From Aphrocallistes beatrix (Eukaryota > Porifera > Hexactinellida > Sceptrulophora > Aphrocallistidae): DNA of 64,000 nt. A program made the translations under genes and the position numbers. The DNA lies in the NCBI GenBank assembly GCA_963281255.1, contig OY725498.1:1-64000 (forward strand), in the 5' to 3' direction. The notes under the pieces are model-generated. The model was given only the letters and a program-made list of their open reading frames with translations, made no database searches and was not told the DNA's origin. Of this stretch, positions 1 to 64,000 are shown piece after piece; position 1 is the stretch's first letter, and the number at the start of each line of letters is the position of its first letter.

Positions 1-3000
1 AATGTCACTGTACACCCCCACAGGGATGAAAAATGCTCCAAATCACTGGCTATTTCAATGGCTTCCAAACTGAAAAGGCTCACTTTCACTTGGCTCTTAC
101 AGCGTTTCTTACAGAAAATGCCTAGCTTCGCTCTCATTTGGCCACATTCTTTTCTCAAAATGTCACTGTACACCCCCACAGGGATGAAAAATGCTCCAAA
201 TCACTGGCTATTTCAATGGCTTCCAAACTGAAAAGGCTCACTTTCACTTGGCTCTTACAGCGTTTCTTACAGAAAATGCCTAGCTTCGCTCTCATTTGGC
301 CACATTCTTTTCTCAAAATGTCACTGTACACCCCCACAGGGATGAAAAATGCTCCAAATCACTGGCTATTTCAATGGCTTCCAAACTGAAAAGGCTCACT
401 TTCACTTGGCTCTTACAGCGTTTCTTACAGAAAATGCCTAGCTTCGCTCTCATTTGGCCACATTCTTTTCTCAAAATGTCACTGTACACCCCCACAGGGA
501 TGAAAAATGCTCCAAATCACTGGCTATTTCAATGGCTTCCAAACTGAAAAGGCTCACTTTCACTTGGCTCTTACAGCGTTTCTTACAGAAAATGCCTAGC
601 TTCGCTCTCATTTGGCCACATTCTTTTCTCAAAATGTCACTGTACACCCCCACAGGGATGAAAAATGCTCCAAATCACTGGCTATTTCAATGGCTTCCAA
701 ACTGAAAAGGCTCACTTTCACTTGGCTCTTACAGCGTTTCTTACAGAAAATGCCTAGCTTCGCTCTCATTTGGCCACATTCTTTTCTCAAAATGTCACTG
801 TACACCCCCACAGGGATGAAAAATGCTCCAAATCACTGGCTATTTCAATGGCTTCCAAACTGAAAAGGCTCACTTTCACTTGGCTCTTACAGCGTTTCTT
901 ACAGAAAATGCCTAGCTTCGCTCTCATTTGGCCACATTCTTTTCTCAAAATGTCACTGTACACCCCCACAGGGATGAAAAATGCTCCAAATCACTGGCTA
1001 TTTCAATGGCTTCCAAACTGAAAAGGCTCACTTTCACTTGGCTCTTACAGCGTTTCTTACAGAAAATGCCTAGCTTCGCTCTCATTTGGCCACATTCTTT
1101 TCTCAAAATGTCACTGTACACCCCCACAGGGATGAAAAATGCTCCAAATCACTGGCTATTTCAATGGCTTCCAAACTGAAAAGGCTCACTTTCACTTGGC
1201 TCTTACAGCGTTTCTTACAGAAAATGCCTAGCTTCGCTCTCATTTGGCCACATTCTTTTCTCAAAATGTCACTGTACACCCCCACAGGGATGAAAAATGC
1301 TCCAAATCACTGGCTATTTCAATGGCTTCCAAACTGAAAAGGCTCACTTTCACTTGGCTCTTACAGCGTTTCTTACAGAAAATGCCTAGCTTCGCTCTCA
1401 TTTGGCCACATTCTTTTCTCAAAATGTCACTGTACACCCCCACAGGGATGAAAAATGCTCCAAATCACTGGCTATTTCAATGGCTTCCAAACTGAAAAGG
1501 CTCACTTTCACTTGGCTCTTACAGCGTTTCTTACAGAAAATGCCTAGCTTCGCTCTCATTTGGCCACATTCTTTTCTCAAAATGTCACTGTACACCCCCA
1601 CAGGGATGAAAAATGCTCCAAATCACTGGCTATTTCAATGGCTTCCAAACTGAAAAGGCTCACTTTCACTTGGCTCTTACAGCGTTTCTTACAGAAAATG
1701 CCTAGCTTCGCTCTCATTTGGCCACATTCTTTTCTCAAAATGTCACTGTACACCCCCACAGGGATGAAAAATGCTCCAAATCACTGGCTATTTCAATGGC
1801 TTCCAAACTGAAAAGGCTCACTTTCACTTGGCTCTTACAGCGTTTCTTACAGAAAATGCCTAGCTTCGCTCTCATTTGGCCACATTCTTTTCTCAAAATG
1901 TCACTGTACACCCCCACAGGGATGAAAAATGCTCCAAATCACTGGCTATTTCAATGGCTTCCAAACTGAAAAGGCTCACTTTCACTTGGCTCTTACAGCG
2001 TTTCTTACAGAAAATGCCTAGCTTCGCTCTCATTTGGCCACATTCTTTTCTCAAAATGTCACTGTACACCCCCACAGGGATGAAAAATGCTCCAAATCAC
2101 TGGCTATTTCAATGGCTTCCAAACTGAAAAGGCTCACTTTCACTTGGCTCTTACAGCGTTTCTTACAGAAAATGCCTAGCTTCGCTCTCATTTGGCCACA
2201 TTCTTTTCTCAAAATGTCACTGTACACCCCCACAGGGATGAAAAATGCTCCAAATCACTGGCTATTTCAATGGCTTCCAAACTGAAAAGGCTCACTTTCA
2301 CTTGGCTCTTACAGCGTTTCTTACAGAAAATGCCTAGCTTCGCTCTCATTTGGCCACATTCTTTTCTCAAAATGTCACTGTACACCCCCACAGGGATGAA
2401 AAATGCTCCAAATCACTGGCTATTTCAATGGCTTCCAAACTGAAAAGGCTCACTTTCACTTGGCTCTTACAGCGTTTCTTACAGAAAATGCCTAGCTTCG
2501 CTCTCATTTGGCCACATTCTTTTCTCAAAATGTCACTGTACACCCCCACAGGGATGAAAAATGCTCCAAATCACTGGCTATTTCAATGGCTTCCAAACTG
2601 AAAAGGCTCACTTTCACTTGGCTCTTACAGCGTTTCTTACAGAAAATGCCTAGCTTCGCTCTCATTTGGCCACATTCTTTTCTCAAAATGTCACTGTACA
2701 CCCCCACAGGGATGAAAAATGCTCCAAATCACTGGCTATTTCAATGGCTTCCAAACTGAAAAGGCTCACTTTCACTTGGCTCTTACAGCGTTTCTTACAG
2801 AAAATGCCTAGCTTCGCTCTCATTTGGCCACATTCTTTTCTCAAAATGTCACTGTACACCCCCACAGGGATGAAAAATGCTCCAAATCACTGGCTATTTC
2901 AATGGCTTCCAAACTGAAAAGGCTCACTTTCACTTGGCTCTTACAGCGTTTCTTACAGAAAATGCCTAGCTTCGCTCTCATTTGGCCACATTCTTTTCTC

Positions 3001-6000
3001 AAAATGTCACTGTACACCCCCACAGGGATGAAAAATGCTCCAAATCACTGGCTATTTCAATGGCTTCCAAACTGAAAAGGCTCACTTTCACTTGGCTCTT
3101 ACAGCGTTTCTTACAGAAAATGCCTAGCTTCGCTCTCATTTGGCCACATTCTTTTCTCAAAATGTCACTGTACACCCCCACAGGGATGAAAAATGCTCCA
3201 AATCACTGGCTATTTCAATGGCTTCCAAACTGAAAAGGCTCACTTTCACTTGGCTCTTACAGCGTTTCTTACAGAAAATGCCTAGCTTCGCTCTCATTTG
3301 GCCACATTCTTTTCTCAAAATGTCACTGTACACCCCCACAGGGATGAAAAATGCTCCAAATCACTGGCTATTTCAATGGCTTCCAAACTGAAAAGGCTCA
3401 CTTTCACTTGGCTCTTACAGCGTTTCTTACAGAAAATGCCTAGCTTCGCTCTCATTTGGCCACATTCTTTTCTCAAAATGTCACTGTACACCCCCACAGG
3501 GATGAAAAATGCTCCAAATCACTGGCTATTTCAATGGCTTCCAAACTGAAAAGGCTCACTTTCACTTGGCTCTTACAGCGTTTCTTACAGAAAATGCCTA
3601 GCTTCGCTCTCATTTGGCCACATTCTTTTCTCAAAATGTCACTGTACACCCCCACAGGGATGAAAAATGCTCCAAATCACTGGCTATTTCAATGGCTTCC
3701 AAACTGAAAAGGCTCACTTTCACTTGGCTCTTACAGCGTTTCTTACAGAAAATGCCTAGCTTCGCTCTCATTTGGCCACATTCTTTTCTCAAAATGTCAC
3801 TGTACACCCCCACAGGGATGAAAAATGCTCCAAATCACTGGCTATTTCAATGGCTTCCAAACTGAAAAGGCTCACTTTCACTTGGCTCTTACAGCGTTTC
3901 TTACAGAAAATGCCTAGCTTCGCTCTCATTTGGCCACATTCTTTTCTCAAAATGTCACTGTACACCCCCACAGGGATGAAAAATGCTCCAAATCACTGGC
4001 TATTTCAATGGCTTCCAAACTGAAAAGGCTCACTTTCACTTGGCTCTTACAGCGTTTCTTACAGAAAATGCCTAGCTTCGCTCTCATTTGGCCACATTCT
4101 TTTCTCAAAATGTCACTGTACACCCCCACAGGGATGAAAAATGCTCCAAATCACTGGCTATTTCAATGGCTTCCAAACTGAAAAGGCTCACTTTCACTTG
4201 GCTCTTACAGCGTTTCTTACAGAAAATGCCTAGCTTCGCTCTCATTTGGCCACATTCTTTTCTCAAAATGTCACTGTACACCCCCACAGGGATGAAAAAT
4301 GCTCCAAATCACTGGCTATTTCAATGGCTTCCAAACTGAAAAGGCTCACTTTCACTTGGCTCTTACAGCGTTTCTTACAGAAAATGCCTAGCTTCGCTCT
4401 CATTTGGCCACATTCTTTTCTCAAAATGTCACTGTACACCCCCACAGGGATGAAAAATGCTCCAAATCACTGGCTATTTCAATGGCTTCCAAACTGAAAA
4501 GGCTCACTTTCACTTGGCTCTTACAGCGTTTCTTACAGAAAATGCCTAGCTTCGCTCTCATTTGGCCACATTCTTTTCTCAAAATGTCACTGTACACCCC
4601 CACAGGGATGAAAAATGCTCCAAATCACTGGCTATTTCAATGGCTTCCAAACTGAAAAGGCTCACTTTCACTTGGCTCTTACAGCGTTTCTTACAGAAAA
4701 TGCCTAGCTTCGCTCTCATTTGGCCACATTCTTTTCTCAAAATGTCACTGTACACCCCCACAGGGATGAAAAATGCTCCAAATCACTGGCTATTTCAATG
4801 GCTTCCAAACTGAAAAGGCTCACTTTCACTTGGCTCTTACAGCGTTTCTTACAGAAAATGCCTAGCTTCGCTCTCATTTGGCCACATTCTTTTCTCAAAA
4901 TGTCACTGTACACCCCCACAGGGATGAAAAATGCTCCAAATCACTGGCTATTTCAATGGCTTCCAAACTGAAAAGGCTCACTTTCACTTGGCTCTTACAG
5001 CGTTTCTTACAGAAAATGCCTAGCTTCGCTCTCATTTGGCCACATTCTTTTCTCAAAATGTCACTGTACACCCCCACAGGGATGAAAAATGCTCCAAATC
5101 ACTGGCTATTTCAATGGCTTCCAAACTGAAAAGGCTCACTTTCACTTGGCTCTTACAGCGTTTCTTACAGAAAATGCCTAGCTTCGCTCTCATTTGGCCA
5201 CATTCTTTTCTCAAAATGTCACTGTACACCCCCACAGGGATGAAAAATGCTCCAAATCACTGGCTATTTCAATGGCTTCCAAACTGAAAAGGCTCACTTT
5301 CACTTGGCTCTTACAGCGTTTCTTACAGAAAATGCCTAGCTTCGCTCTCATTTGGCCACATTCTTTTCTCAAAATGTCACTGTACACCCCCACAGGGATG
5401 AAAAATGCTCCAAATCACTGGCTATTTCAATGGCTTCCAAACTGAAAAGGCTCACTTTCACTTGGCTCTTACAGCGTTTCTTACAGAAAATGCCTAGCTT
5501 CGCTCTCATTTGGCCACATTCTTTTCTCAAAATGTCACTGTACACCCCCACAGGGATGAAAAATGCTCCAAATCACTGGCTATTTCAATGGCTTCCAAAC
5601 TGAAAAGGCTCACTTTCACTTGGCTCTTACAGCGTTTCTTACAGAAAATGCCTAGCTTCGCTCTCATTTGGCCACATTCTTTTCTCAAAATGTCACTGTA
5701 CACCCCCACAGGGATGAAAAATGCTCCAAATCACTGGCTATTTCAATGGCTTCCAAACTGAAAAGGCTCACTTTCACTTGGCTCTTACAGCGTTTCTTAC
5801 AGAAAATGCCTAGCTTCGCTCTCATTTGGCCACATTCTTTTCTCAAAATGTCACTGTACACCCCCACAGGGATGAAAAATGCTCCAAATCACTGGCTATT
5901 TCAATGGCTTCCAAACTGAAAAGGCTCACTTTCACTTGGCTCTTACAGCGTTTCTTACAGAAAATGCCTAGCTTCGCTCTCATTTGGCCACATTCTTTTC

Positions 6001-9000
6001 TCAAAATGTCACTGTACACCCCCACAGGGATGAAAAATGCTCCAAATCACTGGCTATTTCAATGGCTTCCAAACTGAAAAGGCTCACTTTCACTTGGCTC
6101 TTACAGCGTTTCTTACAGAAAATGCCTAGCTTCGCTCTCATTTGGCCACATTCTTTTCTCAAAATGTCACTGTACACCCCCACAGGGATGAAAAATGCTC
6201 CAAATCACTGGCTATTTCAATGGCTTCCAAACTGAAAAGGCTCACTTTCACTTGGCTCTTACAGCGTTTCTTACAGAAAATGCCTAGCTTCGCTCTCATT
6301 TGGCCACATTCTTTTCTCAAAATGTCACTGTACACCCCCACAGGGATGAAAAATGCTCCAAATCACTGGCTATTTCAATGGCTTCCAAACTGAAAAGGCT
6401 CACTTTCACTTGGCTCTTACAGCGTTTCTTACAGAAAATGCCTAGCTTCGCTCTCATTTGGCCACATTCTTTTCTCAAAATGTCACTGTACACCCCCACA
6501 GGGATGAAAAATGCTCCAAATCACTGGCTATTTCAATGGCTTCCAAACTGAAAAGGCTCACTTTCACTTGGCTCTTACAGCGTTTCTTACAGAAAATGCC
6601 TAGCTTCGCTCTCATTTGGCCACATTCTTTTCTCAAAATGTCACTGTACACCCCCACAGGGATGAAAAATGCTCCAAATCACTGGCTATTTCAATGGCTT
6701 CCAAACTGAAAAGGCTCACTTTCACTTGGCTCTTACAGCGTTTCTTACAGAAAATGCCTAGCTTCGCTCTCATTTGGCCACATTCTTTTCTCAAAATGTC
6801 ACTGTACACCCCCACAGGGATGAAAAATGCTCCAAATCACTGGCTATTTCAATGGCTTCCAAACTGAAAAGGCTCACTTTCACTTGGCTCTTACAGCGTT
6901 TCTTACAGAAAATGCCTAGCTTCGCTCTCATTTGGCCACATTCTTTTCTCAAAATGTCACTGTACACCCCCACAGGGATGAAAAATGCTCCAAATCACTG
7001 GCTATTTCAATGGCTTCCAAACTGAAAAGGCTCACTTTCACTTGGCTCTTACAGCGTTTCTTACAGAAAATGCCTAGCTTCGCTCTCATTTGGCCACATT
7101 CTTTTCTCAAAATGTCACTGTACACCCCCACAGGGATGAAAAATGCTCCAAATCACTGGCTATTTCAATGGCTTCCAAACTGAAAAGGCTCACTTTCACT
7201 TGGCTCTTACAGCGTTTCTTACAGAAAATGCCTAGCTTCGCTCTCATTTGGCCACATTCTTTTCTCAAAATGTCACTGTACACCCCCACAGGGATGAAAA
7301 ATGCTCCAAATCACTGGCTATTTCAATGGCTTCCAAACTGAAAAGGCTCACTTTCACTTGGCTCTTACAGCGTTTCTTACAGAAAATGCCTAGCTTCGCT
7401 CTCATTTGGCCACATTCTTTTCTCAAAATGTCACTGTACACCCCCACAGGGATGAAAAATGCTCCAAATCACTGGCTATTTCAATGGCTTCCAAACTGAA
7501 AAGGCTCACTTTCACTTGGCTCTTACAGCGTTTCTTACAGAAAATGCCTAGCTTCGCTCTCATTTGGCCACATTCTTTTCTCAAAATGTCACTGTACACC
7601 CCCACAGGGATGAAAAATGCTCCAAATCACTGGCTATTTCAATGGCTTCCAAACTGAAAAGGCTCACTTTCACTTGGCTCTTACAGCGTTTCTTACAGAA
7701 AATGCCTAGCTTCGCTCTCATTTGGCCACATTCTTTTCTCAAAATGTCACTGTACACCCCCACAGGGATGAAAAATGCTCCAAATCACTGGCTATTTCAA
7801 TGGCTTCCAAACTGAAAAGGCTCACTTTCACTTGGCTCTTACAGCGTTTCTTACAGAAAATGCCTAGCTTCGCTCTCATTTGGCCACATTCTTTTCTCAA
7901 AATGTCACTGTACACCCCCACAGGGATGAAAAATGCTCCAAATCACTGGCTATTTCAATGGCTTCCAAACTGAAAAGGCTCACTTTCACTTGGCTCTTAC
8001 AGCGTTTCTTACAGAAAATGCCTAGCTTCGCTCTCATTTGGCCACATTCTTTTCTCAAAATGTCACTGTACACCCCCACAGGGATGAAAAATGCTCCAAA
8101 TCACTGGCTATTTCAATGGCTTCCAAACTGAAAAGGCTCACTTTCACTTGGCTCTTACAGCGTTTCTTACAGAAAATGCCTAGCTTCGCTCTCATTTGGC
8201 CACATTCTTTTCTCAAAATGTCACTGTACACCCCCACAGGGATGAAAAATGCTCCAAATCACTGGCTATTTCAATGGCTTCCAAACTGAAAAGGCTCACT
8301 TTCACTTGGCTCTTACAGCGTTTCTTACAGAAAATGCCTAGCTTCGCTCTCATTTGGCCACATTCTTTTCTCAAAATGTCACTGTACACCCCCACAGGGA
8401 TGAAAAATGCTCCAAATCACTGGCTATTTCAATGGCTTCCAAACTGAAAAGGCTCACTTTCACTTGGCTCTTACAGCGTTTCTTACAGAAAATGCCTAGC
8501 TTCGCTCTCATTTGGCCACATTCTTTTCTCAAAATGTCACTGTACACCCCCACAGGGATGAAAAATGCTCCAAATCACTGGCTATTTCAATGGCTTCCAA
8601 ACTGAAAAGGCTCACTTTCACTTGGCTCTTACAGCGTTTCTTACAGAAAATGCCTAGCTTCGCTCTCATTTGGCCACATTCTTTTCTCAAAATGTCACTG
8701 TACACCCCCACAGGGATGAAAAATGCTCCAAATCACTGGCTATTTCAATGGCTTCCAAACTGAAAAGGCTCACTTTCACTTGGCTCTTACAGCGTTTCTT
8801 ACAGAAAATGCCTAGCTTCGCTCTCATTTGGCCACATTCTTTTCTCAAAATGTCACTGTACACCCCCACAGGGATGAAAAATGCTCCAAATCACTGGCTA
8901 TTTCAATGGCTTCCAAACTGAAAAGGCTCACTTTCACTTGGCTCTTACAGCGTTTCTTACAGAAAATGCCTAGCTTCGCTCTCATTTGGCCACATTCTTT

Positions 9001-9440
9001 TCTCAAAATGTCACTGTACACCCCCACAGGGATGAAAAATGCTCCAAATCACTGGCTATTTCAATGGCTTCCAAACTGAAAAGGCTCACTTTCACTTGGC
9101 TCTTACAGCGTTTCTTACAGAAAATGCCTAGCTTCGCTCTCATTTGGCCACATTCTTTTCTCAAAATGTCACTGTACACCCCCACAGGGATGAAAAATGC
9201 TCCAAATCACTGGCTATTTCAATGGCTTCCAAACTGAAAAGGCTCACTTTCACTTGGCTCTTACAGCGTTTCTTACAGAAAATGCCTAGCTTCGCTCTCA
9301 TTTGGCCACATTCTTTTCTCAAAATGTCACTGTACACCCCCACAGGGATGAAAAATGCTCCAAATCACTGGCTATTTCAATGGCTTCCAAACTGAAAAGG
9401 CTCACTTTCACTTGGCTCTTACAGCGTTTCTTACAGAAAA
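1..9440. repeat. 158-bp satellite array, about 59.7 copies, open at left edge
   Basis: A 158-bp unit repeats head to tail from base 1 to 9440 and continues beyond the window. I found no variant unit: every copy gives the same translations in the same frames. 158 is not a multiple of 3, so a frame shifts at each copy and the 83-codon and 60-codon reading frames that recur once per unit are by-products, not genes. The last unit breaks off after CTTACAGAAAA, and unrelated sequence starts at 9441. Such uniformity implies recent amplification, gene conversion, or assembly from one consensus unit. The length is close to one nucleosome repeat, as in many centromeric or heterochromatic satellites, but a centromeric role is only a guess. 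Confidence 0.97.
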
Positions 9441-9443
9441 CTT

Positions 9444-10147
9444 TTGACCATAACTCAGTCATTTTAAGTGATAGAAGGCTTAAATTTTAAAAGAATATGT
9501 ATATTAATATTCTTCAAAATTCTACTACCATCGTTTAAAAATGATGACTCACCACTCTGTTATGACGTCATTATTTGCATCAAAATTTTTAAAATCGACG
9601 AATTTGGTTATTTTTCGAGTCACATCGATTATAACAGTAGGACAGACATATTTAGAGATGCTATCTCCCTTATAATTAAACAATGTGACCCCAGGCGACC
9701 GAAGGGAGCCTCCGGCGGACACAAAGTGTCCGCCAGCTGCGCAGCGCAAGCAAGCGAAGCGCGCTTGTATATAAATATCGATTAATCGAGTTTTAATAGT
9801 AAGGATAGACGTATCAACTATACAAGCGCGCTTTGCTTGCTTGCGCTGCGCGGCTAGAGGACACTTTGTGTCCGCCGGAGGCTCCCTTCGGTCTCCTGTG
9901 GTCACCCTTGATTAATTATATGGGAGATAACATCTCTAAATACGTCTCTCCTACTATTATAATCGATATCGCACGAAAAAGCACCGAATTTGTCAATTTT
10001 TCAAATTTTGATGAGTAATGATGACGTCATAGCAAAGTGATGAGTCATCATTTTTTATGATAGTTGCATCATATGTGAGACGTGTTAGGATACAGATTCT
10101 ATTAAAATTTCAGCTTTCTATCACCTATAATGGCTGAGTTATGCTCG
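9444..10147. mobile_element. Large foldback (long inverted repeat) element
   Basis: Two arms of roughly 330 bp are inverted copies of each other around a centre near 9790-9810. Paired landmarks include CATAACTCAG at 9449 with its complement near 10135, TGACGTCA near 9562 and 10022, CGATTATAACAGTAGGA near 9626 with its complement near 9945, and GGACACAAAGTGTCCG near 9717 with its complement near 9858. No coding capacity is visible, so this is a non-autonomous foldback or MITE-like element. One arm recurs at 12823-13043. Its left end lies within a few bases of the end of the satellite. Confidence 0.85.
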
Positions 10148-10312
10148 AATAACTCGGTTGCTTCACTTTTACAAATGTGACAATGACGTCATAATTCCAT
10201 GATGAGTCGACATTTTCGTCTGAGCTCAGAACTTACTGGAGCCATAGCCAAAAAACTTCTACATGACAAAAATTAGCTTTCTGGGACTAACAGTTTCTTC
10301 AATCAATTCGTT

Positions 10313-10354
10313 ACAGATATATATATAGATATAGATATATATATATACACACAC
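10313..10354. repeat. TA-rich simple repeat
   Basis: A run of alternating TATA and AGATAT steps followed by a short CA run, just upstream of the mariner relic. It may mark the 5' edge of that insertion, but no clear terminal inverted repeat can be seen here. Confidence 0.6.
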
Positions 10355-10420
10355 AATAATCGAGTTATAATAGTAAGGATTAGCTATATAATTGAGAACA
10401 TTGTCATTGTTTGAACAATA

Positions 10421-11074
10421 ATGAATGAATTGGAGAAGAGAAAAGTTGTCGAGACCTATTTTCACAATGGGCAAAGTGCGTCTCAAATCTGGAAGCTTGT
10501 AAAAGATCTCGGAATATCACGAGCCACAGTCTACAGCCTCGTTAAAAAGTTCCAAAATGATGGAAGTAGCGACAGGAAATTGGGTTTTGGGGGTGAACTG
10601 TTAAATAAGAACCGTAGTGCGAAGAGAAAGATTGCTGATCGTCTGCGCCGCAATCCAGCTCAGTCAGTCAGAAAAATCGGAATTCCAAAATCCACGGCTC
10701 AAGATATCGTCCGAAGGGACTTGAAACTGAGAGCAAAGAAGAAGGAAAAAAAACAAGCGCTCACAAGTCCCCAAAAGGCAAAAAGAGAGACCCAGAACTC
10801 TTCGTCGATCGTTGGACAGCGACTCGCACAGACGAGTCCTTTTTGGACTCCGCCCCTTGCCACAGGCCACCAGAGTCGAAGATTTTTGAGAACGGAAAAT
10901 ATCGATTTTTGTACAAAAGAAGATTGGCCGCCAAACTCCCCTGATATCAATCCCTTTGACTACGCTATATGGGGTGTGCTGGAGCAGGAGGTGTACCGTA
11001 AGCCACCAAAGAATTTGCAGGACCTGGAGAGCAAATTCTACGAGCTTGAGAGAAATTGGATCTGTCCAAGGTGA
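10421..11074 (+). pseudogene. Mariner-family transposase relic with internal deletion
   Basis: A 217-codon frame starts with a paired-like helix-turn-helix (residues 1-60, with the stretch GISRATVYSLVKKF) and a second HTH-like stretch. It then jumps to the C-terminal mariner signature DWPPNSPDINPFDYAIWG near residues 167-184. Intact mariner transposases have about 340 residues. The block that should carry the first two catalytic acids is missing, and residues 115-160 resemble no transposase segment, so the copy is an internally deleted, inactive relic. The sequence GGCCACCCTGTAT near 11241-11253 may be the 3' terminal repeat. Being a relic, its start codon is uncertain. Confidence 0.8.
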
Positions 11075-11271
11075 ACCGGTGCATTGATCAATTTAAGGGA
11101 CGATTGCGACAATGTGAAAATGCAAAAGGCAGCCATTTCGAAAGAAAATGTTTTGTAATAACCCATATAACTAGTTTTTGTTATGAGTCTAAACTCGACT
11201 TGTCAATTTTTGAAAATACGTAATTTTTAAATTTGTCTCAATTTCATTCGGCCACCCTGTATTTACATATA

Positions 11272-11714
11272 CAGTCGAACCTGCTATAACGACCACTCTG
11301 TATAACAGTCACCTGTCTATAACGGTCACTAATGAAGTCCCGTCAGAAATTCCATAATATTGACCCTGTGTATAGCGTCACCTGCTCAACGCGGCCAGCG
11401 GCCACCCATTTGCAGTCCCTTACTATCCCAAAAACTGTGTATAACGGCCATCATCTGTCTATAATGGTCACTACCTGTCTATAACGACCATCACCTTTTC
11501 CACCTTTTTATGTGTTTATGACAGGACCTGTTACTAACGGTAAACAAGTGTCATTATATTACTTCAAGTAATATATTTCTAAAAACTTGATATTCATTTC
11601 ACTACGTTGATACCTTTGGGGGATTAAGACAATCACCTGTATCTAACGGCCACCTGTGTATAACGGCCAATTTTGTCCAGTCCCTTGGGTGGCCGTTATA
11701 TACAGGTTCCACTG
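11272..11714. mobile_element. TA-flanked MITE, pogo/Tigger-like
   Basis: The element starts CAGTCGAACCTGCTATAACG and ends with the inverted counterpart of CAGTGGAACCTGTATATAAC. It is bounded by TA dinucleotides on both sides, as expected for a Tc1/mariner/pogo target duplication. The interior contains many copies of CTATAACGGCCA-type words in both orientations. It is 443 bp long and non-coding, so it must have been moved by a transposase encoded elsewhere. Confidence 0.8.
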
Positions 11715-11721
11715 TATATAT

Positions 11722-12432
11722 ATGTTACAGGGTATCTGTAAAATCAGGGTAATTGTAATTACCCTGATTTTTTTAGGGTAATTGTAATTACCCTGGTTCA
11801 ATCAGGGTAATTGTAATTACCCTGACTTTTTCAGGGTAATTGTAATTACAGTATAACCTCCATAAGTGGGGGAGCATGGGACGGGATAAAACTGGTTTAT
11901 CCCCCATTCCCCGGTTAAAATTCAATTATAATTTTCTAGATGAGAACATCTAACAGCCTATTTGAAACTTGTAGAATTTCAGAAAATACATAGTACATAG
12001 TACATATAACACACCCATTAATGTACCAGTTGAGTTTTATAAGTTACACAATTACATTTAGAAAACTCCACTTCCTAATATGGTACTTAGGTGGTATAAT
12101 TGTTAACTTATAGTATGGAAGGGGGCGAATTCAGGGGGGGAAATTCAGGGTGGGCAATGTTACCTGTTACAATGCAACTGTCAATTGAGGAATCCTATTA
12201 ATAGGACAATTGCTCTTAGGTGAGCTAAATTGTGTTTCCCGTACTTGTGTATTACAGGCTGAGCAAATCTGGACGGACATGTGAAAATGGCCCAAGTTGC
12301 GCCTATACAAATGATCCACTATACAATGAGTGGTCACTATAATTAACCTAAAAAAACAAAGTAATTACAATTACCCTGAAAAAAGTCAGGGTAATTACAA
12401 TTACCCTGATTTTACAGATACCCTGTAACATA
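11722..12432. mobile_element. Non-autonomous element with long inverted termini made of AGGGTAATTGTAATTACCCT units
   Basis: The left end reads TGTTACAGGGTATCTGTAAA and the right end is its inverse. Inside each end lie palindromic words AGGGTAATTGTAATTACCCT, about three at the left and two at the right, spaced by short A/T runs. About 500 bp of AT-rich interior carries no gene. From 11847 the interior word CAGTATAACCTCCATAAG resembles a pogo-type end, so a second truncated element may be nested inside. Confidence 0.75.
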
Positions 12433-12438
12433 TATATA

Positions 12439-12629
12439 CAGTCGACTCCGCTTAATAGAGTCACTGTTTAATCGGGTCAACCGCTTAATTGGGCCACTTT
12501 TGGCAGGACCGGAATAGCTCTCACACATATAAGCTAATACGAAATATTTTCGGTTAATAATAGTGTTCTCCGCTTAATCGGGGCAAAATGTCCTCTGACC
12601 GATGTGACCCTATTAAGGGGAGTCGACTG
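12439..12629. mobile_element. TA-flanked MITE with CAGTCGACTCCGCTTAAT termini, complete copy
   Basis: A 191-bp element with inverted termini CAGTCGACTCC at the left and GGAGTCGACTG at the right, flanked by TA. Non-coding. A truncated inverted copy follows at 12668-12822 and a relative is present at 59370-59690. Confidence 0.85.
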
Positions 12630-12667
12630 TATATCCTTACTATTAAAACTCGATTAATGTGTATATA

Positions 12668-12822
12668 CAGTCGACTCCGCTTAATAGGGTCACATCGGTC
12701 AGAGGACATTTTGACTCGATTAAGCGGAGAACCCAATTAACCGAAACTAGTTTGTATTAGCTTATATGTGTGAGAGCTATTCCGGTCCAGCCAAAAGTGG
12801 CCCGATTAAGCGGTTGACCCGA
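12668..12822. mobile_element. Truncated inverted copy of the CAGTCGACTCC MITE
   Basis: This copy begins with CAGTCGACTCCGCTTAATAG and runs in the opposite internal orientation to the copy at 12439-12629. It ends at 12822, where foldback-arm sequence takes over, so the terminal 30 bp or so are missing. Confidence 0.8.
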
Positions 12823-13043
12823 TTTTCACTTTGTTATAAGTCATCATTACTCATCAAAATTTTAAAAATTGATAAATTTGGTAATTTTTCGTGTGATATC
12901 GATTATAACAGTAGGACAGATGTATTGAGAGATGTCATCTCCCTTATAATTAATCAATGGTGACCACAGGCGCCCAACTAGCGCCTCTGACGGACACAAA
13001 GTGTGCACCAGCCGCGCAGCGCAAGTAAGCGAAGCGCGCTTGT
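12823..13043. repeat. Solo arm of the foldback element
   Basis: Matches the left arm of the element at 9444-10147, including TCGATTATAACAGTAGGACA, the GGACACAAAGTGT word and the closing GAAGCGCGCTTGTA. Only one arm is present. It is more diverged from the paired arms than they are from each other, which suggests an older insertion. Confidence 0.8.
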
Positions 13044-13250
13044 AACTCATAAAATATCCACATTATTACTTTTAGAATGTGAAAATCGGAAACTACATAT
13101 TAAAATATCCTATATTAGCCGTTGAGAACTCGCTTTTAGCTTAAAATAAGAATTTTTCAAAAGGTGTGAAAATATGTATATATACATATGCTAATAACTC
13201 ATAAAATATTTATACTATTACTTTCAAAGCGCGAAAATCAGATCCTACAT
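13043..13250. repeat. Pair of 56-bp imperfect direct repeats
   Basis: 13043-13098 and 13195-13250 both begin TAACTCATAAAATAT and end CCTACAT or ACTACAT, with the same internal order of words. About 97 bp of AT-rich sequence separates them. No function is visible. Confidence 0.7.
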
Positions 13251-13487
13251 GCGAAATTTGGTAAATGTCGGACTGTTAGATTTCGCAGTAGCGCGCGTAC
13301 AGACGAGATATTCCGTCCATGCCATCAGGGCATCTCCCTATAGGAGCTGCACTAAAATGACAACTCATTACTCTGTTCTGACGTCATTGATATTAATGAT
13401 ATTACTATAGTTTGAGAATTACACTATGATAACGACCTTATTGAAAACCAGTAGTATAATACGTATTTATACGTTATCCCTATTTTT

Positions 13488-13557
13488 AGTGTGCTTCCTA
13501 TAGTATTAGTATAGTAGCATAGCTACTATACTAATAGTATAGGATGCACAGTACTAA
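13488..13557. repeat. Near-perfect palindrome
   Basis: Arms of about 21 bp, CCTATAGTATTAGTATAGTAG and its near-exact inverse, surround a 5-bp loop. Weaker pairing extends outward through GTGCTTCC and GGATGCAC. It is followed by a short GGCC repeat at 13571-13583. It could form a cruciform or be the scar of a small inverted-repeat element. Confidence 0.75.
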
Positions 13558-13559
13558 AA

Positions 13560-14286
13560 TGAGGATGTTCCGGCCGGCCGGCCGTCCGAAATTCGTGTCC
13601 TGACCAGAGTTTAAGAGATATCGTCTTGAAATTTTTACAGGAGGTGCAAAGTGATATGGAGATGTGCACCTCGGTGTTCACACCTCGCCGAGTTCACACC
13701 TCTTCGAGATAGGTGACAAAATGTGCTGGCCAATCAAATTCGATTATTTTATAGTGCAAATACATTGGAATAAAATAGTATTGACTTATGCATACAATCA
13801 AAAGAACTATTTGTGATTGAAATTCATTGGTTTATGTGAACCAATCAATTATTAGCCTTTTATAATGCCATTTACACGATTCTATTTCATATAAATGATT
13901 GAATACTGCTATTTTGAGTCTATAATTTGATTGTTAACAACAATTAAAGTGTGTGATATGCTACGATTAATCAATTCGATCATAAAATAACTTTTAACGA
14001 CATGGACTGGAATTGATTATTTAAGTATAATAAAGGTGACTTAAGGTGACTTATGAGATTTGGAAGCACACTTCCATCCCGTCTGTGAGTTTTTTTTTAG
14101 TTTTTATTTAATCAACAAATATTGACACTGCAAGAAATCTAAAAACTAGTAGAAAGGTTATACGGAATATAGACAGCCTAATTACAAACAGAATGCTAGC
14201 TGAAGACTATTATAAACACAGTAGTTTAGATAATGTTATGTTACCCTATGAACCCAACTCTAATACAGCTGTTAGTAGGATTATAA
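13560..14286. other. Gene-free AT-rich spacer
   Basis: This is the 3' flank of the TRP-type gene. Near 13646-13710 it contains several GAGGTG and CACCTC words that could pair locally. No reading frame, RNA gene or clear transposon end was recognised. Confidence 0.5.
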
Positions 14287-17200
14287 TCACACCTTCTGTG
14301 CCAGTTCAGTGAGTTTCTCTAGAATCTGTTCATTCTGCGTCTCCAAAGCCGCTAGTTTTCCCTTTAAATCTTTCACTTCGCTTGTTAAGGTTTTCTTGAT
14401 GTCATCGATATCGCTCTGCTGGCTCTTGACTCTCTTTACGATTGAAGTCTGCAGGTATTCTTGCGTACGACTGTTCACTTTCTGTTGTTGTTGCAATTTG
14501 TTTATCACTACATGCAGACTTTCCGAAGGCTCTTGAGTGGTGAAATCATCATCATCGAGTCGCGAAATACCTATGAAAGGCCACAATAATTAATATGATA
14601 TTTTGCACAATACTTGAAATTAACTGCTAATTTCAAGATAAAAGCTAACCTGCATTGAAATAGTCCAACCATTCCTCGTCCTCCATTATGTAGCACTCGT
14701 CATAGAAATGCTTCCTGAAATCGAAGAAGAGAGCTAACATGGAAGTTGTCTGTAATTGTACGATGAATTCAAGTCGGAATTTCGCAACAGTTTTCCTCGC
14801 ATTTGCATTGACTTTAGCATAGGTATCGGAGAGTTGGGCAATGAACACGTTGAGGTATACAACAATGATAAGGAACAAGAAGACGATGTATACCACTGCA
14901 GCTACAATGTTGAAAGATCTGAACAGATAGTTGAACTCAAATGCGTTACCTTCCAGCAGGACTCGTAGCGGGTATATCAGGGTATAGTAGTAAAAATTGA
15001 AACCTTCCTCACTAAGATTAGGCAGGTCGAATAGCGTCACGTAGTAATCTACTACAGTACCATTACTAGTGATGGTCTCTCCTTGGATTATCGGCACGCG
15101 ATATGATAAGTATAGAGTTGTAGAGAAAAATATGAAAGTGAGGAAAAGTAATAACAGGAACTTGGGGACATCTTTGAGAAGGATGAGGATGATAATTCGC
15201 ATATAAGTTCCGAAAATCTTGAAGACACTGAGAAGTTTGGTAAGTCTAAATGCGTTGATTGCGAATGCGAAAGTCGCGAATACCCATTGGAACTCTAGAT
15301 AGAGCACATTAGGGTTGACGAGGATGATTACACGGTAGATGATGAGGATCAGCAAGAGGAGCAGTCCGGAGATATCCAGCCAGTTGTACCAATCCTGAAA
15401 GTAGTCAAGCAAGACTCGTACAATAAGATTGTTTAATAAATATTCCTTTATTTTATCTAGTTTGGTATCGTTCATTTCCCAATAATCATCGTTATCAGAT
15501 TCAGTCGAATCGAAATAGTCGTCGTCCGAATCCAGACCGCTCCCACTGTCACTGTCGGAATCAGGATCACTTCCTAATCCCAAAGAACCATCATCGCAAC
15601 TTTTATCCTTTTTATCGGACTTATTGGATTTATCGGACTTATCGGATTTACCGCTCTTCACGCTGACACTGTCACTATCAGGCTTATCATCATCGGTTTT
15701 GGTGGACACATCGATATCAGTAAGCTGGTCACCACTATGAGTAGGCGATTCATCAGACTTATCCGATTTCTTCGAATGAACACTTGAGCCATCAGATTTT
15801 TTACCCGAATCACTTCCCTCATCACTTTCTGGTTTAGGCTTCACCTCTGAACCGTCTCCGATCTCTTTCTTTTCCTCCGCTGTTTTTCCTTCCTCCCTTT
15901 CTCCAGGTTTTTCTTTATGTTCTCCTTTCCTAATATTCCTTTCCAATTCTTCTTGTAGGCGTGACTTTTTCTCTTCCTTTTTATTTGCTATTTCTTTCCT
16001 GGCATATAACATAACCTGTAATACCTCGGCCGATTCTGTCACGATGTTACTCATCCAAAAAAGCACCACATATATTTCACAAAGATACCTCAGAATATCC
16101 CAACCTGTGTTTCCTGTAGTCCTGTATAATGTTTGCGGTGTTGGATGCTCTTGAGCAGCTTGAACAAGTGCATAAAGCATTGCAGTCAAGAAACTAATAA
16201 ATATAAGTGTCTTGAACCAGAGTAAAAAATTCCCGTACCGTTTGAATTTTTGATTGACGAGGAGCCTAGTCACAACATGAAATGCTAGATCTTCATTGCC
16301 AGTTGAAGCTAAGCGTTGAAGTAAAGAAGGTTTCCTCCTCCCTCCGTCTTCATACTCCCAAACATCTCCCGGGGTCACGTTATTCTTGTCAGTTTCGAGA
16401 ACTGTGAAATCTACTCTCACTATAGGAAATTGTACTCGTTAAATAGTTATCATTATATGATTAAGCATAGTAATCATAACTACTGGACACTTTGGGAATT
16501 ATTGAGGACGATGAATGTCCTAGATATTTTTGATTTTACTTTTTTGTGTTTGCAATTTTCTCGTTTAAAATTATGTTTTCGGCAGATTAATTTTACAAAT
16601 TTTAAGTGGACTGAAATAATTGTATGTGTTATTACTAACTCACCTCTGTTTTTCTCTGTTTCAGGTTCGATCAGGCAATCCAACATGGTCAGAATACTTT
16701 TGTAGAGTTTCTTAGTCAGGACTTCGTGCCACCCAAGGTTCTTGAAATTCTCCACTCCTCGATGTGCCCTCACGATCAATGACAACGCCTCGTCTTGTTT
16801 CCTATTTCTCGCAATACTAAATGCATCCGCTCGACTCTTGTCCTTAGCATCTAGCGATGCCCCACTGAGCAGTAAATCCCTCACTATAGCAGCATTTCCT
16901 GAATTTCCTGCTATCATAAGTGGTGTCTGGTGAAATCGATTTCTCGCATCTACATTGGCTCCGTTGTTAATTAAGATCGGTATCAGCGTATCTCTCCCTT
17001 TTACGACAGCCGTGAAGATGGGCGGTACTCCTCTGCGATCCTCTGCATTCACATCCGCCCCAGCACGGATGAGGTTGTAGATTAATTCATCCGATGCACC
17101 CTGGAGAGCCAGGAAGAGTGGTGTACGTTTGTCTTTATTTATTTTGTTGACACTCGCACCTTTTGATATCAAATAGTTGACGCAGGTGATGTATCTGTTC

Positions 17201-17961
17201 CGACTTGCTAAATGCAAAGCAGTGTTTCCCTCGCTGTCCTTCATGTTGATGTCAAAATCTTTTCCTTTCTCAAGCAGCAGCGCTAGCACCTCACGACTCC
17301 CGTAAAAAGCGCAAAAGTGAAGATAACTTGCCTCAGGATCTCTGTAAATGTACTTTGTTTGTTTTTCTGGGGGACGCTCTTTTTCATAGTCATCATAAAC
17401 ACCTTCACAGCCGACTCCTTTTTTCATCAATATTTTAGCAACCAATACTGAGTTCTTAATACAAGCTCTCTGCATTGCTGTCCTGACATAAAGATCATCA
17501 TCATCTACTCCTTCGTTCAGGGCTCGTCCTAGCACCAAACAAAATATGTCCAGACGATCGATATTAGAAGCGAAAATTAGTGGCGTTATGATATCACCGT
17601 TGACATCCCAATCCCAGGCTTTAATTGGTGCCCCTTCTTCTAGCAGCTTTTTAACAGTTTCAGCTTTCCCTTCAAACATAGCTTCCTCCAATTCCTCTTC
17701 CTTCCCATAATCGACATCTTTTATTTCAATTTCCTTTTTGAGAATTGTTTTTATTAATGCTTGTATTTCTTCTTTTTTCTTTTCTTTCTCCTCTTTAGTG
17801 ACCTCTTTCTTATCTTCCTTTCCTCCTTCTTTTTCCTCTTCTTTTTTATCGTCTTTACCTTCACTTTTATTTTCATCTTGATCGTTATCATCTGAAGTCG
17901 TTTTGATTTCAGACATTTCAATGTCATCTCCAATCAATTTTTCCTTTACCTCAGTTGCCAT
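14287..17961 (-). CDS. Ankyrin-repeat TRP-type cation channel
   Basis: Three exons on the minus strand: 17961-16644, 16419-14650 and 14570-14287, joining in frame to 1123 residues. The ATG at 17961 is preferred over an upstream in-frame ATG at 18054 because the extra 31 residues look like untranslated leader. Residues 1-75 are rich in Lys and Glu. About seven ankyrin repeats follow between residues 85 and 400, with words such as GNTALHLASRNR. Hydrophobic segments lie near 504-526, 548-566, 789-807, 814-832, 857-877 and 943-965, a six-helix channel with a pore loop before the last helix. The C-terminus is a Gln/Lys-rich coiled coil. Known relatives (TRPA, TRPV, NOMPC) are tetrameric plasma-membrane cation channels. 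Subfamily and ion selectivity cannot be assigned. The loop between helices 2 and 3 is very long and charged (about residues 580-766). Confidence 0.88.
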
Positions 17962-18029
17962 TTTAATAGACTGGAATATGTGTACAGTTAAGCAAACAAG
18001 ACAAAGTGTCCCACTCCATGAAATCCTGT

Positions 18030-18037
18030 TTATATAC
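18030..18037 (-). promoter_or_regulatory. Possible TATA box of the TRP-type gene
   Basis: The minus strand reads TATATAAAC about 70 bp before the chosen ATG at 17961. If this is the TATA box, transcription would begin upstream of or within the short leader frame, which supports the inner ATG. Confidence 0.35.
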
Positions 18038-18172
18038 TTTATCTGATCGAACAATGGTGAAATTGCATCGTCATCTATGGTTGCCCTTTAGATCTTTACT
18101 AATACAACTAATATCTCGTATCTACTCAGATTTAAGTTAGAACTTAAGTGCTAACTTTTTGTTATCAGAGGA

Positions 18173-18441
18173 TTTCTAGTCAAAACGGCCACAAACCAAA
18201 ATGGTCATAACCAAAACGGCCACAAACCAAAACGGCCACAAACCAAAATGGCCACAAACTAAAATGGCCACAAACTAAAATGGTCACAAACCAAGAAACC
18301 TTAATTAAACCACTAGAAGAGCCAAAACAAAAAAAGAAACAAAAAACTTTGGTTTGTGGCCGTTTCGGTTTGTGGCCGTTTTTGCTTTTGGCCGTTATGA
18401 TTTGTGGCCATTTTGGTTTGTGGCCGTTTTGACCTGCATGC
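18173..18441. mobile_element. Foldback element of inverted ACGGCCACAAACCAAA tandem repeats
   Basis: The left half holds six to seven tandem copies of a word like AAACGGCCACAAACCAA and the right half holds the same word inverted. TATCAGAGGA flanks the element at 18163-18172 and 18442-18451, a 10-bp direct repeat that looks like a target-site duplication. Non-coding. Confidence 0.8.
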
Positions 18442-18629
18442 TATCAGAGGACTATACGCAAGATCAAACTTCCTCGCACATAACGTGTATCCTACAGATG
18501 TACTTAAATTAAATAAAATGGGTCACGCCAAGAAGAATTTTCGGGTGAAAGCTTCACAATATGTAATTGGAGAAGATAACAAAATTTTCAAAGTGAGTAA
18601 TCTTTTACATTATTCAAATCTAAGCCATT

Positions 18630-19160
18630 TAATGATGGTAAAATAGCTCATTTTTGAACTTTGACTTGAATTATTGAGATGGTGTAAGTAGGGTCGTAGC
18701 CAATGGCGCCGACAAGGGCCTGCTAGGGGCTACGGTTCGTCTTAACTGGGCCTGCGGGCAGGCTCTGCAGGCCCATTAGCTACGCCTATGGGTGTAAGCC
18801 ATATACCAAATTATACTTCTTACAAGGATGATACTATGCCTTAGGTGCAAATATTAACGCTGGTACCGCTCAAATCGTAAATATTTACAAAAATAATGAA
18901 TCAATTTACCAAATCTTGACCATTAATTAGTGGTAAAATAGCTCATTTTTGAACTTCAAATATTGAGTGCGGTTTAGGCCAGATTCCAAATTTTACTTCT
19001 CACAAGGATGGAATTCTGACTTGGCGAAAAAAATCAACTCAAATTTTTTTGAATTATTGCTCAAATGATAATTATTTGCACACACATTGAATACATTTTT
19101 CCAAATCTATTTCATTTACTGATGGTTTTCTAGCTCATTTTTGAACTTTGACAGTTTTCG
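18630..19160. repeat. Degenerate repeats sharing TAGCTCATTTTTGAACTT
   Basis: The word TAGCTCATTTTTGAACTT recurs near 18645, 18937 and 19130, each time preceded by a stretch like ATTTAATGATGG and followed by TTATTGAG-type sequence. Spacing is uneven (about 290 and 190 bp). This is an old, decayed tandem or transposon relic. The block at 18690-18790, with repeated GGGCCTG and GTAGC words, may be a separate small repeat inserted within it. Confidence 0.6.
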
Positions 19161-19606
19161 TCGTGCAGCATTAATTAATACAAATTTAAAGGATAGAATT
19201 AACAAAACTGTTTATGCTACCTAATTATCAAATCTCTTCCTATTTTGTTTGTACAGGGTGTAACAAAAGTGTTCCACCTTTGAATACAAACTCTAATTAA
19301 TTGATGAACAAAAATTTGATAATGGGAAAGGAAAAGTGTATTACGCAAATGTGTGATGTCACAAAATATAGTAATGCGTGATAGCTAACGACAGGCTAAT
19401 AGTTTTGTATTTGATTACTATTGGTTCGATATCAATAAAGCATTATGATGAATAATCTAGGGTGGCTGTTGTTTGGACCATCCCCAAATAAAGATTCTCT
19501 GAACCCTAACTTTCTGGGTTCATTTCAATCTCTTTAATTGCTAGATTAAGTGATGTTTAATCGAATTTATCATCATAAGAGAGACCAACATTAGATTTGA
19601 AAGTTG
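19161..19606. other. Gene-free spacer 3' of the caspase gene
   Basis: AT-rich. It contains CAGGGTGTAACAAAAGTGTTCC at 19255-19276, which resembles a transposon end, but no partner was found. No coding potential was recognised. Confidence 0.4.
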
Positions 19607-21075
19607 TTACTGAATACGGTTCAGAGGTATCCTCAGAAATTTGCTGAGTCTTGATTCAAAACAAATAACTTGCTTCGCAACTCGATGAGTTTCCGCGTCC
19701 ACCTCCGAGAAGCACCTCGTGACGTAGTCAGTCACGTAGGTCATAAGATCTGCGAGGTGCACTTCACTTCCGTACGCGAGGTAGCACTCGAACAGAGCGA
19801 ACAGGAACCAGCTGCCCTTCACGCTGCTGCGCCACGACACGTACCCCGGCACAGTGCTGTAGCAGACGAAGAAGTCCAGTTCCACTGGGAGAGGGGCGGA
19901 CTCGCTGGTACTGGAGGAAGAGAAGAACTTGCGAATAACCTCCATCAATCCTATTCCTAAATACACAGAGATGTACGTAGAGAAATTCACAATTCAGGCA
20001 GGACGAACTAAATTGGTTTAGTGCTTAAGGTGCCATTACAGTGCTGGGTTAAGCCATCACGAAATTCGTAAGGCTTTTCAGAATTGTAGGAACTTTGTTC
20101 GTATATTATTATGAACTATTTTGTTTTTGTTGACATATGTTGAGAGGGGAGATAGTGTTTGGAATATCTTGGGCGACTAATGCGGGACTTTAGAGGATCG
20201 TTGTCAAAAAAAATTGTTTCACCCGATTTGTTAACACTGCAACCACTTCTCACCTCTCTCCGCCGTAGCTCCGTTCCCGTTTCCGTTCCCGGGAGAGTCC
20301 GCGCTGTTGCCGGGAATTTCGACGCAGAAATCCTTCTCCACGCCCCGACACGCCTGGACGAAGAAGACCTTGGGCTTCCCGCGCAGACTGGGACAGTGAG
20401 TGCCGTTGAAGCTGGACAGGAGACAACTCTCAATCGAGACGCCATCTCCGTCCGTGCCCAGCAGCCGTCCTCTCTCACCGTGCGTCGAGACGGCCACGCA
20501 GAAGCAGTCGGACGCTGAGTGGTCCAGCCGCGAGTAATGCTGGATTGTGTCGCGCATCTGTGCGCCAGTCAGGTCAGTGTGTGCCGCCACTTTCAGGCCT
20601 AGACACCCCAATGAGTTCAGTTCCACCGCGCAGAGGTGACAACTTACCCATCCTCTCGAACAATAGGCACAAGTTCTCCTTGTCAGCGCCAGCTGCCTTT
20701 CTGTCTCTTAACGGATGCGAGAATGAAATGTTGCATAACACGACGCCTAAGCCTCTCTGCCCTCGACTCCTGATTGGATAGTAGCCAGGCGGGACGGGTG
20801 TGGCGCCCAAAATCTGAGCTTTGCTTGGAGATTTTTTTGGGTTTAGTCCATCTGTGTTTTCTGTAAGGGAATGGTAGGAGATTTACTCCCGAACAGGAGT
20901 AACGACAATTATGGATTTACGCTATTTGCATGCGCTAGAACTGATTCTCACCGCATGCTCCTTTGCCTGCCATCTCTTCTGGGTCTTCAAGTTTTGTGTC
21001 AGAACTGATCTCCTGCAGAGAGAACCCGTCTTCTGGATTCATAGCTAGATCCTGCGCAGTCAAAACGGAAGACAT
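19607..21075 (-). CDS. Caspase (cysteine-aspartic protease), short prodomain
   Basis: Four exons: 21075-20952, 20818-20648, 20598-20254 and 19956-19607, giving 329 residues. The prodomain is about 45 residues, with no recognisable death-effector or CARD fold, as in effector caspases. The large subunit carries the catalytic His in STHG (about residue 138) and the catalytic Cys in QACRG (about residue 182). A Gly/Asn-rich linker follows. The small subunit contains CYSTVPGYVSWR and GSWF, which form the S1 and S4 pockets in known caspases. Caspases cleave after Asp, drive apoptosis and act in the cytosol. The acceptor of exon 2 (CAAAG) is weak, and exon 4 has two in-frame acceptors 6 bp apart. 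The gene ends about 280 bp from the 3' end of TTC39. Confidence 0.9.
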
Positions 21076-21351
21076 TTCGCTTAAAAATTAGAAATCCTCG
21101 CTAATCCTAGAATTAGTAATGCCAGGCTCTAGGAATCAACCAAATTTTTTAAATAACTTAAACGAAATAGTAAACTTCAGAGCGGAATATATCAGTTTCA
21201 GATATTTGTGGCAGAATATTTGTAAAGAATGTAGATCAGCGAGGATTTGAAAATGATCGAAGAAGAGTATAAAATAGCTGAAACGATAAAATGATGCACA
21301 AATGTTTACACTCAAATAAAATGATAAAAACGTCACTAAAACAAATTAAAC

Positions 21352-24300
21352 CTATTTCTCCGCTTTCATTTGTTTCCGGAGAGATTTGGCGAGGGAGAGT
21401 TCGTGGGCGATCATCAGCTGGAAGCGTCCGTCGAAGTCGTAGTCGCTGAATTTATCCCGCGCGGAGTGGAGGTAGGAAATGGCGAGGTGGGCGTCCTTCC
21501 GGTGGCATCGCGCCAAGATGGCGAGCTCCAAGTTCGCGTAGACCAGAAGGTGCTTGTCCTGCTTCAGCGCCTTAGGATTGGCGCTCAGAATCTAAGAACA
21601 ATAATGATAGAATAAGGTCTGGAATTGGGAGAGAAACGCACCTCTTGGAAGCTCTGCTCGGCCTCCACGGGGCACTGGAGGTACTTGAGGAGGCTGCCCT
21701 GCGCGAGGAGACCGATGCAGCGGCTGAGAGGGTCGGTGGCTCCTGCCACCGACCCCTGCACACTCTCCAGATTCTCGGCGAGAGTCTCCCTCGGACAGAA
21801 CTTGAAGAAGTTGACCAAGTACAGCTGCTCCAACAGACACAAGTGAATCCCCACATACGTGACTCCGCTCTTCTGGAAGTAGGCGCATCGACGCATGCAG
21901 AACTTCTCCACGGGATTGGGCCGCGCGCGCGCCTGTTTGTGTCCCGTCTCGAACAGTTTCAGCGCGTCCCTCGCATCCGTTAGGTAACCTACACACACGA
22001 ATAAGAACACCGTACTGTGTACCCTACACACACGAATAAGAACACCGTACTGTATACCCTACACACACGAATAAGGACACCGTACTGTGTACCCTACACA
22101 CACGAATAAGGACACCGTACTGTGTACCCTGCACACACGAATAAGAACACCGTACTGTATACCCTACACACATGAATAAGGACACCGTACTGTGTACCCT
22201 ACACACACGAATAAGAACACCGTACTGTGTACCCTACACACACGAATAAGAACACCGTACTGTGTACCCTACACACACGAATAAGAACACCGTACTGTGT
22301 ACCCTACACACACGAATAAGGACACCGTACTGTGTACCCTACACACACGAATAAGAACACCGTACTGTGTACCCTACACACACGAATAAGAACACCGTAC
22401 TGTGTACCCTACACACACGAATAAGGACACCGTACTGTATACCCTACACACAAGAATAAGGACACCGTACTGTGTACCCTACACACATGAATAAGGACAC
22501 CGTACTGTGTACCCTACACACATGAATAAGGACACCGTACTGTGTACCCTACACACACGAATAAGAACACCGTACTGTGTACCCTACACACACGAATAAG
22601 AACACCGTACTGTGTACCCTACACACATGAATAAGAACACCGTACTGTGTACCCTACACACATTAATAAGGACACCGTACTGTGTACCCTACACACATTA
22701 ATAAGGACACCGTACTGTGTACCCTACACACACGAATAAGGACACCGTACTGTATACCCTACACACACGAATAAGGACACCGTACTGTATACCCTACACA
22801 CACGAATAAGGACACCGTACTTTATACCCTACACAGACGAATAAGGACACCGTACTGTATACCCTACACACACGAATAAGGACACCGTACTGTGTACCCT
22901 ACACACACGAATAAGGACACCGTACTGTATACCCTACACACACGAATAAGGACACCGTACTGTGTACCCTACACACACGAATAAGGACACCGTACTGTAT
23001 ACCCTACACACACGAATAAGAACACCGTACTGTGTACCCTACACACACGAATAAGAACACCGTACTGTGTACCCTACACACACGAATAAGGACATCGTAC
23101 TGTGTACTTTACAGCACAGCTCACGCACCTGTCAGGAGGCCGGAGAGGTAGAAGTAAGTGGCGGGGAATTTGGTTCCTTTCTCCAGAATCGTCTGGACGT
23201 GTCTGTGAGCTGTGCTGAAGTCGTTCTGCACCATAGCGACCAGAGCGAGCTCTTGGCATGTGATTTGCAGCATTTCCATTGGGAAGAAGCTTCCTCTCCC
23301 AGCCAGCTGGTATTCATTTTCCGCAGCTTTGAGGTCTCTATAAATAGGAACAAAGCTCTGATAGTACATTCTTCGCAATCCTGTTGGTTGTTAGGGTATA
23401 TGACAATGTGGAAGGTACATTCCTAACACCCCTTGTCGTTACCTGGCCAGGAAGGAGATGCGAGCGGAGAAGTAGCGCACGAGAGGAGACTCTGGGCTGA
23501 TCTCCGTGAGGTGCGAGAGGAGAGATCTATATTTAGAGATGTTGTGCGTCTCTTCCTCGTAGGGACTGAGGGAGGTGAAGGGGATCACGAGGGAGTGGAA
23601 CCTGCGGAGACATCACACCTGTCAAACACTATCAGATGATTGGGCGCCAACTCACCAGAGCAGCGTCAGCGCTGCGAACGGCTGCCGCGAGTCTTTTCCG
23701 GTCAGCGCGTACTCCAGAGCCTCCAGCCCGAACCGGCGGTCCCCTTGGAAGCCGAACACGTTGGCCAACTTGAGGAACTTGTCCGGGATGAGCGAGAGCA
23801 TGAGGTGGAAGGTCCCGTAGCCCATGTACACCGCGCGCCGAATGCGGCCCTCCTCCGCCGGCGTCAGCTGTTCAGTCGGGCCCTCCTGGAACTCCACGTC
23901 CACCAGGTCCGCTGAGTCCACGGGCGTCCCTTCATCCGGATCCTCTCCCACCTCCGCCATCTTCCCGGACTCCGATTCTAGCTCGCCCGAGTCTGCTACG
24001 CGGGACCGTAACCAACATTCCAGTGAGTTCACTACGTTGCTAGGAGAACTGACCTGAGAAGGGAGGGGCGACGGGGGCGTTGGCGGGAAAGTGCTTCTCC
24101 GCGCGCTTGAAAGTCTTGTTGTAGGACTTCCAGACTTTCCTGATCCCGAGCCCGCCCTTGACGTAGCCGGTGAGAGTCTGCTTGAGGAAGTGCAGGAAGG
24201 CTTGGAACAGTTCGCAGTCGTACTGCAGCACTGCGTAGTACAGCCGCCGAGGAGACCCGTGCGGGAGCTCTACGGGAGTTCTATAAATAGATGCACGAAC

Positions 24301-25126
24301 AGACGGGAAATATGTCCAAATTAAAACTTAGGTCAAGTGGCGTAGCTACGGGGGAGCCAGTCGGGGCCACAGTAGGACCCCACCGCTTCAGTATTTCTGC
24401 TTAGCGGGCCCCGCTGAAATATTTTAGTGCCCCAGGTGTGTCCAGGTTGAGACCAACGTCTGGCTACGCCACTGGTTAGGTCCATAGAGAACCTGTGGCC
24501 TGTGCCCGCCATTTTGCAGGTCCCTTGGAGGCCTGGATATGTGTATACAGTATCTTACCAGTTAAAACGTCAAATCAGTTATAAGTATAACGCATAATAT
24601 CTAGAAAATCCAGGCATTTTCCATCAATTATTATACATAAATTTGCCCGGAATGTTCAGATATTTTACATGATAACTGATTTGACGTTTTAACGGTGACA
24701 TAAATAACTCATATGGTGCATCACAGCTCAAACAGACGCACTCTTGCGGTATTGCTGGCAGTACAGGATGGTCGCGTCCAAAACGCGGAGTCCCTCTTCT
24801 TGCTGCGCTTCGTTGAAGGTGAGCATCGCGTGGATGAAGAACGCGAATCCGTAGCCGTAGTGGCAGAGTGGCGACCCTCCACGACGCATCCCCGCTTGGA
24901 AATGCTCCATAGCAGCAGCAGGGTTTGTCAGGAATGTACTAAACCCTTCCCGCGTGTATGTTTCCTCCTCCTCGAAGCTCATTACTGGTGGACCTGAATC
25001 TCCATTCAGTTGAGTCTTGCTTTCGTAGCATTCCTGGATGGGGAGGCTGTTACTAGAATGAAAATCGTCGCTATTTTTAGAGTTGTCCGTAGCTTTTGTG
25101 TCGTGATTTCTGTCGTGATCAGCCAT
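21352..25126 (-). CDS. TTC39: Tetratricopeptide repeat protein 39 (TTC39) family
   Basis: Seven exons: 25126-24742, 24269-24054, 23995-23656, 23601-23443, 23337-23129, 21988-21642 and 21591-21352. They join in frame to 631 residues, the usual size of animal TTC39 proteins. Family hallmarks are TREGFSTFLTNPAAAMEHF near residue 75, GGLGIRKVWKSYNKTFK in exon 2, RAVYMGYGTFHLMLSLIPDK in exon 3 and helical TPR pairs through exons 4-7. Family members are cytosolic scaffolds, and vertebrate TTC39B is linked to LXR and lipid homeostasis. No enzymatic residues are expected. A block of about 65 acidic residues (exon 3) interrupts the conserved part. Intron 5 is swollen by a 35-bp minisatellite whose terminal unit supplies the acceptor of exon 6. 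The paralogue (A, B or C) cannot be named. Confidence 0.9.
21986..23110. repeat. 35-bp minisatellite in TTC39 intron 5, about 32 copies
   Basis: The unit on the plus strand is ACCCTACACACACGAATAAG plus AACACCGTACTGTGT, with small variants (AAG/AGG, CAC/CAT, TGTGT/TGTAT). It is tandem with no spacers. On the gene strand each unit contains GTGTGTGTAG followed by G, so each resembles a 3' splice site. Confidence 0.95.
24331..24478. repeat. Small inverted-repeat element, AGTGGCGTAGCTACG type
   Basis: Starts AGTGGCGTAGCTACGGGGG and ends GGCTACGCCACT, forming short inverted termini around about 125 bp of non-coding sequence rich in GGGGCC words. It lies in intron 1 of TTC39. A related but diverged sequence occurs around 18690-18790. 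Confidence 0.6.
24557..24703. mobile_element. Palindromic MITE with TTAAAACGTCAAATCAGTTAT termini
   Basis: About 25-bp terminal inverted repeats, GTTAAAACGTCAAATCAGTT at the left and its complement at the right, enclose about 95 bp of AT-rich DNA. It lies in intron 1 of TTC39, close to exon 1. Confidence 0.75.
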
Positions 25127-25320
25127 TCTATAAATTGGATATGTAATAGATTGAAAAGTAAGAGCAGCCAAACAACTCTAGTCCACTTTCACAATGGGCT
25201 GCACGTCTCATTTATGCAATCGGAGCTATTATGACTTGTCACAGAGTGAATAGGAAGTCTGGACTATAAAAGGGAGACACGCTCTAACCCATAAGTTTAA
25301 ATTCTGACTTCATTATTGAG
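25127..25320. promoter_or_regulatory. Bidirectional promoter region between TTC39 and CaMKK
   Basis: The start codons of the two divergent genes are only 194 bp apart. A TATA box, TATAAAAG at 25265-25272, lies about 50 bp before the CaMKK ATG. On the TTC39 side the start is preceded by ATTTATAGAATG. The genes must share promoter DNA. Confidence 0.6.
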
Positions 25321-29583
<4,263 letters not shown>

Positions 29584-29718
29584 ACTGACTCATTTTGCAT
29601 GTATTTTTCAATATACTATTTTAGACATTAATTATGACGTCATTCCACTCAATTTATACAGATTAACAAATATACACGCATAAGGCAGCTCTCATAAAAG
29701 TTAAAAATACACATTCCA
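29584..29718. other. Convergent 3' spacer between CaMKK and receptor phosphatase
   Basis: Only 135 bp separate the two stop codons on opposite strands, so the 3' untranslated regions probably overlap. No clear AATAAA was found for either gene here. Confidence 0.5.
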
Positions 29719-32700
29719 TTATGTGTCAGTCGTATCCAGGGTGTCCAGGTCCGACCCCGACTCCTTGGCCCGTCCCTCCCCGCTGCGGACGCAGAAGTTG
29801 GCGTAGGCGTCGAAGGACTCGAGGTAGCAGTACACGAAGTTGTAGCACATCTCCAGCTGCGCGACGGACCCCACAAGACGCGGCCTCTGAGTGCGCGCCT
29901 TCTTCAGGACCTGGAACACGTCCACCAGGTGCTCCGGCTTCAGCTTCTCCAGCACCGAGTACATCGTCACGAAGGTGCCGCTCCGCCCCATCCCGTCCCT
30001 AGCACGCGCGTAAACTCACAGCTCCATAGAGCTATTTATAGATCTCACAGCTGAGAGAGCTATTTATAGAACTCACCTGCAGTGCACCGTGATGGGCGGG
30101 TTCCGATTGGCTGCTTGTAGCTTCTCGATGGTGTTGATGATGGCGAGGAAAGGTGTCAGCTTCTCAGGTTCCGTGGAGTCCGGCCAATCGCGTAATCGGA
30201 TCTGCGTCACCTTCTTCTGATTCGTCACCTGCTCCATGGATACCATTAAACCACTTAGTTATGCTTAGATCAACCTAGACTTTTACGTACCTTGGACCCA
30301 ATGAACTTGTTGTGGAAGGAGAAGACGAGGTTCATTCTGTGCAGGATGAACCCCTCCTCCAGCTGCTCGTGCAGACTGGAGACTGAGTAGTTCCCGAAGC
30401 AGACAGTCTCGCCGGCGTCCGGCCAGTACTTGTAGCAGCTCTCCTGTAAACAAAAACAATTCTTGTTTACTTCTAGCAAATTAGAATGTCCGGAAATGAT
30501 GAGAAGCCATTGGACAGAAACACGCGGCAGGTCTGCTATCAGGCCAGAGACGCATTCTTCAGCTGCATCGACGGTAACCAAGGCAACGAGTCTGCGTGCG
30601 AGAAGGTGAAGGGCACATACCTGAGCGTCTGCCCGGCTACCTGGGTGAAGCACTTCAGAGAGAAGCGAATCTTCGACCAGAAAAAGGCGGAATTGGAGCG
30701 GCGAGGCTACCAAGACAGACCCACCTAACCTCATTAAATAGTTCCTGTACTCATGTGTTGCTAGGTTATTAGAATGAATGTGAAGTGTCTAAAAATAGCA
30801 CCTGTCCGTCCTCTTGCAGCTGGCACAGCATAACGATCACAGCTGACTCCTTCTCGTGCACCATCCGCCAGAAGTCCCCCACCGTCTCCTCCGAGGGCGA
30901 CTGCGCCACCAGATAGGCGCGCTTCCGCTTGTACCCCTACGACGATACTATAAATAGACTCACTACCTCGCCGTCATCTAACTATTACCATCTTATAACA
31001 TTAAGCAATGGCTGGCTAGCTAGCTAGTTGATAAGTTAGGTAGCTAGCTAGTTGATAAGTTAGTTAGCTAGCTAGTTGATAAGTTAGGTAGCTAGCTAGT
31101 TGATAAGTTAGTTAGCTAGCTAGTTGATAAGTTAGTTAGCTAGCTAGTTGATAAGTTAGGTAGCTAGCTAGTTGATAAGTTAGTTAGCTAGCTAGTTGAT
31201 AAGTTAGTTAGCTAGCTAGTTGATAAGTTAGGTAGCTAGCTAGTTGATAAGTTAGTTAGCTAGCTAGTTGATAAGTTAGTTAGCTAGCTAGTTGATAAGT
31301 TAGTTAGCTAGCTAGTTGATAAGTTAGGTAGCTAGCTAGTTGATTAGTTAGTTAGCTAGCTAGGTAGCTATTAAGATAGCACTCACATCTACGAAACTGG
31401 CGTTGATGTAGTCGGTATCTTCGTTGTTTCGCGGAGTTATTCGTACGCGCGAGTCGTCGTCTGTAAAAACAAGAAAATAAAGAATGATTCTATAAATAGA
31501 CATAGAAACAGGAACTCACAAGGAACGCGGTCTGGAAACCGGTTTTTGTGCCGGTTCGTTTCGACTTTGCCAAATGCGCAACTGTCCTCCGTGGGCTGAC
31601 GGCCGTACTCCTCTAGGAGCTGTGAACAATATAACGATAACAACTGGCACTTCCTCGATACGGATAGAGCGATTGGAATGCTTACCATGAACTGCTTCTG
31701 TAACGTGGACATCGCCTTTCCCTTGTAGCTGTCCCCCTCCTCGTCTCTGTAGCTATTTATAGTAGCAACGGCGATGTCGGACGGAATGCTGGTGTCGCCA
31801 CTCGTGACCAGCTCCACCAGCGCGTCGTGAATGAACACGTACTGCTCCTATAAATAGAACTGACGCGTCATGCGCGGGATTATTCTATAAATAGAGTCGT
31901 GAGTGAGTCTACCTCCGTCTGCACCATGAAGTTCCGCTTGCTGCGCATGAGCCGCACGAACTCGTACACGTTCACGTTGTCCTCCAGCTGGATGCGCTCC
32001 AGCATCGAGTTCAGCGTAATGTACGTCCCAGTCCTCCCCACGCCCGCACTACAGACAAACAGCTGTCAATCCTGTTCTGGATCAGCTGATTCCATTATGA
32101 ATCAGCTGATCCTGTCCTGAATCAGCTGATTGGCACTCACCTGCAGTGCACCACGTGCGGTCCCGTCGTGTCTGTCAGCTGATTCCGGTTCACTGTGCGG
32201 ATGAAGGCGATGAGACTGGTGGCGAACAGCGGCACTCCATGGTCCGGCCACACCGTGAAGTGGAAGTGCCGCACATCTAGGCTCTTTCCCCCAGCAACCT
32301 ATTCGGTGAAAGGAATGTTGAGTTTATATAAATATAAGCATTCTAACTGAATGTATAGAGTGTTATCAGCCCTAGCAACAACATCTCCCGTGAGGAATTT
32401 GAGAATGTTCTCCCAGTACAAGCCCCAGCCGAGAGGGTCGGAGTTCTCGTTCGAGTTCCGCCAGTTCCTCTCCGACGGAGACCAGCTGGTCTCGCCCATG
32501 CACGACGTGCCGCTGCTGGCCAATCAGGACGAGCGCTGGTACAACATGGTGGTGGAGGTGCCGCGCTGGTCGAGCGCCAAAATGGAGATCGCGACCAAAG
32601 AGCCGCTGACGCCGATCAAGCAGGACGTGAAGAAGGGCAAGCTGAGGTGAGCTAAAAATAGATTGCCCCACCGTGCTCATCCAATCCTTGCTCAGGTTCG

Positions 32701-35700
32701 TGAACAGCTGCTTCCCGTACCGCGGCTATCTCTGGAACTACGGCGCCCTCCCGCAGACCTGGGAGGACCCCGAGCACCTGGACCCGCGGACCTCCGCGAA
32801 GGGCGACAACGACCCCCTCGACGTGTGCGAGCTGGGCTCCCGCGTGGGTCTGCGCGGGGAAGTGAAGCGCGTGAAGCTGCTGGGCGCGCTGGCCATGATC
32901 GACGAGGGCGAGACGGACTGGAAGCTTTTGGCGGTGGACGTAGCCGACCCGCTGGCCGCGCAGCTGGGCTCGCTGGAGGACGTGGAGCGGCTGATGCCCG
33001 GCCTGCTCCGCCACACCTTCAGATGGTTCCAGATCTACAAGGTAGCCTCCCTCGCGACCGCACTGCTGCGTAGTTATGCGTCCCTTCTAGATCCCGACCG
33101 GCAAGCCTCCGACTCAGTTCGGCCTGGACGGAAAGTTCCAATCCGCCGAGTTCGCGCGGGGCGTGGTGGAGGAGACGCACGCGCAGTGGCAGCGTCTGAT
33201 TGGCGGAGAGGTGAAGGGGAACGGCGGTCTGGACATCCGGAACACCAGCATCAAGGGCTCCCCCGGCTACCTCAGCCAATCAGAAGCCAAGGCCTTTCTA
33301 GAGGGACACCCCGCCCCAGGGCCCCCTGCCCCCATCCCCGAGTCAGCTGATCTGGTCGACTTCGTGAAGGATTTCTAAACTTAGAACTTTAGGAACTATT
33401 TTTGGAATATTTGAGTTAGATTATTCGATGTAGTGATTCAGTAGAAATATCCAACAATGACGTCATAGATCCTAATCTGTCCCAGTTAGAATGAATCAGC
33501 TGTTCAGACTCAGGTCTCAGGTCTGCACCAATCAGCTGTGCAGGAATTACTTGCGGTTAGGCGGGCACTATAACAAGGAGTTCAAGCAGACCACCCAGGA
33601 CGGAGAGGTGCTAGGCTGGCACAGGTGTGAAGAAGGAGTGCACGCATTCCCGCGCGACAAGATAGCGGGACACAGGCGGGTGGGACTAATGGGCGTGAAA
33701 ATCGGCGTCACGAACATGTGGCACAAGTTCAGCGGGGAACAAATCATATGCACCATCATCCAGGTACATCCATGGTTCTAGTCCGCCTAGCCGCTAGCCA
33801 ATGGGCTCATCGGGTTCCTCCGCAGGTGTTGGAGAACCACGTGGTGCAGATGCGCAGTCTCACGTACCACGACGAAGTGGCGATGCTGGTGGGGACGGGG
33901 GACCTGCCGTGGCCGGGACCACCCAAGGAGCGCGCCATGCTGACGGAGCAGGAGTGGCGGCAGCAGCTGAAGGACGAGGCGAAGGAGGTCATGTGTCGCC
34001 GGGCGGGCGTCCCGTTCAAGAGGTTCATCGGGAAGTTCCCCGTCTCGCTGGACGGCCTGCTGCCGCCGGGCACGGCGCTGGACACCTCGCACCTACGCGT
34101 GGGGCAGTTCGTAGACGCGCTGGGCATCACCAGGGACAAGGGCTTCCAGGGCGTCATGAAGCGCTGGGGCTTCCACGGAATGCCCGCCTCCCACGGACAG
34201 ACCAAGACGCACCGGAAGATGGGAAACGTAGCCTCCAGCGGGATGGGCCGCGTCTGGAAGGGGACCAAGATGCCCGGGCACATGGGCAACGACCTCCTGT
34301 GAGTTCTATAAATAGATTCTACAGCCAGCTGTGTTATAAATAGACTCTAGGAGCTGTGCTATAAATAGCTCGGTTCTAAAGATAGCCTCGTTTAGGATGA
34401 AGTGGGCGATGCAGGTGGTGCGGATCAACCACCGGCTGGGGCTGGTGTACCTGCACGGGGCCATCCCCGGGACCAAGGGGGAGTCGTGGGTGCAGCTGAG
34501 GGACTCTCTCCACCGTCCGACGACCGCGGAGCTGCCGGTGCTGCCCTTCCCCACCAGCGCCCTGGAGGCGCTCCCCTGCGAGGAGATCTGCGACGCGGTG
34601 CACGCGCCGGGAGAGGAGAATCTGCGGTTCTCGCTGGACACCAGCCGCATGGGCGAGCACCTCAGACTCTCCGTCGAGACCCGCAAGCGCGAGGTCTGGG
34701 ACTTTGACATTCCAGAAAAGAAAGACTAGTTTGTTGTTGTTGTTTGTTTGTTTACGGAGAATGACTGCACTTACCGTGGAGACTGTCAGGTCCCGAATGA
34801 TGTAGTCGGACAGCTGGGTTTCTTTCTGCATTTTGACGGACATCAGTCCCAGCTGCAGTTCCTGGTCCAGCTCCTCCGGCCAGTACTTGTCGCACTTGGT
34901 GCGCTCGTTCTATAAATAGAACAGTTCTAAGTTTAGCTTCTAAGGGAACCAGGGCGAGGCATTTATTCTTAGAAACATAACTGACAAAACTTAGTGCCCG
35001 GACGAAAGTATTCTACCACCGCAGAAATCTCCATACAAATATTATTAACATGGATATACTGTATATAAGGCCGCACAGTAACTTGCGGATTTGGGACTAG
35101 GGATGCGGTAGAAGATGGTTGAACTAATACATGAGCTGCCTTAAATAATTAACAAAGCACAATAGAGCTTAGGAATGTATTACCAGCAAATATAAATATG
35201 TCAAAGTACCCATATCCGTTGTTAAAATTGAGATTAGTCACCATAGGTTGCGCAATAGGTTATATTTGTGACAAATTTGGTGATTTTCAGAGGCCGTTTA
35301 GGGGCACTTCTAACTGTTTTTATTATAAGATTATTCACTTAGAACTGAGATTTGAATGTGTTGGAATTTTTTCATGGAATGTTGCTATGGAAACGTGTTT
35401 TGGTCAGTTGGGGTCATATCTTGAAAACCGCAAGAGCTAGACATTCAAATGTAATTCCATTTGATAGCAAATAGACTACTTCCTATTAGGCAATTATATA
35501 ATTACTACACCTCGATTTTACAATTTTAATAAATCATCTCTCTGCCATTTGTGTCGCTTATCACCACTTGGAGAGTGGCACAATAACGGAATTATAAATC
35601 TTAAATTTGGCTTCAAAGTTGGAACTTTGCATGCTGCACACCTCTAAACCAATCAAAAAATGCAAAATAATGTATTTATTTGTCGTTTCGATTCCATGAA

Positions 35701-37668
35701 ACAGCTTATGGATTGTCACACCCTAGCAACACATGATGTACTCAATAATGTAGCACTCACTCCGACTATGTCGTATTCCTTGATGTTGGTTACCATGACG
35801 ATGTTCTGGCATTTCACTTCCCACACCATTCGCCAGAAATCCTCCAGCGTCTCCAGCAGTGGACCTACACACTCAGCGCTAAATTTAGCTCCAAACTGCT
35901 ATAAATAGCTCTTACCTTGGGCTGCAATGAACTTGTTAGGATCCCTGTATCCCTACAAAATGATCCGAATTCCATCATTCATTCATTCAGCCAATCAATC
36001 AATCAACCAACCAACCAATCAACTCACATCGATGTAGTTGGCGTTAATGTAGTCTGAGTTCTCCTTTCCTGGTAGGGCCATTAGCCTCACTCTTGAATGG
36101 TCGTCTACAAATAACGCAAATGAAAGTCAGCTGTTTCAGCTCGGTCAGCTGATCGCTACTTACATGGCACGATGTTCCTGTATCTGTTCTTGTGTCGGTT
36201 TCCGTCCAGCTGGGAGGCTTGGAAGGTTGCCTGAGGCGCCATTTCGAGACTCTATTACGCGACAGAATCACATACCAGGAGTAGATAGTGTCGCTATGCA
36301 GCCCCTAGTTACCTGGTACTCCATGTGGAATCCTTGGCTCATGTCTTCGTGTAGCTTCTTCACGTGCTCCGGAAGTGCCGGTACGGCAATCGGCAGCAGC
36401 CGCCTATGGACTGAAAATCAGCTGATCAGTAGGCAGTACAAGTACATAGCCAATCAACTGATCCGTGGGTAAGCCATGCGACGCCACTTGTTAACGCAGT
36501 TGCTCGTAAATGAATGGCAGACCTATTTAGAATTGAACTAGCAGCTAACTACGAGCACAGCCAATACAGGATTTGCTCGAATGCAGTTCGAAGTGTTTGC
36601 TAAAGAACCTCAAAGCGAGGAACAAATATTGATGTCTACCTACGTTATGATTCTACCACAGTGGCAGTTCTATAAATAGCTCTACTCTATAAATAGACTC
36701 ACGCATCTCGCTCATGAATGGCTGGTCTGGGTTGGCCCCGCCGTCCATGTCCATCATCTGGCTGCCCAGCATCACACTCTTGCGCATGCCCCGCGGCTTG
36801 TCCTTCAGCTGCAGCCCCTCCCCCTCCGTCTGGCTGGGAGACCTGCCCAGCAGCGCCAGGTACCACGGTATCGTGGACTTCCTCTTAGCATACCTAGGAC
36901 ACATTACGGTAACTATGATACACGATCAGTGATTGGAATGTCGTTGCTGTATTACCATATCCCGCACGCTATCACCAGAGCTAACACTACGATCAGTAAG
37001 ATTATGATCACTGCGAAACTAACAGCAAACGCGATTGCGGCCTGGTTCGCTCCGACCCCAGGCGCCCCTGAGCTGCCAGCTGTCGTGGAGAGAGGCGTAG
37101 GCGTAGGCGCCAAACTGGGACTAACACTTGAGCTAGTTCCCGGCACAATACCGACCGTTTCTGTGGTTTCTTCTGGCGGTACACTGCTCTGCGGACTGAA
37201 TGATGACGTCAGAATTGGAGATGACGAGGGGATTAGTACGACACTAGATGATGGCGTTGATGCTACAGTTAACATGAGTGATGACGTAGCACTCAGCAGG
37301 AGTGATGTCGTAGCGTTTAACATGCGTGATGTCGTAGCGTTTAACATGCGTGATGCCGTAGCGTTTAACATGAGTGATGTCGTAGCGTTTAACATGGGTG
37401 ATGACGTAGAGTTTAGCATGGGTGATGACGTAGAGTTTAGCATGGGTGATGACGTAGCGTTGATCATGATGCTAACTGTCGTCGAGTTAAATAGGATGCT
37501 TGACGTCATTGCCATGGCTACACTGCTGGTAGACACGGGGCTGGGAGAGGGAGTTGCCATTAGACTGGATACAGAGGATGTCATCATTGTGGATTGAAGT
37601 GTCCCCGGTTGTGCACTGAACAGGAGACACAGTGCGGTGAAGTAACAGCTGATCTGCTTCCTGCGCAT
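29719..37668 (-). CDS. Receptor-type protein tyrosine phosphatase with tandem catalytic domains
   Basis: Seventeen exons: 37668-36956, 36893-36703, 36410-36313, 36230-36164, 36104-36028, 35952-35916, 35864-35761, 34909-34775, 32298-32141, 32048-31913, 31847-31686, 31619-31520, 31460-31387, 30936-30802, 30443-30291, 30228-30077 and 29998-29719, joining to 923 residues. A signal peptide is followed by a Ser/Thr-rich, N-glycosylation-rich ectodomain of about 185 residues without Ig or FN3 domains, and a membrane helix near 210-233. D1 has [17 protein letters not shown] (Asp about 493) and [10 protein letters not shown] (Cys about 526). D2 has KNRF, WPDSTEP (Asp about 797) and [10 protein letters not shown] (Cys about 830). 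It resembles short-ectodomain receptors such as PTPRA and PTPRE, which remove phosphate from tyrosine at the plasma membrane. Three opposite-strand genes lie in its introns. Confidence 0.94.
30486..30728 (+). CDS. COA6: COA6-like cytochrome c oxidase assembly factor
   Basis: One exon of 80 residues. It has a twin-cysteine CHCH pattern, CX9C (Cys17, Cys27) followed by CX10C (Cys38, Cys49), the spacing of COA6. The context [17 protein letters not shown] and [13 protein letters not shown] also matches the family. COA6 is a mitochondrial intermembrane-space protein needed to metallate the copper site of cytochrome oxidase subunit 2. The whole gene sits on the opposite strand in a 358-bp intron of the receptor phosphatase (30801-30444). 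Only 42 bp lie between the flanking exon and its ATG, so its promoter must overlap that exon. It ends about 70 bp before the next phosphatase exon. Confidence 0.88.
   Translation: MSGNDEKPLDRNTRQVCYQARDAFFSCIDGNQGNESACEKVKGTYLSVCPATWVKHFREKRIFDQKKAELERRGYQDRPT
31006..31368. repeat. 24-bp tandem repeat in receptor-phosphatase intron, about 15 copies
   Basis: The unit is TAGCTAGCTAGTTGATAAGT plus TAGT or TAGG, repeated almost exactly. It fills most of the intron between the exons at 31387-31460 and 30802-30936. It is rich in the palindrome GCTAGC. Confidence 0.93.
32351..33378 (+). CDS. PPA2: Inorganic pyrophosphatase, probably mitochondrial
   Basis: Three exons: 32351-32646, 32696-33041 and 33091-33378, giving 309 residues. 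The N-terminus is Arg/Ser/Leu-rich without acids for about 20 residues, like a mitochondrial targeting peptide. Family I signature DNDPLDVCE carries the metal-binding aspartates, and [20 protein letters not shown] precedes it. The C-terminal half of the eukaryotic enzyme is present. The enzyme hydrolyses pyrophosphate to two phosphates with Mg2+, pulling biosynthetic reactions forward. It lies inside a receptor-phosphatase intron on the opposite strand, its ATG 52 bp from the phosphatase exon, and is followed 112 bp later by uL3m. The mitochondrial assignment rests on the leader only. Confidence 0.92.
33491..34729 (+). CDS. MRPL3: Mitochondrial large-subunit ribosomal protein uL3m
   Basis: Three exons: 33491-33763, 33826-34298 and 34396-34729, giving 359 residues. 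The N-terminus is basic, like a targeting peptide. The uL3 core includes [20 protein letters not shown], the [20 protein letters not shown] stretch, and the Gly/His/Lys loop ([19 protein letters not shown]) that reaches toward the peptidyl-transferase centre in known ribosomes. It is the second of two tandem plus-strand genes filling one receptor-phosphatase intron. Its stop is 45 bp from the phosphatase exon at 34775. The ATG is preceded by CCCAGTTAGA, an acceptor-like context. Confidence 0.93.
34910..35760. other. Receptor-phosphatase intron 7, no nested gene seen
   Basis: The 851-bp intron is AT-rich. A copy of CTATAAATAG stands at the acceptor end (34910). No conserved reading frame or repeat was recognised in it. 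Confidence 0.5.
37270..37460. repeat. Coding repeat of the receptor-phosphatase ectodomain
   Basis: A unit of 24-30 bp, read on the minus strand, encodes about eight copies of MLNATTS or MLNSTSS. Each carries an N-glycosylation sequon in a Ser/Thr-rich context. The near-identical copies suggest recent in-frame slippage. Confidence 0.85.
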
Positions 37669-38525
37669 TGAACTAACTCGGACTCCTAAATTAGCAGTTT
37701 TATTAAGGTTAAACTAATCCATATTATAGAATGCCTTCAACAAATAGATCTTAGTTTGAACGAGCAATTGCACTAGCTTTGTAGCTAAAATCTAAATTTA
37801 CGTTGGCTCTCTGACGCATTTCGTGGCGAAGGAGCACATTTCTGAATAATCCACCAAAACCCAATCGAGTGACTTTGCAGCCAAATTTATTTTTGATCCC
37901 TCCTCACTCCTGGAACAGGACTGATCACGTGCTTATGCCTATAGCCATGCAGCTTTGTGATAGGAATTGAACTGCGCTGCCATAGAAGTGAGAGAATCCA
38001 CGACATGGCAGTCTAGTTGATCTAGGAATGTGGTATAGAGTGGCAGTGGCAGTGAGACCCTAGTAGCGACACAACGAGATCTCACGTGCTCAAACTCACG
38101 CGAGTTCTTGATTGATCTCAGAGAACCCAACTCTGCTATACGACTAACTGCCTACTGTCACTTCTCTGGGATATGTGATCTCTATAGGGTCAGAGCTCTA
38201 ATTACAGCCTAGCTGATCAAAGCAGTGGAGCTAGGTTTCACTGTATGCACAAACCCGCAAATCCCTCAGAGCTCTCAATGGCCGCAGCTCAGTCCTGGCT
38301 TCTGTGCTTTGCACGGAATCCGCTGTGAATGGAATTTCGGAGTTGTCAAGCCTCTCAAGCTGCGCTAGGTATTTATAGTTCTGATGAATACGCGCCTAGC
38401 ACGTAGACCATTCAGTTATCCTTCCTGCTCGTTCTATTGTTAGAACAGCTGGAGAGCTAATTTTAGTTCATTGCCGCCATTAACTAACGATTCGTGTCTA
38501 TTTTCGCGGCTTAGTTCTTGTAGCA
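37669..38525. other. Divergent spacer between receptor phosphatase and PDZ-SH3 gene
   Basis: An 857-bp region that should hold both promoters. No reading frame of interest was seen. TTCTTGTAGCAATG directly before 38526 looks like a splice acceptor, so a 5' untranslated exon may lie in this region. Confidence 0.5.
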
Positions 38526-40256
38526 ATGAACGAAGAGAGTCGCACGGTGGACCTCACCGGGGGCAGTCCCTGGGGCCTGCGGATCCAAGGGGGCGCAGAC
38601 TTCAGGGCGCCACTCAAGGTGACAAAGGTGTCCCCAGGGGGAAAGGCCGCCCTGGCGGGGGTCCAGGTGAGTGACGTCATCAAGCGGATCGGAGAGACGA
38701 ACTGCGCCACTCTGCGGCACAGCGAGGCGCTGTACCTCATCCGCACCTCCGGCAGCTGTCTCTCCCTCGTCCTGCAGACGGGCGGCTCCGTGCCCTCTCC
38801 GTACCTGCCCCACAAGCTCCACGCGTCCGCCGCAGCCAAGCCCGCCAGTCCCGCGAAGAAGCAGACCTCCGTCGTAGCCAGCCCCCCCGCTCCGGCGGAA
38901 ACGCCGGAACCCTCCACCGGCATCTCCAGCAGTCCGGCAAGACAGAAGCCGGAGCCCCAGCCGCAGAGCCCCGCGAAGGTGCCGGGTTCTACCGGTTTCG
39001 AGAGGGAGAGCGCGGGCGGGAAGGACTGGTACCGCGCGATGCACCGGAGTCAGGAAGCGTCTCAGTCGGAAGAACAGCCGCTCACCTGCGGAAAAAGTGA
39101 GAAAGAGGCGCCAAAGCCGCAGCCAATCAAGCCTAAGCCTCGGTCCTACCAATTTATCGCCCCTGCCCCTACCTCGCCTCCTGCCCAACCTACCCCTGAT
39201 CAACCTGTCCCCTCCCAATCTCTGCCACCTCAACCTGTCTCCTTCCAGCCTACCCCTTATCAATCGGTCCCCTCCCAGCCTCCTCAACCTGTCTCCTCCC
39301 AGCCTACCCCCTCCCAATCTCTACCACCTCAACCTATCCCCTCCCAGCCTACCCCCTATCAATCGGTCCCCTCCCAATCTCCTTCCTCACCACCACTCAC
39401 CTTCCTTCCTGAAAGTCCTCCGTCGACTAACGGGAACGCCAGCTCTGGTCCTGTTTCCCCGCCTAACCTATCTCCAGAGTACGCCGTGCCCGACCAATCA
39501 AATCCCGCTGAGACAGCTGCTCCGAAGGCGCCAGTCGCGGACAGCGAGAAGCGGCGGAGCGGAAAGCGCAAGCGGGAGCTGAAACCGCCGCCCGCCGATT
39601 GGGCGCGCGCGCTCTACGACTTCACCGCCGAGACCAAGCACGAGCTCAGCTTCAAAAAGGGCGCCAAACTGCGCCTGCTCCGCACGGTGGACGACAATTG
39701 GCTGGAGGCGCAGCTGCAGAACGCGCGGGGAATCATCCCGGTCTCCTACGTCGAGCTCCTCTCCGCGCCAGCCGCTCCCCCCAGCCCCGCCCCCAGTCCC
39801 GCCCCCGGACCCCCCGGGGCGCACGCGCTGGCGCTGTACGACTTCGCGGCGGAGGAGGCCTACGAGCTCGCATTCCAGAAGGGACAAGTGGTCGCGCTGC
39901 TGTCGCGCGTGGACGAGAACTGGCTGCAGGGCCGCGTGGGCGACAAAACCGGGATTTTCCCCGCCTCCTTCGTCGAGGTGGCGGTGCCGCTGGGCGAGAT
40001 CGCGCCCCCGGAACAGCTGGTCGAGAACGAGATCCGCACGCGCGGAAACTCCCACCAATCCCCGCCTCTGCAGCAGGGCGAGATGTTCCGCGCAGTCTAC
40101 TCCTACGCGCCGCAGAATTCCGATGAGCTGGCGCTGTCTCCAGGCACGGAGGTGTTCGTGGTCCGGAAGTGCGAGGACGGGTGGTTCATGGGCTACAGCG
40201 AAGAGACCGGCGCCTTCGGGACTTTCCCTGGGAACTACGTCAAGGCCATCCTCTGA
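38526..40256 (+). CDS. PDZ plus three SH3 domain adaptor, SORBS-like
   Basis: One exon of 576 residues. Residues 5-88 form a PDZ domain of the PDLIM/Zasp type (GGSPWGLRIQGG at the carboxylate loop). A Pro/Ser/Gln-rich linker with repeated PSQP and PPQP words follows to about 340. SH3 domains lie near 358-412 (ALYDF), 433-488 (ALYDFAAEEAYEL) and 519-576. The third has YSYAPQNSDEL and FGTFPGNYVK, closest to the last SH3 of vinexin/CAP/ArgBP2. Those proteins link actin, vinculin and signalling at cell-matrix contacts, but they begin with a SoHo domain, not a PDZ. Cytosolic and cytoskeletal location is inferred. A basic stretch (RRSGKRKRELK) precedes SH3-1. The long intronless frame is unusual in this window. 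Confidence 0.9.
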   Translation: MNEESRTVDLTGGSPWGLRIQGGADFRAPLKVTKVSPGGKAALAGVQVSDVIKRIGETNCATLRHSEALYLIRTSGSCLSLVLQTGGSVPSPYLPHKLHASAAAKPASPAKKQTSVVASPPAPAETPEPSTGISSSPARQKPEPQPQSPAKVPGSTGFERESAGGKDWYRAMHRSQEASQSEEQPLTCGKSEKEAPKPQPIKPKPRSYQFIAPAPTSPPAQPTPDQPVPSQSLPPQPVSFQPTPYQSVPSQPPQPVSSQPTPSQSLPPQPIPSQPTPYQSVPSQSPSSPPLTFLPESPPSTNGNASSGPVSPPNLSPEYAVPDQSNPAETAAPKAPVADSEKRRSGKRKRELKPPPADWARALYDFTAETKHELSFKKGAKLRLLRTVDDNWLEAQLQNARGIIPVSYVELLSAPAAPPSPAPSPAPGPPGAHALALYDFAAEEAYELAFQKGQVVALLSRVDENWLQGRVGDKTGIFPASFVEVAVPLGEIAPPEQLVENEIRTRGNSHQSPPLQQGEMFRAVYSYAPQNSDELALSPGTEVFVVRKCEDGWFMGYSEETGAFGTFPGNYVKAIL

Positions 40257-40834
40257 CACCTCCGAACAACCACCAATCTCTTCTGCCACACTTTACTCAT
40301 TCCCACATTCCTCTGCAACCTCTCGTAGCTAGGCAACCCTTACTATGTATTTCTTTTCGATCTGATTCATTGTATGTCACTAATGTCTGTGTTGATGATT
40401 CTAATTCGATCCACTCTTCGTCGCTATAAATAGCTCCCATAGCGAGGCATTCCAACTATTTCCATATTTGGTAGTTTTTGAATGAAATAGTTTCAACGCT
40501 GAATGGGGATTTACTGAATTGAATGGTTAGAATAGGCACCTATACTAACCATGGAGAATGACTGCCACAGCCATTCGGTACTGCCTGTGCCACATTAAAC
40601 TTCACATTTTCACACCTGCTGCAGATAATTAACCCCGCCTATACCAGGAATGTGTTGTGCCATTTCCTGTTTAAGCCATTTTGGGCGGGGAAGCCATATA
40701 AACTTGGGGTCCAGAGTATAAATAGAAAAGACTCCAGGTAAAAGTGGCATTAAGAGATCCTCAATCCCACTGCTCCAGATATGAATAGGCTGAATTCTAT
40801 TTTTAGTATCACTTTAACTTAATAGAGTCGGAGA
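40257..40834. other. Spacer between PDZ-SH3 and DUSP genes
   Basis: Contains CTATAAATAG at 40424-40433 and GTATAAATAG near 40716, the latter about 120 bp before the DUSP ATG and possibly its TATA box. Nothing coding was seen. Confidence 0.5.
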
Positions 40835-41889
40835 ATGGGGAACAAGTTCGACCGGATCGTGGAGGGGATCTATTTAGGGAACATCGATGGGGCGAGGGAC
40901 AAGGCGGCCATGATAGCCCAGAATATCAGCCACATCGTCTCTCTCCGGGACAACCCCGAGGAGCTGCACCCCGGCGCCTTCACCTACCTCCTGGTGGACG
41001 CGGAGGACCACCCAGGCTACGATCTCTCCCAGCACTTCAGGCAGTGCATAGGTACCTGCCCCCTCAGATCTAATTATAGCTACTGTTCCAAACCCGGAGC
41101 TGACATCCTATCTCGGACTGAGATTCTAACTCCTCTGAACTCTGAGATAGAATTTGATAGACAAGATTTTCAGAATATAAATTCTAGGCACATCAACTGA
41201 CAAAGTTGGATTCCTAGCATTTTAACGAAACTTACTAATTTCAAAATATGTGGAAGAATCATTGACGAATCAAACCTTAGACAAGAGCCAATAAACTAGA
41301 AAATAGTCTCATCACTCAGCAAATCTTAGTTATCCGAAAACTGGAATTTTAGTCAAATTGCTTCGAAATTTCTCGAAGAGCAATGTAAATCGTGGCTAAT
41401 TTGAACATTGTGACCATATTAATTTGCGATGCAGTGGGGTTTCCTGTCCTGTCTTCCAATCAGCTGATTGGCACCTTTTCCTCCGTCCAATCAGCTGATT
41501 GACAGCTTTTCCTCCGTCCAATCAGCTGATTGACAGCTTTTCCTCCGTCCAATCAGCTGATTGACGCTGCTTCCCTAGACTTCATCCACACGGCGCTGCT
41601 GGGGAGTGGGTCTGTGCTGATCCACTGCATGGCGGGAATCAGCCGCTCCACGACGGTCACCTGCGTCTACCTCATGAGCGCCACGGGGCTGGGCATGGAC
41701 GAGGTGATGGCGGCCATCAAGAAGCAGCGAGAAGTGGCGGGGCCCAACGGGGGCTTCATTCTGCAGCTCCGAGAGTTCGAGAAAGGGAAACTCGCCGAGG
41801 AGCGAAAGCGATTGGCTGCCGAGTTCGCAGGAACAGCTGAGCTGAAACTGAAACTGGAGTCTGAGATCGCACAAATCCTGAAGAAATGA
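40835..41889 (+). CDS. Atypical dual-specificity phosphatase, DUSP15/22 type
   Basis: Two exons, 40835-41051 and 41579-41889, giving 175 residues. The N-terminus MGNKFDRIVEGIYLGN matches the myristoylated start of DUSP15 and DUSP22. The active-site loop HCMAGISRS places Cys at about residue 89, and the conserved Asp lies in the preceding D-E-D stretch of exon 1 (LLVDAEDHPGYDL). The family removes phosphate from Tyr and Ser/Thr and tunes JNK and related signalling at membranes. The tail is an Ala/Glu/Lys-rich helix. The eIF4B start codon follows only 106 bp after the stop. Confidence 0.92.
41455..41564. repeat. 31-bp tandem repeat in DUSP intron, about 4 copies
   Basis: The unit TCCAATCAGCTGATTGACAG plus CTTTTCCTCCG repeats, the last copy running into the acceptor CTTCCCTAG of exon 2. 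Each copy carries the E-box core CAGCTG inside CAATCAGCTGATTG. Confidence 0.9.
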
Positions 41890-41995
41890 ATATTTTTTAT
41901 TGTATTATAGTCTCTGCGAACGCAGTTTATATCGCATTGTTTACTTCTAGCACCAATGAACAGTGATGCATGTTTGTATTTAGTCTAAATTTAGA

Positions 41996-44201
41996 ATGAG
42001 CGCCACTCCCGGCAAGCGAGTGAAGAAGAAAGCGAAGACGCTCACGCTCTCCGAGTTCATGGGGTCTGGGGACACGGACGCGTCGCCCCTCTCCACGCCG
42101 CAGGGCCAGTTCTCCAAGGCCCGCCGCGACGGGGACATCATCCTCCCGCAGGGCCCGCGCGCCAGTGGCAGAGTGGAGGTGGACCTCAGCCGACTGGCGC
42201 CCGACCCGCCCTACCACCTCCTCATCTCCAACATGTCCTACGACGCAGACGAGCCGCGCCTCCGAGAGCACCTCGGTCAGTCTATAAATAGACACAGTCA
42301 GTCTATAAATAGACACAGTCAGTCCTCTCTAACTGTCCTCATAGTGTCCTGTTACCCAATGGAGACAATTAGAGAGGACTGAGTGTAACCAATCAGCTGA
42401 CTTCTGTAGTGGCTATTAATAGCTGCAGGATTTAATGATAACTTGGTAGGGAACATCAAGGAGATGGATGAGGTGACTTGGAATTACAAGGACGGCCGTA
42501 GAGATGGAAGTGCGTTTGTGGAATTCAAGACGCGAGAGGGCGCGGTTGCTGCGCTGGGACAGAGCGACACCATCTTCAGTGGGCGCAAGGTAGTGATAAG
42601 TGTGGCGGAAAGGAATGCAGAGGGCGAGCTGGTGAAGGAGGGGCAGAGGGACTGGCGCCGGAGAGAGTCGGACTCCCCGTGGCAGCACGACATGTACCCG
42701 CGCACTCAGTGGAGAGACAACAGGTGAATTGGAATGTGGTTCTAGCCTCCACCTCCTTAGCTCATTCATGAGATCGTATTCAGTTGGATACGCCATTGAG
42801 TATTGGAATGTGGTTCTAGCCTCCACCTCCTTAGCTCATTCATGAGATCGTATTCAGTTGGATACGCCATTGAGTATTGGAATGTCTGGGTTGCTGCAGT
42901 TTATTTGCTGTAAATACCTGAGTGCTATTTCTGTTGCTAGGAGCAGGTACCGCTTCTCGGATCAGGGCGAGGAAGATTCCAAAGACGATTGGCGCTCGCG
43001 GCCTTCCCAGGCGCCGGATCGAGAGGGGTTCCGGAGCGGCGGCTTCCACGGGGGCCGGTACCGAGGCCGGGGCGGCCGCAGGGAGGAGGACCGGGACATG
43101 AGTCCGCATTCTGGCGCCCACAGTCCGGACGGGTATCGGCGCTTTTCCCAGGGCGGGGAATACCGGCGCCCGAGCCGCGGGAGAGGCCGGTACGACTCGC
43201 AGGACACGCCGGAACTGGATACCGGCAGCTGGCGCCGCGGCGGGAGCGAGAATCCGGTCTCGTCCCTCCCCGTCCCACTCCCGGACGATCTGGCGCCTCG
43301 GGAGCAGTCCAGCCCCGCCAAGAACATCTTCGGGGGCGCAAAACCGGTGGACACGTCGGCCCGGGAGCGGGAGATGGAGAAGAAGATGGCGCAGATGGCG
43401 CTCCAGTCCCCCTCCGCCTCTCTGGACGCAGACGCCGGCGACGGAGGCCGCTACCGCCAGGACAGCTCCGGGTCCCGGGGGGAGGGCCGGCGGGGAGGGC
43501 GGGGCTCCAGGGAGCGGCGGGAGGACAGGGGCCGCAGGGACACGTACGGGGGCGGCGAAGATTTCTCCGAAAACCGCGGCGGCTACGAGCGTAGATACCG
43601 CGACTCTCCTGGAGACGGAAGGGACGAAAGGGAATTCAAGAATAATCGGAATGAAAGAAATGATCGATTCAGCCAGGATGGCAGAGATGGCCGAGGGAGC
43701 AGAGGGGGCAGGGGTAGGTTCGAGCAGAGGGACAGAGACGGAGGGGATCGGTTCGAACGGAGAGACCGCGATGACCATAGAGACAGAAGAGGTAGAGAGG
43801 AATTCGACCATAGAGACAGACGAGGTAGAGAGGAATTCGACCATAGAGACAGACGAGGTAGAGAGGAATTCGACCATAGAGACAGACAAGGTAGAGAGGA
43901 ATTTGTTCGTGGAGACAGACAAGGTAGAGAGGAATTTGTTCGTGGAGACAGACAAGGTAGAGAGGAATTCGATCGTGGAGACAGTCAAGGCAGAGACAGA
44001 GATACTCGCGGCGGGTACGACCCCCGGGATGAAAGGGGCGGAAGGGATGGGATGGAGCGGAGGGACAGGGGGCAGGTACGGCCACAAGGGGAGCGGAGGG
44101 ACCAGAGACCGCCGGCGAGGGCCGTCTACCAGGAGTCGGAGCAGCCGGACTTCGCTCGGGACACACGGTTCAGTCTCCTGGAGGCTGACGACCAGGACTG
44201 A
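41996..44201 (+). CDS. EIF4B: Eukaryotic translation initiation factor 4B
   Basis: Three exons, 41996-42275, 42429-42723 and 42941-44201, giving 611 residues. The N-terminus KKKAKTLTLSEFMG matches the eIF4B start. An RRM spans exons 1-2, with LLISNM as RNP2 and RRDGSAFVEF as RNP1. Exon 3 carries KNIFGGAKPVDTSAREREME, an eIF4B signature, and a long Arg/Asp/Gly-rich DRYG-like region with about six near-identical copies of a 10-residue unit such as DRRGREEFDH. eIF4B stimulates the helicase eIF4A during mRNA recruitment to the 40S subunit in the cytosol. The C-terminus is FSLLEADDQD. The start follows the DUSP stop by 106 bp and is preceded by AAATTTAGA. Confidence 0.94.
42729..42876. repeat. 74-bp exact tandem duplication in eIF4B intron 2
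   Basis: Two copies, starting at 42729 and 42803, both begin TTGGAATGTGGTTCTAGCC. A third copy of the first nine bases is at 42877. No mismatch was seen between the two copies, so the duplication is recent. Confidence 0.95.
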
Positions 44202-44825
44202 CCGCTGATTCGTTAGGCAATTTTGTATTCTATTGGAGTACTGTGCTGTGCTCTGTGAATGGCAGATAATTAGTAATATATTAAATTACAATACGTCTCT
44301 CCTTATATTGACCATATATGGTAGTGGGTACTGCGCACTCCAAGGATTATCTAGGAGCGTAAATTGGAATATTAGCCTATCTAATGCCAACACCGATTTA
44401 GCCTTGAAACGCATTTGTTTGAGATTAGAGGGTATCTCTGCAGAGAAGTGATGTAACGTTAAACCTCGAATGAGCTGAGTTCTCTATATTGCAACAGAAT
44501 AGCTCAGTTCACGTGGTTGCTAGGTATCTCTGAGGATGGAGTGCTCTACCTTGTGACTTGTCTTGTGCTTCTATGTTATCTTTCCAATATATAATTATCC
44601 TCAGATAGTTGCTACATTATAAACTCCATCTTGTAGTCCCATTATAAACTCCATCTTGCAGTCCCATTATAATTCTCCATCTTGTAGTTACATTATAAAC
44701 TCCATCTTGTAGTTACATTATAAATCTCCATCTTGTAGTCCCATTATAAATCTCCATCTTGTAGTCCCATTATAATTCTCCATTAATAACTTGCTAATTA
44801 ACATCATTCAGTTCTCTCTCCTCAG
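44202..44825. other. Spacer between eIF4B and prosaposin with short tandem repeats
   Basis: From 44611 to 44785 about seven imperfect copies of CATTATAAACTCCATCTTGT plus AGT or AGTCC occur. The last bases before the prosaposin ATG, TCTCTCTCCTCAG, form an ideal splice acceptor, so an upstream non-coding exon or trans-splicing is likely. No other gene was seen. Confidence 0.6.
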
Positions 44826-45977
44826 ATGAAATTGTTAGCATTCCTTCTCGTTGCCATCGTTACCATGGCATCTTGCGAGTCGCTTGATTTGATAGAACTA
44901 GCACCTTCTACTCCGAGGTGTGAAGTGGCGCTCTGGTGTCAGGACCTGGAGACAGCTGACAGGTGTGAAAAGGTGGACTACTGCAAGAAGTGGATCTGGT
45001 CGGTGGACCCAGTTTCTGGCCTCGTATCTTGCGACCAATGCAAAGAGGTATACACTGTGTAACTAGAAACTTTCTATTAATAGCTACTAACTCCTTATAT
45101 GGTCATAGGTGATTGGAGAACTGCTTGCTGAAAACAAGACGATTGTCGACGCCATCTGTGGTCTACTTCCATTCGGGAAGTCTTTGTGCGAGGAAGAGTT
45201 GGAGAAACTAATCTCTGGCGTCACTCCTCAAGAAATCTGCCATGCTCTCGACATGTGCAACTCCTCTGTGCCAGCTCTGAAACAGCTGATTGGTCAGCTG
45301 ATCGGTCAGCTGATCGAGAAGCAGGAAGCGGAGCCTAAGGACTCTTGTTCGATCTGTAAGCTGGTGAGTCTCCATTAGTGGCGCTTCTTTAATTAGGAAT
45401 CCGACCAATCAGCGTTCAGGAATAAGCAGCGTGTTAGCACGAGAGAGTCCAACCTTGGATTCTAGAAACTAAAACGAATATTTCTTAATTAACGTTTCAA
45501 AATACAGAATTTTCGCATATTTTCAGTGAGAATAGTCTGCAATATCTGTCGACTTAAAACGTTCATTTCGTGTTTCATTTGTAAGGAGAGTTTCTCTTTT
45601 ACTGCTGAGATCCAACATTGTTTGCTGTTTATTGTTGTTTATTGTTGTTTATTGTTGTTTACTGTTCACAGGTGGCTGGTCTAGTCTTGAAGAATGAGGA
45701 TGAGTTGAAGAGTGTCTTGGATGGACTCTGCAACAAGACTTCCATCGATACAGAGTGCGAATTGGTGGTGGACGCGATATTCGAGGAACTGAAGAATTTG
45801 AATGCCACTCAGCTGTGCACAGACCTTAAACTCTGCTCTTCTGACCAATCAAAAGCCGCGCCTCACCTCCTCGGAGCAGATATGTGCACGCGCGGACCCG
45901 CCTACTGGTGTGACAGCCTTGACAACGCTCAGGAGTGTCAGGCATTCGACTTCTGCGAGAAGAAAGTTTGGATCTGA
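44826..45977 (+). CDS. Prosaposin-like secreted saposin precursor
   Basis: Three exons, 44826-45047, 45109-45363 and 45672-45977, giving 260 residues. A signal peptide (MKLLAFLLVAIVTMASC) is followed by a SapA-type domain (CEVALWCQDLETADRC). Two SapB domains follow, each with the six-Cys pattern (CDQC...ICGLLPFGKSLC...ICHALDMC and CSICK...LCNKTS...LCTDLKLC). The protein ends in a second SapA-type domain (MCTRGPAYWCDSL). Saposins are lysosomal lipid-binding helpers of sphingolipid hydrolases. N-glycosylation sequons occur in both SapB domains. With two saposins it is shorter than vertebrate prosaposin, which has four. The first SapB domain is split by the intron at its start, and the two SapB domains are joined by an LIGQLIGQLIE repeat. 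Confidence 0.92.
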
Positions 45978-46394
45978 TCGGACCTATCAGATTCCATCCC
46001 CCATTATCTCGTTGTTTGTTACTATAAATAGTTTTATTTACCCTCTGTAGAGATTGTGTAGAGACTGCTCTTCTCCCTTTGACTGTGCTAATTATACATT
46101 TTATTCTATTTTCGTCTGTGTCGGGTGTTGCGAGGAGAATATTGAACTCCTGTAACCATGGATACTAAAACGGAAACGAACTTTTAGTTCTGGGATGTGG
46201 CATGTCATGAACCCAGACTTTCAGACGACCATATACGAACTGATGCAGGGTTTAATGCAGAGGGTGGTAGGCGCTTGTTCCCTTAGAAATATAATGGAGC
46301 ATAAAATGAACGTGATTTAGTACCTGCCCCCTTAAATATTTAGATATCCCAGATCGCCCCCTTGCATGCAAATCCTGTATGAAACACTGATATA

Positions 46395-46548
46395 CAGTAG
46401 AACTCGGATAAGACGTACCCTCGGGAAGGAATTATTACTACGTACTACCCGTAAGTACGTACTAACCGAGTTTGTACTACATAGATATAGATATATTATA
46501 GATGGATTTGGTTCAGAGAAATGAATACGTACTAACCGAGTTCTACTG
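46395..46548. mobile_element. TA-flanked MITE, CAGTAGAACTCGG termini
   Basis: A 154-bp element begins CAGTAGAACTCGG and ends CCGAGTTCTACTG, with TA on each side. TACGTACTAACCGAGTT occurs twice inside. Non-coding, probably mobilised by a Tc1/mariner/pogo enzyme elsewhere. Confidence 0.85.
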
Positions 46549-46551
46549 TAA

Positions 46552-46672
46552 GACCATATACGAACTGATACGAACTGATACGACCATATACGAACTGATA
46601 CGAACTGATACGACCATATACGAACTGATACGAACTGATACGAACTGATACGAGCTGATTCGAGCTGACATA
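46552..46672. repeat. 10-20-bp tandem repeat beside the MITE
   Basis: Words ACGAACTGAT and ACGACCATAT alternate in tandem, decaying into GAGCTGATTCGAGCTGAC. A single ACCATATACGAACTGAT also occurs at 46228-46244. Confidence 0.8.
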
Positions 46673-46912
46673 CAATGATATCGGCAAATAATGTCAGAGG
46701 TCAGCCCAGCCTCAGATCAGGCCATGCTATATCAGCCCATATCAACCAATGTAGGCTTAATTAGGACTTTTCAGCTCATTTCTTGAGAACTGGATTTAGC
46801 GAAGTAAATGATAGTAACAAAAGTCTTTCAGGAATATAGATTCAGAATATTATTAACTGTACCACATTCCTTTAATACTATGGTTGCCTAGTTACGTCTC
46901 GAGTCTAGCGGA

Positions 46913-47826
46913 ATGGGAGACTTGTTTTCATGCTGCTTCGCCGCTGAAGAGGAGACGCCCACTCGGACCCTCCTGCCCGCGCAGCCCCCTCCGTACCCTG
47001 TCCCCTCCCTGCCCTCCGCCCTCCTGCGCCACCTCACACTCAGCGAGGAGACTCAGCTCAAACTCGCGCAGCGATTGGCGCTCATTCAAGCTCTGCCCGC
47101 CTCCGTATTCGACGGCTCCAACTCAGGCTACAAACGCATGGAGTGAGTCAGCTGATGCCACCCACGTAGCTACCCCCCTCCCCCCTAGGCCAGAGTAGGA
47201 TTAGCTCTAGAGCAGTGGTCTTCAAAATTTTCCAAGCGGACCCCCCAGACTGTTTTGAACTCTCTGTGTACCGCAACAGTTAAGCTATTATTACTAATTT
47301 GTTGAAATATAAAATTCTGAGAGCCGGCGTACCCCAGCTTGAAGACCGCTGTTCTAGAGGAGACCACCCACGCAGAAGCTAATCCTGATTGTTGAGGTAC
47401 TCCAGTAGGCCGATTCCATTTGAAGCTATTTTAAGCTCTTGTGTTTGCGGTTAAGTAGTTTCGGCATATTCGAATACCTCAAACAATCCAGAATTGCTTC
47501 TGAAGAAACTGCCCCGGCGTTCTGACACTTGTGTGTAGGTGCGTCATCTGCATGAGTGAGTTCCAGCTGGGAGACCCAATCAGAATTCTGCCCTGCATGC
47601 ACTTCTACCACATCCCGTGCATAGACCCGTGGCTGGGCCGCTCCTTCGTGTGTCCCTCTTGTCTCGCGCCCGTCGACTCCGCCCTCCTCTCCGCCTTCAG
47701 CTTCCAGGACGCACCCATCGCCACACATTCCGACAACACCGACCTGTTGCTAAGGTACCCTACGCTAGCCATTCTAATTTTAGATTTTATTATCTTATTT
47801 TTAGATCTGAGTCAGCTGACGTCTGA
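46913..47826 (+). CDS. RNF11: RING-H2 E3 ligase, RNF11 family
   Basis: Three exons, 46913-47142, 47539-47754 and 47805-47826, giving 155 residues, the size of human RNF11. MGDLFSCC offers a myristoylation Gly and palmitoylation Cys for endomembrane anchoring. PPPYPV is a PPxY motif for WW-domain ligases. The RING-H2 runs CVICMSEF to CPSC, with zinc ligands CxxC, CMH, HIPC and CPSC. RNF11 works with Nedd4-family ligases in trafficking and signalling. Reading through the last intron would give a 118-residue tail variant instead of the short RSESADV end. The spliced form fits the family length better. Intron 1 carries an hAT-like MITE. Confidence 0.9.
47213..47351. mobile_element. hAT-like MITE in RNF11 intron 1
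   Basis: A 139-bp element starts CAGTGGTCTTCAAA and ends TTGAAGACCGCTG. The flanks CTCTAGAG and TTCTAGAG form an 8-bp duplication with one mismatch, as expected for hAT elements. The interior has the GGACCCCCC and GTACCCC words common in such MITEs. Confidence 0.85.
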
Positions 47827-48096
47827 CATCACAGCTCATCACCTCAGTTCTCACTTAGATCAGCTGATCACTGCTGTACATTTCTAATTATATCTTATTT
47901 CGAATGATTCACAGCTGATTCTCCGTCCCACTCTGTTGGACCATGGACCAATCAATGACACCGCAGTTGTTAGGAAGGTCCATGGTCCAACTATGTAATG
48001 AGAATTCCTACATAGTTCCAATTAGTGAACTTAGTTCCAAATCAAAATTCAAACTTTTGTTTGTCAGCTAAGTTTAGTTCCAGCCTTAGTTCCAGA

Positions 48097-49089
48097 ATGC
48101 CCCCGATCGGAGAAAAGGTGTCGAAGGAGGAAGACGACTATTACCTCCTGGACGAGCGCGCCTCCAAGGACGTCTCCTTCGTGCCACTCCCGCGCCCCAA
48201 GGGTCCCATTTCGCGCCACTTCCGCACCCCCCTGGTCTGGTTCAACATCGTGTCCATCGGGTCGCTGCACGTCCTGGCTCTGCTGGGCATCGTGGTGGCG
48301 CCCAGTGTTCAGCTGGGGACCTGGGTCCTCTACATGTGGCTCTACCTGGTCACGGGGATGGGGGTCACGGCCGGGGCGCACCGGATGTGGACGCACAAGT
48401 CCTACAAAGCTCATTGGACGCTGCGTCTCGTCCTGGCGGCGCTGAACACGGCCGCCTTCCAGAACCACGTCATCGAGTGGGCGCGCGACCACCGCACGCA
48501 CCACAAGTTCTCCGAGACGGACGCAGACCCGCACAACGCCACGCGGGGGTTCTTCTTCGCGCACTGTGGGTGGCTCATGTGCCGCAAGCACCCCGAGGTC
48601 ATCCGCAAAGGGCGCCAGATCGACATGTCCGACCTGGAGGCCGACCCCGTCCTGGCCTTCCAGCGCCGTTTCTACCTCCCGCTGGTGCTCCTGCTGGCCT
48701 TCCTCGTGCCCACCCAGCTCGCCGTCTCATTGGCCGGGGAGACATACCTGAACGCCTTTCTCATCCCCGGGGTGCTGCGCTACGTGTGCACGCTGCACAT
48801 CACGTGGCTGGTGAACTCGGCGGCGCACCTGTGGGGCTCGCACCCCTACGACGGCGGGATTCACCCGGCGGAGAACATCTTCGTGTCTCTGGGCGCGGTG
48901 GGGGAGGGATTCCACAACTACCACCACTGCTTTCCCTGGGACTACTCCACCAGCGAGCACGGCCCCTTCTTCAACGGAACCACCTGCTTCATCGACATGG
49001 CCGCCGCGCTGGGCCTGGTCTGGGACCGGAAGAAGGCCTCCCCCGCCCTCGTGAAGGCGCGCCGCTCCCGCACCGGGGACCTGTCCTAG
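48097..49089 (+). CDS. SCD: Acyl-CoA delta-9 desaturase
   Basis: A single exon of 330 residues from the ATG at 48097. Three histidine boxes that bind the di-iron centre are present: HRMWTH (about 94-99), HRTHH (about 131-135) and HNYHH (about 272-276). Four hydrophobic spans lie between and around them. The enzyme inserts a cis double bond into stearoyl- or palmitoyl-CoA in the ER membrane, using cytochrome b5. The start is preceded by CTTAGTTCCAGA, which looks like an acceptor. An in-frame GTG 72 bp upstream is unlikely to be used. CAB39 starts 94 bp after the stop. Confidence 0.95.
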   Translation: MPPIGEKVSKEEDDYYLLDERASKDVSFVPLPRPKGPISRHFRTPLVWFNIVSIGSLHVLALLGIVVAPSVQLGTWVLYMWLYLVTGMGVTAGAHRMWTHKSYKAHWTLRLVLAALNTAAFQNHVIEWARDHRTHHKFSETDADPHNATRGFFFAHCGWLMCRKHPEVIRKGRQIDMSDLEADPVLAFQRRFYLPLVLLLAFLVPTQLAVSLAGETYLNAFLIPGVLRYVCTLHITWLVNSAAHLWGSHPYDGGIHPAENIFVSLGAVGEGFHNYHHCFPWDYSTSEHGPFFNGTTCFIDMAAALGLVWDRKKASPALVKARRSRTGDLS

Positions 49090-49183
49090 ACGGCCGGGCG
49101 GACCGAACTTTTTGATATTTTCGTTGTTAGTTATTTTAGTTTTATTAGGCTTTCTAACCAATCTGTTTCGTTCTAAAAATAGC

Positions 49184-52100
49184 ATGCCGCTATTCAGGAC
49201 CGGGGCCAGGTCTCCCACGGAGTTGGTGAAGTCTCTCCGGGAGAACCTCTCCCTCCTCGACAAGAACAAGGACAGCGCCCCCGCGAGGAAGAAGTTCGCT
49301 GAAGAGGTAGGTGCCACATTCCAACACCTCTACCCTAGCAACCGCGTATATGTCTGCTACTAAGTAAAAGGGTAGTAAAATGGCTCCATGCATATGCGAA
49401 GAACTGTTCTAATTATAGCCACTCAGAACACCATGCGATTACCTCGACTCTCAGTTAGACATGTGTCCCAACCTGAGGGCTTGGACCCCTCAGTGGTCCA
49501 CAGAGATGTCAAGGGCATAGGCGCCGAACCCGGGGGGATGGGGGGGCTCGAGCCCCCCCTGGAACCCCGAAATTGTCCTTAGATTTCGAAATGTTCGGCG
49601 CCCCTGATCAGGGGTCACAGAATATGGAAATTGCTATAAGGGTCCACAGCCAAAAAAGGTTGAAAACCGCTGTGCATGCAGAAGTGTGCTCTGATCAGTG
49701 TTTCCCTCAGGATTATAGAAAGCGCGTTGATTTTGCAATTTTGTGCGATTTATTTGGTTAAGTTGCATTATTTAATAACCAAAACAAACGAGTTAAAAAG
49801 CGCTCAGTGGGAAACAATGGATCTTATAGGTCAGCGGGATTAACTGTGTGTGTAGGTGAGCAAGTGTCTGAGTGCATAGGCGCCAAGTGTGGGTACCTGG
49901 GGGCATAGGCGCCGAACCCGGGGGGGCTGGGGGGCTCGAGCCCCCCCTGGATTCAAAGATGACCCATAGACGCAATGCAAAATTTAGGGCTGAGCCCCCC
50001 CTGGAACCCCGAAATTGTCCTTAGATTTGGAAAAGTTCGGCGCCCCTGCCTGGGGGGAGCGGTCCCCCAGGTTTGGACAATAGCTGTAGATCGACATTTG
50101 AGTGTCTAAGATTAAAACTTTCCGCTCGCTCTTGGCCCCCCCAGGTTTTATTCTATTTTCCAAAACTTGCGCCTATGTCTGACTGGGATTAACTGTGTCT
50201 GTGTGTAGGTGAGTAAGTGTCTGAGTGGGATTAACTGTGTCTGTGTGTAGGTGAGTAAGTGTCTGAGTGGGATGAAGTTGGTGCTGTATGGGACGCCGGA
50301 TCAAGATCCGCAGTCTGAGCAGACGGCGCAGCTGTCGCAGGAGGTCTACAATCAGGATGTGCTCTTCCCGCTCATCCAATCGGTGCCACTCCTCGAGTTC
50401 GAGGCGCGCAAGGAAGTGGCGCTCATTTTCAGTAACATCATCAAGCGCCAGCTGGGGACCAGGTAGGCCCTCCACCAATCAGCTGACGGGGATTGAGTGT
50501 CGTGTGTCCGTAGGTTCCCGACAGTGGACTACTTGGTGGCACACCACGAGGTGTTGACGCTCCTGGTGCGCGGCTACGAGACCCCAGAGGTGAGTTCGCG
50601 TCTTTGGAATGTGAACTATCCCGCCCAATCAGCTGATGTCTGGCTAGGTTGCGCTTAACAACGGCCTGATGCTTCGGGAATGCCTGCGTCACGAGTCGCT
50701 CACGCGGCTGATCCTCTACTCGGACGACCTCTTCCTCTTCTTCAAGTACGTGCAGCTCCAGGTCTTCGACATCGCTTCCGACGCCTTCGCTTCCCTGCGG
50801 GAGCTCCTCACGCGGCACAAGATAATGACCAGTGAGTTCCTGGAGAAGAACTACGACGGGGTTTTCGACAACTACAGATTCCTGGTGGAGTCGGACAACT
50901 ACGTCACGAGGAGGCAGTCCCTCAAGCTGCTGGGGGAGCTGCTCCTGGACAGACACAACTTCACCGTCATGACCAGGTGACACCCTCAACCCCGTGGATT
51001 GGCTAATTCATTGGTTCCCAACCTGGGACCATGGACACCTTAGTGGTCCACAGATATCAGGGGTCCACAGGATTCGCAATTTTGTATTACGGTTAATAGG
51101 AGGGGGTCCACAGTCAGAAAGGTTGAAAGCCTCTGATCTAGGAGGATGCTCTTATTGGGAGCTTGGAACTTTAGAATATTACCTATTTACCCTCTATCTT
51201 AATGTAACTTATCGATTGAGGGAATGGAAGTTTATGGTTTGGACTATGCGTATCTCTGAAGGCTGTGTCACACCCTGTCCCTGTCCCTGGTTCCGATAGG
51301 AGGTGACAATGACTGTCCGGTTCCGTAGGTACATCGCCTCAGCTGACAACTTGAAGATGATGATGAATCTGCTCTGCAATCCTTCCAGGAATATTCAGTT
51401 CGAGGCCTTCCACGTCTTCAAAGTCTTCGTGGCCAACCCCAACAAGTCCCAGCCAGTCAGCGACATCCTCCTCAAGAACAGAGAGAAGCTGGTGGAGTTC
51501 CTCTCCAGGTAAGCTGTGACGTCACACGTGATAGCCTCTCTAACCGTAGAATGCCCACTGGCATAGGCGCCGAACCCGGGAGGGCGGGGGGGGCTCGAGT
51601 CCCCCCTGGATTCGAAGATGGCCCATAGATGCAATACAACATTTGGGGCTGAGCCCCCCTAGAACTCCGAAATTGTCCTTAGATTTGGGAAAGTTGGGCG
51701 CCCCTTCCCACTGGGGACACAGTGTCCCGATATCGCGGGTGTCTCCAGCCATTTTCTATGCCAGTGAAGCCATATAAATGCTGTCATTCTACGGTTAATA
51801 GAATTGAGTAATGAATCCTGGAATCCTGAAACTTTATAAATATTCTACACTCGTTTTTGGTGATTCATCGCTTCTAGTGTTTAATTACGAAGCAATTAAT
51901 CTTACTTGCGCGATATTTAATTGAATCTAGTTTGGTTTGAAACTTTATTTCCAAATTCTCTCACTAACATTCCAAGAACATTTCAGTGCTTATTTAGTGG
52001 CGCATGCATTTATCCTAATTTCGCATCAATTTTTGTTTTGCATTTGTCCGAAACAATTTCAGATTATTTCACGAATTCTTATTAGCTAAGTGTGTTTAGT

Positions 52101-52288
52101 GATGTTTAATGCTTACTTGTACGAATACAGAATTTACAAAAGTTTATTCGGACAAACGCAGCTCTTCTTATGGCACTTATCCCTGGTCCACTAGGTTCCA
52201 GACGGACAGAAGTGAGGACGAACAGTTCAACGAAGAGAAAGCCTATCTCATCAAACAGATCCGCGAAATGAAGCCCACGCCCTCCTAG
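49184..52288 (+). CDS. CAB39: Mo25 / CAB39 calcium-binding protein 39
   Basis: Six exons: 49184-49306, 50251-50462, 50514-50589, 50648-50976, 51329-51508 and 52195-52288, giving 337 residues (human 341). Family words are [75 protein letters not shown] and [20 protein letters not shown]. Mo25 is an armadillo-like scaffold that binds STRAD and activates LKB1, and also activates STK24/25-type kinases, in the cytosol. The acceptor and first 20-odd bases of exon 2 occur three times in tandem (49856, 50209, 50251). Only the last keeps the frame. Introns 1 and 5 carry copies of a GGCGCCGAAC repeat. The start lies 94 bp after the desaturase stop, in context AAAAATAGCATG. Confidence 0.95.
49517..49603. 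repeat. GGCGCCGAAC inverted-end repeat, copy 1
   Basis: Begins CATAGGCGCCGAACC and ends TTCGGCGCCCC, with GGCTCGAGCCCCCCCTGGA and GAAATTGTCCTTAGATTT inside. It lies in CAB39 intron 1. Probably a small non-autonomous transposon. Confidence 0.75.
49903..50046. repeat. GGCGCCGAAC inverted-end repeat, copy 2
   Basis: Same ends and inner words as the copy at 49517, plus an extra segment GATTCAAAGATGACCCATAG shared with copy 3. It lies in CAB39 intron 1, between the decoy acceptors. Confidence 0.75.
51011..51135. repeat. GGTCCACAG-type hAT-like repeat relic in CAB39 intron 4
   Basis: Begins GGTTCCCAACCTGGGACCAT and ends GTCAGAAAGGTTGAAAGCC, with three GGTCCACAG words between. Pieces of the same family lie at 49468-49510 and 49640-49672, split by GGCGCCGAAC copy 1. 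Confidence 0.6.
51561..51705. repeat. GGCGCCGAAC inverted-end repeat, copy 3
   Basis: Begins CATAGGCGCCGAACC and ends GTTGGGCGCCCC, with the long-form interior of copy 2. It lies in CAB39 intron 5. Confidence 0.75.
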
Positions 52289-52432
52289 CGAGACGCACCA
52301 ATCAGCTGACTCTCTCTGTGCTCATCGTAACGTCTAATTATAGACACACAACATATGTTTTTTGTTTATGAATTAAACTATAATTTTAAGCATTAAGAGT
52401 CAGCAGCAATTTCACATTAACTGTCACTCTTC

Positions 52433-52438
52433 AATAAA
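52433..52438 (+). terminator. Probable polyadenylation signal of CAB39
   Basis: AATAAA (followed by another overlapping TAAATAAAT) lies 145 bp after the CAB39 stop codon. Confidence 0.5.
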
Positions 52439-52619
52439 TAAATATATTCTAATACATTTCCTCACAGACTACAGTTAGCTTCTTACTGTGTCATCATCTA
52501 AAACAGTGGCGGGAATCCTTGATACTTAAGTGGCCCCAAATCTGTCAGTTCTTGTTTGGTCACATCGCCATGGCCGTAGCAAGAACTGACATTGGAACCT
52601 ATTTGGAAGCAATGTAACA

Positions 52620-53013
52620 ACTAAAATTATACTTAAAAAATGTCGGATTATCGAATAACCTCCATAATCCGACATTTGTGGAAAATCAGCAAAATGTCGG
52701 ATTATAGAGGTAAAATAACCTCCACAATCCGACAATATTTGACAGACGAATAATTTGTCGGATTATGGAGGTAAAATAACCTCCCATAATCCGACATTAT
52801 TTGATGACGAAAAAATTGTCTGATTATACAGGTCGAATTTGCATTACTGGAAAATCATTAAATTGTCGGATTCCGGAATAGCGAGGTGTCGGATTATAGA
52901 GGTTGTTTTCTATAGAAAAACGATCCGTGAACAGAAATAGTGTCGGTTTAGAGAAATGTCGGATTACAGAGGTGTCGGATTACGGAGGTGTCGGATTACG
53001 GAGGTTCCACTGT
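52620..53013. mobile_element. pogo-like MITE built of inverted TGTCGGATTATGGAGGT words
   Basis: Many copies of TGTCGGATTAT(A/G)GAGGT occur in both orientations, and the right end reads GGAGGTTCCACTGTA, matching pogo-type ends seen at 11714. The left end is not sharply defined. The remainder of the 52289-53485 spacer holds a GCGGGCC-rich hAT-like relic near 53100-53175 and no gene. Confidence 0.7.
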
Positions 53014-53485
53014 ATAATGATTATGGAAAATATACTGATATTCAGCATCAATTTCACACTAAAATTAGGCGGGCTCATTTTGTATTACAATCATTAACAC
53101 GTGGGCCATAATAGAGTTTTGAAAGAGTCGCGGGCCATCAAATTTAGTCTCGCGGGCCCCCAAATGGCCCGCTGATCTAAACTGTCACAAATAGTGTCGA
53201 GTTATTCATGTCACTTCCATCTTATTTGTAATGTGTCTTATTTTTAACAAATCAGGTGATGATGACGTTAGTTATTAATTGGGATAAGTCAGCAAATCGA
53301 ATTGCGTTGCAGACTGATTCTATTCCCGGACAACGGCGCTCAAATAAGGAATTTCTAAGTGTTGAACTAGCTCAGTATGGAATGGAATATTTAGGATAAA
53401 ATTAGAGCAGATCCTTATATTCGCATTAGGATATATATATATGCTAGCAACACCTGAGTGGTTGCGATGCAACGTGCTTAACAGA

Positions 53486-55447
53486 ATGGAATGTGTTCCT
53501 TCGACCACTTCGCGGATTACAAACAAGTTAGTAAACAAACACAAGAAGAAGTTTGTTGTTCTGTGCGTCTTCCTTTCAGGTGAGTGATTCTGTCTCCGCC
53601 AATCAGATTCTTACAATTGTCTCTGCAGTCTACATCGCGATCAGCTGGTGGACACACGGTGGCAGCTTCGGAGGTGTGATAAATTCTAAAATTAGCTACT
53701 CTGTTAGACTTCATTCAAACAGCTGTTTCTCGTGTAGACACATGTGTGACACAATCTGACACCTCTCAATTCCTGCTTTCGATTGGCTACTGGGAGCAGC
53801 TGCAGGCAGCCATGAAGAGTTTTTCACACCTCGCTCTCCTATCAGCTGAGCTGAACAGAACAGCTGTGCTACCTCACGTAGGTGTTGGAATGTGACTCAA
53901 TAGCTCTGTTCTATATTTAGAACTTTAGGTGCGTGACAGTATGCTGTACGGAGCTCCCAGCTGTGAGTCAGCTGTTCGGAAACTTGACCTCTACTTCTCT
54001 CTCAGTCAGCTGACTCAGCTACTCACGCACCACACCAAGGGCCACACCGCCACTTTTCACACCTTCCTGCATTCCTCTCCTGCCAGACTGCAGCTAGGGT
54101 TGTTCCTGTACTCCGCTAGTGACGCAGAGGAATGGCTGAGGGAGGGAGAGGAGACAGATCAGCTGATTCAGTCTCTGGAAACTCAGTCGCTCATCGAATG
54201 CACTGCATTCCTAAGGGTATGTCTTGTTGCTTGACTATGTAGGATGTTACATTCCATTTCATCCGGTTGTTATGCAGGATTCACGCGTGTCCAGCCTAGT
54301 TACGGATCTGGAGTCATGGAATGTGTCACGGGGGTTCTACGTCCATTCTGCCATCTGCCTGAACCCCTTTCTCCCCCTGACAACACAACGCATCTCAGGA
54401 ATGTTGCGCCGTATCAGCGGGGGACTCCCTTCCTCGTTGCTACTCAACGAGTGGCACGGAATGCGTGGAATGTCGGACAAAAGTCTGAAACGCGTCCACT
54501 TAATCTCCAGCGTCTCCTCGCTCCACCTCCCACCCTGGCCCCTCTCCAGACAGGTGGAACTGGAACTAACACCCATGCAGCATTCCATTCCCTTAATCCC
54601 GTTGCTGTGTCTAGGTCTTGACTGCAGCAGAAGGTTACTTCCGGTCTCTGAACCTAACTCCACCGCTGATTGGTCTACACGTGAGAATGGAGAAGTTAGC
54701 TAGGCAAGCCAAGTTCTCAGACATTCCTGTAGCCGACTTCGTATCCAAGTGTCTGGGGAAGCTATGGAGACACCTGGAGGTGTTAAGGGGACGCATAGGG
54801 AACCACTCGCTCCTCTCCCTCAGCGACCTGGGGAGATTCGGGACTCAGAGTTGTCTCCAGTGCAAGAGTGGAATGAGTGCACTCAAACTGTTCACTGAGA
54901 ATGTAAATAAAGTTAATTATAGCACAGAGATACTTACTTATAAGATCAGAGATTTTATTCTCAGGTCGAGATTCTGTTTCTTGCCTGATTCGATTCCTTA
55001 GAACAGCGGTTTTAAACCTTTTTTAGCTGAACTCCTCAAAAATCATTCTTTTCCGTTTCCTGTCCAATGGAATGCCAGTCCATTTCTATCTCTATAAATG
55101 ATAGAAGTTCAGTTTTTCGAATGAAAATATTGAAAATTAACTTGCACCAATACTACATACACATGCGCTGTATAGATTAATTTTATTGTTATTGTTGTTG
55201 TTGTTGTTATTGTTATGACGTCACACAGGGGTACGAGTTCTCGGCGTATGATCCTTCCTACGGGGGCGGAGAGACGGACGCTGGGTTTGTGTCGCTGGTG
55301 GAGCTGAGTGTCCTCGCCAAGTCCCAGTTCCTGGTCCTCGTAGGCGGGGGTTCGTTCCAGAAACAGCTGATCGCTAGGTTCAGTCAGAATTTGGGGTCCA
55401 ACGCTTCACTTAATCAGAACTTGAGACTGAAGAGAATCTGCACTTAG
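53486..55447 (+). CDS. Type II membrane glycosyltransferase, O-fucosyltransferase-like fold
   Basis: Seven exons: 53486-53579, 53629-53673, 53738-53877, 53929-54216, 54278-54553, 54615-54902 and 55229-55447, giving 449 residues. A basic N-terminus followed by KKKFVVLCVFLSVYIAISWW is a signal anchor, so a Golgi lumenal enzyme is likely. GYWEQLQAAMKSFSHLALL and NRTAVLPHVRDS match the N-terminal pattern of GDP-fucose protein O-fucosyltransferases. LIGLHVRMEKL resembles their donor-binding HxR region, and the Ser/Gly-rich GGGSFQKQLIARF is a typical C-terminal end. The exact family and substrate are not recognised. The model depends on a donor at CAC/GTAGGT for exon 3. It is on the plus strand, convergent with squalene synthase. 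Confidence 0.72.
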
Positions 55448-55806
55448 TTACACTTCAAATGTTTGGAATGTTGTTTATTTAATTCTGTTTATTGGATGTA
55501 TGATTTTAAGAATGCACAGTGCTATAACGTGTTCGTCCGTCCGTAATCCTCTTGCAAGAGTTTGAGAATAATGACCAGGGATGACAGAAATGCTGAAAAT
55601 ACCTAAGAAATGGCCACCAATGCTTAAAATTGGGACGAAGAGGTCCCTTAATTAATTGACAAAATAAAGGGTTCTGTCCAATGAACGAGAATTCAGTTTA
55701 GCTCCCAACAGCTGACATATTTTGAAAATTATTCGGTTATTTTAGTTCTAAAATTGTAATCAACAAACAAAGTGAACAAATACTATCGATACTAATTAGC
55801 TTAGAA
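55448..55806. other. Convergent 3' spacer
   Basis: A 359-bp region between the glycosyltransferase and squalene synthase stop codons. AT-rich. AATAAAGG near 55664 could be a polyadenylation signal. Nothing else was seen. Confidence 0.4.
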
Positions 55807-57051
55807 TCACTTCCTGACTGCCTGGATACCAGTCAACGCCCAGGAATGTAGTCTGTATCTCATAGAGTACGCTAAAACTAGCACAAGACCAGTGCCAATC
55901 AAATAGTGCGCCATTCTCCGTTTCGGCGCCTGATTTTCCCCGCACTTCTCTGTGATTGCGTCGCAAGCGCGCCGAGTGCGGGCGGAGCTGGGATCAGCTG
56001 AGCGGACCTTCCCTCTCAGCTGATTGGCGCAGCGACAGAAAATAGACTTCACACTCCCGACAGAAGTGGCCTCCAGAATCAGAGACACCGTCTGCCCCTT
56101 CCGTAGCTTCACCGGCCCCCGGAACACATTCCTATTGTCGTAGCATAGCAACAGCGTAGAGACGGCCATGACCTGTGGAATGGCGCAGAAGCTGAACACG
56201 GAGGGCTCAGTCAGCTGTTCGAGGTACTCGATCACCTTTGGCGCCCCTTCCAGGGTCAGGGTGATCAGTTCGTTCAGACACGAGACCGCCGCGATCGCGC
56301 TGTTCCCCGCCCGGAAATCCGACAGCGCGCGTGAATATTGGCGCCAAACTTCCTCGGGCCAGAAGTGGCGGTCTTGGGTGACGTCATCGAGATAGTCCCG
56401 CGTGATGTTCGTCTTTTGTAGGAACAGCCCCATAGCAACCGAGAGATCTCTGGAATGCGCTGATATTTCCTGTCCGGCTGAGATTATGCGCGTGAACGCG
56501 ATCCCGACCAGTCCGGCCGCCAGGTAGCAGTACCGGTCCCAGTCCGCCAAGGTTTGAACTGGTTTCTCCAGACACTCCGCGAACCCGGTCCCCATCTCTT
56601 GGGTGGTCTCCACGATCACGTTCCGGTACTCCACCGGTAGAGACCGGAACGCGCGGGAGATCGTGGGAAAGTCCTGCAGCACAACCCGGTCCTTGTCCTG
56701 GCTCTTCTGGTAGCTCCAGTCCGGCTGCTGCAGGAAGGTGTGAAAGTGGCAGAGCAGCGACACTTTCTCCTCGCGCTCTATCGTCATGTCGTCCTCCACC
56801 GTGTCCAGGGCGCGCAGCACCAAGTAGAACACGGCCAGCGCCGGACGCAGAGAGTCGTTGCGAACCGCGCGAATTACGGCCGCGAAGCTTCGGCTGGTCC
56901 GGTCCAGGTACGCGTAGCACTTCATCAGATCAGCTGACTGCTCCTCCGCCCGCGTCAGCTGAGGGGAAATGACGCTACTCCCGCCCAGGAATCTGAACCG
57001 CACCAACGCCCACAGCTCAGACGGGTGGCATAGCGACACCGCGAAATCCAT
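55807..57051 (-). CDS. FDFT1: Squalene synthase (farnesyl-diphosphate farnesyltransferase)
   Basis: A single exon of 414 residues. Two aspartate-rich Mg2+ sites are present, DTVEDD (83-88) and DYLDD (218-222). The conserved stretches AVFYLVLRALDTVEDDM, YCYLAAGLVG, and GLFLQKTNITRDYLDD agree with the family, as does a membrane anchor near residues 384-401. The enzyme joins two farnesyl diphosphates into squalene with NADPH at the ER, the first committed step to sterols. The length matches animal enzymes (about 417). A TATA box lies 66 bp upstream. The lack of introns is unusual, since animal FDFT1 genes commonly have several. Confidence 0.96.
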   Translation of the reverse strand: MDFAVSLCHPSELWALVRFRFLGGSSVISPQLTRAEEQSADLMKCYAYLDRTSRSFAAVIRAVRNDSLRPALAVFYLVLRALDTVEDDMTIEREEKVSLLCHFHTFLQQPDWSYQKSQDKDRVVLQDFPTISRAFRSLPVEYRNVIVETTQEMGTGFAECLEKPVQTLADWDRYCYLAAGLVGIAFTRIISAGQEISAHSRDLSVAMGLFLQKTNITRDYLDDVTQDRHFWPEEVWRQYSRALSDFRAGNSAIAAVSCLNELITLTLEGAPKVIEYLEQLTEPSVFSFCAIPQVMAVSTLLLCYDNRNVFRGPVKLRKGQTVSLILEATSVGSVKSIFCRCANQLRGKVRSADPSSARTRRACDAITEKCGENQAPKRRMAHYLIGTGLVLVLAYSMRYRLHSWALTGIQAVRK

Positions 57052-57116
57052 TCACACCTCACTTCTAACAATAGACACAGTTTAGTGGACGATTGAACTG
57101 TGTCGAATCAGGCGTC

Positions 57117-57124
57117 TATTTATA
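57117..57124 (-). promoter_or_regulatory. TATA box of squalene synthase
   Basis: TATAAATA on the minus strand, 66 bp before the FDFT1 ATG. Two ATCAGCTGATC-type E-box palindromes lie just upstream (57135-57172). Confidence 0.55.
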
Positions 57125-57491
57125 CGCGCAAGGATCAGCTGATCTGATGGGAAGTTATCTGTCGATCAGCTGACCCGATTATGTCAACTAAAGCACTCAG
57201 CCAATCACGGATAGTGTCTCGTAACCATGGTAACCATGGAAGCAATACAAATAACTCGGTCAGAATTCCGGAGTTCGTTTTTCAGGGAAAGATTTGATTT
57301 AGTATTTTTAGAATAAATTATCAATTTTTGAGCTCTTTAGTATTGGTTTGGCTCTGTTTGCTAGAAAGTTTCCAAGTACAGTCGCTATCATGTTGAGTAA
57401 TGCAATTATAATATTATATTTTGAAAAATACAACTCGTTCATATTAAATAACCACAAATAATAACTGCATTCCATCAGCCCGTTCCTGTTG

Positions 57492-58609
57492 CTACTTGAT
57501 CTGGCAGACCTGGATGACATAGCCGCGGGTGTAGTTCACACTTCTGATGACGTCACTGTTCTTGAGAATTCTGCCCGAGTAGCACCACACCTGGGATTGT
57601 GTCGACACGTGGTGGAGTTGACACACCCGCGCCTTGCATTCCAGGATCGTATCTTCGTTGCTAACCTAGAGAAATGTGTCTCATGCCACTTTCACACCTC
57701 TTAATTGTGTCGTATCTAAATCATCACCTCTAACTTGATGTCCTTTCCTCCGTTTATCCTTATTCTAATTTTAGTATCAAGTGGTTTATCTGTGCCATGT
57801 GTCGCCTTCATTTCCACATCGTCTTGTGTCCTCTGACTCATGGATCTGCTTGGAGACAGAGAGCAGTCTTTGGAATTTCTCTTTGGTCTGGCCAGGCAGT
57901 AGTTTGGAACGATGTAATGGTGTCCCAACTCATCGTAGCTCTCTGACAGATATCCTAATATGGAAGTTACTAAAATAGACACTCAGCCAGTGTGTCGCTG
58001 TGCCACTCTACCCACCGGTGGGCAGGGTGATGCCCGCTCCGTCCACGATCGCCTGTGCCATCGCGTAGTCGCCCCTCTCCGAGAACTCCGTCGCCGACTT
58101 GAGGGCCGTCCACACTTCTCTCCTCCCGCCGAACTCCGGCGCCGTGTCCCAGAACTCCTTCCTCCTCGCCTCCAGCGCCCCTCTGTCACCTCCCTCGCCA
58201 CCTACAGGCACTCCGTCACTCTGCCACTAGCGACACCTCTGAGCACAATACTCAAAGATACAGTCAGGTCGCTTATTGTGAACCACCAGGGAACCAAAAT
58301 TATGTTCATAATAGAGAACTTCATATTAAGCGAACTTGATTCAATACAAATCCTATCTAAAAATGAAATTGGGACCAGGAGGTTAGTTCATAATAAGCGA
58401 CCCTGACTGTAGTTCTATTTATAGCTAGGAGGAATGCATGAGCTAGAAATGTCGCTTTATTCTAAGTAGCATAACTAACTGGCATTAACGTCGTTACCTT
58501 CCCACACGGGCTGTCCCACGAACATCTTGTTGACACCTACCACCACCTCTCTTCCCTCCTCGCGAATCAGAACGTCGCTCCTTCTCCGACAGCTGACACA
58601 CACTCCCAT
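57492..58609 (-). CDS. UBTD: Ubiquitin domain-containing protein, UBTD1/2 family
   Basis: Four exons: 58609-58498, 58201-58016, 57954-57728 and 57665-57492, giving 232 residues (human UBTD1 has 227). MGVCVSCRRR offers a myristoylation Gly. EARRKEFWDTAPEFGGRREV, the helical MAQAIVDGAGITLPTG, and SYDELGHHYIVPNYCLARP are UBTD hallmarks. The C-terminal ubiquitin-like fold runs from KIRIRINGGKDIKLEV through CYSGRILKNSDVIRSV to the end. UBTD proteins partner E2 enzymes of the UBE2D class. Exon 2 must use the donor GTGGGT for the frame to continue. Intron 1 contains a MITE (58261-58409). Confidence 0.9.
58261..58409. mobile_element. TA-flanked MITE with CAGTCAGG(G)TCGCTTAT termini, in UBTD intron 1
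   Basis: A 149-bp element begins CAGTCAGGTCGCTTATTGTG and ends AAGCGACCCTGACTG, flanked by TA. A second, oppositely oriented copy lies at 59437-59605. Confidence 0.88.
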
Positions 58610-58659
58610 CTCTCTAATAGCTAGAACGGGCATAGAATACTCGGAGTGGCTCTATGCTC

Positions 58660-58667
58660 TATTTATA
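58660..58667 (-). promoter_or_regulatory. TATA box of UBTD
   Basis: TATAAATA on the minus strand, 50 bp before the UBTD ATG, and part of the recurrent decamer CTATAAATAG. Confidence 0.5.
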
Positions 58668-58749
58668 GGGACTAATTGCGTATATAGCTTGTCTATCAGC
58701 AGATTTATTCTTGGTCTCATTTCTACATTGATTAGATTGCTGGGGTAAT

Positions 58750-58994
58750 CGGACACTTCGTCGCTCGGAACTTTCGTCCCTGGAATTTTCGTCCCCGAAC
58801 TTTTGTCTCATTGGAGACTAAAATAAACGGCCACTAATTTGTAAGGAACGGAAAGTGAGGCTTTTGGAGTGGAGTATGTTTGAATAAAAGGTGAAAATAA
58901 GGCATTTTGATTGACAAATCAGTAAGTGCGAAAGGGACGAAAATTCCGGAGACGAAATGTCCGAGCGACGAAATGTTCGGCGGCGAAGTGTCCG
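58750..58994. mobile_element. Foldback element with CGGACACTTCG(T/C)CG termini
   Basis: The left end carries CGGACACTTCGTCGCTCGG and further TTTCGTCCC words, and the right end carries their inverses (GACGAAATGTCCGAGCGACG, GAAGTGTCCG). Non-coding, 245 bp. Confidence 0.8.
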
Positions 58995-59369
58995 CCATTC
59001 GATTATTGGGACGCGTCAATGCAATGGATGTCCCTTCCAAGCAGGGAGGAGAATATATTTTGATCAAATTGAATTGTGGAATTTCAATACAAATTAATAC
59101 ATTTTCTATATTTTTGATCAGAATATACGTCTCTTTGGGGGGAGGGACTTTGCCCCCTAGCTCCCGAAATTCCCGCTATGCTTCAAGGGTTTTGTCAGAA
59201 TTTCACTTCTGATCGCAGGTTTTGCTTTCCAAATTATTTATTGAAGATTCGTGCTTAGTGTTGTAGCTATTTAATTATTCGTTTAACTAGAAATAGTGTT
59301 AGAGACTGGTTTGTTGCTCGAGGTCTCAATTCCAATTCTCATTTCCATTTACAGAACAAACATAGTTTA

Positions 59370-59690
59370 TAGTCAACTCCGCTTAATCGGGACTAGTCTC
59401 TAGGAACGGAATGGTTCCCTTACATAGAAGCTAATACAGTCAGGGTCGCTTAATATGAACATTCGTTTATTATGAACTAACCTCCTGGTCCCAATTTCAG
59501 TTTTTAGATAGGATTTGTATTGAATTAAGTTCGCTTATATGAAGTATCTCTATTATGAAGAGATTTTTTGGTTCCCTGGTGGTTCACAATAAGCGACCCT
59601 GACTGTACTCAATTTCATCGGTCAATTAGGAACGCTTAATCGGGACGAAATATCCGGGACCAAAGTGTCCCGATTAAGCGGATCCACCTG
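59370..59690. mobile_element. CAGTCGACTCC-family MITE interrupted by another MITE
   Basis: Outer ends TAGTCAACTCCGCTTAATCG and CGATTAAGCGGATCCACCTG match the family at 12439-12629. The interior is split by the complete element at 59437-59605. Confidence 0.8.
59437..59605. mobile_element. TA-flanked CAGTCAGGGTCGCTTA MITE, nested copy
   Basis: 169 bp, with intact inverted ends and TA on both sides, lying inside the element at 59370-59690. It is therefore the younger insertion. Confidence 0.88.
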
Positions 59691-61309
59691 TATCACCAAT
59701 TGATTACAACATCGAACAGAAATACTTAATAATGCTTAGTACAGCTGTAGCTCCATCAGTTAATCATAGAAGTTTTAATTCGGTTAGAAACAATTGTACT
59801 TTTACTCCTGCCACGTGTGCCAACGAATTAACGAAACCTAAATTATCTGGTAAAATCGCCAACTTAGATCAGACCATAGTTCGGCTTATTAACATGATTA
59901 TCAATCATGTTTTCGAGTAAATTGTTACTGATGGTTCTGTTTCCTGAAAAACTTCTGATTCAGTTCTGTGCGATTGAATTAATGCAGTCGGGACTGCAAG
60001 AATTATGTAATTTGATTCGCTATCACTGAATCACATGAGTAGTGTCTGCTGGGCCAGTTTGCTCGTACTAAAATCGCTTACGCAACAGTTGAACTGACTT
60101 TGTTATCGCAACCTCTACTCCTACTGAGTGAGACTGGATGGTTGTATCTTCCTAACAGAGATGAGATAACGACTGAGTTTGTACAGTTAAGCTGCTATTG
60201 TAATGAGTGGGAGCGTGCTTAGTGACTGTGATTCACTCAGTTACTCTGGTAGGTAGGTTGTGTCCCAGTATGTAGTTATGTAGATTCATAGGCTAAAGTA
60301 TGCGTGATGAAACCTGCTTCTCATAATCAGAATTTGGATTTCTGCCCACCTCAGCCATTTAGTGTCATGTGAAACTATGCAGCACTGGTCTAGCCAGTCA
60401 AGCCGTGGACTGATTGGTTAGATCCATACTTGACAACGGTCCCGTTTTTGGCGGGACATCCCACCCTTTTCACTCTTCTATTGAGATAATTTTCACGAGT
60501 GTCCCCCTTTTACATGAAATTTCCCCTATTATGTCCCGCTTTTTTTATTATATGCATAATACTTTTCTATTGCGTCCCGCGAAATTCAACGCTGCGTCCC
60601 GCCTTTATCGTGGCCCAGGTTGGCCTGTATGTAGATCTCTACCGACTCTGTCAGTACAGTACCCCAGACCTGATTTCAACTCTGAAGATGGAAGAGGTGA
60701 ATCATTAAGATTTTAACTACGGAAATTAACCGATTCTGTTACAAAGAAATTCAGCCTATCAGAAGAAGTTTGTTAGATTATTGAACTTTGGGAAGGAGGG
60801 CATTCTTCTTGAATTGTTTCGTTGCTACAGACAATTATATTCTTTGAGAAAGGGTGAGTTAGCACAGTACGCCTATCTCACAGCTCCACTAGCACTCCCA
60901 AACTAGAATCACCAGCTGATCTAAGCATACAGGTTTAAATAGATTTGAATTGTGAGGATGTACCAGGACATATTGCATATATCACCATGGTTACAGCACC
61001 ACAACTTCACAAGTTCAAACCACTACTTTCATCTTCCCTGAATTGACCAATCAAGTAGGAGTATTCATGTCACCTGTTCCTACTGGCATTTTTAATATGG
61101 AACTTTGTATTCATTAATGCAATGAAACAAGCGAGGTCGCTTACGTTTTAATCTTCGTGGTTATTTCTACGCAAATTTAAACTCAAAACTGACTGAAACC
61201 ACTTTGTATGCCATTTTGCTCCACCAACACTACCAGGTGGCTCCACTAGGATGGTTAACCGGAGATGTATAAATAGGACCGCCACTAACTGAAACTGTAA
61301 CTGCATAAA
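59691..61309. other. Largely gene-free region with possible unrecognised exons
   Basis: 59691-60420 holds nothing I recognise. 60430-60625 is rich in GTCCCGC and pyrimidine runs, probably a decayed repeat. Two stretches between 60626 and 60860 have exon-like splice borders and codon-like composition (see findings), but no family is recognised. Confidence 0.4.
61268..61275 (+). promoter_or_regulatory. TATA box of the ADAMTS-like gene
   Basis: TATAAATA about 42 bp before the ATG at 61310, a normal TATA-to-start distance for a gene with a short leader. Confidence 0.6.
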
Positions 61310-64000
61310 ATGTACTATTTGCATCACAAACATTTCTTAATCGCCATTCTGTCGCTATGCATCGTGACACCAGCCACCTCCAGAATGGGCTTCACCATCC
61401 CACAGCTGATTTCACACCCCCGCCTCTCCCTCAGCTCCCTCGAGCGGGTGCCCGTACGGAGCGTTCGAATCCGATTGAACATTTTCGGAGATTTTGTGAC
61501 TCTCGAATTGCGTCCGAATCAAGATCTGCTGCATAGCAACTACGCATTCCAACACCTCGACTCAGCCAATCAGATCCTCTCCCAGTCTGGCGCGCCACTG
61601 CCCTGCCACTTCACGGGTCGTGTGTCCTGCCGCGGCTGCCACTCCTCCCTGGTGGCGGTCTCCACGTGTGGCGGCGAGCTGAGCGGGCTCATCAGCTTCA
61701 ACCACACGGACTACTTCGTCGAACCACTTGTCGCCTCTGATAACGACACTCACTTCGTATACACGCAAGTGGAGCAGGACACAATTTCCACACCTTCCGA
61801 CGTCCTCTTCGACAAGTCTGATTGGCTCGCAGATGTGGCGCGCGAACAAGCGAGCCACATCCGCAGAAAAGCGCGCGCGTACTCGATCAAGAACAGGCGC
61901 TACTACGCGGAGGGTCTGGTGGTGCTGGACGAGACGGTGGTGCGCCACTATGGCACCCGATCTGAGATCTACGCGCTCACCGTCATGAACATCGTGGCCA
62001 AACTGCTGCAGCGAGAGTCGATTGGTCAGTCCGTGACCCTCGTGGTGTCGCGCCTGGTGGTCCTTCAATCGGGCGCGGAAGGGTTCAAGTGGAACGTGGA
62101 CAGTCCGGATCTGTCGCTGGCCGACTTCTGTTCCTGGCAGCTGCGCGCCAATGGGACACGCGGGCAGGCCACCCACGACTTCGCAGTCCTGCTCACGCGG
62201 CGCTCTCTGTGCCGCCCGGGCAGCCAGTGCTACGTCATCGGAATCGCCAATCTGGCGGGGATGTGCAGTGGCGCGCATTCCTGTCTGGTGGTGCGCGACC
62301 ACGGAGTGGTGCTGAGTGGCACGACTGTGACGCACGAAATCGGACACTTACTCGGGATGCACCACGATGAGACCGGAGTTTGCAAGCCACTCAAAATCCC
62401 GCCTAGCTCCCACATCATGACGCGGGTGTTCACAGCCTCTAGCAACCACTTCGGATGGTCGGAATGCTCCAGACGTTCCTTTGCGGACTTCCTGTCTCGT
62501 GGAGGAGACCGGTGTCTCCTGAACGCGCCCACCAATCGGATCAAACTCCCCACTGACCCCCTCTCAGCTGACGAGCAGTGCAGCTCCATTTTCGGTCCCG
62601 GATCCTCTGCCGTGCCATCCCAGACCACCTGTGCCACTGTGGACTGCCTCCTCGACACCTCCAACCGCTCCTTCCGCATCTCCGTGCCACTCCAGGACGG
62701 GGCGAACTGTTCTATAAATAGCGACACCTCCGGGAGGTGTCAGAGTGGCGTGTGTGTGAGGAGGGAGGACTTGGTTCCGCCAATCCACGGACAGTGGTCC
62801 CAGTGGGACACGTGGTCCTCTTGCTCCCATTCCTGTGACACCGGGGTGCGACACAGGGCGCGCGAATGCGGCCATCCCGCGCCCTCCCACGGCGGCGACA
62901 CCTGTCTTGGAGACAGGAAGCAGTACTTGGCATGCAAAGAGGCTGCGTGCGCCACTTCTGAGCCCTCGCGGCGCACTCTGGAGTGTCGCGAGGTGTTGGC
63001 GCACCACCCGGGCACCTGGCGCGCGCTCTCGGACAGCTACCGAGTGAGCGACCCGTGCCAGCTGATCTGCCTCCAGACGGAGAAGCGGCTGCTCGCCGGG
63101 GGCGGACACGTGTCGGACGGGACTGAGTGCCACGGGATGTCCTCCCGGGAGGCGCTGTGTGTCCTGGGGAGATGTGTCCGCTTGGACTGCGAGGGGAAGA
63201 TCGGAGGCGCGGCGAGGAGGGACGCGTGTGGCGTGTGTCTGGGAAATGGCAGCTCGTGCCTCATTGTGTCGGAGGGGTTCGACGAGATGATCGCCAGCAA
63301 CGGGCTCCACCAGCTCTTCTCCATCCCGCCCTTGGCGCGCGGCGTCTCACTCCTCCACCGATTCCCCGCCCACGACCTGTACCCCGTGGTGGCGCAGGAC
63401 GGGACCTCCTTCAAGATGAGGCGCGAAAAGTCCATCAACAACGACACGTGGTTCTTCCAGCGCCTCTCTAACGGCAGCCACCTGATCTCCACTTCCGGGC
63501 CACTCCGTGCGCGCACTGAGATCAAGGTGTCAGGTGGCCCCGCGTGGGTGGCGCTCTTCCTCTCCTACAAAGTCTTCCCGCCCAAAGAGACGGATCCCGC
63601 TGTCCCGGAGGAGGGACACTGGCTCCAGGTTTGCTCCACTTGCAACGCCACTTGTGGCAGCGCCAGCCAGCTCTGCCACTCCGTGTGTGTCGCGTCGAGC
63701 GGGGAAACATTGCCTGAGCGAATGTGTGAAGCGCACACGAAGCCCGCTAACACCTCGCAGAGGTGTGAAAACCTCCCAGAGTGTCCCACTTTCTTCTGGA
63801 CCACTTCCCCCTGGACTTCCTGCTCCGCCAGATGCGGCGTTGGGCGCAAATCCAGACGGACACTTTGTTTCGCGCGCACTCACCTCTCCTACAAAGTGAT
63901 GGCCGAGTCTGATTGTGGCACTGCCACCAAGCCTGCCACCTCTCTGCCATGTCAGAGACCATGTGGCACTCCGACACACGCGACACAATCTCACACCTCA
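61310..64000 (+). CDS. ADAMTS-type secreted metalloprotease, 3' end outside window
   Basis: One uninterrupted frame of 897 codons runs from the ATG at 61310 to the last base. A signal peptide comes first, then a prodomain to about residue 200, with the basic stretch RRKARAYSIKNRR as a possible furin site. The reprolysin domain carries THEIGHLLGMHHDE, with zinc-binding His at about 342, 346 and 352, and a downstream Met (SSHIMTR) that fits the Met-turn. A disintegrin-like/Cys region follows, then a first thrombospondin repeat (GQWSQWDTWSSCSHSCDTGV, about 492-546). A Cys-rich and spacer region and a second thrombospondin repeat from about residue 829 (SPWTSCSARCGVG) complete the visible part. 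ADAMTS enzymes cut extracellular matrix proteins. Substrate and number of further repeats are unknown. No intron is needed over 2.7 kb. Confidence 0.93.
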   Translation, partial: MYYLHHKHFLIAILSLCIVTPATSRMGFTIPQLISHPRLSLSSLERVPVRSVRIRLNIFGDFVTLELRPNQDLLHSNYAFQHLDSANQILSQSGAPLPCHFTGRVSCRGCHSSLVAVSTCGGELSGLISFNHTDYFVEPLVASDNDTHFVYTQVEQDTISTPSDVLFDKSDWLADVAREQASHIRRKARAYSIKNRRYYAEGLVVLDETVVRHYGTRSEIYALTVMNIVAKLLQRESIGQSVTLVVSRLVVLQSGAEGFKWNVDSPDLSLADFCSWQLRANGTRGQATHDFAVLLTRRSLCRPGSQCYVIGIANLAGMCSGAHSCLVVRDHGVVLSGTTVTHEIGHLLGMHHDETGVCKPLKIPPSSHIMTRVFTASSNHFGWSECSRRSFADFLSRGGDRCLLNAPTNRIKLPTDPLSADEQCSSIFGPGSSAVPSQTTCATVDCLLDTSNRSFRISVPLQDGANCSINSDTSGRCQSGVCVRREDLVPPIHGQWSQWDTWSSCSHSCDTGVRHRARECGHPAPSHGGDTCLGDRKQYLACKEAACATSEPSRRTLECREVLAHHPGTWRALSDSYRVSDPCQLICLQTEKRLLAGGGHVSDGTECHGMSSREALCVLGRCVRLDCEGKIGGAARRDACGVCLGNGSSCLIVSEGFDEMIASNGLHQLFSIPPLARGVSLLHRFPAHDLYPVVAQDGTSFKMRREKSINNDTWFFQRLSNGSHLISTSGPLRARTEIKVSGGPAWVALFLSYKVFPPKETDPAVPEEGHWLQVCSTCNATCGSASQLCHSVCVASSGETLPERMCEAHTKPANTSQRCENLPECPTFFWTTSPWTSCSARCGVGRKSRRTLCFARTHLSYKVMAESDCGTATKPATSLPCQRPCGTPTHATQSHTS

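Follow-up and report, generated by a model that had tools for sequence, protein, structure and literature searches.

Three genes nested antisense in two introns of a receptor tyrosine phosphatase gene of the glass sponge Aphrocallistes beatrix

The window analysed here is a stretch of 64,000 nucleotides of the glass sponge Aphrocallistes beatrix. Within it a single receptor-type tyrosine phosphatase gene – hereafter the host – carries three other genes in two of its introns, all on the opposite strand. The features of the locus are as follows.

29719..37668, minus strand: host receptor-type tyrosine phosphatase; 17 exons, 923 aa; ATG at 37668, stop at 29719
34774..32299, minus strand: host intron 8; 2476 bp, phase 0, interrupting the first phosphatase domain (D1)
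30801..30444, minus strand: host intron 14; 358 bp, phase 0, interrupting the second phosphatase domain (D2)
30486..30728, plus strand: COA6 gene in intron 14; single exon, 80 aa, CX9C-CX10C
32351..33378, plus strand: soluble inorganic pyrophosphatase gene in intron 8; exons 32351-32646, 32696-33041 and 33091-33378; 309 aa
33379..33490, plus strand: spacer between the pyrophosphatase stop and the uL3m ATG; 112 bp, with TGTCCCAGTTAGA at its end, before the ATG
33491..34729, plus strand: uL3m (MRPL3) gene in intron 8; exons 33491-33763, 33826-34298 and 34396-34729; 359 aa
32299..32350, both strands: 52 bp of dual use; host 3′ splice site and, on the opposite strand, the pyrophosphatase 5′ flank with TATATAAATATAAG

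All 16 introns of the host model are of the GT-AG type, and the reading frame is open from start to stop. The protein matches PF00102 in two stretches (Pfam, E 2.1e-152; best over residues 345-584), and its best matches in the PDB are the receptor phosphatases S, F/LAR and alpha. Read by eye, the N-terminal part is a Ser/Thr-rich ectodomain with short repeats, followed by a hydrophobic transmembrane stretch; the C-terminal part comprises D1 and D2 in tandem, the motifs of both being read by eye in the translation. The combination of a transmembrane stretch with tandem PF00102 domains, and HCX5R in D1, identifies a receptor tyrosine phosphatase. Intron 8 falls between KCDKYWP and WPDHG, with D1 motifs on either side, and introns 8 and 14 are each flanked by exons of a single domain, which argues strongly against two genes. 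The earlier note on this DNA had allowed that the phosphatase might prove to be two genes split at the 2476-bp intron; that intron lies inside D1, and the host is one gene.

The entire coding region of COA6, of the pyrophosphatase and of uL3m lies in each case within one host intron. The spliced model, along with Pfam, thus bears out the arrangement that the earlier note had described – three antisense genes within introns of one phosphatase – and the splice model agrees with its coordinates for the host and all three nested genes. Its figure of about 96% for the filling of the 2476-bp intron likewise holds, provided that the spacer is counted: measured from the ATG of the pyrophosphatase through the stop of uL3m, the nested stretch takes up 2379 bp (96%), whereas the two genes minus the spacer account for 91.6%. 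The COA6 coding sequence occupies 68% of intron 14. Host exons are close at hand on every side: COA6 is separated from them by 42 and 73 bp, the start of the pyrophosphatase by 52 bp and the stop of uL3m by 45 bp. With the nested spans subtracted, introns 8 and 14 measure 97 and 115 bp, close to the range of 51-92 bp into which 11 of the host's 14 gene-free introns fall. The three longer gene-free introns include intron 7 (851 bp), which contains a dispersed repeat, and intron 13 (450 bp), which contains a 24-bp tandem array (window 31017-31363, 14.5 copies). A further 24-bp array, of 23.9 copies, is found at window 28669-29230, where it seems to occupy an intron of the gene that ends at 29583.

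A partial survey by Pfam of 20 open reading frames (ORFs) elsewhere in the window recognised no further nested gene. One candidate for a fourth, a plus-strand ORF in intron 7 (about 35195-35437) that we presumed by eye to resemble the complex I subunit NDUFB1, was rejected: it has no Pfam match up to E 10 and lies in the dispersed repeat. This repeat (window 35057-35503, about 450 bp) has at least 80 listed matches, itself included, a lower bound given that 40 of 2490 candidates were scored; its copies are often paired in inverted orientation with about 100 bp between them, in the manner of a foldback-like element. Other repetition is evident at the very start of the contig (C12), where window 1-9440 is a satellite with a 158-bp unit in 59.7 copies and 100% matches. 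Three short motifs are over-represented in 172 kb comprising window 9501-64000 and loci L005-L036, some of which overlap: CTATAAATAG (26 against 0.6 expected; 23 in the window alone), AATCAGCTG (54 against 2.5; 48 in the window alone, 21 of them in one tandem array) and TGACGTCAT (31 against 0.8; 18 in the window alone). Several copies of these motifs adjoin splice sites, as judged by eye.

Something of the history of the locus can be read from the rest of the genome (100.5 Mb in 28 contigs were searched). Beyond the nested gene, a single pyrophosphatase-like place was found, C14:1923018-1923538, and it proved to be a decayed copy of part of the locus: exon 9 and intron 9 of the phosphatase, along with a portion of exon 10, are present antisense to the 5′ part of the pyrophosphatase. 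The copy is 87% identical over 437 bp and is marred by stops (one piece has three TAG codons in frame), by small gaps and by the loss of a stretch. Because it keeps the nested layout, the nesting is older than the copying, and an assembly error is unlikely. The region of this decayed segmental copy (C14:1921518-1924865) adjoins what by eye is a LINE-like endonuclease stretch.

Of six multi-exon phosphatase loci fetched, two – L039 and L040 – were inspected at the position of intron 8, and both have a phase 0 intron there. That of L039 is 64 bp, too small for a gene; that of L040 is 324 bp, and no nested gene was seen in it. No intron interrupts the match at this position in L043 or in the second domain of L039. 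Judged from the paralogous introns only, insertion into short introns would be the simplest reading, with loss in the paralogues as the alternative. The pyrophosphatase and uL3m genes are not processed retrocopies, since both have introns of their own. No named Oopsacas protein appeared among the best 120 of 7994 matches to the host protein, where the highest identity was 44%, nor among the best 120 matches to uL3m. Dense tyrosine phosphatase arrays, mostly long two-domain open frames and apparently intronless, are present at G000 C15:65000-277000 and C2:51000-87000.

The family membership of two of the nested genes is straightforward. COA6 matches PF02297 (E 8.2e-19); its best three PDB matches are named COA6 homolog, followed by ATPEG5 and COX6B/COX12 types, so that this CX9C-CX10C protein is closer to COA6 than to COX6B. 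An ATTAAA begins at the fifth base past its stop. The genome search gave one further COX6B-family match, at C1:50453, which is a separate gene. uL3m matches PF00297 (E 1.9e-20) and belongs to the mitochondrial branch, the named matches among its best 120 being mostly animal mitochondrial L3; its first 25 residues include four R/K and no D/E.

The compartment of the pyrophosphatase (PF00719, E 1e-44) is a more delicate matter. The protein shares 70% identity with its counterpart in the glass sponge Oopsacas minuta and at most 58% with the other listed matches, a glass-sponge affinity read from this one protein. Residues 1-18 are presequence-like and are followed by Met19; the four R/K and absence of D/E in residues 1-25 suit a presequence. 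The models from Oopsacas and Ephydatia start at the position of Met19 and have no such extension, and residue 3 of the solved pyrophosphatase 6c45 (289 aa) aligns to residue 22 of the query. The start context is the better one at Met19, with A at -3 as against T for the first ATG. Among 120 listed relatives 98 hold the anchor motif used, and 54 of these 98 have a long N-terminus; a Met lies 21-40 residues ahead of the anchor in 50 of the 54, compared with 8 of 54 for the next 20 residues and 53 of 54 for a second control, 10-30 residues past the anchor start, where there is a conserved-core Met. Protein and PF00719 searches of the genome found no second intact soluble pyrophosphatase and only one decayed duplicate, the C14 place, whose in-frame TAGs, gaps and missing stretch led us to reject it as a second, cytosolic enzyme. 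There is thus one intact PF00719 gene, not a PPA2 gene separate from a cytosolic PPA1. Being the only intact copy found, and having an internal Met at the start of the cytosolic form, the pyrophosphatase probably serves both cytosol and mitochondria by way of alternative starts. Where the earlier note spoke of three mitochondrial proteins, the description stands, by family, for COA6 and uL3m, and is probably too narrow for a pyrophosphatase that looks dual.

Taken together our data point, with a probability of about 0.8, to an ordinary nested-gene locus of a compact genome, in which short genes occupy short introns of a receptor phosphatase for mostly neutral reasons and share a theme mostly by chance. 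COA6, and the pyrophosphatase and uL3m as one piece or as two, would have come antisense into pre-existing short introns. They would have been kept since antisense nesting spares host splicing, the signals for which fit into the 42-73 bp left at either end. Each nested gene probably has a promoter of its own and is read from the strand opposite the host; this promoter probably lies within the short flank and the adjoining host exon. In altered form, the TATATAAATATAAG stretch before the pyrophosphatase can be recognised in the C14 copy as well. The earlier note held that the promoters must overlap host exons: with 42 bp available to COA6 and 52 bp to the pyrophosphatase, geometry makes this likely for these two genes, but nothing forces it. 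Core promoters could instead lie in the 5′ coding region of the nested genes themselves, and uL3m could be carried by read-through from the pyrophosphatase. Given the short flanks, overlap of the UTRs of the nested genes with host exons is possible. We considered whether TTAGAATG marks the start sites of the nested genes and rejected the idea (12 observed against 8.3 expected).

An alternative that we regard as unlikely is that the pyrophosphatase and uL3m form an operon-like transcript antisense in the intron, the 5′ end of uL3m being made by spliced-leader trans-splicing. The two genes lie on one strand, separated by a 112-bp spacer in which a search for nine variants of the poly(A) signal found none, and an acceptor-like CAG stands just upstream of the uL3m ATG. 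Moreover, a trans-spliced leader is reported for the glass sponge A. vastus in the available part of its genome paper (PMC10282587), and a parallel exists in the operon-like tandem of uL13m and uL24m, which lie on one strand 131 bp apart (L066:2124-3610; C7:1148000-1154600). However, the lack of a poly(A) signal is uninformative, because the listed signals are absent also from the 45 bp between uL3m and host exon 8 – for which reason the uL3m mRNA probably runs into exon 8 or uses another signal – and what then speaks for an operon is spacing, the CAG site and a parallel, all read from sequence. In A. vastus, furthermore, the leader is reported on only 4% of long reads (same source and part). 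The broader proposition, that this antisense operon with its spliced leader is part of a wider glass-sponge habit of tandem mitochondrial pairs, some of them nested, strikes us as a shade more doubtful. If the pair were an operon, polycistronic mitochondrial gene expression would be added to sponges.

That one host holds two certain mitochondrial proteins and one probable one, their coding sequences pressed close to its exons, raises the prospect of selection for shared or host-coupled expression: three mitochondrial genes coordinated, or tied to signalling by antisense interference. We think this improbable. One measure comes from a small comparison sample, seven mitochondrial genes (uL4m, uS7m, uS9m, uS11m, uL13m, its neighbour uL24m, and COX6B) and five cytosolic ones (uL4, uS7, uS9, uS11 and uL13), the mitochondrial and cytosolic member of each pair being assigned from the sequences. 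A single one of the seven is nested, about the published rate for one glass sponge (12.4%).

L051:2544-5214 (C11:3163500-3171000), antisense to an Ig/FN3 host: nested uL4m, from ORFs and Pfam

Like uL3m, this second mitoribosomal gene sits antisense in a gene of cell-surface type, a point in favour of coupling; the intron it occupies measures 1635 bp, interrupts an Ig domain and lies between the Ig and FN3 exons. Five in-frame options exist for the splice of its host, and the one chosen (GTGAGA donor, TAG acceptor) completes the Ig domain, joining NNYRCE to ATNAVGVSERSV. An EMC6 gene (L051:428-742, plus strand) 1.8 kb past the FN3 exon may be nested as well. The ORF lists, with partial use of Pfam, gave uS7m, uS9m, uS11m, uL13m, uL24m and COX6B as not recognisably nested; COX6B, whose four scanned neighbour ORFs have no Pfam match, is not thereby established as un-nested. 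None of the five cytosolic genes is recognisably nested, their neighbours being judged by eye. These calls rest on ORFs of 55 aa or more (in L051, L052 and L055, 75 aa or more), from which hosts with short exons could escape; Pfam was applied, in part, to the neighbours of uL4m, COX6B, uS7m and uS9m, and those of the remaining genes, including all cytosolic ones, were assessed by eye.

A second measure is a chance model with the nested-gene counts of the ctenophore Hormiphora (2357 genes in 1654 hosts), geometrically distributed, and an assumed mitochondrial fraction of 5, 8 or 12%. A host in which three or more mitochondrial genes are nested arises at least once in 6, 18 and 48% of runs, respectively, and hosts with at least two average 2.3, 6.0 and 12.9. 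A triple of this kind would, on the model, be only mildly unlikely, although the 6% of runs at the 5% fraction leaves some mitochondrial enrichment possible. With the pyrophosphatase dual – it is the only intact soluble one found – little beyond chance is left to explain, and still less if it moved with uL3m as one piece. Studies of nested pairs elsewhere point both ways: expression divergence is raised in Drosophila and not significant in mammals, according to the accessible part of one survey (PMC8467205). The earlier note had proposed selection for shared expression or a preference of housekeeping genes for insertion here; the 64-bp intron of L039, that of L040 with no nested gene seen, the one nested gene in seven and the mild verdict of the chance model lend support to neither. 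We attribute the theme, tentatively, mostly to chance and to an eye that seeks themes.

That the nesting is only apparent, the phosphatase being two genes or the assembly a chimera, has next to no claim on belief: both gene-bearing introns lie within phosphatase domains with a frame continuous across them, in the C14 copy exon 9 of the host, and exon 10 in part, keep their arrangement relative to the antisense pyrophosphatase, and nothing in support was found.

Read as an ordinary nested-gene locus, the stretch is a clean and compact example of gene packing into introns in animal genomes: in a receptor gene whose introns mostly measure 51-92 bp, two introns accommodate some 2.6 kb of other genes. 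The empty paralogous intron and the decayed duplicate make part of the order of events readable. The locus as it stands does not demonstrate functional coupling. Nested genes are of a known kind, and this is a neat further example.

As to the pyrophosphatase, single-gene enzymes of two compartments are known from invertebrates, Drosophila Nurf-38 being the type. The gene described here, whose dual location is a prediction, resembles them in having a presequence-like extension and, where the cytosolic form would start, an internal Met; it differs in being nested.

For the nesting itself there is ample precedent. Our search of the literature – mostly titles and the openings of abstracts – found no account of this locus or of a mitochondrial theme among nested genes. 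The term "nested" is absent from the part of the Oopsacas genome paper available (PMC10280926). The corresponding part of the A. vastus paper gives only 83 nested genes for the Oopsacas annotation and blames low counts in some genomes on annotation method; for A. vastus, which shows microsynteny to Oopsacas, it reports 2432 nested genes among 19 578, or 12.4% (PMC10282587). In Hormiphora californensis there are 2357 nested genes in 1654 hosts, one host having four (PMC8527503, in part). Opposite strands are the majority among simple nested pairs, at 74.3% in human and 77.8% in mouse, and the antisense orientation seen here is thus shared with the mammalian and Drosophila pairs; the internal genes of those pairs are typically short and intronless, whereas two of our three have introns (PMC8467205, in part). 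Like the nested genes of A. vastus and Hormiphora, those of A. beatrix are compact genes within an intron of another gene and, as in Hormiphora, several share a host. What sets the locus apart from both is the mitochondrial theme of its three genes and a 2476-bp intron nearly filled by two multi-exon genes.
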